A DNA stretch of 52,154 nt from Blastocatellia bacterium (GCA_021463145.1 JAJTWZ010000028.1:1-52154), one strand, 5' to 3'. Counted from the stretch's first letter, positions 1 through 52,154 are shown. Notes: generated from the letters alone by a model not told the origin. A program made the numbers and translations.

Positions 1-117
1 ATTACGCACAAAGGGCTTGTTCCCCCTGGCGTACACGTTCGGAACGACCATCGACACAACGGCAAACAGCATCACCATTGCGTAGAGAGTCTTCTTGAGT
101 CCCATCTCCATCTCCAT
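1..117 (-). CDS. Small secreted protein, C-terminus cut by window edge
   Basis: The first 39 codons of a minus-strand gene are present; the rest lies outside the window. The N-terminus has alternating Met/Glu, two Lys, then a hydrophobic stretch (YAMVMLFAVVSMVVPNVYA) that reads as a Sec signal peptide with a likely cut after VYA. The start could be any of three in-frame ATGs (117, 111, 105); the last gives the most usual signal peptide. It follows the ISRPGN propeller gene on the same strand after 173 bases, so it may share its transcript. Function cannot be told from what is visible. Confidence 0.5.
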   Translation of the reverse strand, partial: MEMEMGLKKTLYAMVMLFAVVSMVVPNVYARGNKPFVRN

Positions 118-290
118 TGCGAAAGGTTGCACTTCAAAATCTGCGATGCCTGGTCGCGGACGCCACTCCGGCTTCCTCGATGGCTCCGGAGCGTCTACCG
201 CGACGCCTCCGTTCGCCGAACCCCATCGCACTTTCAAGAAGCGTTGATCACCGTGCGGGCCGAGAAAGGCCAAGCCGTGCGATCAGGTCA

Positions 291-1979
291 TCAGTGTCCA
301 TCCGATCGCCCTCCGGGCCGGCTAATCGAAGAAGCTTGCCGGTGGAGAGTGACGGACGGGGATTCGACGCCGTGGTGCGAATTCTTGGCAGACGATGCAG
401 CACTGACCGTAGTCAGAGTCACACCGCCCGCGTCGATCACCGTTCCGGCCTCGTCGGTTACCATTGCGTTGACCACTGCAAGCCGGCCGGTCTCTGCGTG
501 CAAGGCAAGCGACCAAGCGCCAGCCCCGACGATTCCAGCCTGCGACTGCGTGCCCGACGCGACCGACAGGGTCACGAGCGCCCCGCCGGAGGTTGCAAAG
601 AGAACATTCGCTCCAGTTCCATCGAAAGCCACGTTCGTGATCGATGCGCTATCGCCGAACGACGAAGCAACCGAGTCGATCGCGACACGTCCGCCGCGCT
701 CGCTGACGCTCGCAAGCGCTATGGAAGGAGCCTCAATAATATTGCCAGGCCGGCTGATGTTCACATTGCCTGGCCGGCTGATATTCACGTTACCGGGCCG
801 GGAGATGTATACATTCCCCGGACGGCTGATATTCCCCGGACGGCTGATGGTGAGCGAACCGCCGCTACGACTCGCGTTCAAACGCCGCGGGCCACGCGAC
901 TGTGGATCGTTCGGACGCGCCGCGAACCCCTCGACGGATACCGACCGGCGTATGGCGCCGGTGTCGACCCTGAAGGTATAGACCGTGCCGGAGTCGACGC
1001 CCATCACGAACCCGTATCGAAGGTTCTGATCGACGACGACGTTGCTGCCTTCGCTGACGCCGTCGGCCCCGAGATCGACGGTGCTGACGTACTCCACGCC
1101 CGCAACCGAATTGACGGCCGAAGGGTCCGACCAGACGCGGAAATTGACGATGCGGGCGCTTGGAACGAGCGTGTACTCGTCTGCCTCGGTCGCGGGATCG
1201 TCGAAGGTCTCGACGTTTCGCGAGATTCCAACCGACAGCAACCCGACCGGCGCGCCATTGGCAGCAACGAGCGAAGTGGGCGTGTAGCCGAAGAGGGTGA
1301 TTTGATCGCCTGCGGCGGCGTCCACGTAACTGCTTATCGCACCAATGTCGGCGAGCAGCCCGTTCTCGGTGTTATGACCGAGCATCTGGACGCAGTTCGA
1401 GTAGAAAAGCAGCTTGCCGTCGGACGAGAATGCCAGATCGTCGAGCGCGTCCGCCGCCGGAAAGACCGGGACGTTCTCGGAAACGACCGTCGGATCCCAG
1501 ATCGGGAAACTGTATCGAAGATTGAACGCACCGGGCACTCCGCTTGGGTGCCTGCCGGTGTCGGTCGTGAGCACGTCGATAAAGGCCTGGCCAACGAGGT
1601 ATCCCTCGCTGTCGTATGTCGAGCCCATATGACGAACCGCCACGAGCCCGTTCGATTCCGAATACGTCACCTGACGCGGGAAGTATCCCGCCAACTCCCG
1701 GCGGTCGATCACCTCTCCGGTCGCCGTGTCGAAGGAATAGACCTCGTTGACGGCGGCCCCACCGACGTCAGGCCGCCCGTAAGCGGCCACGAAGCCAATT
1801 CGGCCGTCGCCCGTGAGCGCAACGGTATTGGCGCCCTGCCTGACCTCCGCATCGAGCAGGACCCGCACCGTGCCCACATCGCCCCGAGCCCTTACCGGAA
1901 CCAGCAACGCCGGCAACACAACAAGCGCCACAACGAGTGCCGCCGCTCTGAACCAGACCACTTTCGCTCGATTTAGCAT
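291..1979 (-). CDS. Secreted beta-propeller-like protein with ISRPGN repeats
   Basis: A 562-residue protein starting at the ATG at 1979, because a signal peptide (RAAALVVALVVLPALLVPVRA) follows at once; an upstream in-frame ATG at 2150 would put an unlikely arginine-rich stretch before it. The body has blade-like segments (for example TVALTGDGRIGFVAAYG, DLAFSSDGKLLFYS, NVAFDGTGANVLFATSGG) typical of YVTN/WD-type propellers, which usually act as extracellular binding scaffolds. Between two blade regions, residues about 378-413 carry five copies of ISRPGN with a mostly 8-residue period, and the C-terminus ends with another ISRPG. The gene lies downstream of a sigma-54 activator and has a sigma-54-type promoter in front. 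I recognise no named family; the ligand is unknown. Confidence 0.8.
   Translation of the reverse strand: MLNRAKVVWFRAAALVVALVVLPALLVPVRARGDVGTVRVLLDAEVRQGANTVALTGDGRIGFVAAYGRPDVGGAAVNEVYSFDTATGEVIDRRELAGYFPRQVTYSESNGLVAVRHMGSTYDSEGYLVGQAFIDVLTTDTGRHPSGVPGAFNLRYSFPIWDPTVVSENVPVFPAADALDDLAFSSDGKLLFYSNCVQMLGHNTENGLLADIGAISSYVDAAAGDQITLFGYTPTSLVAANGAPVGLLSVGISRNVETFDDPATEADEYTLVPSARIVNFRVWSDPSAVNSVAGVEYVSTVDLGADGVSEGSNVVVDQNLRYGFVMGVDSGTVYTFRVDTGAIRRSVSVEGFAARPNDPQSRGPRRLNASRSGGSLTISRPGNISRPGNVYISRPGNVNISRPGNVNISRPGNIIEAPSIALASVSERGGRVAIDSVASSFGDSASITNVAFDGTGANVLFATSGGALVTLSVASGTQSQAGIVGAGAWSLALHAETGRLAVVNAMVTDEAGTVIDAGGVTLTTVSAASSAKNSHHGVESPSVTLHRQASSISRPGGRSDGH
735..848 (-). repeat. In-frame ISRPGN repeat block
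   Basis: Five in-frame units encode ISRPGN, spaced 6, 8, 8 and 8 residues, with VY or VN as the two spacer residues. The peptide is constant but the codons differ: serine is AGC or TCC, proline uses CCG, CCC, CCA and CCT, glycine GGG, GGT and GGC, asparagine AAT and AAC. Constant protein with drifting DNA points to selection on the peptide rather than a recent slippage expansion. A sixth partial copy (ISRPG) lies near the stop codon at about 310. Confidence 0.85.
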
Positions 1980-2051
1980 TGCTACAGAATTACCCGTGAA
2001 ATTGATAACGATTAGCCCGAAAAGGCGCAGGAACCCTCGCGGCCTTACTAA

Positions 2052-2067
2052 GGCAATCCGCGTGCCT
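2052..2067 (-). promoter_or_regulatory. Putative sigma-54 (-24/-12) promoter
   Basis: On the minus strand the bases read AGGCACGCGGATTGCC, against the consensus TGGCACG-N4-TTGCW; only the first and last bases differ. The invariant GG and GC are separated by exactly 10 bases. The expected transcription start near 2040 leaves a leader of about 60 bases before the propeller gene. A sigma-54 activator is encoded immediately upstream, which makes the match more credible. Confidence 0.65.
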
Positions 2068-2083
2068 GCGGATAGCCGCAGGC
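2064..2083. repeat. Perfect inverted repeat overlapping the sigma-54 site
   Basis: GCCTGCGG and CCGCAGGC form perfect 8-base arms around ATAG. The repeat covers the upstream edge of the -24 element of the putative sigma-54 promoter, so it could be an operator or a transcript hairpin. Activator sites for sigma-54 normally lie 80-200 bases upstream, so this one is oddly close for an enhancer. Confidence 0.5.
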
Positions 2084-2146
2084 GCCGAGTCAAAAAGGGT
2101 TTCTGGGCTGACAGATGCCTCACTAATGGGCAGATGGCTTTAAGAA

Positions 2147-2266
2147 TCAATAGCTTGTAGATTTCAGTTCAATACCCGAAGCGTTGGGGTTTTCGTCGAC
2201 AATCAGGATGAAATTTTCCAATGGATCATATTCGATCTTAGCCTGTTGAATTGCAATGACTTTCAA
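2147..2266 (-). CDS. Possible 39-residue ORF overlapping the regulator stop codon
   Basis: A TTG start overlaps the TGA stop of the upstream sigma-54 regulator (TTGA), the geometry of translational coupling, and a 39-residue reading frame follows to a TGA. The peptide begins as KVIAIQQAKIEYDPLENF after the start residue and ends in LKSTSY; its composition is balanced and protein-like, but its codons are more A/T-rich than the neighbours. No ATG start or separate ribosome site is visible. It could be a real small protein, the decayed end of an older gene, or chance. Confidence 0.4.
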   Translation of the reverse strand: MKVIAIQQAKIEYDPLENFILIVDENPNASGIELKSTSY

Positions 2267-5200
2267 GGAAAGTCCGCCGATCGCGCGATTCCAAGCTGGG
2301 CCATCTTGACGTGAAGTCCGCGCCGGCTCATTCCCAGCTCTCGAGCGGCCCTCGACAGACTGAAACCGGAGCGCTCGAGTGCAGTCTCGATCAGGTTTCG
2401 TTCAAACATTGCCGTGGCTTCCTTGAGATTCCGGCTGCTTCGATCGTTGACTCCCCTGCCTCCGGACCTGGACTCGAGATCGGCCGACCGCTCGTACCTT
2501 CTTCCGCCGCCGCTGGATGTAAGTTCAGGTGAAAGATCAGTCTCCGTGACTTTGGAACCGGCCACGGCATATGCCGCAACGCGCTCCATCTCGTTACGAA
2601 GCTGGCGGACGTTACCGGGCCAGAAATAGCCTGTCAAGGAAGCCATTGCATCCGGCGTAAGCGATAGAACCGATTTACCGAGCCGCTCGGCGAAGTGCTT
2701 CAGGAAGTGGTCTGCCAGAACCGGAATCTCCTCTCGCCGTTCGCGCAACGGAGGCACCACGATCCGAATGATGTTGAGCCGATGGAAAAGATCTTCCCGA
2801 AAACGGCCTTCCTCGACAGCGCGCTCGAGATCGGAGTTCGTTGCGGCTACCACCCGCACGTCTACCTTCGAGGGCTTCGATTCACCCAGCGGCTGGATCT
2901 CGCCGGACTCCAGGAAGCGCAGCAGCTTTGGCTGAACTTCAAGCGCAAGATCGCCAATCTCGTCGAGAAAGAGAGTTCCACCCTCGGCCGCCCTGACAAT
3001 CCCAGGATAGTTGGACGTTGCCCCGGTAAATGACCCCCGCCTGTGCCCGAACAACTGGCTGTCGATTATCTCTTTCGGCGTCGCCGTACAGTTGAATGGC
3101 AGAAACACCGCGCGGCGCCGCTCGCTGCCGGCGTGAATCGCGCGCGCAACGAGCTCTTTTCCCGTTCCGGATTCACCGGTGATCAGCACCGTGACGTCTG
3201 ACGTCCGAATCTTGTGGATGCGCTCGATAACTTCCCGCATCGCCGCGCCCGCAAGGATGAACCCGGGGATTACGGTTTCGACTCGAGAGCGCGACATCTC
3301 GCTTTCCACCGATCGGCGTGTAGATTCCCGGAGCGCGCACGTCTCGAGCCCGAGTTCGGCCTGCCGCAGCAACGGGCGCAACCGGTCCGCCGGCGGCACG
3401 CGCTCGAGGTAAAGGAAGAGTCTGTCGTCCGTTCTGTCGTCGAGCGCGAAGATCGAGCCGCTCGGCGGCTTCCCGTCAGAGGCGATGGCCCAGTTGACCT
3501 CGCGCGAGATCGAAACCGACGAGTCGGCGTCGCAGCCCCGGGCGTGTAATACGCTCGCCTCGGCCGTGCCTTCCTGTTCGAGCAGCACGACGGCCCCCGG
3601 ATCGAAATTCTCTTCGACGATCGAGACCAGTTCCTGAAGCAGAAGATCGCGCGATGCAGATGCGTCGAGCAGGCGCTGCATCAGCAGCACATCCGAGGCC
3701 TTGTGATCGCCGCCGGGCACGAGGGCGAGCGCGCTGGAGGGCGGAATCGTGTCGTCCCGCTCCGGCTCCGGACGGTGCTGCAGATCGATCGCCCGCGCCA
3801 GATCGGGTGCTGCACCAAGCTTCGTGAACAACTCAATGGCGTGGTCAAGATGCTGGCGCTCGGCGGCCGCGTCCCCGGTCTGCGCGTGCAGGTCCGCCAT
3901 CTCGAAATGGCTGAGTCCAATCTCGAACAGATCCGCCACGGCCGTGAAGATCGAGATCGATTGCGCTATCTGTTGCTGTGCCTCCGCGAACCTTCCGCGC
4001 ACGCGTTCGAGCCTTCCACTCAGCCGCTGTGCAAGGCCGGAACTCCGGAGCTGCGAAGGATCGGCCTTCAATCCGCCGCGCGCGAGCTCGATGTACTCTC
4101 CGGCCTGCTCGAACCGCTCTTCCGCAATGTGCAATTCGGCGAGAAGAAGGTGCGACGCCGTCACGCCGCGCATGTCCTTGATGATAGTGGCGAGGTGAAG
4201 CGCGTCGCGAAGCGTATTGACCGCGAGCGTTGCGTGGTCGGTGCGGTAGTAAACGCTTGCCAGGACACGAAGACTGTAGGACTCGCCCCATCGATCCTCG
4301 ATCTTTCGCAACAGCTCGAGCGACTCGTTGATCCGTGCGTAGGCTTCGTCGTTTCGGCCTTGCCGGACGGCAATTTCGGCGATCGTGATCAGCGGGTCGG
4401 CCATGCCACGCGCGTCGCCAACTTCCTTCGCAAGCTCGAAAGCCTGGCGGGAATGTTCCAGCGATCGTGTCCACTCGCCCGCGAATCGGAGATTGTCGCC
4501 AAGATTCGAGTGAGCCTGCGCAAGAAAAGCGCGATGCCCGCCTCGCTCGAAGAGGAAGATCGCGCGCTCCAGATCCTTGGACGCCCGGTCACGCTCGCCA
4601 CGGTCGGCGTGAATCCGCGCCACGCCGAGGTTCATCAGGATGAGACCGAGAAGGTTGTCGTCACTGGAACCTTCGGCTAGCTCGCGGGCGCGCTCCCAGA
4701 AGTCGGAGGCCTTCGCAATGTCCCCTTCATTGAACTCGACGGTCCCGAGCCGCAGGTAAACTTGCGCAAGAAAATGGTGATTCGAGGTCAGGCGTTGCAG
4801 GTCGATCGCGCGCTCGAGATGATCGCGAGCCATGCTCGACTCGTGAATCTCCATGTAAGTCCGTCCGAGCGCGTAATGGCTCTGGGCAAGGCCGTCACTG
4901 TCGTCCGACTCGCGATAGATCTTGATCGCCTCGTTCAGGCGGGCGATCGCGCGCGGATAGTTCCGCAGCCAGCTGTTCACCCAGCCCAGGCGCAACTTGA
5001 CGAGCGCCCGGGCACGGGGTGGGAGAGCGGCCAGGACCAAAGGCTCGTCGTATCGGCGAACCGTGTCGAGAGCATCGTCGTAGCGCGCAAGCCCCTCGAG
5101 CGCCTGAGCAAGCCTCGCCCGCACGAACGCTTCCGTCGCCGCCGATAGACCCTCCACGTCGAGCGCAGCCCGGAAACGGTCGGCCGCTTCGCGATTGTTC

Positions 5201-5757
5201 GAGGAGTCGAGCGCTTCCTGTCCTGCCTGCATCAACTCGGCAACCTCGCCGAGGCCATCGTCGGACCACTCGACCGGGGCTGCCGGCGCCTGCTGCTGCG
5301 AACTCCGTCCTGCCTTCCTGCCCGCGGATGCGAGCATCGCGCGCACCGTCACGTGGCTGATACCCTTGACGATACCTCGATTCACCGCGGCATCGGCCAG
5401 TTTCTGGGGCGACCACTTGTCGAACTCGAGTCCGAGCGAGCGCGGCGACAGCGCGTAGAGCTCCAGAATCGCCCGCTCGTCGATTTCGGTAAACCGCGCT
5501 CGCGATCCCTTTTTCGGACCGCGCTTCCGTTCGTCCAGTCCCTGAATGCCCGACTCGTTGAAGCGGCGAATCCACTTCTTTACGTTGACCGGATGCGAGC
5601 CGACCGCGTCGCCAATCTCGCGAATCGACTTTCCCTGGGCGGCAAGAATCACGATTCGGGCCCGCCGCGCCCGGTCCTCGTCGTCGTCGGCAGTCCAACG
5701 CTCGAGTTCCGAACGCTCTTCGAGCCTAACCGGTCTAATGCGGGTAATCTCGTTCAT
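2263..5757 (-). CDS. IS630-type HTH / TPR / GAF-like sigma-54-dependent activator
   Basis: An 1164-residue regulator. Residues about 28-130 resemble the paired helix-turn-helix of IS630-type transposases (SIREIGDAVGSHPVNVKKWI). Residues about 175-610 are TPR repeats, about 655-800 are GAF-like, and about 835-1080 form the AAA+ sigma-54 interaction domain with Walker A GESGTGKE (near 861-868), Walker B GGTLFLDEIGDL and the sigma-54 contact loop as GSFTGA instead of GAFTGA. The C-terminus (about 1115-1160) is a Fis-type HTH (SLSRAARELGMSRRGLHVKM). Such proteins bind upstream DNA and drive ATP-dependent opening of sigma-54 promoters. It probably controls the promoter at 2052-2067 just downstream. 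The signal sensed by the TPR/GAF part is unknown. The ATG at 5757 is preceded by a plausible promoter. Confidence 0.9.
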   Translation of the reverse strand: MNEITRIRPVRLEERSELERWTADDDEDRARRARIVILAAQGKSIREIGDAVGSHPVNVKKWIRRFNESGIQGLDERKRGPKKGSRARFTEIDERAILELYALSPRSLGLEFDKWSPQKLADAAVNRGIVKGISHVTVRAMLASAGRKAGRSSQQQAPAAPVEWSDDGLGEVAELMQAGQEALDSSNNREAADRFRAALDVEGLSAATEAFVRARLAQALEGLARYDDALDTVRRYDEPLVLAALPPRARALVKLRLGWVNSWLRNYPRAIARLNEAIKIYRESDDSDGLAQSHYALGRTYMEIHESSMARDHLERAIDLQRLTSNHHFLAQVYLRLGTVEFNEGDIAKASDFWERARELAEGSSDDNLLGLILMNLGVARIHADRGERDRASKDLERAIFLFERGGHRAFLAQAHSNLGDNLRFAGEWTRSLEHSRQAFELAKEVGDARGMADPLITIAEIAVRQGRNDEAYARINESLELLRKIEDRWGESYSLRVLASVYYRTDHATLAVNTLRDALHLATIIKDMRGVTASHLLLAELHIAEERFEQAGEYIELARGGLKADPSQLRSSGLAQRLSGRLERVRGRFAEAQQQIAQSISIFTAVADLFEIGLSHFEMADLHAQTGDAAAERQHLDHAIELFTKLGAAPDLARAIDLQHRPEPERDDTIPPSSALALVPGGDHKASDVLLMQRLLDASASRDLLLQELVSIVEENFDPGAVVLLEQEGTAEASVLHARGCDADSSVSISREVNWAIASDGKPPSGSIFALDDRTDDRLFLYLERVPPADRLRPLLRQAELGLETCALRESTRRSVESEMSRSRVETVIPGFILAGAAMREVIERIHKIRTSDVTVLITGESGTGKELVARAIHAGSERRRAVFLPFNCTATPKEIIDSQLFGHRRGSFTGATSNYPGIVRAAEGGTLFLDEIGDLALEVQPKLLRFLESGEIQPLGESKPSKVDVRVVAATNSDLERAVEEGRFREDLFHRLNIIRIVVPPLRERREEIPVLADHFLKHFAERLGKSVLSLTPDAMASLTGYFWPGNVRQLRNEMERVAAYAVAGSKVTETDLSPELTSSGGGRRYERSADLESRSGGRGVNDRSSRNLKEATAMFERNLIETALERSGFSLSRAARELGMSRRGLHVKMAQLGIARSADFP

Positions 5758-5793
5758 CGTGGCAGATATGGACTCGGTCGGCCGGACAGGTTC

Positions 5794-5822
5794 AGGGTAT
5801 GGAAATTACTTTCCGCTGTCAA
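5794..5822 (-). promoter_or_regulatory. Putative housekeeping promoter of the sigma-54 activator gene
   Basis: On the minus strand a perfect -35 TTGACA (5817-5822) is followed after 17 bases by TACCCT (5794-5799), a weak -10. The spacer contains the inverted repeat GGAAATTACTTTCC (5801-5814). The expected start is about 30 bases before the regulator ATG at 5757. Confidence 0.45.
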
Positions 5823-5847
5823 CGGCCCACATTTCAAACTGAGTCAT

Positions 5848-5867
5848 ATTCCGTTGTGCAGCGGAAT
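5848..5867. promoter_or_regulatory. Inverted repeat upstream of the activator promoter
   Basis: ATTCCG and CGGAAT flank an 8-base centre. It sits about 25 bases upstream of the -35 element, a position that would suit an operator or activator site. The binding protein is unknown; autoregulation by the adjacent activator is only a guess. Confidence 0.35.
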
Positions 5868-5884
5868 TAGCTTTAAAAACAAAT

Positions 5885-5918
5885 GAGTCGACAGGAAACC
5901 TGCGTTTCCCGTCGACTC
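5885..5918 (-). terminator. Rho-independent terminator after the PG-binding/BON gene
   Basis: Arms GAGTCGACAGGAAAC (5885-5899) and GTTTCCCGTCGACTC (5904-5918) pair over 15 positions with one mismatch around a 4-base loop. On the minus strand the hairpin is followed by ATTTGTTTTTAAAG. It starts 22 bases after the stop codon at 5941, so it should end that transcript and insulate the downstream regulator. Confidence 0.8.
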
Positions 5919-5940
5919 TCCCGTCAACCTGTAGGTCGCG

Positions 5941-7206
5941 TCAGTTCGAAGAGGGTTCTTCGGGCGGTGCCGGAGCCGCCAGTTCCGGTTCGACCACGGG
6001 CGCGCCCTCCGGAATCGCTACTGCCGGTGCGGGCTCGGCAGCAGGTTGTCCGTCGATCGCCACGGTGTATACGGTCGTCACGGACTTGACGCCAGGGGTT
6101 ACACGCGCGATTCGCGAGGCCAGCTGCATGTCCGATAGTGAGCCGTCCGGGACCGCGAGGGTGACGTGTCCCTTTTTCACTTTCACGTCGATCTCGGACG
6201 CCACTAGCTGATCATCGCCCGAGTACTGTGATATCAGCGACTGTCGAATCTGTTCGTCCTTCTTCTTGCCGGAGCCACCATCGCCTACGAAGAGAGCTTT
6301 GGTCTTGCCAGCAAGAAACATCGTGCCATTTTTTACAGATTTACCGACGTAGAGCGTACCGTCGACCGATTTGGTGCCAGCAGTCGCCACGGCCTTGCCC
6401 GACATCACCCCCGCCTTCGCCGTCGTCGTACCTGCCATCGCGGTCGATTTTCCGGCCGTGGTGACACCATCCACCGCCGCATCTCCGCCCGTTCGGACGC
6501 CCTTGACCGTCGCCTTACCCACGTCCGCAGCTACGTCACCCGACTTGCCGAGGGCGCCACCGACGCTGGAATCGCTGTCCCGGTCCTTTGAACTCGGAGG
6601 GGCAGACGCGGGATCGGCCGCCTGGGCAGTTGGTTCGACTTGCGCCACCGGCGGATCGACCGAACCAGCGGCCGCAACCGCTGACGGATCGGCAACCGCC
6701 GCGGCAAGAACCTCATTAGGGTCTGCAGTCTCTGGTATCGCAGCGGACCCGGCCACAGGAACGGCTCCCGGCTCGAGACCCGCCGCTCTCTCGATCAACG
6801 CCGACGGGGGCTGGTTCGGAACGCCAACCATTCGCGCCTGGTAGCCGATACGCGTGACTGTAAGCGGATCGAGGCTACCGGTAACCGCTAGACCCTGGTC
6901 CGTCTGGAACCCTCGCAAAGCCTGGCGAGTAGCCGGACCGCGCCGTCCATCGGCCGGACCGCTGAAATAGCCGAGATCTCGAAGTGTCTCCTGCAGTTGC
7001 TGCACCTCTGTCTGCGACATGGCCATGTCTGCGAGTGCAGCGTCGAGGTCGGGATTCGCCGGCGACACGGCCGGCACGGCCGGAATTGGGCTCTGGCCCT
7101 GCCAGGCAAACGTGCTCGGCGTAGCGAGAAAAGTGATTCCGAGGGCAGTTGCCGCGAGGAGCGGCGCACGATGGATCGTCGAATTTTCGTTTGTGAACGT
7201 GAACAT
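5941..7206 (-). CDS. Exported peptidoglycan-binding / BON domain protein
   Basis: A 421-residue protein from the ATG at 7206, chosen because a signal peptide (APLLAATALGITFLATPSTFA) follows and GGGGG lies 11 bases upstream; the frame is open further upstream but reads as noncoding. After the signal comes a PG_binding_1 domain (about residues 55-115; TLRDLGYFSGPADGRRGPAT), an Ala/Pro-rich linker, a Gly/Ala/Lys-rich segment of short repeats resembling amphipathic 11-mer proteins, and a C-terminal BON domain (about 325-395; SEIDVKVKKGHVTLAVPDGS). BON domains bind membranes or ligands, so a role in linking envelope layers or in envelope stress is likely. It ends in an acidic proline-rich tail. 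It has its own promoter and terminator, so it is monocistronic. Confidence 0.8.
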   Translation of the reverse strand: MFTFTNENSTIHRAPLLAATALGITFLATPSTFAWQGQSPIPAVPAVSPANPDLDAALADMAMSQTEVQQLQETLRDLGYFSGPADGRRGPATRQALRGFQTDQGLAVTGSLDPLTVTRIGYQARMVGVPNQPPSALIERAAGLEPGAVPVAGSAAIPETADPNEVLAAAVADPSAVAAAGSVDPPVAQVEPTAQAADPASAPPSSKDRDSDSSVGGALGKSGDVAADVGKATVKGVRTGGDAAVDGVTTAGKSTAMAGTTTAKAGVMSGKAVATAGTKSVDGTLYVGKSVKNGTMFLAGKTKALFVGDGGSGKKKDEQIRQSLISQYSGDDQLVASEIDVKVKKGHVTLAVPDGSLSDMQLASRIARVTPGVKSVTTVYTVAIDGQPAAEPAPAVAIPEGAPVVEPELAAPAPPEEPSSN

Positions 7207-7563
7207 GATGTATCGAGCCCCCTGCAAAGCGTCGTCGCGTGGTGAGAGAGCCGGCGCACGCCGGCGATCCTTCGCTAACTTCGGCCGCCGAAGCCCGGAA
7301 TTCGAAAACACGCCGCTTCCCGGCACGCCTCGCCCCCTGCCCGAATTGCCCAGACCGGCAATGAGCTGACGAGTGCCGCGAAAACAACCTTCAAGCGTTT
7401 GATCGACATAGGCTTCCGGCTGCACTCGATTGAGCGCGGTCAGAAGTATAGCCAATGCCGACAGTAAGGTAAAGCTTGAAGTTGAAATTCGTAAAGTACT
7501 AATTTTAATGACAAATTTAACGCTTCATCGAAAAACGCGAGCAGAAAGGCAGGATCGAATCGA
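7207..7563. other. Intergenic region: long 5' leader and promoter
   Basis: This 357-base gap separates the hybrid kinase stop from the PG-binding/BON start. The part near 7440-7540 is clearly A/T-rich and holds a promoter. About 230 bases between the predicted transcription start and the ATG at 7206 form a GC-rich leader. I see no convincing gene in it and recognise no known riboswitch. Confidence 0.5.
7445..7473 (-). promoter_or_regulatory. Putative sigma-70 promoter for the PG-binding/BON gene
   Basis: On the minus strand -35 TTTACC (7468-7473) is followed after exactly 17 bases by -10 TATACT (7445-7450), matching consensus at 4 and 5 of 6 positions. The next start codon on this strand is at 7206, giving an unusually long leader of about 230 bases. 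Confidence 0.6.
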
Positions 7564-10500
7564 TCAGTTCGACTCGAACATTGCGTCGCTGATCGTGGCA
7601 AAGTCGAACGGTTTTCCGATGATCGCGTCCACGGGCCCGGAACCGGCCAGCCCCGGATCGATCGTCGCCGCATAGCCCGTCACGAGCACGACTCGAGTGC
7701 CGGGAGCTCGAGACTTCACCTCTCTCGCGACCGCCCATCCGTCCATTCCGGGCATGGACAGATCGGTAACGACCACGTCGAAATGCCCGGCACGTACTTC
7801 CTCGATCGCTTCCAGGCCGCTTCTGGAAGAAGAAACGTCGTGGCCGGCGGAAGCGAGCATGTCGACGAGCACATCGCGCACCGCATCCTCGTCGTCGACG
7901 ACCAGTACGCGCACTGACCGGGCCGGGGGCGCCGCCGGGCGCGGCTCGGCGGGCACGGGCGCCGTGGCCCTTGGCAGAAGGATCGAAACGGCAGTTCCCT
8001 GCCCGGGCTGCGACTCGACCTCGATCCGGCCGTGGTGGCGATTAACGATGCCGTAGCTGACGGCTAGTCCAAGACCCGTTCCGTTGACGCCCTTCGTTGT
8101 AAAGAACGGCTCGAAGGCGCGCCTGCGCACGTCGTCGGACATGCCTGTGCCCGAATCGACGAATCGAACCTTCGCGTAGTCGCCCGCCGAAGTGACTTCA
8201 ATCTCGATCGCACCGCCTCCGGGCATTGCGTCGAGCGCGTTTATCAGCAGGTTCACGAAAACCTCGCGCAACTCGGACGCGTCGCTCAGAACCGCCACTC
8301 CCTCTTCGGTCGATGCCAGCCGGATGTCGTACTGCACTCCGTGCGACTGGGCTTCGTTGCGCCACCGCGTTCTCGTGATCTCGACGGCATCGGCAGCTAT
8401 GGCCTTCACATCGACGGGCACGAGCTCGGAATCGGCACGCTGGTGAGCAAAAGTCTGGATTCGCTTGACGGTCGCGGCACCGTCGAGCGCGGCGGTTTCT
8501 ATGACATCGAGTGCACGGTGCGTTTCGACGCCCTCGAGCTTCCGCTTGAGCAATTGCGCCCGTCCCAGAATTGCAGCGAGCACGTTGTTGAAATCGTGAG
8601 CCACGCCCGACGCAAGCTGCCCGAGCGCGCGCAGCTTGTCGGCCTCGGCGGCCTTCTCGGCCGAGCGCTTCTCGTCCGTCACGTCGCGGCCAATTACGAG
8701 CACGCCCGTCACCCGTCCATCCTCGTTGACCGGCGCGGCTGTCAACACGAGGTCGCGCTCCGAATGCGAGGCGTCGATGAGAATCGTTTCGACTATCTGC
8801 GGGTCGCCGGCAATCGCGAGCTCGAAACATCGCTGCATGTCGGCGCGGGCGGATTCGGCGAGCAGGCCGCCGAACTCCGCGCCGTGCAGACGCGCTTCAT
8901 CGTATCCCGTCACGTCCCTGAGTGCGCGGTTGTACCAGACGATCCGGCCTCCAGCGTCGATCAGGGCGATGACGTCGTAGGCATTTTCAACGACGTGCGC
9001 GAGCACCTCGCGCTGCTGTTGCGACTCGCGCTCGGCGCGGCGCTGCGGGGTAAGGTCGTGCACGACGACGACTGCGCCGCGTGGACTGCCGTCGGCCGAC
9101 AGCATCGGATCCACGGTTATCGAAAGCTCGCGCCCCCGGCGTACCATCTCGCGGGTGACGCGTTCCGGCACCGCCATCGCGCGCTCGACGAGGCACTCCA
9201 CGTCGCGCTCGTCGTCGGCTGCAAGCAGTTCGCAGCAGCGCAATCCCGCAAGATCGGCAAACGACCGGCCCTCGAGCTCCCAGGCGGCACTGTTCGCCCG
9301 AATCAGCCTTCTATCCGGGCCCAGGATGTAGACAGCGTCCGACATCGAATCGAACGTGCCCTCCCACTCGCGTTTTCCGAGTGAAACCTGCTCGAACAGC
9401 CGGGCCTTGCTGATCGCGAATGCGGCACGTTCGGCAAATGGAGCCAGGATCCGCAGGTCGCGCTCCGAAAATGCGCCCGGAAGCGAGCTCTGCAGGTCGA
9501 GCACGCCGATCACATCGCCCTCGAGTATGAGCGGAACGGCAAGTTCCGACAGACAGGAAGTCCACCGGTCGCCATACCCTGACGAGCCTGCGGCGTCGCC
9601 GAGAATCAGTGGCTTTCGCGTTCTGGCCACGTGAGCAATCGCGCCCGGACCGTCGAGCGCGAGGCGAGCGCCGTTTAGTTCCGGCGAGTGGCCGTGGGTC
9701 GACCGCACCGTGAGCGACTCGCCCGAATGATCGACGAGCACGATCGCACTGCGTAGCCCCTCGAACTCATCGTCGATGGCCGTCAGGATCTGATCCAGAA
9801 GCGAGCCGAGATCGGAGGTGTCGATGAGAATACTCGCCGCGCGGAAGAGCGCCTGCGACTCGCGAACCGTCTCCCGCAGTTTCGAGTGCAGCCGAACCTG
9901 ATGGACGGCAGTCGCAACCTGGCGCGCAACTGATTCGACGAGGCTGACCTCCGAGTCTTTCCAGTGACGCCGGCGATCGCATTGATGAAGCTCGACAGTG
10001 CCGATGAACCTGTCACGCACGACAAGCGGCACGACGACCAGCGACTCGACGCCAAGCTCCGCAATCCTCCGGCGGATGTCGTCGATCCGCGGATCCTGGC
10101 GTGCGTCCACAACGGTTCGAGAGACGCGGAAACCGAGCACCTCGCGCAGTAATGGCGTCCCCAGCAACAGCGATGGAAGGTCGGTCAATGCCTTCACGCC
10201 CGGTTCGCTGAACTGCGCCGAATAGGTCGCGCGATCCGCCGTCTCGTCGAACAACGTGATCGCTGCGCGCGACACCGAGAGCACGAGGTGCAGCCCTTCG
10301 ACCGCGAGGTTGAGCGTCTGGTCGAGATCCACCGAATCCCGGACCGATGCCGACAGCCGGTTCACGAACTCGAGGCGCTCTGCCTGCTGGCTGGTTTCGT
10401 CGTACAGACGTGCGTTCGTAATGGCGATCGCCGCCGAACTTGCGAGCGATGCCGCAAGCGCGACGTCGTCTTCGGTGAATGCCGACGGCTCGTCGAAATT

Positions 10501-11424
10501 GTGAAGAAGCAGGACCCCGAGCCGCTCCGTCGGCGTCGCGATCGGAGCCGAGATCGCCGACCGGATCCGGAACTGGTCCACGTGGCGAAGAAGCAAACGC
10601 ATCTGGCCCGACTTTGCGCGCGCTTCTCCGCCCCAGATTCTGACCTTTCGATCGGCGAACACGGCCTGTGGCTGTATGCGCTCCATCTCGATCTGCAGAT
10701 CGTGGATCAGGTTCTGGTTCTCGTAGCCGGTCGCCGCCTGTACGAGCAAACGGTCGAGCTCCGCGTCGTACAACAGCAACGCTCCGGCTTCGGCGCCCGG
10801 AATCGTCTCGATGGCCTGACGCAGGATCTGCTCGAACAGCGCGTCGAGGTGTAGTTCGGCATTGAGCGATGCGGAAATCTCGAAGAGCGCCGTGAGCCGG
10901 GCGGTGCGTTCCTGGATGCGATGCTCGAGCTCGACGTTCATCTGTTCGAGCTGCGTCGAGTAGTTCTTGAGGTCTCGATGCATCCCGTTGAACTGCTCGG
11001 CCAGATCCCCATAGAGAAAGGGCGACTGACCGACCAGGACAATCCGTGCCAGGGCGCCTTCCGGCGTTCGTTCCGCCGACGGACGGAACGAGAGCTCTAT
11101 GGGATCTCCCCCACGCGCGCGGAGCGGCAACCCGACCGCGGACTGCCCCCCGGACTGGAGTGCCCACGTGAGCCGGCTCTGCGCGTTCTGACGCTCGTCG
11201 GGCGCGAAAAGCGCGGCGAGCTTCTCTCCCTCGATCTCCTGCCGCGCGATGCCGGTCAACCGCGAATAAGTCTGGTTGACGAACTGTATTACGCCGTGGC
11301 CGTCGACGATGACGAAGATGTCGTTCGCCCGCTCGACGAGGTCGCGAAACGACACGTCGAATCCGTCCGCCGCCGACGGATCCGCATCGAGCGTCCCACG
11401 CTTCTGGCCAACATTGTCCATCAT
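7564..11424 (-). CDS. Hybrid sensor histidine kinase (PAS/GAF, HisKA, HATPase, REC)
   Basis: A 1286-residue soluble sensor kinase without membrane segments. In order: an N-terminal PAS domain (FRDLVERANDIFVIVDGHGV), a short coiled coil, three GAF domains (about residues 160-710), two PAS domains (about 715-900), HisKA with H-box SGVAHDFNNVL (His near 943), an HATPase_c domain ending in GTGLGLAVSYGIV, and a receiver domain with phosphoacceptor Asp near 1221 (TDLSMPGMDG). It should sense small cytoplasmic signals, autophosphorylate and relay to its own receiver. No response regulator is adjacent, so its output partner is unknown. Two consecutive ATGs (11424, 11421) are possible starts; an upstream in-frame ATG at 11481 overlaps a possible -10 element and is less likely. 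Confidence 0.9.
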   Translation of the reverse strand: MMDNVGQKRGTLDADPSAADGFDVSFRDLVERANDIFVIVDGHGVIQFVNQTYSRLTGIARQEIEGEKLAALFAPDERQNAQSRLTWALQSGGQSAVGLPLRARGGDPIELSFRPSAERTPEGALARIVLVGQSPFLYGDLAEQFNGMHRDLKNYSTQLEQMNVELEHRIQERTARLTALFEISASLNAELHLDALFEQILRQAIETIPGAEAGALLLYDAELDRLLVQAATGYENQNLIHDLQIEMERIQPQAVFADRKVRIWGGEARAKSGQMRLLLRHVDQFRIRSAISAPIATPTERLGVLLLHNFDEPSAFTEDDVALAASLASSAAIAITNARLYDETSQQAERLEFVNRLSASVRDSVDLDQTLNLAVEGLHLVLSVSRAAITLFDETADRATYSAQFSEPGVKALTDLPSLLLGTPLLREVLGFRVSRTVVDARQDPRIDDIRRRIAELGVESLVVVPLVVRDRFIGTVELHQCDRRRHWKDSEVSLVESVARQVATAVHQVRLHSKLRETVRESQALFRAASILIDTSDLGSLLDQILTAIDDEFEGLRSAIVLVDHSGESLTVRSTHGHSPELNGARLALDGPGAIAHVARTRKPLILGDAAGSSGYGDRWTSCLSELAVPLILEGDVIGVLDLQSSLPGAFSERDLRILAPFAERAAFAISKARLFEQVSLGKREWEGTFDSMSDAVYILGPDRRLIRANSAAWELEGRSFADLAGLRCCELLAADDERDVECLVERAMAVPERVTREMVRRGRELSITVDPMLSADGSPRGAVVVVHDLTPQRRAERESQQQREVLAHVVENAYDVIALIDAGGRIVWYNRALRDVTGYDEARLHGAEFGGLLAESARADMQRCFELAIAGDPQIVETILIDASHSERDLVLTAAPVNEDGRVTGVLVIGRDVTDEKRSAEKAAEADKLRALGQLASGVAHDFNNVLAAILGRAQLLKRKLEGVETHRALDVIETAALDGAATVKRIQTFAHQRADSELVPVDVKAIAADAVEITRTRWRNEAQSHGVQYDIRLASTEEGVAVLSDASELREVFVNLLINALDAMPGGGAIEIEVTSAGDYAKVRFVDSGTGMSDDVRRRAFEPFFTTKGVNGTGLGLAVSYGIVNRHHGRIEVESQPGQGTAVSILLPRATAPVPAEPRPAAPPARSVRVLVVDDEDAVRDVLVDMLASAGHDVSSSRSGLEAIEEVRAGHFDVVVTDLSMPGMDGWAVAREVKSRAPGTRVVLVTGYAATIDPGLAGSGPVDAIIGKPFDFATISDAMFESN

Positions 11425-11471
11425 TGCGAGTGCCCGACAGGAGGGCCGCCAGTCCCGGGCGCCTGTCGCCG

Positions 11472-11480
11472 AGTATACCA
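11472..11480 (-). promoter_or_regulatory. Possible extended -10 promoter of the hybrid kinase gene
   Basis: The minus strand reads TGGTATACT, an extended -10 element (TGn plus TATACT). There is no recognisable -35 at 17 bases. The implied start lies about 40 bases before the ATG at 11424 and supports that start. Confidence 0.35.
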
Positions 11481-11650
11481 TCGGGCCTCGAAGCCGCGGC
11501 TACAACCTCGAAGCGGTCTGCAGGGGTGCCCACCGCGCTCGTCACGAGCGCGGCCTCGGCTCGCGCCGCGACGGCGAGTGATCCAATGCCTCCGGATCTA
11601 TCCCCGCGTGGGAGTGCGGACGACTACTGATCGATCACGGCGCTCAACGA

Positions 11651-13471
11651 TCAATCATCCGGATCCGTTGTCGTCTCCAACGATCTTTGGACGATTCGCA
11701 GTTCGTCGAGCTGTTCCTGTGCGATCGGGCCAGGCGACTCGGCCATCAGATCCGACGCCGAAGTAGTCTTCGGAAATGCGATAACGTCCCGAATCGACTG
11801 CTCCCCGGCAAGGATCATCACGAGCCGGTCGAGTCCGAGCGCGATGCCTCCGTGCGGTGGCGTCCCGAACTCCAGCGCATCGAGGAAGAATCCGAACCTC
11901 TTTCGCGCTTCATCCTCGGAAAAACCGAGCAGCTCGAAGGCCATCCTCTGCACGTCCCGGCGGTGAATCCGGATGGAACCTCCTCCGAGCTCCATGCCGT
12001 TGAGAACCAGATCGTAGGCCTTGGCCCTCACCGACCCCGGGTCCGACTCGAGCCGCTCGACATCCTCGTCCATTGGCGAGGTGAACGGGTGATGCATCGC
12101 GCTCCACCTGTTCGCGCGCTCGTCTCGCTCGAACATCGGAAACTCGGTCACCCACAGGAAGTTGAACTTCTTCGGATCGACGAGGCCGAGTTGCCGTCCC
12201 GCCTCCAGGCGCAGGGCGCCGAGCGCCGCGGCCACGACGGATGCCGAACCGGCCACGACGAGCACGAGATCGCCCGACGCTCCTCCGGCCTCGGACAGCA
12301 GGGCGCGGACCCGGTCTTCGCCCAACGCCTTGAGCAAAGACGAAGTGACGTCGCCCGCTGGCGACGATTTGATCCAGGCCATTCCTCCAGCGCCGTATGT
12401 CCTGGACAGCGCCGTCATCTCGTCGAGCTGTTTTCGCGACCACTCGCCGGCTCCCTTCGCCGCAATTGCCTTTACCTGACCGCCGCCGGCGACGATGTCC
12501 GCATAAACCTTGAAGTCCGAATCGGCGAAAAGCGACGAGACGTCGGCGAGCTCCATTCCGAAACGCGTGTCCGGCTTGTCCGAACCGTATCGGCGCGTGG
12601 CCTCGGCATACGTCATTCGCGGAAACGGCCCGGCCGCCTCGACCCCTTGGGGCTTGCAGACCTCGGCCATCAGTCCCTCGATCAACGCGAAGACGTCGTT
12701 GGGACCGACGAACGACATCTCGATGTCGATCTGCGTGAACTCGGGCTGCCGGTCGGCGCGCAAGTCCTCGTCACGGAAACAACGCACGATCTGAAAATAC
12801 CGGTCGTAACCGCCAACCATCAGTAACTGCTTGAAGATCTGCGGCGACTGCGGCAGCGCGTAGAAACTGCCCGGGGTCACGCGTGACGGCACGACGTAAT
12901 CGCGTGCACCCTCTGGCGTCGACCGGATCAGCATCGGCGTCTCGATCTCCAGGAAACGCTGCCTGTCGAGGTACTTCCGCGCAGCAAAGGCGACCTCGTG
13001 CCGTACGCGGAGATTGCGCTGCATACGCGGACTGCGGAGGTCGAGATAGCGATACTTGAGGCGCAGGTCTTCGTTCGCCTTCTCGCTGCCGATCTCGAAA
13101 GGCGGAGTCTTCGCGTCCGAAAGCAAACGAATCCGCGTGGCGATCACCTCGACCTTCCCGGTCGGCATCTGCGGGTTCATCTTGTCGGCGTCGCGCATGA
13201 CGATCTTGCCTTCGACCGCGACGACGAACTCGGGACGCAGCGACTTCGCAAGAGAATGTGCCTCGGGCGAGCGCTCCGAGTCCACGACGACCTGCACCAT
13301 TCCCGCGCGGTCGCGAAGGTCGATGAAAGTCAGCGGGCCCAGGTCGCGCCTGCGGTTTACCCACCCCATCACCACCACCTTGGTTCCCGCGTGCCCAGGC
13401 CGAAATTCGCCGCACGTATGCGTGCGCGACAGGTCACCCAGATTCGAGAGCTTTTTTCCGTTTACTGACAT
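11651..13471 (-). CDS. aspS: Aspartyl-tRNA synthetase
   Basis: A 606-residue class II aminoacyl-tRNA synthetase charging tRNA-Asp. The N-terminal OB-fold anticodon domain (about residues 10-110) has [20 protein letters not shown]; the catalytic core has motif 2 ([20 protein letters not shown]), the bacterial GAD insertion (about 290-420) and motif 3 ([16 protein letters not shown]). Length is normal for bacterial AspRS. The Leu in RRRDLG corresponds to Leu30 of the E. coli discriminating enzyme, whereas non-discriminating enzymes usually have His there; this suggests a tRNA-Asp-specific enzyme. The ATG at 13471 is chosen because family homology begins there. The gene starts 8 bases after the gamma-carbonic anhydrase stop, so the two are probably cotranscribed. 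Confidence 0.97.
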
Positions 13472-13479
13472 GAATCCAT

Positions 13480-14007
13480 TCACGCGCCAGCAGACGCGGC
13501 GCGATCCTTCAGGTACTCGGCGGTGTATTCCACGTAATTCCGCCAATGAAAATCGATGAGGTCGAGGTCTTCGTCGGAGAGTGACCGAACGGGCTTCGCA
13601 GGCACTCCTGCAACCAGTGTCCGCGGCGGCACGATCGTATCCATCCGCACCAGGGAGCCTGCAGCCACTATCGAACCTTCCGAGATCACGGATCGGTCGA
13701 GGACCACTGCCCCCATGCCTATCAGCACGCGGTCTTCAATCGTGCACGCGTGCACGGTGACGCTGTGGCCGAGAGTCACGCGTGAACCGATGACCAGAGG
13801 GATCTCTCCCTGCACGTGCAGAACGGATCCGTCCTGAACGTTCGTTTCGTCGCCGATCGTGATAGGGCTGATGTCGCCGCGAACGACCGCGTTCATCCAG
13901 ATGCTCGAGCGTTCACCGAGCGTTACGTCGCCAAGCACCTGCGCGCTGTCGTCGACATAGGCGCTGGCGGGGACAAGCGGCGTCTTGCCACGAAAGGTGC
14001 GAATCAT
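13480..14007 (-). CDS. Gamma-class carbonic anhydrase family protein
   Basis: A 175-residue left-handed beta-helix (hexapeptide repeat) protein of the YrdA/PaaY/gamma-carbonic anhydrase family. The family signature NVQDGSVLH and GHSVTVH supplies three likely metal-ligand histidines, H64, H81 and H86. The C-terminal helix (about 140-170) is typical of the trimeric family. Many members have weak or no measurable carbonic anhydrase activity, so the substrate is uncertain. AGGAG lies 10 bases before the ATG. It is the first gene of the likely two-gene unit with aspS and is divergent from the ten-gene operon starting at 14170. Confidence 0.9.
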
Positions 14008-14169
14008 CTGTCAGTCACTCCTGCGCGAAAGCGGGCACGGTAGCACACGCTTCGCGATGCCGGCCAGTACGCGAGACCCGCCCGCTTCGAAGTCGTTGGA
14101 CGACGGGCGCGTTCCAACCGGGAATACCGAAAACCGGTAACAGCATATCTGAGCCAGGGAGGTCGCATC

Positions 14170-14439
14170 GTGATCCTGCTAGCGAACATTCTCGTCGCCG
14201 CCGCCGCCGTCTACGTCGCACTCGGCTTGCTCTTCGCCGCCGCGTTCGTGAAGGCCGGCGCCGTAAGGCTTAATCCATCGGCCGCACATGCCACGGTCGG
14301 ATTTCGCCTCCTGATCGTCCCCGGCACGGTCGCGCTGTGGCCGCTGCTTGCGTCCAGGTGGATGCGTGGGAAGGTTGCGCTTCGCGAGAAAACGCCTCAT
14401 ACGGTTGCAGCAGGCTCGCGGCGCGAGGTGCGGGCGTGA
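14170..14439 (+). CDS. Small membrane protein, first gene of the ten-gene operon
   Basis: An 89-residue protein with a GTG start 7 bases after GGGAGG. Two hydrophobic segments (about residues 2-25 and 45-62) suggest a helical hairpin in the membrane, with a basic C-terminal tail. I do not recognise a named family. The stop overlaps the next start (GTGA), so the two are translationally coupled. Position next to an anchored exported protein and a ferric-reductase/Rieske fusion suggests an accessory subunit of a membrane redox complex; this is inference from context only. Confidence 0.7.
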   Translation: MILLANILVAAAAVYVALGLLFAAAFVKAGAVRLNPSAAHATVGFRLLIVPGTVALWPLLASRWMRGKVALREKTPHTVAAGSRREVRA

Positions 14440-14906
14440 TTGCGCCGCTTCGACGGTGGCATCGCCGCACAACCGCCGCGCTCGCAATCGCGGTACCGGC
14501 GATGCTCGGCACGGCCTTGTTCGGCAGGCCAGAGGCGCCAGTCAACGCTTCGCTACCGGCGTCGAGGCCCGCGGCCGGCGCGGTGTCAGTCGAACCCATT
14601 CAGTGGTCCAGACCCGGCATAGCCGCGAGTCTCGTTCGATATACCGACGAGACGCACGAGATCGCCGTCGACGCCCGCACGCTCGCAACCGAACCGGACG
14701 TTCTGGCCTTTTGGCTCGAGCCCGGCGACGCTGGAGAGCCACCAATGGCGGGCCGGTTCCTCGGCGCGGTGCGTGGCACGGGAATCCGCCGTTTCGCGCT
14801 TCCCGACGGCGCCGCCAGCCACGGGGGAAGGATCGCTCTCTACAGCCTCGGCCGCGACGCGGTCATCGCCACCGCCGCGATCGGCGGCACGGGAGGCAGG
14901 CCGTGA
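14436..14906 (+). CDS. Membrane-anchored exported protein of the redox module
   Basis: A 156-residue protein starting at GTG 14436, which overlaps the preceding stop by four bases; an in-frame ATG at 14337 lies inside the preceding gene and is not needed. A basic N-terminus and one hydrophobic helix (ALAIAVPAMLGTALFG, about residues 13-28) are followed by an exported domain of about 120 residues ending in a Gly-rich tail. There are no cysteines or heme motifs in the exported part. No family recognised. Its stop overlaps the next start (GTGA), placing it firmly in the operon. Confidence 0.7.
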   Translation: MIAPLRRWHRRTTAALAIAVPAMLGTALFGRPEAPVNASLPASRPAAGAVSVEPIQWSRPGIAASLVRYTDETHEIAVDARTLATEPDVLAFWLEPGDAGEPPMAGRFLGAVRGTGIRRFALPDGAASHGGRIALYSLGRDAVIATAAIGGTGGRP

Positions 14907-15955
14907 GCCACGGATACGTTGCCGTCCAATGGAACGAGCAGAAGCGTCGCTACGACACCGTGATCGGGCTCGCACTCGCCGCCTATATCGGAATCTTCAC
15001 CGGGCTTGGCGCCGTCACGAATCCGTTCGCCACAGCCGAAACTTTGCTGATCCGTGCGCTTGGAAGCGCCGCGATCGTTCTTCTTCACGTCGCGCTCGCG
15101 ATCGGCCCACTCTGCCGGATCGATTCTCGCTTCCTTCCCCTGCTGTACAACCGTCGCCACCTCGGAGTCGTGACGTTTCTCGCCGGCGCGGCGCACGGGG
15201 GGTTCGCGCTGTTTCAGTTTCACGCGCTGAGCGACACGAACCCGTTCGTGAGCCTCCTGGCGAGCAACACCCGCGTCGCCAGCCTCTCCCAGTTTCCGTT
15301 CCAGCAACTGGGTCTCGCGGCGCTCGCGATCCTGTTTCTGATGGCCGCCACCAGCCACGACTTCTGGCTCGCGACTCTCACGGCGCCGGTATGGAAGCGC
15401 CTGCACATGCTCGCGTACCTCGCTTACGGGCTGCTCGTCGCCCACGTGGCGCTCGGGACGCTGCAGACCGACCGAAGTCCGCTTCTTGCGGGACTACTCG
15501 CCGTTGGCGCGGCAATCCTGCTTGGTCTGCACGTTGCCGCCGCTCGAATCGAAGTCCGCGCGGACCGCGAACAACCGCGAGCGTCCGACGGATTCGTGGA
15601 CGCGTGCGCGGTCGACGAGATTCCCGAGTCGCGGGCCCGAGTCGTTACCGTCTCGGGCGAGCGGGTCGCCGTCTATCGATTCGGAGACTGCGTGAGCGCA
15701 ATCTCGAGCGTCTGTCAGCATCAGAACGGGCCACTCGGTGAAGGCCGCGTCATCGACGGGTGCATCACGTGCCCCTGGCACGGATTTCAGTACGAGCCGG
15801 AGACAGGAGCATCGCCCGCACCGTTTACCGAAATGGTGCCCGTCTTCGCGACCGAGATCCGCGGCGGCCGGGTATTCATCGACCCCCAGCCGTTCGCTCC
15901 CGGGACACGAGTCGCGCCGTCCCGGATTGCTTCAAGGAAGGGGGCTGAGCAATGA
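14903..15955 (+). CDS. Ferric-reductase-like transmembrane protein fused to a Rieske domain
   Basis: A 350-residue fusion with a GTG start overlapping the preceding TGA. The N-terminal part (about residues 20-215) has six hydrophobic helices with conserved histidines in a ferric-reductase/MsrQ-like pattern (LLHVALAIGPLCR, RRHLGVV, AHGGFALF, RLHMLAYLAYGLLVAH), expected to bind heme. The C-terminal domain (about 240-345) is a Rieske [2Fe-2S] domain: C271-x-H273 and C290-x2-H293 in VCQHQNGPLGEG and CPWHGFQY. The fusion could carry electrons between the membrane quinone pool or a heme and a partner protein. There is no FAD/NAD reductase domain, so the donor must be separate. Function within the operon is inferred. 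Confidence 0.85.
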   Translation: MSHGYVAVQWNEQKRRYDTVIGLALAAYIGIFTGLGAVTNPFATAETLLIRALGSAAIVLLHVALAIGPLCRIDSRFLPLLYNRRHLGVVTFLAGAAHGGFALFQFHALSDTNPFVSLLASNTRVASLSQFPFQQLGLAALAILFLMAATSHDFWLATLTAPVWKRLHMLAYLAYGLLVAHVALGTLQTDRSPLLAGLLAVGAAILLGLHVAAARIEVRADREQPRASDGFVDACAVDEIPESRARVVTVSGERVAVYRFGDCVSAISSVCQHQNGPLGEGRVIDGCITCPWHGFQYEPETGASPAPFTEMVPVFATEIRGGRVFIDPQPFAPGTRVAPSRIASRKGAEQ

Positions 15956-16707
15956 CTCCACGATCGGACGAACCGCTTTACGTCGGCTACCTTCAGCCGC
16001 CGGCTCCAGTCGCCAGGCGCATGCGACGAATCGCCGCCTTGATCCTCGTCCTGGCTGCCGCATCTGCAGCTCTGGCGGCGGCCGGACACAGCCGGCTTCC
16101 CGCCAGCGTGTTCGAATTCGGCACGACTCGCACTTTCGAAGGTGTTGTCGTCGAGTCGCCGGCGCCGATGCTGCTCGTTTCGCGCGGCGCCGGCGGACTG
16201 GAACCGTCGGCCTGGCTGCTGGTCGCACCCGGAAAGCACGGCGCGGGCGAGATCGTTCAGGGACTCGACGGTGAGCGCGTGCGGTTATCGGGCACGCTGA
16301 TCGCCCGCGACGGTCAGACGATGATCGAGGTCCTGAGGGACTCGTTGACGCCGCTCGGCCAGAAGTCGACGGACCGGCCCGCGACGGTGGACCTCGGGCG
16401 CGTCACGCTCGCCGGCGAGATCGTCGACAGCAAGTGCTATCTCGGCGTGATGAATCCCGGCGAGTCGAAGTCCCACCGCGACTGCGCCGTGCGTTGCATA
16501 AGCGGTGGAGCGCCTCCGCTGTTCGTCGCGGCCAGCGCGTCGGGCGATCGGATGCAGATGCTGCTCGTAAGTCCTGACGGGGGCGCGCTGCATCGCGACG
16601 TGCTGCCGTACGTTGCCGAACCGGTCGAAATTTCCGGGCAACTCGAGTCGTCGGGCGATCTGTATGTCCTGCACACCACGGCGGCGTCGATCCGCCGCCT
16701 TTCCTGA
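15952..16707 (+). CDS. Membrane-anchored protein with Cys-rich GVMxPG...CAxxCIxGG motif
   Basis: A 251-residue protein whose ATG overlaps the previous stop (ATGA). A transmembrane helix at about residues 25-45 (AALILVLAAASAALAAAG) is followed by an exported domain. The C-terminal half contains SKCYLGVMNPGES, then HRDCAVRCISGGAPPLFV: three cysteines and a histidine in a pattern I have seen beside membrane oxidoreductases, but whose role I do not know. It could bind metal or heme. The fold looks mainly beta. Coupling to the Rieske fusion suggests a redox partner. Confidence 0.75.
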   Translation: MTPRSDEPLYVGYLQPPAPVARRMRRIAALILVLAAASAALAAAGHSRLPASVFEFGTTRTFEGVVVESPAPMLLVSRGAGGLEPSAWLLVAPGKHGAGEIVQGLDGERVRLSGTLIARDGQTMIEVLRDSLTPLGQKSTDRPATVDLGRVTLAGEIVDSKCYLGVMNPGESKSHRDCAVRCISGGAPPLFVAASASGDRMQMLLVSPDGGALHRDVLPYVAEPVEISGQLESSGDLYVLHTTAASIRRLS

Positions 16708-16729
16708 ACCCAACTTCGAGGAGCAAACG

Positions 16730-17554
16730 ATGTCCGCTCATCCGCACATTTCCTCAGCACTACCGCTCGCGATGCTCCCCATCGGTATCGCCGACGTTCC
16801 GGAGGTCGAGATCGGCGACGCCCGCTACCTGGTGCGTTACGCGCGGACTCCGGAGGAACTCGACGACGTGCTCCGCCTGAGATTCGAGGTATTCAACCTC
16901 GAACTGGGCGAGGGACTGAGGGAGTCGTTCGAGACCGGCCGCGACGAAGACGCGTTCGACGCGGTCTGCCGGCACCTGATGGTCGTCGAACGCGCGACCG
17001 GGGACGTAGTAGGCACCTATCGAATGCAGACGAGCGCGATGGCGGCCGCCGGTCGTGGATTCTACACAGCGACGGAGTACGATCTGTCCTTCGTGCCGGC
17101 GCACGTTCTCGATGACGCCGTGGAGCTTGGCCGCGCGTGCATCGCGCGAGAGCACCGCAACACGCGCGTGCTCTTCCTGCTGTGGAAAGGGCTCGCGGCA
17201 TATGTCGCTCACAACGGCAAGCGCTACCTTTTCGGCTGTTGCTCGCTTGCGTCGCAGGATCCGAAAGTGGCTTCCGGCGTGGCGGCCTGGCTCCAGACCA
17301 GCGGCCACGTCGCCTCCAGCCCGTGGATCGAGCCACTGGCGGCGTACGCATGTCAGGCGGTCCACGAACCGCCGGATGCGGGCGGCGCCCGCGTACCTCC
17401 GCTTTTCGGCATCTACCTGAGGCACGGTGCGAAGGTATGCGGCGCGCCGGCGCTCGACCGGGCGTTCGGCACCATCGACTTTCCGGTGATGCTGGACGTC
17501 AGGTCGCTTTCGGCAGCGTCGCGCGCGACGTTCTTTGGCGTCGAGGCCCGGTGA
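16730..17554 (+). CDS. OlsB-like N-acyltransferase (GNAT, Acetyltransf_5 type)
   Basis: A 274-residue protein starting at ATG 16730 with GAGGAG 6 bases upstream. It matches the ornithine-lipid N-acyltransferase / acyl-homoserine-lactone-synthase-like GNAT family: YLVRYARTPEELDDVLRLRF near the N-terminus, then GDVVGTYRMQTS and the ELGRACI motif. In OlsB this fold moves a 3-hydroxyacyl chain from ACP to the alpha-amino group of ornithine, giving lyso-ornithine lipid. An OlsA-like acyltransferase follows after 4 bases, which strongly supports aminolipid synthesis. Whether the amino acid is ornithine cannot be read from sequence. The 22-base gap to the preceding gene leaves it in the same operon. 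Confidence 0.85.
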   Translation: MSAHPHISSALPLAMLPIGIADVPEVEIGDARYLVRYARTPEELDDVLRLRFEVFNLELGEGLRESFETGRDEDAFDAVCRHLMVVERATGDVVGTYRMQTSAMAAAGRGFYTATEYDLSFVPAHVLDDAVELGRACIAREHRNTRVLFLLWKGLAAYVAHNGKRYLFGCCSLASQDPKVASGVAAWLQTSGHVASSPWIEPLAAYACQAVHEPPDAGGARVPPLFGIYLRHGAKVCGAPALDRAFGTIDFPVMLDVRSLSAASRATFFGVEAR

Positions 17555-17558
17555 CGCG

Positions 17559-18389
17559 ATGATATCCTCCACCTTGCCGACCTCCACCGAAATTGCACCT
17601 GCTGCGGGTGCTGGACTCGCCGGTTTCACGCGCGCCGCGTTTCGACTGATCGGAATGGCGGCGGGCTCGGCTGCGCTTTACCTGCTGTGGTTCGCGGGCG
17701 ATCTCGCGCGCGCCGCAAGGCCCGAAGCGCGCCGAATCTGGCGCGCGAAGTGTGTTCGCGGGTGGGGGCAAGCCACCGCTCGCGCTGCCGGGGTCCGGCT
17801 GCACGTGAGCGGCAAGGCGCCGGCGGCGCCGTTCCTGCTCGTCTCGAACCATCTCGGATACCTCGACATTATCGTCCTTGCTGCCGTCGCCGACGGCCGC
17901 TTCGTTGCACGCCACGATCTCGGCGACTGGCCCCTGATAGGAAGACTCGTCCGCGCGGGCGGCACGATACTCATCCGGCGCGACCTGCGCGCCGATACAG
18001 CCGCGGCGAGTGCTGCGATGCGCGCCGCATTCGATGAAGGCTCGGGAGTGATCCTGTTTCCCGAAGGCACGAGTTCCTCGGGTCACGACGTACTGCCTTT
18101 CCGGACTTCGCTTTTCGAGCCCGCAGTCGCGTTGGCGATGCCGGTCCACACGGCAGCACTCGCATACTCGACGCCGGAGGATACGACCGCGCCGGGCGAC
18201 TCGGTCTGCTGGTGGGGAGACATGAAGTTCGCACCGCATCTGTGGCGATTGCTGCAACTCGGCCGGATCGAGGCCCACGTGGCATTTGGCGACGAGCCAA
18301 TCCTCGGCAGTGAGCGAAAGCAGCTGTCGGCTGCTGCGCGCGACGCCGTCGTTTCGCTGCACGCATCGCTTCGCGCGGAGGTCCAATGA
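17559..18389 (+). CDS. OlsA-like 1-acyl-sn-glycerol-3-phosphate acyltransferase
   Basis: A 276-residue PlsC-family protein. The HX4D motif is NHLGYLD (H98, D103), the second block is FPEGTSS (near 167-173), and a hydrophobic helix at about 30-45 (AAGSAALYLLWFAGDL) anchors it to the inner membrane. The family adds an acyl chain to a hydroxyl; next to the OlsB-like gene, the most likely step is O-acylation of a lyso-aminolipid, with lysophosphatidate acylation as the alternative. ATG at 17559 lies 4 bases after the preceding stop; a TTG at 17535 is less likely. The stop overlaps the next start (ATGA). Confidence 0.85.
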   Translation: MISSTLPTSTEIAPAAGAGLAGFTRAAFRLIGMAAGSAALYLLWFAGDLARAARPEARRIWRAKCVRGWGQATARAAGVRLHVSGKAPAAPFLLVSNHLGYLDIIVLAAVADGRFVARHDLGDWPLIGRLVRAGGTILIRRDLRADTAAASAAMRAAFDEGSGVILFPEGTSSSGHDVLPFRTSLFEPAVALAMPVHTAALAYSTPEDTTAPGDSVCWWGDMKFAPHLWRLLQLGRIEAHVAFGDEPILGSERKQLSAAARDAVVSLHASLRAEVQ

Positions 18390-18895
18390 ACGGCCTCATC
18401 GACGGAATCGAGGAGAACGCCCGCGTTCTCGGGGAACTGCGCGAACTCGTCGCCGGACTCGACGCCGACCGCTACGCCACGACTGGCGGTTTGCCGATCG
18501 CTAGCGGTCCCGGCGGTCACGTGCGCCACATCCTGGACGCTTACGACTGTCTGCTTCGCGGCGTTTCCACTGGACGCGTCGACTTCACCGCCCGCGAGCG
18601 CGACGCTCGCACGGCGACCGACCCGTCGTTTGCGGCCAGACGGATCGATCTGACGATTCGCGGCCTTCGCGGACTCGGTTGCCCGGCTACGTCGCCGCTC
18701 CTGGTGCGCGCCGAGGACACGGCGGGGGGCGCCTGGTGCGCTTCGTCGGTCGGGCGCGAACTTCAGGCGCTGGTAAGTCACACGATTCACCATCTCGCGC
18801 TCGTGGCAATAGTGCTGCGATTGCGGGGCGTCGAACCCGGCGCGGCGTTCGGGGTCGCGCCGTCGACGCTGGCGCACTGGAGGAAGGCATCCTGA
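18386..18895 (+). CDS. DinB/YfiT-like metal-binding protein
   Basis: A 169-residue helical protein. GGHVRHILDAYDCLLRG and SHTIHHLALVAIVLR give the spaced histidines of the DinB/YfiT four-helix-bundle family, whose members bind a divalent metal and include thiol-dependent transferases and hydrolases. ATG overlaps the preceding stop by four bases and its stop overlaps the next ATG by one (TGATG), so it belongs to the operon. Substrate unknown; in this setting a role in handling an acyl or thiol-linked intermediate is speculation. Confidence 0.75.
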   Translation: MNGLIDGIEENARVLGELRELVAGLDADRYATTGGLPIASGPGGHVRHILDAYDCLLRGVSTGRVDFTARERDARTATDPSFAARRIDLTIRGLRGLGCPATSPLLVRAEDTAGGAWCASSVGRELQALVSHTIHHLALVAIVLRLRGVEPGAAFGVAPSTLAHWRKAS

Positions 18896-19650
18896 TGTGC
18901 ACCGTAACGTGGTTGCCGTCGCGTGACGGATTCGAGTTGCGCGTCAATCGGGACGAAAAGAGGACGCGATCCGTCGCGTTTCCTCCATCCATTTTCGAAC
19001 GCGGCGGCGTGCGCGTCATCTCGCCGCGCGACGTGGATGGCGGCGGAACGTGGATCTCGGTCAACGATTCGGGTGTCGCTCTCGCGCTCTTGAACGGGCA
19101 GTCGGGCGCCGGCGCGCGGCAGGGAACTCGAAGCCGCGGGCTGCTCGTCGACGAGCTTTCCGGCTCGACGTCGGTTTCGGAAGCTCGCATGACACTGGGG
19201 CGGGCGTCCCTCGATCAGTTCTCGCCATTCACCCTGCTCGTCATTGAGCCCGGTGTCACGGCGTGCATCGCGCGGTGGAACGGCTCGACGTTGACCGTCG
19301 ACGGGGCCGCGCCGCTTTCGGGAATGCTCACGTCGTCGTCCGTGGAGTGGGTTGAGGTGAGCGAGTCACGAAGCGGGGTCTACGCCGAGCTCGTCCGGAC
19401 GCTGCGGGGGCCGAGTGCCGAGATGCTCGAGCGCTTCCATCGCGGACACGATCCGAGCCGAGGTTTTCGCTCCGTCTGCATGCATCGCGATGATGCCGAG
19501 ACCGTGAGCTTCACCCGTGTTGCCGTCTGCCGGGATGCGGCGCTCATGCATTACGAGGACGGGCCTCCCTGCGACGCGTTGCGCTTCGACCCGGTGGCGA
19601 TATCGAGGCGGGCGGCCGCAACGCGGCGTCCGATGGCGGGGGTCCGATGA
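18895..19650 (+). CDS. NRDE/TANGO2 family protein
   Basis: A 251-residue protein beginning MCTV with NRDE at residues 18-21, the signature of the TANGO2/NRDE family. Cys2 would become N-terminal after Met removal and act as nucleophile if the protein is an Ntn-type hydrolase. Later blocks (GGGTWISVNDSGVALALLN, SPFTLLVI) fit the family. Eukaryotic relatives are tied to heme and lipid handling, but no reaction is established. It is tightly coupled on both sides (1-base overlap upstream, ATGA overlap downstream), so it probably works with the lipid enzymes around it. Confidence 0.85.
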   Translation: MCTVTWLPSRDGFELRVNRDEKRTRSVAFPPSIFERGGVRVISPRDVDGGGTWISVNDSGVALALLNGQSGAGARQGTRSRGLLVDELSGSTSVSEARMTLGRASLDQFSPFTLLVIEPGVTACIARWNGSTLTVDGAAPLSGMLTSSSVEWVEVSESRSGVYAELVRTLRGPSAEMLERFHRGHDPSRGFRSVCMHRDDAETVSFTRVAVCRDAALMHYEDGPPCDALRFDPVAISRRAAATRRPMAGVR

Positions 19651-21419
19651 GCGTACGGCTGGCTGAGTTCTCGTTCCCGAGCCGGCGAACGCTCCGTGCA
19701 GCGGCCTGTGCAATTCTCCTCGGCGCCGGATTGCTGTTGCCGGTTTCGTTCGTCGCGGAACCGATCGGCGCCAGGCTCGGGCCGACGCTTGCCGGATTCC
19801 TGCGTTCCGACCTCGGGCTCTTCCTGCAGCTCGCATTGTCGACTCTGGCAAGCGAGGACCTGGCGTGCATCGGCGGAGGCGTGCTGGTGGCAAGCGGCCG
19901 TGCGACCTACGCGCTTGCCGCGGTCGCGTGCTTCTCGGGAATCTTCCTTGGCGACCTGGCCTTGTTTGCCGCCGGACGCGTGTTCGGGCGCCGGCTGTTG
20001 AGATTTCGGGTAGCGCGGCGATTCGTCGGCGCGCGCGACGTCGAGCGCTCGGCCGCCTGGCTCGAGTCGCGCGGGACTGGTCTCATCCTGGTCAGCCGGT
20101 TCCTGCCCGGGACTCGTCTCCCGACGTACCTGGCCGCCGGGATGCTGGGCACCAGCGTCTGGCGATTCGCCGGAGCGTTTGCGCTGGCTGCGGCTGTGTG
20201 GACGCCGGCGCTCGTCTGGCTCTCGGCCTGGCTAGGGGCCGAGGCGCTCGAATCGGCCCTCGCGACGATGGCCGGTGCCGGTGTGGCGGTAGCCGTCGCC
20301 GGGTTCGTCGCGCTGGCTGGCGTCCGTCTCGCGCTCGTCCTGGCGCGTCCACAGTCGCGCCGTCGCGTGCGCGCGCGTTTGCAGCGGGTGGCGCGCTGGG
20401 AATTCTGGCCGCCGTGGATGTTCTATCCACCCGTCGTCGTCTACATCGTGTGGCTCGGGCTACGCAATCGCGGGCTGGGTGTGTTTACGGCTGCGAATCC
20501 CGCGATTCCCGATGGCGGATTCGTGGGGGAATCCAAGTTCGGAATCCTGTCCAGACTGACGGCGGCGCCGGAGCGGGTAGCCAGAACCGTACTGCTGCCG
20601 GGGAAACTCTCTGCGGATTCACGGCTCGAAATCGCTCGAGACTTCATGGCCGCAAACGAGCTCACGTATCCCGTCGTGCTCAAGCCCGATGTGGGGCAAC
20701 GTGGCGAGGGCGTCGAGATCGTCCGCTGCGGCGCCCGGATGGCGGCATCGATCGCCGGCCGTCGCGGCGACATCGTGCTGCAGGCGTATGCACCGGGACA
20801 CGAGTTTGGTGTGTTCTGGGCGCGAAGGCCGGGAGAGTCTCGCGGATGGATCGCCTCGATAACGGAAAAGCGATTCCCCGAGGTGACGGGCGACGGGCGC
20901 TCGACCCTCGGCGATCTCATCGATGCCGACGACCGGGCGGTGCTGATGCGCCGCGCCTACGGCGCATCGCTCGGCGACCGGATCGCTGCTGTTCCCGGTG
21001 CCGGCGAAACCGTCCGCCTCGTCGAGTTGGGATCGCACTGCCGCGGCGCCGTGTTCCTCGATGGAAGCTGGGTCTGGACGGAGGCACTGGAGCGGGCGTT
21101 CGACCGCGTGGCTGGAACGGACGGAGGTATCTGCTTCGGCCGCTACGACGTGCGCGTCGAATCGATCGAAGCGTTCCAGCGCGGCGAGGGGTTCACCGTC
21201 GTCGAACTGAACGGCGTGACGTCCGAAGCCACCCACATTTACGACCCACGCACTCGACTGACGGACGCTTACCGGGTGATCTTCGGGCAATGGCGGACCG
21301 CGTTCGAGATAGGGGCCGCCAATCGCGACCGCGGCGCGAAGCCGGCTTCCGCCTGGGGGCTCGCCCGGGCGGCGGTGCGGTTTCTCGCCTCTGGCGTTCG
21401 GGGCCGATGTAACAATTGA
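19647..21419 (+). CDS. DedA membrane domain fused to an ATP-grasp domain
   Basis: A 590-residue fusion. The N-terminal part (about residues 15-235) is a DedA/VTT membrane domain with several helices and the family motif SRFLPGTRLPTYLAAGMLG; DedA proteins move lipids such as undecaprenyl phosphate across membranes. A linker with PPWMFYPP and IPDGGFVGESK leads to an ATP-grasp domain (about 325-560): TYPVVLKPDVGQRGEGVEIV with the ATP-binding Lys, an LQAYAPGHEFGVF block, and a C-terminal metal-binding ELNG (Glu-x-Asn). ATP-grasp enzymes ligate carboxylates to amines or thiols through acyl phosphates. The fusion suggests that a ligated product is a lipid or is made at the membrane. Starts within ATGA overlap. 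Confidence 0.88.
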   Translation: MSVRLAEFSFPSRRTLRAAACAILLGAGLLLPVSFVAEPIGARLGPTLAGFLRSDLGLFLQLALSTLASEDLACIGGGVLVASGRATYALAAVACFSGIFLGDLALFAAGRVFGRRLLRFRVARRFVGARDVERSAAWLESRGTGLILVSRFLPGTRLPTYLAAGMLGTSVWRFAGAFALAAAVWTPALVWLSAWLGAEALESALATMAGAGVAVAVAGFVALAGVRLALVLARPQSRRRVRARLQRVARWEFWPPWMFYPPVVVYIVWLGLRNRGLGVFTAANPAIPDGGFVGESKFGILSRLTAAPERVARTVLLPGKLSADSRLEIARDFMAANELTYPVVLKPDVGQRGEGVEIVRCGARMAASIAGRRGDIVLQAYAPGHEFGVFWARRPGESRGWIASITEKRFPEVTGDGRSTLGDLIDADDRAVLMRRAYGASLGDRIAAVPGAGETVRLVELGSHCRGAVFLDGSWVWTEALERAFDRVAGTDGGICFGRYDVRVESIEAFQRGEGFTVVELNGVTSEATHIYDPRTRLTDAYRVIFGQWRTAFEIGAANRDRGAKPASAWGLARAAVRFLASGVRGRCNN

Positions 21420-21429
21420 GGAGAAAGAA

Positions 21430-22143
21430 ATGCAACGCGTGATTCTGGTAACTGGAGGTACGGGCGGGCTCGGCGGAGCTGTGGTGCGCGCCTTTCTCGA
21501 CCAAGGCTCCGTGGTAGTGGCCACTTATCGGCGGCGCTCGGGATTCGACTCGCTCGTCGCACAGATTCGTGAAGACGGTGCTCTCACCGGCGTCAGCGCC
21601 GTCGATCGGTTGCACGGCGTGGAAGTGGATCTCTCGGACCGCAGCAGCGTGCGCGCAGCGGTCGCCGACTCCGAGGCCCGATTTGGCGGGATCGATGCGC
21701 TCGTACTAGCGGCCGGCGGCTTCTCGGGCGGGGCGACGGTCGAAGAGACGGACGACGAAGTCCTCGACAGGATGATCGAAATGAACCTGCGCTCGGCGTT
21801 CGTCTGCGCGGGAGAAGCGATGGCGGCGCTCGCCAGACGTCGCGGCTCGATCGTCGCCGTGGCATCGCGGTCGGCCGTCGAGCCTGGCGCCGGGGTCGGA
21901 GCATACGCCGCGTCGAAGGCCGCGCTTGTTGCGTTGATCCGGTCGATCGCGGCCGAGGGCATCACCAGGGGCGTGCGTGCGAACGCCGTGCTTCCGGGGA
22001 CGATCGCAACTGCCGCAAACCTCGACGGAAGCGATGCATCGGCCCATCCGGACTGGGTGCGCCCGGTCGACCTCGCCGCCGTCATCCGTTACCTCGCGTC
22101 GGACGATGCCCGGGCCTTGAATGGCGCCGCGGTGCCGGTGTAG
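21430..22143 (+). CDS. Short-chain dehydrogenase/reductase
   Basis: A 237-residue classical SDR. The cofactor motif is TGGTGGLG (residues 8-15); the catalytic set is Asn in MNLRSAFV, Ser in VASRSAVEPG, Tyr159 and Lys163 (YAASK). The TYRRR after the second strand suggests NADP(H) preference, as basic residues there bind the 2'-phosphate. GAGGAG lies 7 bases before the ATG. It is the last gene of the operon, 10 bases after the DedA/ATP-grasp gene. FabG-like enzymes share this fold, so reduction of a 3-oxoacyl chain for the OlsB-like step is a reasonable guess. Confidence 0.9.
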   Translation: MQRVILVTGGTGGLGGAVVRAFLDQGSVVVATYRRRSGFDSLVAQIREDGALTGVSAVDRLHGVEVDLSDRSSVRAAVADSEARFGGIDALVLAAGGFSGGATVEETDDEVLDRMIEMNLRSAFVCAGEAMAALARRRGSIVAVASRSAVEPGAGVGAYAASKAALVALIRSIAAEGITRGVRANAVLPGTIATAANLDGSDASAHPDWVRPVDLAAVIRYLASDDARALNGAAVPV

Positions 22144-22166
22144 GGGCAAGAACACCGGTTGGGCCT

Positions 22167-22323
22167 ACCCGCCCGCTATCGCTCGCGGTACTGACACCGG
22201 TGGGGCGCCACCGCGCGTCCGGGACGCCGGGCGCCATCGGGAGTCACACGCAAGGTCACGATGACCGTTGCGCGCCATCGACAGCCAGCGCCGCGTCAGT
22301 ACCGCGAGCGGCAGCGAGCGGGT
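22167..22323. repeat. REP-like inverted repeat pair between operon and M36 peptidase gene
   Basis: Left arm 22167-22194 (reading GCTATCGCTCGCGGTACTGAC at its right end, split as GCTATCGCTCGC then GGTACTGAC) and right arm 22295-22323 (GTCAGTACCGCGAGCG then GCAGCGAGCGGGT) are reverse complements with few mismatches, about 100 bases apart. It lies between convergent genes. The GTCAGTACCGCGAGCG core resembles repeats I recall as common between genes in Solibacter-like Acidobacteria. It could fold into a long hairpin and end transcription from both sides. Confidence 0.65.
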
Positions 22324-22395
22324 CGGACCGGGCAGGCCACGCGGCACAAGCCTACCCGGTCGCCATCTCCGCTGGCGTTCATCCATCCAGCGCGG

Positions 22396-25275
22396 CTAGT
22401 TGCCGGTCCGGCCAGTCTGCACCTGAACGTCGTCGATCCACCAGCCACCTTCGTTGACGAACGGATCCGAGACGAGGCTGAACCGGATCGATACCTTCTG
22501 CTTCCCGTCGAACGCACTGAGATCGATCGATGCCGTTTCAAACTCCGGCTGTGCTCCCGAATACACCATTACGGTCCGCCAGCCGTTGGTTCCCTTCGCC
22601 TTCACCTCGACGATACAGAGGTCATAGCCGACTTCCGTATCGAACGAATGCTTGAAGACGAGCCGGGATCCAACGCCTCCGGTCAGATCGAACTTCGTCC
22701 GCAGTTGCAGCCGGTAAGTGGTGTTGTCGGCATAGTTCGCGCCCGGACTGTCGCTCCAGGCGTGCGTCGGACTGGCCGAGCGCTCCGTATCGAGCTTGAA
22801 CTGCCCCGCTTTCCAGTTCGCCTGTCCCTGCTCGAGCGAGTCGTTGAGCAAGTCGACGCTCCGTACGATCCGCGCCGTCGCCGTCCTGGCCTCGTTCCCC
22901 GTGGCGTCCTGGTACGTAACCGTCACCGTGTCGCCCTGGGCCACGTCGAGCGTGTTGTTGCCCATCGTCACCGATCCACGCCGCAACAGAAGGTTCGTCC
23001 GGAAGCGTCCCGGGATGCCCGCCGCCTGGCCGACCACGATCGGCTCCGAATCGCCCGACGACGACGTCACCGTAACGTTCACCGTCTCCTGGCCAGCCAG
23101 ATCCGCGTCGCCGACTTCGATCTGAACGATCGTGTCGGCTTCGTCATAGGACTTCTTGCCGAATGCGACCGCACCCTCGCTCTCGCACCACGGGGGCAGG
23201 TTGAAGGCTTCCTTGACCGATGTCGCGCTGCCGTTGAGCGAGAAGGCCCCGTAACCGACACCACGCCGAGCGAATCCCTGCCAGATCAGGCACTGATTGG
23301 CGCCGCCGGTCCGTACCTGATCAGCGATCAGAATGCCATCGCGCGCATCCGTGAACGACGGATTGTTGAGCGAGTACTTCATTCCATCGGTGACCAGTTG
23401 TTCGACGAGCGCCTTGCCGGCCGCGAAGCCATACTCGGTAATGAAGTTCGCCCGAACGTCCCATAGAGCCGCACACCAGACCTCACCGACGTTGTGGACT
23501 TCCGTCGGATCGTTGAACTCCTGGCCCGTGGCCGGATCGATCTCCTTGTACGTCAGAGGATTGACCGACATTTTCGTAGTAACCGGGAACGCCCGGACCC
23601 CGGTCCGGAAATTGCGCGTCGCGTATCCGCCGACGACGTAGCTCGCGTCGGGCGCCGCGTTCTGCGGAGCAAGCATCGTAAGCCCGTACCAGTCTCCCCA
23701 GCCTTCTCCCATGCCGCCCGACTGCGGGCCCGTCAGACCGTCGACATAATCCGGGCCGCCTACCAGTCGAGTCGAAAGGCCGTGACAATACTCGTGAATG
23801 ATGATCGACGTGTCGAAGCTGCCGTCATAACCGCCGCTCCAGAGGAACATCTGCATCCGCGGCTCGAGCCCGTCGACCGGCGTGGAAAAATTCGCATTGT
23901 TGGTGCCGGCGCCATCCTGCGCATCCGCGTTCACGGCGTCGCCACCTCGCCCCTCTTCAGTGAAGTTCGTCGCCTGGAAATTCCCCGCCGCCTCGTCGAA
24001 CCCCAGACGGTACAGATAATCGTGAATGACGTTGTTCCAGTAGAAGAGATTTACGATCGCCGCGTCGGTGTTCGGCTTGCTCGGAACGATCGGGCTATCG
24101 AGCGGAGGGCTGAAAGTGAACACGCTGTCGCCCGACGCGGGCAGGCCGCCGGAGTTGTTCGCATCCTTGTCCTCGACCGCCGTCACGTTGTTGCCGATCG
24201 TGACCGGGGTGCTGCCGACCCATCCGTTCGGCGAAACGTCGAGAATGGAGCTTCCTGGCGAGACGAGGACTCGCTCGACGTGACCGGGCGTGCTCGTGCT
24301 GAACGGAATGTTCGGCTGCGGGCTCTCGCCGGTGAACACCCGGAATTTCGCGTCCGTCGCGAGGGCCGTGCCGTACCGCGTGCGATTGTGGCGCGCAAGC
24401 ACCCTTCCGTGCACCGCATCGACAGTCACGACATACAGGTTCCCGGGGCCGCGCTCCGCCAGCACGACCGTCCACGCGGGAACCGTGCGGCCCGGCGCGA
24501 GAGGAAACAGCAGCTTTCTGGCCGTCGCGGGCTCGGTAAACGCCTCGCCGAGCTCGATTGCGGTCAGGTCTTCCGCGCCGCCCTTCGCGGTGACAATCGA
24601 TGGAGTCGCCGAGGCGCCGATCGACCGTGCCGCCGCAACCGCCGCCCCCGCGGCATCCAGCGCCCAGCCATCTGCCTTGGCGGCCACGCCGGCGTCCGGC
24701 ACGAGCTCTCCACCGGCCCACACGACTCGGCCGTTCCGATCGACCGCCATACGCAGATCCGCGCCGTAAACCCGGACTCCACCTGCCCTCTGATTGAACT
24801 GGAGGTGAGTGACTCCCGTGTCCGGCGACCTGTAGTTGCGCACGAGTTCGAGACCATCGAGGTCCGCCTCTCCGAGACCGTAGAGCGCCGCGCGTTCGCG
24901 AATGAACGCTTCGCCGATCTCGGCAGGTGAGCCTTTCCGGGCCTCGGCGATGGCGCCGCTTGCGGGCACGATCAGCCGCGGACCACCGGTGAGGATGCTC
25001 CAGCGTACCTGCGCTCCAGGCGATTCGGCCAGGAGTTCCACCATCGACTCGCGGCGTGCGTCGGACTTGGAAAGCGACGCGGCCTCGATAGCTTCGGGCG
25101 CAAGCAACGCTCTGGAGTTGAAGGAAGCAGTGCGAATGTCGAAGTCCGGAAGCGTCGGACACGCCAGTGGAGTTCCTTTTCCGGGAACGATCGGCTGGGC
25201 TGTCGAATTCGGGATGTAAAACGTGGAAATGGCGAGCAGGCCGAGGGCCGCACCGGTCACGAACATTCTGCGCAC
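22396..25275 (-). CDS. Secreted M36 (fungalysin-type) zinc metallopeptidase
   Basis: A 959-residue secreted protease. GTG at 25275 is the start: GGAGGT lies 8 bases upstream. A signal peptide (about residues 4-27) is followed by an FTP/PepSY-like propeptide region (about 90-320) and the M36 catalytic domain (about 350-680) with zinc motif H494-E-Y-C-H498 and third ligand E524 in GMGEGWGDW. The C-terminal part (about 690-959) has beta-rich modules, the last resembling a MAM/jelly-roll domain (WIDDVQVQTG). The propeptide normally inhibits the enzyme until autocleavage. Probable role: extracellular protein digestion. No dedicated secretion gene lies nearby. Confidence 0.93.
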   Translation of the reverse strand: MRRMFVTGAALGLLAISTFYIPNSTAQPIVPGKGTPLACPTLPDFDIRTASFNSRALLAPEAIEAASLSKSDARRESMVELLAESPGAQVRWSILTGGPRLIVPASGAIAEARKGSPAEIGEAFIRERAALYGLGEADLDGLELVRNYRSPDTGVTHLQFNQRAGGVRVYGADLRMAVDRNGRVVWAGGELVPDAGVAAKADGWALDAAGAAVAAARSIGASATPSIVTAKGGAEDLTAIELGEAFTEPATARKLLFPLAPGRTVPAWTVVLAERGPGNLYVVTVDAVHGRVLARHNRTRYGTALATDAKFRVFTGESPQPNIPFSTSTPGHVERVLVSPGSSILDVSPNGWVGSTPVTIGNNVTAVEDKDANNSGGLPASGDSVFTFSPPLDSPIVPSKPNTDAAIVNLFYWNNVIHDYLYRLGFDEAAGNFQATNFTEEGRGGDAVNADAQDGAGTNNANFSTPVDGLEPRMQMFLWSGGYDGSFDTSIIIHEYCHGLSTRLVGGPDYVDGLTGPQSGGMGEGWGDWYGLTMLAPQNAAPDASYVVGGYATRNFRTGVRAFPVTTKMSVNPLTYKEIDPATGQEFNDPTEVHNVGEVWCAALWDVRANFITEYGFAAGKALVEQLVTDGMKYSLNNPSFTDARDGILIADQVRTGGANQCLIWQGFARRGVGYGAFSLNGSATSVKEAFNLPPWCESEGAVAFGKKSYDEADTIVQIEVGDADLAGQETVNVTVTSSSGDSEPIVVGQAAGIPGRFRTNLLLRRGSVTMGNNTLDVAQGDTVTVTYQDATGNEARTATARIVRSVDLLNDSLEQGQANWKAGQFKLDTERSASPTHAWSDSPGANYADNTTYRLQLRTKFDLTGGVGSRLVFKHSFDTEVGYDLCIVEVKAKGTNGWRTVMVYSGAQPEFETASIDLSAFDGKQKVSIRFSLVSDPFVNEGGWWIDDVQVQTGRTGN

Positions 25276-25389
25276 TGGTCAATACCTCCGAACGATTGAA
25301 GCCAGACCCTGAGCAGGGCCGGCAAGAACCTCGAATCTTACCTCACCGATACGAACGGCCGCGAGCGGAAGAGCCGCCGGCTAGCCTGC

Positions 25390-26262
25390 CTACGGATGCA
25401 ATGAGGGTTCCAGATCCGGCGGTTTCTCGATCACGGACCTGGCGACTACTGCTCCAACTATCAGTGTTGCGCCAAGAAAAGCCCACGCCGCAGGCTGCTC
25501 GCCGGTCCCGAGGAACACCCAGACGGGGTTCAGGACCGGCTCGATCATTCCCATCAAGGTCGACTCCAGCGCTCCGAGCCGCGCGATCGCAAAGGCGAAC
25601 AGCGCATACGCGATCCCTATCTGCACGATGCCGAGATAGAGCACGCCGCCAATCTCCGACGAACCGGATGGGTAGGCGAGCGTGCCCGGGGTCATCAGCA
25701 GGTAAACCGCAACTCCGGCGGCAAGAACGAGATTGCCGAACGTCACAGCTTGCCAGCGAGCCTCGTCGTCGCCGTGCTGCAATCGCATCGTGATCATGAG
25801 TCCAGCGAAAAAAACGCCGCTCGCGAGCGCCTGCAGATTGCCGGCCATTCCGCCCGCATCCAGCTTGCCGACGAAAAAGAGGGCCATTCCGCCAAGCGCA
25901 ATTGCGACGTAGACGATTTCGCGAGGCCTGAATCGCGTCTTCATCAGGAACGGCTCGAGGATGAGCACGTAGATCGGCGCCGTGTACTGCAGGAAGATCG
26001 CATTCGCGGCCGTCGTCATCTTCGTTGCGAAAACGAACGACAGCAGGGTCGCCGCGTAAAGCAGCGTCGCCAGCCACGCAAGACGAGTTCGCGGGAATCG
26101 CGTGCGCTTGCCGCGCAGGCCGGCAAGAACGAAGAGCGTTACAGCGGCAACGACGGACCTCCAGGTCGCAAGCGACATGGCGTCGAGGGAGATGATCTTG
26201 ATGAAAAGGCCGCCGGTAGACCAGAGAACGGCGGCCGCGACCATGGCCAGTACGAATCTCAT
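25390..26262 (-). CDS. EamA/DMT family transporter
   Basis: A 290-residue inner-membrane protein with about ten transmembrane helices arranged as two EamA repeats (residues about 1-135 and 145-280); the second repeat has the family's GALESTLMGMIEPVLNPVW segment. EamA proteins export metabolites or amino acids, but the substrate cannot be predicted. ATG at 26262 has no strong ribosome site. It lies between the M36 gene and thrB on the same strand, with 344 bases of noncoding DNA upstream, so it is likely transcribed alone. Export of a threonine-pathway product is possible from location only. Confidence 0.88.
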   Translation of the reverse strand: MRFVLAMVAAAVLWSTGGLFIKIISLDAMSLATWRSVVAAVTLFVLAGLRGKRTRFPRTRLAWLATLLYAATLLSFVFATKMTTAANAIFLQYTAPIYVLILEPFLMKTRFRPREIVYVAIALGGMALFFVGKLDAGGMAGNLQALASGVFFAGLMITMRLQHGDDEARWQAVTFGNLVLAAGVAVYLLMTPGTLAYPSGSSEIGGVLYLGIVQIGIAYALFAFAIARLGALESTLMGMIEPVLNPVWVFLGTGEQPAAWAFLGATLIVGAVVARSVIEKPPDLEPSLHP

Positions 26263-26606
26263 TGTGAGGGGCGCAGTCTCTCAGGCGGAACGCGCCCGCG
26301 CAAGCAGCCGGTCCTCCGCCCCGCGCGACCGCCCGACAGCGCAAGTTCGGATGTCGCGTTGCCGCATTGGCGCCGTGGCGATGCGCCAGTACCGGCGGAG
26401 GTTCCAGTGCTGGGCGGCCGCCGGTGAGGCGCATGACCCAAACAGTCCAGTCATCCCCGCGGGCGCGTATGCGACGGCTCGTCGATCCACGACTTCTCCT
26501 CCGTCCATCGTTCAGGAACCGGCCGCAACTATGCCGCACGCCGGCCGGTCCGGCCCTTCGAGAGTCCGCGGAGTCCAACTCTTCCGGCGAAGTCTGAAAG
26601 CTCCGG
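26263..26606. other. Intergenic region, no gene seen
   Basis: The 344 bases between the EamA gene and thrB hold only short arginine-rich frames on both strands that look noncoding. CCGGCGG (26392-26398) and CCGCCGG (26418-26424) form a perfect 7-base inverted repeat. No promoter with good -35/-10 match was found for the EamA gene, although one must lie here or upstream of thrB. Confidence 0.5.
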
Positions 26607-27542
26607 CTAAAGCCCGCTCTCCAGCCGCCGCCATCCGACTGTGTCCACATCGAGCTGGCGCACCGACGTCGCGATGCCACGGCTCCTGAAACACTCCGCG
26701 ACCCGATCGCCGATGGCCTGGTAGTCGCCGGTTGCAAATGCCAGCACCGCGGAACCCGCGCCACTCATCGCCACCCCAAGTAGATCGCCTCCCGGTTCGA
26801 GTGCAAACGCCGCATCCAGCCCGGGAAGCAGCGGTGCCCGGTACGGCTGATGCAGTCGATCGCGCATCGCTTCGCCGAGCATGTGCCAGTTTCCTGACGC
26901 AAGCGCCGCGTGAAAAAGCGCGGCCCTCTGCACGTTGAATATCGCGTCCTCTCGAGGTACGGCATCCGGAAGGATGCGCCTGGCCTCAGACGTCGGCAGC
27001 GGCACTTCCGGAATCGCGACAACCACACGAATGGACTCGGGCCAGCCGGCCCGCACGACGAACGGCGGCTTGCCAACTCTCTGACAGCAGGTGATCAGTC
27101 CTCCGAGTGCGGACGGCCCGGCGTTGTCTCCGTGGCCTTCCATCTCGGTGCCGATCTCGACGATCCGGTCATTCGTAAGGTCTCGGCCGCCAGCGATCGA
27201 GAACGCCACAATTCCGGCAACGATGGCCGCTGCACTGCTGCCGAGGCCGCGCTCGAAAGGAATATCGTTGCGCGCCGAGAACCGGACCGTCGGGATCGGT
27301 CCGCCCTCTCGCTCGGCGGCGAACCGGAACGCCGTGTGGATCAGGTTGTCGGGTCCGAAGGGACTGCCGCTTTCGCCCTCACCCGTCAAGTCAAGCGTTC
27401 CGGCGTCCTGGCCACCGGCCGGCGATACCCTCACGTCGAGATATATCGAGAGTGCGAGCCCAAGCGTGTCGAACCCGGCGCCGAGATTCGACGTCGATCC
27501 GGGAATTCGAATGGTAAACGGAGTAAACAAGCGCGAGAGCAT
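26607..27542 (-). CDS. thrB: Homoserine kinase
   Basis: A 311-residue GHMP kinase that phosphorylates homoserine for threonine synthesis. The N-terminal block is IPGSTSNLGAGFDTLGLAL, the ATP loop is ERGLGSSAAA, the GHGDNAGPSALGG block follows, and the C-terminal GHMP motif is MSGAGSAVLAF. The ATG at 27542 places family homology about 13 residues in; ATGs at 27566 and 27626 are in frame, but the latter would put the repeat motifs of the thrC leader inside the gene. It is divergent from thrC (27625), the next enzyme of the pathway, so both likely respond to one regulator. Confidence 0.93.
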   Translation of the reverse strand: MLSRLFTPFTIRIPGSTSNLGAGFDTLGLALSIYLDVRVSPAGGQDAGTLDLTGEGESGSPFGPDNLIHTAFRFAAEREGGPIPTVRFSARNDIPFERGLGSSAAAIVAGIVAFSIAGGRDLTNDRIVEIGTEMEGHGDNAGPSALGGLITCCQRVGKPPFVVRAGWPESIRVVVAIPEVPLPTSEARRILPDAVPREDAIFNVQRAALFHAALASGNWHMLGEAMRDRLHQPYRAPLLPGLDAAFALEPGGDLLGVAMSGAGSAVLAFATGDYQAIGDRVAECFRSRGIATSVRQLDVDTVGWRRLESGL

Positions 27543-27584
27543 ACCGCGTCGGCCGATCCGCGTCATCCGCAGGATTCTTCCTAC

Positions 27585-27621
27585 CCACGGTGGACACGGG
27601 AGTCCGTGGTAGAGTCCACGG
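27585..27621. promoter_or_regulatory. Repeated CCACGG motifs between thrB and thrC
   Basis: CCACGGTGG (27585-27593) is palindromic around a central G. CCGTGG (27604-27609) and CCACGG (27616-27621) form a perfect inverted repeat with a 6-base centre, ending 3 bases before the thrC ATG. Three copies of one core in a short divergent region suggest an operator shared by thrB and thrC, or a hairpin affecting thrC translation. Confidence 0.45.
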
Positions 27622-27624
27622 TCC

Positions 27625-28902
27625 ATGAACGCTCAAATGGAGTGCATGTCGTGCGGTACCACGCTCGGAATCGCCGAGATCGCCTACACGTGCCGCGAGT
27701 GCGACGGACTGCTCGACGTCGTCTATGACGATGCTCCGGGCGATCCAGAGGAGCTCAAGATCCGGTTCCGGGAGCGTCGGCTTTCGGACGCTCCCGCCGA
27801 TTGTTCCGGTGTCTGGCGATTTCGCGAACTCCTTCCATTCGCCGACTTCAGTCATATCGTCACGCTCGGCGAGGGCAACACGCCCCTCTGGGATGTTCCA
27901 CGCGCGGCGGCGTGGGCGGGTATCGAACGGCTCACGGTCAAGCACCAGGGGATGAATCCGACCGCGTCGTTCAAGGACAACGGGATGACGGCTGGCGTGA
28001 CCCAGGCGCGCGCGGTCGGTGCGAACGTTGTCGCGTGCGCGTCGACGGGGAACACGTCCGCGTCGATGGCGGCATACGCGGCCCGGGCAGGCATGCGCGC
28101 GGCGGTCTTCATTCCCGACGGCCAGATCTCGCTTGGCAAGTTGTCGCAGGCGCTCGACTACGGCGCCAGGACGCTGCAGATTGAGGGCGACTTCGACGCA
28201 GCGCTCGCGCTGGTCCGCGAGTTGTCGGACGTCGATCCCGTGTACCTCGTGAACTCGGTGAATCCCTTCCGGATCGAGGGCCAGAAAACGATTGCCGCCG
28301 AGTTGTGCGAGCAACGTGGATGGCGGGTACCGGATCGCGTCGTCTTGCCCGGTGGCAATCTCGGTAATGTGTCGGCTTTGGGAAAGGGCTTCATGGAGCT
28401 GATGGATTGGGGCTTCATCGACCGACTCCCGCGGATCACGGTCGTTCAGGCCGAAGGGGCCGCCCCGTTCGCCGCGATGATTCGCGACAAGGCGCCGACC
28501 CTGACACCCGTACCAAATGCCACGACTCGCGCGACAGCGATAAAGATCGGCGCGCCGGTGTCCTGGCCGAAGGCCGTCCGCGTGCTCGATGTCTGTGGCG
28601 GTGAGGCGATCACGGTTTCGGAGAGCGAAATCGCCGAAGCGAAGGCCGTGATCGGCAGCGACGGTGTCGGCTGCGAACCCGCGTCGGCGACCACCGTCGC
28701 CGGTTTGCGGCAGTTGATGGATTGCGGCCGTGCGTCTCGTGACGAAGACGTAGTCTGTGTACTGACGGGCCATCTTCTCAAGGATCCGGACTTCACGGTC
28801 AACTACCACTTCGGGCGGCTCGAACCCGGCGCCGAGCTCGCAAACGAGCCTGTTCGCGTCGAGTCGAACATCGAGGCTATCCGCGCGGCGCTGGAGGGAT
28901 GA
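27625..28902 (+). CDS. thrC: Threonine synthase
   Basis: A 425-residue fold-type II PLP enzyme converting O-phosphohomoserine to threonine. The N-terminus carries a zinc-ribbon-like CMSCG...CREC (residues 7-35), often seen in this class of threonine synthase. The PLP lysine is K117 in SFKDNGM; the phosphate-binding loop is PGGNLGN. Length is normal. It is divergent from thrB, and lysC follows downstream in the opposite direction, so three steps of the aspartate pathway are clustered here. Confidence 0.95.
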   Translation: MNAQMECMSCGTTLGIAEIAYTCRECDGLLDVVYDDAPGDPEELKIRFRERRLSDAPADCSGVWRFRELLPFADFSHIVTLGEGNTPLWDVPRAAAWAGIERLTVKHQGMNPTASFKDNGMTAGVTQARAVGANVVACASTGNTSASMAAYAARAGMRAAVFIPDGQISLGKLSQALDYGARTLQIEGDFDAALALVRELSDVDPVYLVNSVNPFRIEGQKTIAAELCEQRGWRVPDRVVLPGGNLGNVSALGKGFMELMDWGFIDRLPRITVVQAEGAAPFAAMIRDKAPTLTPVPNATTRATAIKIGAPVSWPKAVRVLDVCGGEAITVSESEIAEAKAVIGSDGVGCEPASATTVAGLRQLMDCGRASRDEDVVCVLTGHLLKDPDFTVNYHFGRLEPGAELANEPVRVESNIEAIRAALEG

Positions 28903-29000
28903 CCGGAATACCTGAAGTTTCCGGGGATTTCCGGAGTCTCCATCGCAATCGAGGGACTCTCGACGGCGGCGCTCTCTTCAGTCTTTCTCGAGGGGTCCCG

Positions 29001-30410
29001 TCAATTCTTCCTCCCCAGCGCAAAGGCCTCGTGAATGACCCGCACGGCCCTGGACGCGTCCGACTCCGAAACCACGAGCGAGATGTTTCTCTCCGACGAC
29101 CCCTGCGAGATCGCGATAACGTTGATGTTCTCCGCGCCGAGCGCGCCGAAGACCTTTGCCGCGATGCCGGGAGTCCCGGCCATCCGGTCGCCGATCGCCG
29201 CAATGACCGCGATCGAGTCGTCGGCCGTCACGTCGTCGATATGTTCCTTCATGATGTCGAACTCGAGCGCCGCCCGTAGCGATCGCACGACGCGCGCCTC
29301 GTCCTCCGACCGCACGACGACGCAGATGTTGTTCTCCGACGAAGCCTGCGAAATCATCAGAACGTTCGCGCGCTCGGCCGCAATGGCGCCAAACGCACGC
29401 GCCGCGATACCCGGAATTCCCTGCATCCCGCGGCCGCTCACCGAAACCAGACTCACGTTACGGATCGACGTGATCGCCTTGACGCCCGTCGGCGACGGGT
29501 GGCCTTCGAACGTGATCCGGGTGCCCTGTCCGTCCGGATTCGTCGTGTTGAGGATCCTGACGGGGATCCGCGCGAATTGCACCGGATTGATCGTCTTGTG
29601 GTGGAGAACCTTCGCACCGTAGTAGGCGAGTTCCGAAGCCTCGCTGTACGAAATTGCGCGCATCGTCCTGGCATCGGGCACGTCGGCGGGATTAGCCGTC
29701 ATCACGCCGTCCACGTCGGTCCAGATCCAGACCTCGTCCGCTTCCAGCGCGGCGCCGAGGATGGTCGCGGAAAAATCCGACCCGCCGCGGCCGAGTGTTG
29801 TGGTCACGCCCCCGGCCGTCGCACCGATGAACCCGGTCACGACGGGAATCACCCCGGCCTGGAGCAGAGGAACGAGCCGCCCCTGCGTCTTCGCGCGCGT
29901 CTCGGCGGCGAGCGGCTCGGCGTCGCCGAACTGATCGTCGGTGACTATCAGTTCCGTGGCGTGGATGGCCTCGGATGCGACCCCACGCGAGGATATCGCG
30001 GCCGCGAGTATCGGCGCCGCAAGCATCTCTCCAGTTCCAGAAATCGCGTCCAGGATGCGCGGCGTCAGCTCGCGCACCAGCGACAGGCCGAAGCACAGCG
30101 AGTCTACGCGCTCGAGCCCGTGGTCGAGTTGCTCCCGAACCATGGCGAGAAGCCGCGCGTCATCGCCAAACAGCGCGCGCGCGGCCGCGTCGTGCCGCTC
30201 GGCGAGCATCGGCCGTTCGTCGAAATTCCAATTCCCCTGTGTCGCACGTTCCGCGGCGGCGACGAGCGTCGATGTCACTCCACCCATAGCCGATGTAACC
30301 ACGACCGTTTTCTCGCCCCGCGCCGATGCCGCAACCGCGAGATCCGCGACGCCGGCGATCCGCTGCGCCGACCCGACTGACGTCCCCCCAAACTTCTGCA
30401 CTGTGATCAT
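29001..30410 (-). CDS. lysC: Aspartate kinase
   Basis: A 469-residue aspartokinase, first step of lysine, threonine and methionine synthesis. It begins VQKFGGTSVG right after the ATG at 30410; an in-frame ATG at 30428 is less likely. The kinase domain has LGRGGSDFSAT. Two C-terminal ACT domains (about residues 310-465; SVSGRGMQGIPGIAARAFGA and the related second unit) imply feedback inhibition by pathway end products. No homoserine dehydrogenase is fused to it. It is convergent with thrC. Confidence 0.96.
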   Translation of the reverse strand: MITVQKFGGTSVGSAQRIAGVADLAVAASARGEKTVVVTSAMGGVTSTLVAAAERATQGNWNFDERPMLAERHDAAARALFGDDARLLAMVREQLDHGLERVDSLCFGLSLVRELTPRILDAISGTGEMLAAPILAAAISSRGVASEAIHATELIVTDDQFGDAEPLAAETRAKTQGRLVPLLQAGVIPVVTGFIGATAGGVTTTLGRGGSDFSATILGAALEADEVWIWTDVDGVMTANPADVPDARTMRAISYSEASELAYYGAKVLHHKTINPVQFARIPVRILNTTNPDGQGTRITFEGHPSPTGVKAITSIRNVSLVSVSGRGMQGIPGIAARAFGAIAAERANVLMISQASSENNICVVVRSEDEARVVRSLRAALEFDIMKEHIDDVTADDSIAVIAAIGDRMAGTPGIAAKVFGALGAENINVIAISQGSSERNISLVVSESDASRAVRVIHEAFALGRKN

Positions 30411-30438
30411 GGGGCCACAGATGACCACAGATTGGGAC

Positions 30439-30478
30439 CGATCAGATAGTGCGCGGAAGCACTATTCAGGTCTGATCG
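30439..30478. repeat. Two-part hairpin at the PNPOx-like gene stop codon
   Basis: An inner stem ATAGTGC/GCACTAT with a 6-base loop is enclosed by an outer stem CGATCAG/CTGATCG with a 6-base bulge on one side. It covers the stop codon at 30466 and lies between two genes on the minus strand. There is no T tract, so it may stabilise or attenuate the transcript into lysC rather than end it. Confidence 0.5.
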
Positions 30479-31131
30479 TCCTTGCTTCCGCGACCGGTGG
30501 ACCGCATCTGCTCCACAGTGCGGTGATCGATCGGACATCCGCGCGCCGCGAGCTGCCCGGCGACGGATTCGCGCTTCGACGCAGGCAGGTTCTGCCCGAA
30601 CTTGAACTTCGCCGTCATTCGCTCTATCTCGATCGCCACGACCGCCGTCGTCTGGAGGCTTTTCCGGTATAGCGGGTCGCCGGCTGCTATCGGCGCGTGT
30701 CCGCCCTCTGGCTGCAGCTTCTCCATCAGCGCCTGGAGCGCCCCGGCCTTTTCATCGAGATCCGAGACGATTCTCGCCCTGCCGCGGATGTCGACAGCCT
30801 TGTAGTACTGCGTCGCGGGGCACGCCAGTCTCGGATCATTGAAATAGGACGGAACGAGAGAGAAGTCCTCGACGACGACGAAGGTCACGCGATCGTCCGC
30901 AGTCAGGAACGCCATCTTCTCCCCCTCCGTCGCTCCGTGAAAGTAGAGCTTCCCTTGCAATGTCACGAAGTTGAGCGGCACGACGCGAGGCCAGCCATCT
31001 GGCCCGGCCACGCCCAGATAACCGTGCGTCGCCTCTTCCAGGAGTCGCTCCATCCGATCGCGATCCGTCATCTCGTAATCCGCTCTCCGAACCACGCTCT
31101 TCTTCGTCGCGGATGTTTCGATCACTGCCAT
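30466..31131 (-). CDS. Pyridoxamine 5'-phosphate oxidase-like flavoprotein
   Basis: A 221-residue split-barrel flavoprotein of the Pyridox_ox_2 / nitroimidazole-resistance type. HGYLGVAGPDGWPRVVPLNF at residues about 36-55 is the conserved N-terminal block, followed by GKLYFHGATEGEKM. The ribosome site AAGGAGG is strong and lies 8 bases upstream. It is divergent from a MocR-type regulator, the usual arrangement for PdxR and the vitamin B6-related genes it controls. Likely a flavin- or PLP-related reductase rather than the classical PdxH, which is a different subfamily. Confidence 0.85.
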   Translation of the reverse strand: MAVIETSATKKSVVRRADYEMTDRDRMERLLEEATHGYLGVAGPDGWPRVVPLNFVTLQGKLYFHGATEGEKMAFLTADDRVTFVVVEDFSLVPSYFNDPRLACPATQYYKAVDIRGRARIVSDLDEKAGALQALMEKLQPEGGHAPIAAGDPLYRKSLQTTAVVAIEIERMTAKFKFGQNLPASKRESVAGQLAARGCPIDHRTVEQMRSTGRGSKDDQT

Positions 31132-31169
31132 TCACGCTCCCTCCTTTCCGTGTCCAGGCCGAGAATGCT

Positions 31170-31213
31170 CCAGAGACTGGATACTTGCCAGTGCCAGTTT
31201 CTGCTCGTATCGT
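31170..31213 (+). promoter_or_regulatory. Promoter and operator candidates of the MocR-type regulator
   Basis: TTGCCA (31185-31190) and TATCGT (31208-31213) with a 17-base spacer form a good sigma-70 promoter. CCAGAGACTGG (31170-31180) and ACTGG/CCAGT arms around 7 bases (31176-31192) overlap its -35 region, as expected for operators in a divergent MocR/PdxR control region. Confidence 0.5.
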
Positions 31214-31243
31214 AATGCCACTTCGGAAGGCGGGGGGCTGGAC

Positions 31244-32725
31244 ATGCTGGTGCGGCTTGACGGTCCGGGAACTCTGGTCGAGCAGATTTACGCTGCCTTG
31301 CGAGCCGCGATACTCGACGGCAGTCTGAGGCCGGGAAGCCGGCTGCCGTCGACACGGGCGCTCGCCAGCGAGTCTGGGGTTTCGCGCACGACGACGCAGG
31401 CGGCATTCGACCAACTCGTCTCAGAGGGATACCTCGAGACCCGGCCTGGATCGGGCACCTATGTAGCCGCCGAACTGCCGGACGGATCGATGGCCGCGTC
31501 GCGCACGGCGGCCACGAGCGCTTCGGATGCGGCGACGGCGATGCGACTTTCTGCGTTCGGGCGGACGATTTCCGAGCGTCGCCTCGGGGTTCCCAATCCA
31601 GACTACCCGGTACGGTTCAACTTCAGGTACGGGCTGCCGCCTGTCGAGTCCTTTCCGTACGACGTCTGGCGGCGGCTGATGAATCGCCAGATCCAGAACA
31701 TTTCCCTGCGATCGCTGCGTTACGGACCGGCCGAAGGCGCACAAAGTCTGCGGGAGGCGATAGCCTTGTATCTTGCCCGTTCGCGGGGCGTCGTCTGCAC
31801 GGCCGGCCAGGTTGTAGTCACAAACGGCTCGCAGCAGGCCATCGATCTTACCGCGCGTCTGCTGGTCGAAAGGGGCGACCTGGTAGTCATTGAAGACCCC
31901 CACTATCAGGGAGCCCGAAACGTCTTTGCCGCGGCCGGCGCGCGGATGGTTCCCTGCCCGGTCGACGCCGACGGTCTCGATCCGGATTTCCTGCCACCGG
32001 CAGACGCCGGCGTGAGGGTCGTTTACGTCACGCCGTCGCACCAGTTCCCCGCTGGCGGAGTGATGCCGATTGCCAGACGGCTCGCGCTGCTCGACTGGGC
32101 CGCGCGGAGCGGGGCCGTAATTTTCGAGGACGACTACGACAGCGAGTACCGCTACGACGGCCGGCCCATTCCGGCGTTGCAGGGGTTGGACGGCGGCGGA
32201 CGAGTCGTCTACGCCGGGACGTTTTCCAAGGTGATGTTTCCGTCACTGAGGATCGGATACGTGGTGTTGCCGCCGGGAATGCTCGGCCCGTTCGCCGCCG
32301 CGAAGTGGCTCGCGGACCGGCACTCGCCGACGATCGAGCAGGAGACGCTCGCGGCCTTCATCGGCGAAGGCCATTTCGAGCGGCATCTGAGACGTTCTCG
32401 CGCAGCAAACGCATCCCGGCGCGAAGCGCTCCTTGCCGCACTCGCCGGAGAGTTCGGCGACAGAATCCAGATATCCGGTTCGAACGCCGGGATCCACGTC
32501 GTAGTCTGGTTCAGCGACGTGTCGGCGGATCTGACTGCGTCAATCGTCACCGCTGCAAGGGCAGAGGGGGTTGGCGTGAACCCCGTAGCGCCGTACTACC
32601 TGAGCCCTCCGGCCGTTGCGGGCTTCCTCATAGGCTACGCTTCGCTGTCCGAATCGGAGATCCGCGAGGGGATCGGTCGCCTTGCCCGCGTCATCGAGAC
32701 CATTTCGTCGACTGCTCCGCGGTAG
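31244..32725 (+). CDS. MocR/PdxR-like GntR regulator with aminotransferase domain
   Basis: A 493-residue fusion of an N-terminal GntR winged helix (about residues 10-75; LRPGSRLPSTRALASESGVS) and a class I aminotransferase-like domain (about 115-480). PLP would bind K329 in TFSKVMFPSLRIGYV. MocR proteins use PLP or an amino-compound adduct as effector, and PdxR members control vitamin B6 genes. The divergent PNPOx-like gene is a natural target. The start GGGGGGCTGGACATG gives a purine-rich ribosome site. Confidence 0.93.
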   Translation: MLVRLDGPGTLVEQIYAALRAAILDGSLRPGSRLPSTRALASESGVSRTTTQAAFDQLVSEGYLETRPGSGTYVAAELPDGSMAASRTAATSASDAATAMRLSAFGRTISERRLGVPNPDYPVRFNFRYGLPPVESFPYDVWRRLMNRQIQNISLRSLRYGPAEGAQSLREAIALYLARSRGVVCTAGQVVVTNGSQQAIDLTARLLVERGDLVVIEDPHYQGARNVFAAAGARMVPCPVDADGLDPDFLPPADAGVRVVYVTPSHQFPAGGVMPIARRLALLDWAARSGAVIFEDDYDSEYRYDGRPIPALQGLDGGGRVVYAGTFSKVMFPSLRIGYVVLPPGMLGPFAAAKWLADRHSPTIEQETLAAFIGEGHFERHLRRSRAANASRREALLAALAGEFGDRIQISGSNAGIHVVVWFSDVSADLTASIVTAARAEGVGVNPVAPYYLSPPAVAGFLIGYASLSESEIREGIGRLARVIETISSTAPR

Positions 32726-32751
32726 TTCCGATCCTCGTGATGGACGGCAAT

Positions 32752-32865
32752 GCTCCGGCTCGGAACGACCGCTCCGGTTCGGTAGGACCGCTCCGGCTCG
32801 GAACGACCGCTCCGGCTCGGAACGACCGCTCCGGCTCGGGACGACCGCTCTTGCTCGGAATGACC
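32752..32865. repeat. Six tandem copies of a 19-bp repeat
   Basis: Units start at 32752, 32771, 32790, 32809, 32828 and 32847. Consensus is GCTCCGGCTCGGAACGACC; three units are identical and the others differ at one to four positions. No spacers separate them, so this is not a CRISPR array. The period is not a multiple of three. Confidence 0.9.
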
Positions 32866-32887
32866 CCGAAGCGGTCACAGCCGATAG

Positions 32888-32932
32888 CCGGGGGTCACGG
32901 CGGTGAGCGAAGCGATCCGCCGTCACCCCCGG
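32888..32932. repeat. 16-bp inverted repeat / hairpin
   Basis: CCGGGGGTCACGGCGG (32888-32903) pairs with CCGCCGTCACCCCCGG (32917-32932) with one mismatch around a 13-base loop. It lies 160 bases after the MocR-type stop. Without a T tract it is REP-like rather than a standard terminator. Confidence 0.75.
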
Positions 32933-33306
32933 TTTCGCATCCACAAAGATCTCGACCGCGGAGCGGTCGCACTGATCCGTGAAGCCTGCATCTTCGCCGG
33001 TGCTCATCGTGATGGTGACAATGCGACCGCTCGGCGGCCGCATACTCGGTGCACGCGACCCACCTCCTGCTCCGACGAGACGCGGCCTTACGTTTACGCC
33101 TGCCCTCCGCCCACCTCGTTGAACGGGAGACGCCAACCTCACATGGCCAACGCGGTCACCGACAATTTCGAGGTCGCGGGACCACGTGTTACGCGGTCGA
33201 AGAACCGGAATCGAAACCGGCGCTTCGAACCGCAATCCCGATCGGCGATTCTGTACGGGCCAATTTTTCCATTCCACTCGTTCAGTGCCGGCGGTTCGCC
33301 GGTTCC

Positions 33307-33335
33307 TTGACCGTCGCGTGCCAGAGGTCTAAAGT
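33307..33335 (+). promoter_or_regulatory. tRNA-Pro promoter
   Basis: TTGACC (33307-33312), a 17-base spacer and TAAAGT (33330-33335) give a good sigma-70 promoter. The tRNA 5' end at 33347 is about 12 bases after the -10, so transcription starts only a few bases before it. Confidence 0.65.
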
Positions 33336-33346
33336 CAGCGGTTCGT

Positions 33347-33424
<78 letters not shown>

Positions 33425-33432
33425 GCATCTGG

Positions 33433-33450
33433 GACACACGCGGATGTGTC
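33433..33450 (+). terminator. Hairpin after tRNA-Pro
   Basis: GACACA and TGTGTC form a perfect 6-bp stem with a 6-base loop, 8 bases after the tRNA and 10 bases before the stop of the convergent 1219-residue gene. There is no clear T tract, so it is a weak terminator candidate. Confidence 0.4.
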
Positions 33451-33460
33451 ACGAACGGCT

Positions 33461-36400
33461 CTAACCGCGCCGCCTCCCGGTCGGGAACGGTTGGGCCGTG
33501 AGTTCCGCGTAGTAGGCCTCCAGCATAGCGATGCGCTGCTCGAACACGGCGCGCTGAAGCTTCTCGATCTCGTCGAGTTGCCCACGCAGGCACAGTAGCG
33601 CGAAGAGGCCCCACAACGCGCGCTGGCGGTCCGCGTAGAGCCGCTCCTTTCGATCCTTGGTCACCGAACCGTCCGACGCCAGCCGTTGCACCTCTGACTG
33701 GATCTCCTTCATGACGTTCAGGCAGATCGCGAAGTAAGCCCGGAATTTTGCCTCCGCCGAAGGTTCCTTCGGCCTGAAATACATTTCCTCGTACTGATAG
33801 ACCTTCATGAAGATCTTCTCGGCTAGCGGCCGTTCGATCGATGACGACCTCGCGAGGTCGTCCGGCGCCGTCTCCGCGATATCGCCTATGCTGGAGTACC
33901 CCGCAAGCAACACCTTGTTCACGACCCGGTCGTCAACCTCCGGCACCTGCCTGAGCACGAACTTCACGATTAGCGCCTCGCGCTTCGCGGCTACGTGGTC
34001 CGCGTCGGGTTCGAGCGAAAACACCGACGGCAGTTCGCGGGCGAGCTTCGCGTACTCTCCCAGAACGAAGTTGCAGAACGCCGGCGTCAGCACGTCGCTG
34101 CCAGTCTGCTGTTGCTGGGCAAACGCCCGCTCCAGGCGCGATGCGATCCCGGCAAGCTCGGTTTCGCCCGCCCGCGTAGACGCCTCGCGGAACAGGGCGA
34201 CCGGAGTTGCCACGACGCCCAGCCAGGCCGTCGGCGTCTCTCGATCCGTCGCGTTGTTGCGCTCGATCTCGCGCACGAAATCCTTGATCGGTTTCACGAA
34301 CTCGCCGGCCGAATCGGCAAGCAGCTCTCGCGGCAGCCGGATGTCGATCGAAGCGAGGTCGCCCCCCAGCTGTCCGTCCAGCGCGTTCTCGAGCGTTTCG
34401 GTGACCACGTCGGCGCTCGGCGCGACCCCGACGCCCGACAACGCGTCGTACGGATCTATCAGGCCGTCGATGTTCTCGATCTGCTCGAGGATCGACTGGA
34501 TGAATCGGTCCTCGTCAGGTGCCGGCTGCGGCCAACGGTCTTCTTCCGGCAGGTAGATGTCGAGGTAATCGAGCAGTTCCTGCCGATCCCGGTCGGCCCC
34601 CGATCTCGCATACGTCGTCACGAGCTCGACAGCCTGCATCATGAACGCAATGTTCTGGCCCGTGAAGACGCGGCGCAGATTGAATGCATTCAGGACGAAC
34701 GTGTGCAGCGCGAGCATCGACGTCCGGATCGAATCGTCCTTCGCTTCGTTCGAGAGGTAGGCGCAGATCTCGGCTGCCGATTGGTAACTCTGGAAATACG
34801 TCGGGTGCTGCTGGATTCGGTCGACGAACAGTTCGAGCGCCGTAAAAGCGTCGTCGAGCGTGGCGTGCTGGGCATCGACGCCACCGGCCTCCACCAGCAG
34901 AAGGTTCTGCCGCAGGAGGTCGAACAGTACGCGGTAAATCTCGTGATCGCTAAGGCCGGTCGCGCCCGCAATCGTCTTCAGGTCGACGAAGTGCGTCAGG
35001 CAGACCCAGACCGCCTTGTACGGTCCGAGTTGCCCGGTCGTCTGCACGCCTTCGCCAGGGAACTCGGCCTGCGAACGCTTGAAGCGCGATTCGGGCGACA
35101 GGATTCCGCCGATGATCTGCTGGACGTGCTTGGCGCGGAATAGACCGTCGCGTATGAGGTCGGGCGTCGGCTGTTCGAGCGTGCGAGCGTCCGTTGCCGT
35201 GGCCAACGGATCGAACTGCCAGGTAGAAATGGTCTGTCGCTCGAGCGCGAACATCCAGAAGAACGCGTCGACGTCTTTGGAAAAGAGCGACGGAGCCTTC
35301 GCGTGCCAGATGTCTCCCTTGCGCAGATTCAGTTCGGCGGCAATTCCGGCCCGTGTAGCTACCTCGAGCCGGCCGCTCGTACCCGCCTCGAACGCCAGGC
35401 TGAGCGCTTCCGGCAGGTTCCTGTCTTCAAACAGCTTGTGAAGCGCACGGTCGTACGCGAGAGGTGGCGGCGGCGCAGGAGCTTCGCGCAGTCGCGCGAC
35501 GGCCATCCCCAACTCGTGTGTCGGCGGAAATGCAGCACTAACTTCATCGCAGAGAACGCCGACGTCCGGAATCGCCGCGCTGCCCAATGCGAGGAGCTTC
35601 GATCGAGTCGACTGCGCGTTGCCGAAGAGCGAGAAGCTGATCTTCAGCCGCTTCATCTCCTTTCGGATGTCTCCGGCGATCGACGCGCGGACCCCGGACG
35701 GCAGCATCGTTCGAGTGAACGAGTCGCGATGCGTGTCCAGCAGGTTGTGCTCAATGCAGAAGTCGACAGCCGTGCGCGCCGAGGCTTCCGACTGGATATC
35801 CAGCAGTGCATAGACGATGCGATTGCAGGCGTCGCTGGCTTCAGCCGACTTCCCAAATTCAGGAGCAAACTGTGCAAGCTTCGCCGAGAGCACGGACACC
35901 GCTTCGTCCGAGCGCAGTTTGGCAAGCGCCGAGACTATCTCCGCATTCAACTGCTGGGGGCTGTCGCGTCGCAGGTGCTGGCCGAGAGCCCGCGCCGCCC
36001 GCACTTTCATCGGCAGCGCGTCGGTCGCGATGTGCCCGAGCATCCAGACGAGGCCACTGCGGTACTGCAATGGTCCGGACGCATCCGCCCGCTCGAGCGA
36101 TTCGACGGCGAGCCCGTAGACTTCCTTCCCATAGGCCGCCAGTACCGAGAGCGCGAGCTCGCGAGCGCGGGAGTCCGTTTCGTGTCCCAGCCGATCGAGA
36201 AGAGACGCGGCGCGCCATTGCGGGAACATCGGCAGCACGCTGCGAAGCAGTATGGGTCCCGTTCGCCGGCTCGAGTACTCCGCGAGACGCTCCAGGCTGA
36301 GCAACTCGCTCTTTGACTGCATCCGGTCGAGGCGGGTTACATCGATGTTACTGGAGTCGGCGAGCGTTCGGATGATCCCGAAGATCTGCACGGAATGCTC

Positions 36401-37120
36401 GAGAAAGTCGTCGTTGAAAAGCGCAATCGCAAGGTCGGAAAGCTGGCCCAGATAGCTCTCGATCTGGAACTGCTGCTGGTGTTTGTAGACGACGTCCTGG
36501 TCGGCAACGTTCGCGAGCATGATCTCGCGCCTGAGCAGAGCATCCTTTATCAGGCTTACGAAATCCTCGAAGACCCCACTGACCTGTTCCTGGTACTGGA
36601 CTACGTTCTCGCGCACCGCATCGTCGGTGAACCGGTAACGCTTGTCGGCCGAGAGGATCTGGTGAGTCGCGCTCCGGTAGAGATCTTCGTTGAACTTCTC
36701 GGGTGAGACGCTCGCGTGCGGCCGCACGTCGAGGGCGAACTCCTGAGGATCGCGCATCTCGCCTATCGGTCGAATTTCCTGCCAGGGATAGCGCCGGAAT
36801 AGCTCGGCGATGGCCGCGTGATCGGACTGGGGCGCGACGTCTATGAAAGCCTTCTCGAACCGCGGAAAGAAATCATAAACGCGACGGAACCGAACGATCC
36901 GGTAGAAGAATATGTCGTAGACCTTGGCACGAAGGTTCAGTATCGCCTTGGCTCTCTCCGCAGGCGGAGCCGCGTAGGCCATGCCGAGCACCGTCTGAGC
37001 GATCGTCTGAATGTCGTACCGGATAACGGTCGCAAGAGCGTGGCCAACGAGCGCGGGCGCACTCTGGCCCATGAGGAATCGCTCGAAGTCGGCAAATGCC
37101 TGCGAGTTCGTGTCGTCCAT
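33461..37120 (-). CDS. Large helical-repeat protein with DUF4388-like and HhH regions
   Basis: A 1219-residue, apparently cytoplasmic protein with no signal peptide or membrane segment. Residues about 270-480 are HEAT-like helical repeats (RARELALSVLAAYGKEVYGLAVESL). A segment at about 570-740 resembles DUF4388/PATAN domains (GRLEVATRAGIAAELNLRKGDIWHA, then HFVDLKTIAGATGLSDHEIYRVL). Near the C-terminus VDDRVVNKVLLAGYSSIGDI is like a helix-hairpin-helix, followed by a coiled coil. DUF4388 proteins often serve as two-component outputs, but no receiver is present. I cannot name a family. It is convergent with tRNA-Pro and divergent from the zinc-ribbon gene at 37338. Confidence 0.85.
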   Translation of the reverse strand: MDDTNSQAFADFERFLMGQSAPALVGHALATVIRYDIQTIAQTVLGMAYAAPPAERAKAILNLRAKVYDIFFYRIVRFRRVYDFFPRFEKAFIDVAPQSDHAAIAELFRRYPWQEIRPIGEMRDPQEFALDVRPHASVSPEKFNEDLYRSATHQILSADKRYRFTDDAVRENVVQYQEQVSGVFEDFVSLIKDALLRREIMLANVADQDVVYKHQQQFQIESYLGQLSDLAIALFNDDFLEHSVQIFGIIRTLADSSNIDVTRLDRMQSKSELLSLERLAEYSSRRTGPILLRSVLPMFPQWRAASLLDRLGHETDSRARELALSVLAAYGKEVYGLAVESLERADASGPLQYRSGLVWMLGHIATDALPMKVRAARALGQHLRRDSPQQLNAEIVSALAKLRSDEAVSVLSAKLAQFAPEFGKSAEASDACNRIVYALLDIQSEASARTAVDFCIEHNLLDTHRDSFTRTMLPSGVRASIAGDIRKEMKRLKISFSLFGNAQSTRSKLLALGSAAIPDVGVLCDEVSAAFPPTHELGMAVARLREAPAPPPPLAYDRALHKLFEDRNLPEALSLAFEAGTSGRLEVATRAGIAAELNLRKGDIWHAKAPSLFSKDVDAFFWMFALERQTISTWQFDPLATATDARTLEQPTPDLIRDGLFRAKHVQQIIGGILSPESRFKRSQAEFPGEGVQTTGQLGPYKAVWVCLTHFVDLKTIAGATGLSDHEIYRVLFDLLRQNLLLVEAGGVDAQHATLDDAFTALELFVDRIQQHPTYFQSYQSAAEICAYLSNEAKDDSIRTSMLALHTFVLNAFNLRRVFTGQNIAFMMQAVELVTTYARSGADRDRQELLDYLDIYLPEEDRWPQPAPDEDRFIQSILEQIENIDGLIDPYDALSGVGVAPSADVVTETLENALDGQLGGDLASIDIRLPRELLADSAGEFVKPIKDFVREIERNNATDRETPTAWLGVVATPVALFREASTRAGETELAGIASRLERAFAQQQQTGSDVLTPAFCNFVLGEYAKLARELPSVFSLEPDADHVAAKREALIVKFVLRQVPEVDDRVVNKVLLAGYSSIGDIAETAPDDLARSSSIERPLAEKIFMKVYQYEEMYFRPKEPSAEAKFRAYFAICLNVMKEIQSEVQRLASDGSVTKDRKERLYADRQRALWGLFALLCLRGQLDEIEKLQRAVFEQRIAMLEAYYAELTAQPFPTGRRRG

Positions 37121-37337
37121 TCGGATTCAGGGGCTCCGGAGCTCGGAAGATCAGCGGTTCACAATACCGTCATGCGACGGCCGGATCAACGCGGAGGCTT
37201 CCGGCGTCCTCCGGGCGCTGCTTCGCCGGATTGCGCACCGTCCGTAGCGCTGGATATAGTCCGGGGCTTTCAGGGAGTTGAAGGAACGGGCCGGGATGGC
37301 GCCTGTTTCGAGTCACTCAGGTTGGAGGATTTCGTCG

Positions 37338-38276
37338 ATGTCATCTTCTTCAGGCGCGGTATCCGCATCTCCCGCACAACAGATCTCGTGCAGGAATTGC
37401 GGCGCGACGACCGACTTCGAGGTCACGATGAACGTGCTCAAGTGCGCGTTCTGCGGCTCCGAGCAGGTTGTCTCGCAGCCCTCGGACCCGAACCGTCCCG
37501 TGCCGGAGTCGATTCTCAGCTTCGCCGTCGAGGAGGAACAGGCTCGCGCCGCCTATCGGACCTGGCTCGGCAACGGGTTCTTCCGGCCTGGAGACCTGGC
37601 GAAGGCGGCATCGCTTCGTGAAATCCGCGCGGTATTCCTTCCCTTCTGGGCATTCGACGCCCGCGCGGTCACGCAGTGGACCGCGATGTCGGGGCGGCAC
37701 CGCACCGAGACCCGGCAGGTGCAGACGGTCATAAACGGTCAAACGGTCTTTCGCGATCAACAGGTGCAGGAGACCGACTGGTTTCCGGCCAGTGGAGACC
37801 ACGCCGGGCAATACTCCTGGGAACTCGTCTCGGCCTCGAAGGGGCTCGAGCAGGCGTGGGTCGACGCAATCGAGCCGTTCAATTTCGGAGAGTTGCGAAG
37901 TTACGACGGTACGTTTCTTCTCGGCCGTGGCGCCGAGGAACCCGCGCTCGACCGCGCTCAGGCCGAAAGCGTTGCACGCGGCATCATCGAGGCGAAAGAA
38001 CAGTCCGAGTGCGCCCGCCTTGTACCCGGCGACACGCATCGCGACCTTCGCGTGTCGACGACGCTTGCGGACGTCACGGCGCGAATGATCTTCCTGCCCG
38101 TGTGGCTCGCGGCATTCGCATACAAACAGAAGGTCTACCGCTTCGTCGTGAACGGACAGACCGGAAAGGTGACGGGCGAAGCACCGCTCAGCTACTTCAA
38201 AATCGCCCTCGTCGCGGGCGCTGTCCTGATAGCAATCCTGCTCGTTGTCGTTCTCGCCGCGCTCATGTCGAAGTAA
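37338..38276 (+). CDS. Zinc-ribbon membrane protein
   Basis: A 312-residue protein starting at ATG 37338 with GGAGG 10 bases upstream; the in-frame ATG at 37278 lacks this. The N-terminus has a zinc ribbon (CRNCG near residue 18 and CAFCG near residue 39), the middle is soluble (about 60-270), and one C-terminal membrane helix (IALVAGAVLIAILLVVVLAAL) anchors it. Automatic pipelines sometimes call such proteins PriA-like because of the ribbon; nothing here supports helicase activity. Function unknown. Its last 14 bases overlap the convergent DUF4126 gene. Confidence 0.85.
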   Translation: MSSSSGAVSASPAQQISCRNCGATTDFEVTMNVLKCAFCGSEQVVSQPSDPNRPVPESILSFAVEEEQARAAYRTWLGNGFFRPGDLAKAASLREIRAVFLPFWAFDARAVTQWTAMSGRHRTETRQVQTVINGQTVFRDQQVQETDWFPASGDHAGQYSWELVSASKGLEQAWVDAIEPFNFGELRSYDGTFLLGRGAEEPALDRAQAESVARGIIEAKEQSECARLVPGDTHRDLRVSTTLADVTARMIFLPVWLAAFAYKQKVYRFVVNGQTGKVTGEAPLSYFKIALVAGAVLIAILLVVVLAALMSK

Positions 38277-38862
38277 CCGGTCGACGGCGTCTCAGTTTCC
38301 TCCAGGTCTTTGGAGCGAGCCAGAAGAAGAGCGACACCGCGATTACGACGATGACTAGCATGAGAATTGGCAGAAAGACCGACAGCAGCGTCCCGCCAAC
38401 GGCGATGACGTCTTCGACGATGCTGAGGGTGACGTTCGAAGCCGGCTCCGGACTCAGGTTCGCTACGACGCGAGTGGCCGCCTTCGTCCCGTGCGACGAA
38501 AGGGCGACGCCACCGCCAACCAGGAACGCAACGGCCTGCACCCAGGGGCTGAAGTCTCCGAGTGCCGCGGCGGCCACCACAGCCCCGGCAGGAACGCGGA
38601 CGAAAGTGTGAACGACGTCCCAGACCGAGTCCACGATCGGAACCTTGTCGGCGACGAACTCGATGACGTAAAGGCCGACCGCAATTCCGATCACCCACCA
38701 GTCCGTCACGACCGCCAGTTCGCCCGGCAGCTGCAGGCCGGCAAATCGGCTGAGCAGTCCGAGGGTGGCGACCATTGCGTAAAGGTTGATGCCACTCGCC
38801 CACGACGAGCCGAACGCGAGACCGAGAGTCCCAAGAATTCCCATTATCGAAGACGCTTCCAT
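38263..38862 (-). CDS. DUF4126 family membrane protein
   Basis: A 199-residue protein with about five hydrophobic helices. Start at ATG 38862 with GGAGG 9 bases upstream; the frame is open further upstream but not coding-like. The family signature SSWASGINLYAMVATLGLLSR is at about residues 16-36 and the C-terminus is basic (RKLRRRRP). Function of DUF4126 is unknown. It overlaps the convergent zinc-ribbon gene by 14 bases. Confidence 0.88.
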   Translation of the reverse strand: MEASSIMGILGTLGLAFGSSWASGINLYAMVATLGLLSRFAGLQLPGELAVVTDWWVIGIAVGLYVIEFVADKVPIVDSVWDVVHTFVRVPAGAVVAAAALGDFSPWVQAVAFLVGGGVALSSHGTKAATRVVANLSPEPASNVTLSIVEDVIAVGGTLLSVFLPILMLVIVVIAVSLFFWLAPKTWRKLRRRRPVTST

Positions 38863-39004
38863 GGCGGTTGGCCTCCAGTCGCCGATTATAGCGGCGAATA
38901 CGATGCGGAAACCTCGCGCCAGTGGAGAAATATTTGGAGTTTCGACAGCGCCGCGCAGCGTTCGGGTGCCGCAAAATTGACCCGTTACGACCGCGTGTGG
39001 TTTC

Positions 39005-40477
39005 ATGCGGCGAATTTCGATGCGTTGCTCCCTCTCCGCACATCGCACGACAGCCGTGGTGCTCATTGCGCTCGCCACGTTGGGCGCGGTGTCGTGCGCT
39101 CGCTCCCCCCGCAAGCCAAACCTCGAGCGGATCTTCGAACCTGCGCGACGCTCCGAGGGCAAGCTGCCGATCATCGTCATCCCTGGAGCGCTCGGCTCGC
39201 AGTTGATCGACCCGAAGTCGGGTCGAATCGTCTGGCCGTCGGCGGACACCAACGAAGAAGACGACCTCGACTTGCCGATATCGAAGAACCTCGGCGAAAA
39301 CACGGATGGCCTCGTCGCTTCGCGCATCATCGATACGACCAAGCTCTCCATTCTGCTGCCCGAAATCCGGGTCTACCGCGACCTTCTCCGCGCGCTAGAG
39401 GACCTGGCGGGATATCGCCCGGGATCGATGGACCAGCCTCCGGCAAACGGCGCGTCGGATACGTACTACGTGTTCTCATACGACTGGCGGCGCGACAACA
39501 TCGAGAACGCGCGACTACTGGCGCGCAAGATCGACGCGCTCAAGATCAGCCTGGGCAGGCCGGACCTGCGCTTCAATTTGCTCGCGCACAGCATGGGCGG
39601 TCTGATCGCCCGCTATTACGCGATGTACGGCAACCGCGACGTTGCCGAGCAACCCATCGAGAGTCCTGACTGGAGCGGCGGCTCTAACATCCACCGGCTG
39701 TTGCTCGTCGGAACGCCGAATCGTGGAGTAATGGACGCGCTGCGGTCGCTTGTCGAGGGTTATAACTGGTACGGCGGCAACGTCAAAAGAAGCAAGTTCT
39801 TCAACAAGCTCGATTCGGATCTTCTGATGAGTATGCCGTCGGTATACCAACTGCTGCCATTCGGAGATGCCGCCGTCTTCCTCAACGAACGTCTGGATCG
39901 CGTTCCAATCGACCTGTTCGCCACCGAGTCGTGGAGGACGTATGGGTGGTCCGTGTTTTCGGAGAAGCACCGAAAGAGCGTGCTCAAGAAACTCGGAAGC
40001 GGAGGCGGCAACGCCCGGTTGGCCGAGGAAGAGGCCTTTCTCTCCGTTGCGCTCGGCCGCGCTCGAGAGTTCCATCGGAGCCTCGAGCGGACATCGTCGA
40101 AACCCAGGCCGTTCGCGGTTTATGTCTTCGGTGGCGACTGCGAACCTACGCTTCGGGCGCCGCTGGTAGTCGCGACCGCCGGAGAATATCGCACGTACTT
40201 CCTCGCTCAAGGCGTGCGCATCGGCGCGAACAGGCTGAACAAGAAGCGCCTTCTCGATCTTATGTTCGCGCCCGGCGATGGCCGCGTCACGCGAAGTTCG
40301 CTGATCGCCGAGGCTTACAATGGCGGAGGAGGATCCCCGATGAAATCGGATCTTGGCTTCGACCACGTCGTGTTCGGCTGTGAGGAGCACGGCGCGCTTC
40401 CAAATGACGCCGAGATGCAGAACAACATCTTGAGCGTCATCGTGAACGACACTGCTGTTTCCCCGCCGGGACGCTGA
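39005..40477 (+). CDS. LCAT-like alpha/beta hydrolase, probable lipoprotein
   Basis: A 490-residue secreted hydrolase of the lecithin:cholesterol acyltransferase family. The N-terminus is a signal with a loose lipobox (LGAVSC), so it may be lipid-anchored. IPGALGSQL (about residues 58-66) is the family's oxyanion-side loop, YDWRRDN follows, and the nucleophile is S196 in AHSMGG. Asp and His of the triad probably lie in the C-terminal third (PGDGRVTRSS; FDHVVFG). Expected activity: lipid acyl hydrolysis or transfer outside the inner membrane. The glycosyltransferase gene follows after 10 bases. The start is uncertain: ATG at 39020 is also possible and neither has a strong ribosome site. Confidence 0.85.
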   Translation: MRRISMRCSLSAHRTTAVVLIALATLGAVSCARSPRKPNLERIFEPARRSEGKLPIIVIPGALGSQLIDPKSGRIVWPSADTNEEDDLDLPISKNLGENTDGLVASRIIDTTKLSILLPEIRVYRDLLRALEDLAGYRPGSMDQPPANGASDTYYVFSYDWRRDNIENARLLARKIDALKISLGRPDLRFNLLAHSMGGLIARYYAMYGNRDVAEQPIESPDWSGGSNIHRLLLVGTPNRGVMDALRSLVEGYNWYGGNVKRSKFFNKLDSDLLMSMPSVYQLLPFGDAAVFLNERLDRVPIDLFATESWRTYGWSVFSEKHRKSVLKKLGSGGGNARLAEEEAFLSVALGRAREFHRSLERTSSKPRPFAVYVFGGDCEPTLRAPLVVATAGEYRTYFLAQGVRIGANRLNKKRLLDLMFAPGDGRVTRSSLIAEAYNGGGGSPMKSDLGFDHVVFGCEEHGALPNDAEMQNNILSVIVNDTAVSPPGR

Positions 40478-40487
40478 GGCCGATCGC

Positions 40488-42074
40488 GTGTCGACGATAG
40501 ACGACGTCCCTTCCCCTGGCCCTGACACGAATCCGGAAGACTCTTGCACGTCCGTGGAGCGAGATCCGGAGGCTGGAAAGGGCCCGTGGCCCGATCGGCT
40601 TCTGGCCGCCTACCGATCTCCCGTCCTGTTATGGTTGCTCGTCGCGTTCGGCGCAGGTCTCAGAATTGCCCAGTACCTGTTCAACCGTTCGCTCTGGGTC
40701 GACGAGTCGTACATCGCACTGAATGTGATCGAACGGTCTTTCGGCGGACTGCTCGAACCGCTGTTTCACAATCAGGCGGCCCCGATCGGATACCTCTGGG
40801 CGTCCAGACTCGCCGTCGACCTGTTCGGCACGAGCGAGTACGCGCTGCGACTCGTGCCGCTAGCCGGCGGCGTCGCGTCGATCGTGCTTTTTCTCTACGT
40901 TGGACGTCGCGTGCTGTCGAGAGACGTTCTTCCTGGCGCACTGCTGCTCTTCGCGGTGTCGGACCGGCTCATCTACTACGCTTCGGAGGTGAAGCAGTAT
41001 TCGACGGACGTCGCCGTGGCGCTGGCGCTCCTGCTCTGCGTTCTCCAATTGATCGGTGACGACGTGACCTGGAGACGCGTGGTCCTGCTGTCTACAGTTG
41101 GCGCGATGGGAATCTGGGTGTCGCATCCGGCCATTTTCGTCGCTGCCGGAGGAGGGCTTTCAGTTTTCGGCATCGCTGCCTGGCGCCGGGACTGGCCACG
41201 AGTAGCGCGAATTTCGGCCTCGGGCGCGGTCTGGGCATCGTCGTTCGCCGTTGCATTCGTTGTTTCCGTCGATCGCCTGACCCAGAACACCAGACACCTG
41301 AAGTACTGGGCCAGCACGTTCATGCCAACGCCTCCTTTCACAATCGAGGCAGCACGCTGGTTCAGGACTACTGCACTGGAGGTAGTCGAAGACCCTGGGG
41401 GCGTGGCGCTACCGAGACTTGCTGTCGCGGCCATCATGGTCGGGCTCGGCTATCTGCTCCTGTTCAAGCGAGACGCCGGCCTTGTTCTTATCGCGCCGGT
41501 TCTGCTGTGCCTGACCGCATCGGGACTCCACAAATATCCGTTCGGCAATCGGCTGGTTCTCTTTCTGGTCCCCACGATGATCCTGCTCGCCTTTGCCGGT
41601 GTCGAGGCCGTGCTTGAGCGGATACCCCGGATTGGAGCCATCTCAGCTTTGGCTCTTGGGATCGCACTGGTTGCGTCGCCTGCCGTGGGGGCATTGCGGG
41701 CGGTCCGATCGCCACGAGAGCACGAAGAAGTTCGCGCGGTGTTGGAGTATGTGCGCGACAGTCGCCGGCCTGGCGACGTGATCTACCTCTACTACGCCGT
41801 TCGGTTTCCCATGCGCTACTACGCCCCGAGGATCGGGTTTTCGGAAGCCGAATACACGCTGGGAAAGAACTCGCGGCGGGACCCGGAACGGTATCTGAGT
41901 GAAATCGATGCGCTTCGAGGCCACGATAGAGTCTGGATCGTCTTCACGCACGCGACTCGAAAGCTCGGGCTCGACGAACAGCAGTACATACTCGAATACC
42001 TCGACGGGATAGGGGTTCGGCTCGAGGCACGCAACGAGGTCGATGCAGCCGCGTATCTGTACGATCTGCGCTGA
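40488..42074 (+). CDS. GT39-like (GT-C) membrane glycosyltransferase
   Basis: A 528-residue polytopic membrane protein with about ten helices, GTG start 10 bases after the LCAT-like stop. LWVDESYIA in the first periplasmic loop holds the Asp-Glu typical of ArnT/PMT-type GT-C enzymes, which move a sugar from a polyprenyl-phosphate donor to lipid or protein outside the inner membrane. The C-terminal domain (about 410-528) is soluble, YYAVRFPMRYYAPR included. Acceptor unknown; pairing with a secreted lipase-like protein hints at a lipid or envelope glycan. Confidence 0.88.
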   Translation: MSTIDDVPSPGPDTNPEDSCTSVERDPEAGKGPWPDRLLAAYRSPVLLWLLVAFGAGLRIAQYLFNRSLWVDESYIALNVIERSFGGLLEPLFHNQAAPIGYLWASRLAVDLFGTSEYALRLVPLAGGVASIVLFLYVGRRVLSRDVLPGALLLFAVSDRLIYYASEVKQYSTDVAVALALLLCVLQLIGDDVTWRRVVLLSTVGAMGIWVSHPAIFVAAGGGLSVFGIAAWRRDWPRVARISASGAVWASSFAVAFVVSVDRLTQNTRHLKYWASTFMPTPPFTIEAARWFRTTALEVVEDPGGVALPRLAVAAIMVGLGYLLLFKRDAGLVLIAPVLLCLTASGLHKYPFGNRLVLFLVPTMILLAFAGVEAVLERIPRIGAISALALGIALVASPAVGALRAVRSPREHEEVRAVLEYVRDSRRPGDVIYLYYAVRFPMRYYAPRIGFSEAEYTLGKNSRRDPERYLSEIDALRGHDRVWIVFTHATRKLGLDEQQYILEYLDGIGVRLEARNEVDAAAYLYDLR

Positions 42075-42103
42075 CTGGTCAGCGCCGGGAGCGTCGGAGC
42101 CGC

Positions 42104-42835
42104 CTACTCTTGCGCGCGGACGCGCTTCGGAGCGTGAGCGTCGAGACGCGCCGTCGTGTTCTCGGTGACGCTCGGCGGCGCAGCGCCCAGGCCGAAGTCC
42201 GCGGCCTCGTACGGCGCCTCGATCTGCGGCACGGCATCCGGTGCCGGTGCCGCCGGCGCGGACTCGGCCTTCGGGCGGATGCACCCGGCCGCGATCAGCT
42301 TGCCAAGTCCGCTCAGCGCCGGAATGAGTCCGGCCATCCAGAGGTAATGCACCGCCTCGGCGAGATCGAACGGAATCTTCGCCGCTTTATCCGGCGGAAT
42401 CCTCAGAACGAGCATGTCGCCGAAGACGAATAGCAGGGCCATCATCGCGATGCCGACGAAAAGCGAGGGAAAGCCCTCGGCAAGCAGTTTTGATTGACGA
42501 TCGGCGGCTGACTTCGGCTTACTCGACCATTTGGCCCAGTTGCTCCACGCCGGGAGCACGATAGAGGTATCCCGAGACGTTTCCCCGGTCGCGCGGTTGG
42601 CGGACTTGAGCGACTCGTTGATCTTCTCGAGATGGATTCCCACCTGCTCCGAGACCGCGTCGAGCTTCATGTCGCCCATGAACGTGCGGATCTTCGGAAG
42701 CAGCCCGCCATCGCCGCGCGCGATGACCTCGCCGAGATTGACCGCTTTCGAGACAAGCGCGAGATTCACGCCGCACTTCCGGCAGTAGTTCTGCCCCTCC
42801 ACGGCATCTGCGCCGCATTTCGGACAATAGATCAT
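42104..42835 (-). CDS. Zinc-ribbon protein with two membrane helices
   Basis: A 243-residue protein opening with a zinc ribbon (CPKCG, then CRKCG at residues 4-21). The middle is soluble; two hydrophobic helices follow (SLFVGIAMMALLFVFGDML and YLWMAGLIPALSGLGKLI, about 125-190), and the C-terminus is Ala/Pro-rich. No specific family function. It is 21 bases downstream of the VanZ-like gene on the same strand, so may be the last gene of the atp transcript. It is convergent with the glycosyltransferase gene. Confidence 0.8.
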   Translation of the reverse strand: MIYCPKCGADAVEGQNYCRKCGVNLALVSKAVNLGEVIARGDGGLLPKIRTFMGDMKLDAVSEQVGIHLEKINESLKSANRATGETSRDTSIVLPAWSNWAKWSSKPKSAADRQSKLLAEGFPSLFVGIAMMALLFVFGDMLVLRIPPDKAAKIPFDLAEAVHYLWMAGLIPALSGLGKLIAAGCIRPKAESAPAAPAPDAVPQIEAPYEAADFGLGAAPPSVTENTTARLDAHAPKRVRAQE

Positions 42836-42856
42836 CGCGCGCTCCTCCTGAGGCCG

Positions 42857-43354
42857 CTACCCGCCTTCCCGGCCATCCTGCCCGTTCCTCAGCCGCCACC
42901 ACGCGAGCGCCAGCAGGGCGGCCCCGCACCCCGCGACGTCGATGGCGACGTCCCCAAGAGTACCCGATCGGCTCGCGACAAACGATTGACGAAGTTCGTC
43001 AGTCGCAGCGAGGGCTGCGCCGATGGCGAGCGCCGCAGCCGCCCACGTCCAGCGAAAACGCTCTTCGCGCCCGGCCCGAACCGCCCGGAACGCGAGCATT
43101 CCGACGAGCGCGTAGGCCAGGACGTGGCCGAGTTTGCGTACGGCGATGTGCGCGACGGCGATCGTCACCTCGGACGCGTCGGGCCAGAACCACCGCACGA
43201 GCGGTTCGACGAACCTGGAGGTGCGGCCGGCGGCCATCCCGTCGCCGCCCGAGCCGAGAATCGCGAGCCACCAGAGGAAAAGGGGCCCCCACAATCGCAG
43301 GAGCCCCAGGATTCGCGTGTGCGGTGCGACGACGGGTGTCGCCGGCTCGACCAC
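42857..43354 (-). CDS. VanZ-like membrane protein
   Basis: A 165-residue protein with four hydrophobic helices and the VanZ family pattern RKLGHVLAYALVGML and DELRQSFVASRSGTLGDV. VanZ is named from teicoplanin resistance, but most chromosomal members have no known role. It begins 7 bases after atpG on the same strand, so it is probably cotranscribed with the ATP synthase genes; similar placement may be incidental. Confidence 0.85.
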   Translation of the reverse strand: MVEPATPVVAPHTRILGLLRLWGPLFLWWLAILGSGGDGMAAGRTSRFVEPLVRWFWPDASEVTIAVAHIAVRKLGHVLAYALVGMLAFRAVRAGREERFRWTWAAAALAIGAALAATDELRQSFVASRSGTLGDVAIDVAGCGAALLALAWWRLRNGQDGREGG

Positions 43355-43361
43355 GGCCTGC

Positions 43362-44243
43362 CTACTTCGCCGACTGTGCGCCGCTGACGACCTCGATGAT
43401 CTCGTTCGTGATCGAGGCCTGGCGGACGCGATTCGCGAAGAGCGTGAGCCGGCTGATCAGATCCGCGGCGTTCTTCGACGCCGAATCCATCGCCGTCATG
43501 CGGGCGCCGTGCTCGCCGGCGACCGATTCGAGCAGCGCGTGAAAAATCTGCGTCTCCACGAACGTCGGCAGCAGGCGTTTGAAGATCTGATCCGGCGGCT
43601 GCTCGTAGATGTAGTCGACTACCGTCTCGTCCTCGCCCGCCGGTCCGTCACCATCCTCGAACGCGCCGATCGGCAACAGCTGCTTCACGATCACGCGCTG
43701 GCTGAGCACCGACCGGAATTCGTTGTAGGACAGGATCACCTTGTCGATACCGAGCGATTCGTCATTCCATGCCGCCAGAATCTGGTCGGCGATTTCCTGG
43801 GCATTCGTGAAGGCGACCTGCTTCGCCGTCACGTTCACGAACTCCGCCGGCATCTCCACGCTGCGGCGGCGGAAGAAGTCGCGGCCGCGGCGCCCGACCG
43901 GAACCATCCGGACGTTCTTGTCCGGATTCGTCCGGATGAAGCTGCTGGCCGCCTTGATGAGGTTCGCGTTGAACGCGCCGCACAGTCCCTTGTCGGCCGT
44001 GACGATGACGTACAGGTAGTTCTCGTCGCCGCGCTCGTCGAGCAGGGGATGGCTGTAGCCTTCCGCGCGCGTCGCGAGGCTTCGCAGAACGCGGCTCATG
44101 AGGCTCGAGTACGGACGGGCGGCGATCACGCGCTCCTGGGCGCGGCGAAGACGCGCAGCCGAGACCATTTTCATGGCCTTCGTGATCTGCTGCATGTTCT
44201 TGACCGACCGGATGCGGCGGCGGATGTCCTTCAGGTTCGCCAT
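43362..44243 (-). CDS. atpG: ATP synthase F1 gamma subunit
   Basis: A 293-residue central-stalk subunit. The N-terminal helix ANLKDIRRRIRSVKNMQQIT and the C-terminal helix ending in RQASITNEIIEVVSGAQS are the two ends that form the rotating coiled coil. ADKGLCGAFNANLI is the conserved Rossmann-like segment. It follows atpA after 71 bases. In most bacteria atpD and atpC come next; here a VanZ-like gene does. Confidence 0.97.
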   Translation of the reverse strand: MANLKDIRRRIRSVKNMQQITKAMKMVSAARLRRAQERVIAARPYSSLMSRVLRSLATRAEGYSHPLLDERGDENYLYVIVTADKGLCGAFNANLIKAASSFIRTNPDKNVRMVPVGRRGRDFFRRRSVEMPAEFVNVTAKQVAFTNAQEIADQILAAWNDESLGIDKVILSYNEFRSVLSQRVIVKQLLPIGAFEDGDGPAGEDETVVDYIYEQPPDQIFKRLLPTFVETQIFHALLESVAGEHGARMTAMDSASKNAADLISRLTLFANRVRQASITNEIIEVVSGAQSAK

Positions 44244-44314
44244 GGCTCTCTTCTGTTCTCGCGAAAATCGATCGTGGCGACGGCCCGTCCGCGGGCCGCC
44301 GCCGAATCAGACGA

Positions 44315-46444
<2,130 letters not shown>

Positions 46445-46448
<4 letters not shown>

Positions 46449-46972
46449 TTCTTCACCTCGACGAGCTGATCGGAATACTGGTCGAGCATGCGTTTCCGAT
46501 CGGCGTCGGTCATCTCGGTCCGGATCTTCGACTCGGCGAGCTCGACCGCCTTCTGCGCGACGAACCGCTGCAGATCGGCGCGCGCCGTCTTTAGCGCGCC
46601 CTCGATTTCACGGTCGGCGGCTTCGGCAATCTTGCGTATCTCGTCGTCGGTGCGGACCGAGATGCGACCCGCTTCGGCTTCCGCTTCGGACTCGGCAGCG
46701 CGGAGGATCTCCGCCTGCTCCGCCGCAAGCTTCTCGAGACGCGCTTCGACCTCGGCGAGCTTCGCCTGCGCTTCGGCCTTCTCGACCTGCGCACGGTTGA
46801 GCTCCTCGAGGATGCCCTTCCGGCGCGTTTCGAAAAACGCCATCATCGGCTTCCGCAGGATGAAGACGAGAATGCCGACATAGATCGCGAGATTCACGAT
46901 CTTCGGCAAATATTCCATCAAAAGGCTTTGACCGCCGGCAACGGCGATAATCGTGGCCATCGCGCCCATCAT
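46445..46972 (-). CDS. atpF: ATP synthase Fo b subunit
   Basis: A 175-residue stator-stalk subunit: one N-terminal membrane helix (YLPKIVNLAIYVGILVFIL) then a long charged coiled coil (about 45-165) rich in Ala, Glu and Arg. It overlaps the upstream b' gene and the downstream atpH gene by four bases each. The first two Met residues make the exact start uncertain by a few codons. Confidence 0.93.
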
Positions 46973-47454
46973 CGGCTCCCCCCCACCGTCCGGCCGAGCA
47001 GAGCCGACGAGATTTCGGAGGCGACACGATCAAATTCGGCACCGAGGCTCTCCCGCGCCGCGGAGGCGTCCTTGTTCAACTGCTCGCGGGCCGCCGCAAT
47101 CTTCCTGGCCGACTGGTCACGCGCGGCATCGATCTTCAACTGCCGGTCTTCCGCCGCCGCGGTCCGCTTCGCCTCGACCACGCGATACCCTTCACCACGC
47201 GCATCCCGGATGCCCTCTTCGTACTCGGCCAGCTTCTGATCGACTGTCAGCACCATAGCTCGCGCGTTGGTACTCGAACCGTCCGTCAGTCTTTCACGTT
47301 CCGCGAGAACTGCCAGTAGAGGCTGGAAAAGCAACCGGTTGAGGATCGGAACGAAGATGATGAACAGAACGAGAACGATGAGCAGCGTCTTGTCCGGCGT
47401 GAGCATGCTCGAACCGGCGTCCGCCGCGGCGATGAGCTTCAGTGCTGGGATCAC
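46969..47454 (-). CDS. atpF': ATP synthase Fo b' subunit
   Basis: A 161-residue protein with one membrane helix (LLIVLVLFIIFVPILNRLLF, about residues 24-43) followed by a coiled coil. The b/b' gene pair is found in photosynthetic bacteria, Alphaproteobacteria and several others including Acidobacteriota, where the two proteins form a heterodimeric stalk. It is the first gene of the cluster and has a strong promoter upstream; atpB and atpE are not here. Confidence 0.9.
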   Translation of the reverse strand: MIPALKLIAAADAGSSMLTPDKTLLIVLVLFIIFVPILNRLLFQPLLAVLAERERLTDGSSTNARAMVLTVDQKLAEYEEGIRDARGEGYRVVEAKRTAAAEDRQLKIDAARDQSARKIAAAREQLNKDASAARESLGAEFDRVASEISSALLGRTVGGSR

Positions 47455-47501
47455 TCCATCCTCTCCAATGTCGCGAATCGAAGCTGTCGTTCAAGCCGGC
47501 C

Positions 47502-47555
47502 AAGGTAGCACGAATTTTCACAAAGTGTCAACGTGGCATGTTGCATGCCTGTCAA
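47502..47555 (-). promoter_or_regulatory. atp operon promoter with two TTGACA boxes and an inverted repeat
   Basis: On the minus strand TTGACA (47526-47531) is followed after 18 bases by TACCTT (47502-47507); the start would be about 40 bases before atpF'. A second TTGACA (47550-47555) lies upstream, and between them GGCATG-TTG-CATGCC (47535-47549) is a perfect inverted repeat, a likely regulator site. The 222-base gap to the kinase gene holds no gene. Confidence 0.6.
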
Positions 47556-47676
47556 CCCCCAAGGTCGCACAGGAGCGCCACAAGTTCAGCACGGCGAGCG
47601 GGTAGGCCGTATCACATTTCAGGTGCACGATTCCACCGGCTTGCGACAGTTCGCGGTGCCGATCACCCAAGGGCGT

Positions 47677-50262
47677 CTAGCGGCCGAACTCGCGGCCGAA
47701 CTGCTCGTGGCGGAGTCGCGACGACTCGAGCGCAGGCTTCGCTTCGGGCAACGACCGGATGCTCGCAAGCAGCGGATCGGTCTGGAAGTACGGATAGTTG
47801 AAATATCCAGACGAAACCGCCTGCCTGAACCGTTCGACCGCCGTCGGCGCGTCGCCGGCAAAGGCGTGGACCTGTGCGAGCGCGCAGTGCACCTCGCCGT
47901 TCGTCGTCTCGATCTCGGACAGCCAGCCGAGAAGCGGGCCGACGTTGCGCCCTTCGAGCCGGGCGACGAGCACTTGGCCCATGAGCGTGTAGACGCTGCT
48001 CGGCGCGGCCTTCGACAGCTCGGCAACAGTGTCCTTCGCGCCGGCCGTGTTGCCCATGAGCGCCCACGCGACGGCACCGACGAAGACGGACGACACACGC
48101 AACCGGGTCGCATTCGCTTCGTCGAGCACGCGAAGGGCATCCGGATACAGCTGCTTCTGAAGGTAGATCGTAGCGATCTGATGGGCAACGCGTTCCTTGT
48201 GCTCGCCCGCCGTCGCGCGGAACTCGCGCAACGCGCGGTCGAGCAATCCGCCAAAGCGGCACGCGTAACCGAGAGCGAACCGCGCCGCACCCGTCCCGTG
48301 CTCCGGATTCGCCAGCAGCGCCGACGCCGAGCGCGCAATGTCCTCGGCGCGTCCGCCTTCGACGAGGATGCGGGCGAGTCGCGGTGTGCGGCCGAGTTGG
48401 TCAGGCGAGAGCGCGAGCGCACGCTCTGCCGCGTGGTGGGCCTTCTGCGAGTAAGCACCGCTTCCGCTGAGTTCCTGCCCCGCCGCGTGGTAGTTCGTCG
48501 CGAGCAGGGCCCATGCCGCCGCAAGATCCGGCTCGAGCGCGACAGCGCGCTCGAGCCGCTCGATAGCCTGCTTGCGATCGCCCCCGTGTTCGGACTCTTC
48601 AGTAGCCTGATCCAGCAGATTTACCGCAACCGAGTCGAACTCGCGAGCCGGTGTGGGAACCGGAGCCGGCGGCACGACTGCCGGTACAGGTGTCGGCACC
48701 GCGTGCGACGGCGTGGAGACCGCCGGAATTGGCGTATGGGGAACTGGAGTGCTCGGCTGCGCAGCGAACATTCCCGCTTCTGGCGTCGTGCTCGCGCCGC
48801 AGAGTGTTGCGCGAATCCCGCCGGCCACCTGGTCGACAACGTGATCCTGCAGCGCGAACAGGTCATCGCACGAGCCATTCACTCGCTGTCGCCATACGAT
48901 CTCGTTGCCGGCGACGTCGACGAGTTGGGCATTGAGCTGGAAGGCGTTTCCCTGCTTGAGAAAACTGCCCGTCACGAGCAGATCTACGTCCAGGCGGCGG
49001 CTGATCTCGGCCTGATCGATGACCGCGTCGCGGTACTGTTCCACAGCAGCCGACGGCCGGACGACAAGTGTGGGCTCCGATGACAACTCCGTGATGACGC
49101 TGTCGGCGATCGCGAAGGTGAGGAACTCTACAGACTCGTCCTTTCTGACGTTGCGAAACGGCAGAACCGCAAGTCTGTGGCGGACCTCTCCATCGATATC
49201 CAGATCGGGAAACAGTTCCTCGGCCAGATCCTTGACCATCTCGGTCTTGGGTCGCGCTGGCGACTCAGACGTCGATCGTGCCTGATCCGCAACCGGAGGG
49301 AACGATGTCTGCGTATCGAGCGGAACCCACACAGCCGCAAGAGCCCGCCCCAGATCCATCGCCGTCTGGAACCGGTCGCCGGGGTTCTTCTCGAGCGCCT
49401 TCAAAATCGCGTTCTCCAGTCCCTGCGGAATCGTCGGAGAGTGGGTGCTCGGCGGTTTCGGGGACTCGGAGGCGTGCTTGATGATCAGCGCCGACGGGCT
49501 GTTACCAAGGAACGGCGGGCGGCCCGCCACCATCTCGTAGAACACACACCCGAGCGAGTAGATGTCCGCTCGCGCGTCGAACGGCTCGCCCTGGCACTGC
49601 TCAGGCGACATGTAGATCGGCGTGCCAAGCATCATTCCGCTCATGGTCAGGTCGGCGCTTCGGGCCAGGTCCGCCGTATTCTGTCGCAACTTTGCGACTC
49701 CGAAGTCGAGGATCTTGACTAGAACGGATCCGTCGCGCGTCGACTCGAGGAAGATGTTGTCAGGCTTCAGATCCCGGTGAATTATTCCTTCCGAATGCGC
49801 GGCGTGAACGGCAGAGCAGATCTGCCGCATGATGTCGACCGCCGGCCCGATCGGCAGCTTGGAACGATTCTGGATCTCGATCCGGAGAGTGCGGCCTTCG
49901 AGGAACTCCATCACGAGGTAGGCGCCGCCCTCCTGAACGATCCCGAAGTCGTAGACCGTGACGATGTGAGGATGCTTCAGCCTGGCGACGGCAAGCGCCT
50001 CGCGCTTGAAACGTTCGGTGACGATGGCGTCCTTCAGGAAGTCGCCGCGGACGACTTTAAGGGCGACGGTTCGCTCGAGGTTGACCTGGGTCGCGCGATA
50101 GACCGCTCCCATTCCACCGCTGCCGTGCAGCGCATCGATCCTGTATTTGCCGTCGAGCACCTTTCCGACGAGGTTGTCCGGCGGCGGCAAAGCCGTGCCG
50201 TCGTGCGGACAATACTGCATCGCATCAGCGTACTGACGGGAGCAAAGCAGACAGTGGCGCAT
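47677..50262 (-). CDS. Ser/Thr protein kinase with zinc ribbon, TolB-like and TPR regions
   Basis: An 861-residue protein. A zinc-ribbon-like CLLCSRQYADAMQYCPHDG occupies residues 4-22; the kinase domain (about 38-310) has GSGGMGAVYRA, VALKVV, HRDLKPDN with catalytic D164, DFGVAK and a complete activation region, so it should be active. A TolB-like/FlgO-like segment follows (RLAVLPFRNV; about 355-495), then a proline-rich linker and TPR repeats (about 555-850). No membrane helix is visible, unlike many kinases of this kind. It probably phosphorylates partners held by the TPRs; the signal is unknown. AGGA lies 6 bases before the ATG. Confidence 0.92.
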   Translation of the reverse strand: MRHCLLCSRQYADAMQYCPHDGTALPPPDNLVGKVLDGKYRIDALHGSGGMGAVYRATQVNLERTVALKVVRGDFLKDAIVTERFKREALAVARLKHPHIVTVYDFGIVQEGGAYLVMEFLEGRTLRIEIQNRSKLPIGPAVDIMRQICSAVHAAHSEGIIHRDLKPDNIFLESTRDGSVLVKILDFGVAKLRQNTADLARSADLTMSGMMLGTPIYMSPEQCQGEPFDARADIYSLGCVFYEMVAGRPPFLGNSPSALIIKHASESPKPPSTHSPTIPQGLENAILKALEKNPGDRFQTAMDLGRALAAVWVPLDTQTSFPPVADQARSTSESPARPKTEMVKDLAEELFPDLDIDGEVRHRLAVLPFRNVRKDESVEFLTFAIADSVITELSSEPTLVVRPSAAVEQYRDAVIDQAEISRRLDVDLLVTGSFLKQGNAFQLNAQLVDVAGNEIVWRQRVNGSCDDLFALQDHVVDQVAGGIRATLCGASTTPEAGMFAAQPSTPVPHTPIPAVSTPSHAVPTPVPAVVPPAPVPTPAREFDSVAVNLLDQATEESEHGGDRKQAIERLERAVALEPDLAAAWALLATNYHAAGQELSGSGAYSQKAHHAAERALALSPDQLGRTPRLARILVEGGRAEDIARSASALLANPEHGTGAARFALGYACRFGGLLDRALREFRATAGEHKERVAHQIATIYLQKQLYPDALRVLDEANATRLRVSSVFVGAVAWALMGNTAGAKDTVAELSKAAPSSVYTLMGQVLVARLEGRNVGPLLGWLSEIETTNGEVHCALAQVHAFAGDAPTAVERFRQAVSSGYFNYPYFQTDPLLASIRSLPEAKPALESSRLRHEQFGREFGR

Positions 50263-50469
50263 CGGAAGTCCTGCGCGAATCGAACGGTGGATGGAAGGAC
50301 CGAACCCTGGGCGGAAGCGCTTCGAAAGGGTACTCCAGGCCGGAGGTTTGCGTCTACCGGTCTGAGGCGTGCCCCACGGCCCGAGTTGCCCCGGCGCACG
50401 CCTCGCCGGAAATCGGCATCACAGGGGCGCCGCAACCGGAGGGGATTGCCTCCTGGAGCTCGATCGAAA

Positions 50470-51084
50470 ATGCAAGATTCCATCCCGAAGCGTGCCGTTT
50501 CAGAGACTCCATCTGCGTGCCAGACCGCAAGTCGCGAGGCCGGAGGACGACCCGTCGTGGCTTCCACCGATGATACCTCGGTATCGGCAACCGGATCGAC
50601 GAGGGGCCACCTCGACGATCTCGCGGTCGGCAGGCTCGCTTCCACGATCGTCAGAATTCGCGATCTCAGAGGGCGGTTGACCGACGTCGCCGCGATGCGG
50701 CGGCGGTTAGTGGCTGAATACAACCGCTCAACCATCCGCGTGGCCCGCGGCGAGCATGAAATTCGGGTCGCAAGTCAGGTCGGTCGAGATATCTGCGCCG
50801 CCCGCGCTCGTCACGAAGTACAGTGCCTGCGCGACGAAGCGAGCGAAACGGAAGCATTGATCGGCGAGCTCGACCTTGTCGCCGGAGCGCTTGAAGTCGA
50901 GAGAGACGTCCTGACGGCCCAACTTGGAGAATGCGCTCACGTGGCCGACTCCTTGCCGACGGAGTCGGACCGCTCGCGCGCCCGTCAGATCATCGAGGAC
51001 GCAATTGGGGGGCTCGGACTGACGGGCTTGCCGGATCACACCTTCACGCGCGGCGACACGAAGCAGTACGGGCAAGCGAGGTAG
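50470..51084 (+). CDS. Probable coiled-coil protein of unknown function
   Basis: A 204-residue frame from ATG 50470. The first 45 residues look poorly ordered (Ser/Thr-rich); residues about 45-175 are predicted helical with heptad-like leucines (LASTIVRIRDLRGRLTDVAA; ETEALIGELDLVAGALEVER). Third codon positions are mostly G/C as in real genes here. GTG at 50557 could instead be the start. The last 49 bases overlap the convergent nuclease-like gene, which is unusual and lowers confidence. No family recognised; no ribosome site is strong. Confidence 0.55.
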   Translation: MQDSIPKRAVSETPSACQTASREAGGRPVVASTDDTSVSATGSTRGHLDDLAVGRLASTIVRIRDLRGRLTDVAAMRRRLVAEYNRSTIRVARGEHEIRVASQVGRDICAARARHEVQCLRDEASETEALIGELDLVAGALEVERDVLTAQLGECAHVADSLPTESDRSRARQIIEDAIGGLGLTGLPDHTFTRGDTKQYGQAR

Positions 51085-51854
51085 CGCTTCGATCGCGCTT
51101 CGTCGGCGCCCATTACTATGCCGCCTTTCGCGTGCTTGCACGATGGCTTGTGGAATCGCCCGTCGGTCGTGACCAGCACATCGTTCTTGCCAGGCGCCTG
51201 TTGCGGAACGATCGGCTCCGCGCCGGCTTTCTTCCCTGCCGGCGGCATATCGGACGGAGGAAGCGGCTCGAGAGGCTTGGCGGCGGCAACCTCCCAGATT
51301 CCACGACCTTCGAAGCGCGCTTCCCGCTCGGCGCGAAGGAATCCGTCACGCCGTTCGTAATCACGATCCAGATCGGCCACCGCCACGCCCATTCCGACGA
51401 GCTCGACGTTGACGATCGTGCCGTCGGAACGCAGCAGGTAAACGAGATAGGCTCCCGTTTCATCCTTGAAACCGGTCTCGGACGTCGCCGGATCGCAGAC
51501 TACTTCTACCTGTTGTCCCGAAGTCAGCTGCCGAAGCACCGACTCGGCAACGACCGGATCGACGGGCTTCCCGGCTGGTCCGTTCGAACTGTCCACACCA
51601 AGGAGCCTCACCGGGCCGAGCCCGTCGACCGACACAACCGTCGAGGAGATCACCTTTTCGACAGCGTGAGTCCCGAGGTTCGGCGCTTCAGGCTTTGGTT
51701 TCTCCGTGGCACCCGATGCGGCCGGCGGCGGGAGATTGAATGCCTTGCTCGACGGTTCGACCGCGTCGAATCCGTAAACCAGCAGCACGCCCGCGCCTAG
51801 TCCAATGGCGCCGGCCGTCACGATCGACGCGAGAAACTTGTCACCGAGCAGCAT
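51036..51854 (-). CDS. Membrane-anchored nuclease-like (SNase) protein, probably inactive
   Basis: A 272-residue protein with an N-terminal membrane helix (IVTAGAIGLGAGVLLVYGF), a linker, and an SNase-like OB fold at about residues 60-190 (VRLLGVDSSNG; EVVCDPATSETGFKDETGAY; VNVELVGMG; GRGIWEVA). In active staphylococcal nuclease relatives the first block continues to D-T-P-E and the third reads LVRxG; here the Glu and that Arg are replaced by Asn/Ser and Gly, so catalysis is doubtful. The C-terminus (TTDGRFHKPSCKHAKG...CPYC) has Cys/His spacing for metal binding, as often seen after SNase domains. Role may be binding rather than cutting. Confidence 0.8.
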   Translation of the reverse strand: MLLGDKFLASIVTAGAIGLGAGVLLVYGFDAVEPSSKAFNLPPPAASGATEKPKPEAPNLGTHAVEKVISSTVVSVDGLGPVRLLGVDSSNGPAGKPVDPVVAESVLRQLTSGQQVEVVCDPATSETGFKDETGAYLVYLLRSDGTIVNVELVGMGVAVADLDRDYERRDGFLRAEREARFEGRGIWEVAAAKPLEPLPPSDMPPAGKKAGAEPIVPQQAPGKNDVLVTTDGRFHKPSCKHAKGGIVMGADEARSKRYLACPYCFVSPRVKV

Positions 51855-51910
51855 TCCGGCAGTTTACCACGCCGCACCGAACTCGGCCGCGCGAGGCGCC
51901 TCGGAGTGCG

Positions 51911-52154
51911 GCGTGAAGCGCAGCTTTCGTGGAGCGGGTGATGGAAGAGGTTTGAGGTCGCGCAACCGGTTCGATTCTTCTATTGCCAAAGCGGCTTGAA
52001 GCGTTGCTTTCGTGAAGCGGGGAGAGGAAGAGGTTCGAGGTCGCGCAACCGGTTCGACTCTTCCATTGCCAAAGCGGCGTGAAGCGTTGCTTTCGTGAAG
52101 CGGGGAGAGGAAGAGGTTCGAGGTCGCGCAACCGGTTCGATTCATCAATAACCA
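51911..52154. repeat. 83-bp tandem repeat, about three copies
   Basis: Units start at 51911, 51994 and 52077; the third runs to the window end and diverges in its last 15 bases. Copies 2 and 3 are almost identical over about 65 bases; copy 1 differs from copy 2 at roughly eleven positions. Each carries the palindrome AACCGGTT within GCGCAACCGGTTCGA. There are no spacers. The 83-bp period is not a multiple of three, so the frames that cross it read each copy differently and are not a gene. Confidence 0.85.

Follow-up and report, generated by a model that had tools for sequence, protein, structure and literature searches.

A conserved bacterial operon that joins aminolipid-type acyltransferases, a DedA/ATP-grasp fusion and a membrane redox module: a candidate system for aminolipid assembly and export

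Analysis of a 52,154-nucleotide stretch of DNA from a Blastocatellia bacterium of the phylum Acidobacteriota (GCA_021463145.1 JAJTWZ010000028.1:1-52154, referred to here as the window) has identified a block of ten plus-strand genes at 14170-22143, numbered g1 to g10, in which a membrane redox module is followed by OlsB-like and OlsA-like acyltransferases and by a protein that fuses a DedA domain to an ATP-grasp domain. We propose, with a probability of about one half, that this is a dedicated aminolipid assembly-and-export operon in which a lipid would be made, ligated to a further group by the ATP-grasp domain and exported via DedA, with the redox module coupled to this process. The proposal builds on the association of these genes across genomes, on a separate OlsB subfamily, on domain folds and on conserved active sites, each of which is observed directly.

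The open reading frame coordinates, which are those of an earlier sequence-only reading of this DNA, bear out its description of ten plus-strand genes separated by gaps of no more than 22 bases and linked by six overlapping junctions. Five of the overlaps are of 4 bases, with GTGA at g1/g2 and g2/g3 and ATGA at g3/g4, g6/g7 and g8/g9, and the g7/g8 junction is a 1-base overlap (TGATG); spacings at the other junctions are 22 bases (g4/g5), 4 bases (g5/g6) and 10 bases (g9/g10). Terminator-like sites inside the block show no excess (3 versus 5.4 expected from shuffles). On both sides the block is bounded by genes of the opposite strand, namely a hexapeptide-repeat protein at 13480-14007 and a large M36 peptidase of the fungalysin type, with a propeptide motif and an InhA-like MAM domain, at 22396-25275. 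Also on the minus strand of the window, at 7564-11481, is a hybrid sensor kinase with one receiver domain and multiple PAS and GAF domains. The protein families that had been assigned by eye were upheld by Pfam, NCBIfam or a structural model for g3, g5, g6, g8, g9 and g10, while g7 matches DinB only below the cut-off.

Relatives of g9 occur in the same class and additionally in Planctomycetota, Opitutales and Polarisedimenticola, a spread that rests on individual loci where it extends beyond Acidobacteriota, the phylum covered by our genome counts. The recurring gene order around these relatives is OlsB-OlsA-DinB-(TANGO2)-g9, and among 61 g9 loci the partners located within 8 kb are OlsB (37 loci), DinB (35), OlsA (30), TANGO2 (22) and the redox pair g3-g4 (14). 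Since these counts include near relatives, a sample of 297 Acidobacteriota genomes was taken, in which g9 is present in 40, OlsB in 52 and g4 in 26. Both g9 and OlsB are found in 34 genomes from 11 families where 7 genomes would be expected (p 2e-25, to be read as a guide only, like the other co-occurrence p-values given here, as genomes are non-independent draws), and the two genes lie within 10 kb of each other in 29 of the 34. Likewise, g9 is present in 24 of the 26 genomes with g4, versus 3.5 expected (p 1e-22), in 10 families and with ten of the pairs at separate loci; when families are counted instead, 10 of the 12 with g4 include genomes in which g9 accompanies it (p about 4e-8, assuming that some 80 families were sampled). 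On these statistics we reject a chance grouping. Relatives do not retain just the OlsB/OlsA pair, as a chance grouping would have implied in the sequence-only reading; instead OlsB is accompanied, much more often than chance would allow, by g9, the DinB-like and TANGO2/NRDE genes and the redox set, in various families and also in a second phylum. The exception is the short-chain dehydrogenase (SDR) g10 (21430-22143; Pfam PF00106), which lies in the operon but is ruled out as a core member by an above-threshold SDR match near g9 at 1 of the 61 loci, there on the opposite strand. All parts of the operon other than the SDR are conserved.

The acyltransferases of the operon are g5 (16730-17554), an OlsB-like N-acyltransferase of the GNAT type, and g6 (17559-18389), an OlsA-like lyso-aminolipid O-acyltransferase in which the motifs NHX4D and FPEGT are conserved. 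Both are above the Pfam cut-off, with 100 bits for PF13444 in g5 and 77 bits for the acyltransferase model in g6. The best NCBIfam models are OlsB and OlsA, respectively, yet an assignment to OlsB or OlsA proper was rejected as the scores are far under the equivalog cut-offs (129.5 versus 320 and 125.2 versus 350 bits for g5; 136.6 versus 300 bits for g6). A tree of 60 OlsB-type proteins places g5 in a single clade of 43 members (support 100/99), 42 of which are from g9-bearing loci or genomes, in five cases without being adjacent to g9; the sole member that is not associated with g9 is from genome G055. The OlsBs of family f16, taken from genomes that have no g9 match, form the sister group of this clade, and the reference proteins fall outside of it, with locus L160 (a pSymB match) used only as an outgroup. 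Two g9 genomes that do not have an OlsB of the clade carry an OlsF-like fusion instead (420 and 369 bits), for which OlsF is the best model although the scores are under its cut-off of 620. Overall, genes with PF13444 are present in 36 of the 40 g9 genomes versus 30 of the 257 genomes without g9, and the Opitutales g9 genomes (G363, G364) have an OlsB-sized PF13444 gene that is located away from g9. As a separate observation, a Chloracidobacterium-like genus of the same class (labelled g16; G017, G021, G025) has an OlsF-sized PF13444 gene (frames of 635-651 aa) and no g9.

The protein encoded by g9 (19647-21419) consists of a transmembrane (TM) helix, a DedA (VTT) domain that scores 56.9 bits against the PF09335 cut-off of 33.9, and a C-terminal ATP-grasp ligase domain. 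Its AlphaFold model (pLDDT 75) has a DedA-like helical part and an ATP-grasp fold at residues 254-563, which align with cyanophycin synthetase (7wae) over 263 residues with a Z score of 15.4 and an rmsd of 4.7; other matches to the fold include GshF (3ln6, Z 14.8), Ddl (13.5) and many amide ligases with Z above 12. A profile search likewise links the C-terminal part to ATP-grasp ligases. No Pfam ATP-grasp family is above its cut-off in the g9 of the window, and the best score in a relative is 20.8 versus 21.0 for RimK; by these scores the ATP-grasp part is a divergent family. As modelled it has the fold of an amide ligase, and alignment indicates that the catalytic residues are kept. Most relatives outside of family f3 additionally contain an alpha/beta-hydrolase between the N-terminal TM helix and the DedA part, with a GxSxG pattern in 4 of 5 examples and acidic and His motifs in 5 of 5. 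The g9 of the window retains the first TM helix and has no such hydrolase, and a search of the same genome for one encoded elsewhere returned only generic hydrolases with E values of 2e-10 or worse and no clear orthologue. The distribution of charge around the TM helices, with the hydrolase following an N-in helix and a positive loop ahead of the ATP-grasp domain, suggests that the N-terminus and the ATP-grasp domain face inward and that the hydrolase is outside, in the periplasm. There also are split forms, with the ATP-grasp domain apparently encoded without DedA, beside DinB and TANGO2, in G140/G312 (L134, L135) and a hydrolase-DedA copy without ATP-grasp in G048 (L071). Given these split forms, and the genomes of family f52, which have no DinB-like match and no TANGO2 match at the locus, not every part is indispensable. 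In a same-order genome two genes are located within the lipid operon, between DinB and the hydrolase-DedA-ATP-grasp gene (L045:6221-8410); one encodes a DNA methylase (N6_N4_Mtase), and with its neighbour it possibly makes up a restriction-modification pair.

Could the genes described so far simply constitute an ornithine-lipid operon, in which DedA flips the lipid and the ATP-grasp domain, acting on no lipid substrate, has a regulatory role or powers transport? That the two acyltransferases best match models from ornithine-lipid synthesis would fit this reading, as would the OlsF-like genes that stand in for OlsB and OlsA in two genomes. Against it, the ATP-grasp catalytic residues are nearly invariant among 61 g9 homologues (K346 in 98%; D501, E520 and N522 in 100%), and the apparent retention of ATP-grasp without DedA in G140/G312 speaks for this domain being catalytic in its own right. 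We consider a plain ornithine-lipid operon to be unlikely.

The two genes between the acyltransferases and g9 encode a DinB-like protein (g7, 18386-18895) and a TANGO2/NRDE protein (g8, 18895-19650). The match of g7 to Pfam DinB_2 is under the cut-off (16.8 versus 24.8 bits, with 23.1 in a relative), and a His triad of candidate metal ligands (H48, H132, H136) is invariant in 38 of 38 homologues. In the Acidobacteriota sample this family is restricted to genomes with g9 (25 of 25, p 3e-26), with 22 of them adjacent. The TANGO2 domain of g8 scores 42.4 bits versus a cut-off of 22.6 (PF05742), and both C2 and the NRDE motif (N18-R19-D20-E21) are 100% conserved in 15 proteins. The human TANGO2 protein binds acyl-CoA, and NRDE is required for this binding (PMC11867700). 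A further reading is that the ATP-grasp, DinB-like and NRDE proteins make or use a membrane-anchored soluble thiol or peptide, similar to glutathione, that would act with the redox module in protection of the envelope, with aminolipid chemistry being separate and co-regulated. Thiol transferases belong to the DinB superfamily, one of the nearest ATP-grasp folds is that of GshF, and in genome G119 the redox set is found with DinB and TANGO2 but without an adjoining OlsB, all of which would agree with a thiol or peptide product. This is difficult to reconcile with a ligase that shares its polypeptide with DedA and, in the majority of relatives, with a predicted periplasmic hydrolase, with an OlsB clade that is associated with g9, and with the OlsF-like fusion that is present where OlsB is absent, and we regard it as more doubtful still than the plain ornithine-lipid reading.

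The redox module begins with g1 (14170-14439), an 89-aa membrane protein with one predicted TM helix at residues 9-27, and g2 (14436-14906), a fast-evolving 156-aa protein with a borderline TM or signal segment at 12-30; neither has a Pfam or NCBIfam family above cut-off. In g3 (14903-15955) a ferric-reductase (heme) membrane domain (PF01794) is fused to a Rieske [2Fe-2S] domain (PF00355), both above the Pfam cut-off, and the candidate heme His residues and the Rieske CxH/CxxH motifs are conserved in 26 of 26 proteins. A predicted membrane-anchored exported protein is encoded by g4 (15952-16707; TM 27-45), in which the cluster C162-H175-C178-C182 is invariant in 27 of 27; its only family match is DUF5818, below threshold, and a low-confidence model (pLDDT 64) that resembles OB folds behind a TM anchor, with poor rmsd, gives only a hint of an OB-fold protein. 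At all 20 loci retrieved by g4 the g3 and g4 genes are side by side, and g1 precedes them at 19, the remaining locus being truncated by a contig end; g2 homologues were detected in L102, L108 and L038. The order g1-g3-g4-g5-g6-g9 is kept at L114-L118, L120, L121 and L136-L138, while Planctomycetota locus L038 has g1-g6 in order and then g9. At all of these loci and at L108 the redox module immediately precedes OlsB and the remaining genes, shares their strand and follows the order of the window, an order that is common to at least three families plus a second phylum. At L112 and L104 the module instead adjoins the DinB-like gene (plus TANGO2 in L112) with g9 elsewhere, and thus parts of the operon recombine yet remain within the same genomes. 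Between the redox module and DinB, both L104 and L112 encode a small exported protein judged by eye to be YHS-domain-like, accompanied in L112 by a DoxX-like protein; many loci of the same class have DoxX-like genes of similar type between DinB and g9. Additionally, one or two extra Rieske-domain proteins of about 540-670 aa adjoin the redox module at L061, L108, L109, L111 and L115. In ten Acidobacteriota genomes with both g4 and g9 the redox module is encoded apart from the lipid genes, and its contribution could therefore be an indirect one. That the redox and aminolipid sets are independent modules and mere neighbours here, as separate locations in ten genomes and the presence of the redox set beside other Rieske proteins might indicate, is the least probable of the readings considered, given that nearly every g4 genome contains g9 and that the joint order recurs across families and phyla.

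For the aminolipid assembly-and-export pathway that we favor, we infer the substrates, the sequence of reactions, the transport direction and the redox coupling as follows. OlsB (g5) would N-acylate an amino acid, most likely ornithine, and OlsA (g6), going by what is known of its family, would add a second acyl chain to yield a diacyl amino-acid lipid. More speculatively, acyl donors would probably be handled by g8, the TANGO2/NRDE protein, and g7, the DinB-like predicted metal protein, may carry out or aid a step at the head group or one involving a thiol. Via an acyl-phosphate, the ATP-grasp domain of g9, predicted to be cytosolic, would then couple the head group to a second unit bearing a carboxylate or an amine, giving a lipo-dipeptide-like lipid that the fused DedA domain would move outward through the inner membrane. 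The alpha/beta-hydrolase, predicted to be periplasmic, that most relatives have within the same protein may then trim or transfer the product. Extension of the head group before export is the most plausible order because an ATP-grasp amide ligase both adjoins OlsB/OlsA and is fused to a lipid-moving DedA domain. The g1-g4 proteins may constitute a transmembrane electron conduit comprising a Rieske domain predicted to be cytosolic, a heme-binding membrane domain and an exported Cys/His protein, which would serve the same lipid or, more speculatively, a periplasmic redox step. In its most specific form, which we put forward tentatively and with less confidence than the general proposal, g9 would be a single-protein lipo-dipeptide synthase and flippase, finished by the hydrolase in relatives and energized or completed by a dedicated electron conduit. 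The outline of acylation, ATP-dependent ligation and transfer across the membrane that was drawn in the sequence-only reading fits the domain evidence, which does not extend to the redox change of the lipid that it also included or to an ornithine-based product.

In the literature searched there is no published description of this operon, no report of a DedA/ATP-grasp (VTT/ATP-grasp) fusion and none of DedA with aminolipids. An ornithine-taurine lipid has been known since 1976 (cited in PMC4484230), and the second-residue step of the flavolipin pathway is stated to be unknown (PMC10191378). The operon supplies a candidate ligase, fused to a transporter, for two-residue amino-acid lipids in Acidobacteriota, Planctomycetota and Verrucomicrobiota (Opitutales), and g9, if it is a single-protein synthase and flippase, would be a first such candidate from genetics. 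A firm lipid context is also gained for the TANGO2/NRDE and DinB-like families of bacteria, which is of use since lipid metabolism is involved in human TANGO2 disease and the human protein binds acyl-CoA (PMC11867700).

For completeness, we compare the operon with systems that are already known. It resembles the OlsB/OlsA (OlsF) pathways of ornithine and glycine/glutamine lipids in having a PF13444 N-acyltransferase followed by a PlsC-type O-acyltransferase, and differs from them in its low equivalog scores, in its own OlsB clade tied to g9, and in its extra conserved partner families, which are absent from the portion of a pathway review that was available (PMC11631085). The redox module is similar to MsrPQ (YedYZ) and to bacterial ferric-reductase-domain proteins in that a heme membrane domain is expected to pass electrons to an exported partner. 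In contrast to MsrPQ, g3 has a fused Rieske domain, an architecture noted earlier for ferric-reductase-domain proteins (PMC3591440), and scores 34.3 bits against the MsrQ cut-off of 130; its partner g4 is not MsrP, and no MsrP is found among the ten operon genes. With cyanophycin synthetase, GshF and D-Ala-D-Ala ligase, g9 shares the ATP-grasp fold and catalytic residues, whereas it is without the other domains of CphA and GshF and is membrane-fused to DedA and usually to an alpha/beta-hydrolase. Similarly, g9 shares an above-cut-off VTT domain with DedA transporters of the UptA and YqjA type, to which it adds a C-terminal ligase and, usually in relatives, an N-terminal hydrolase. In MprF/LpiA, one protein aminoacylates a lipid head group and its second domain moves the lipid across the membrane. 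A Pfam scan of g9 gives VTT only, with no MprF synthase or flippase domain. As we envision it, g9 would work in a like manner, by combining head-group extension with a flippase, but with an ATP-grasp ligase in place of a tRNA-dependent transferase and with DedA/VTT as the transporter.
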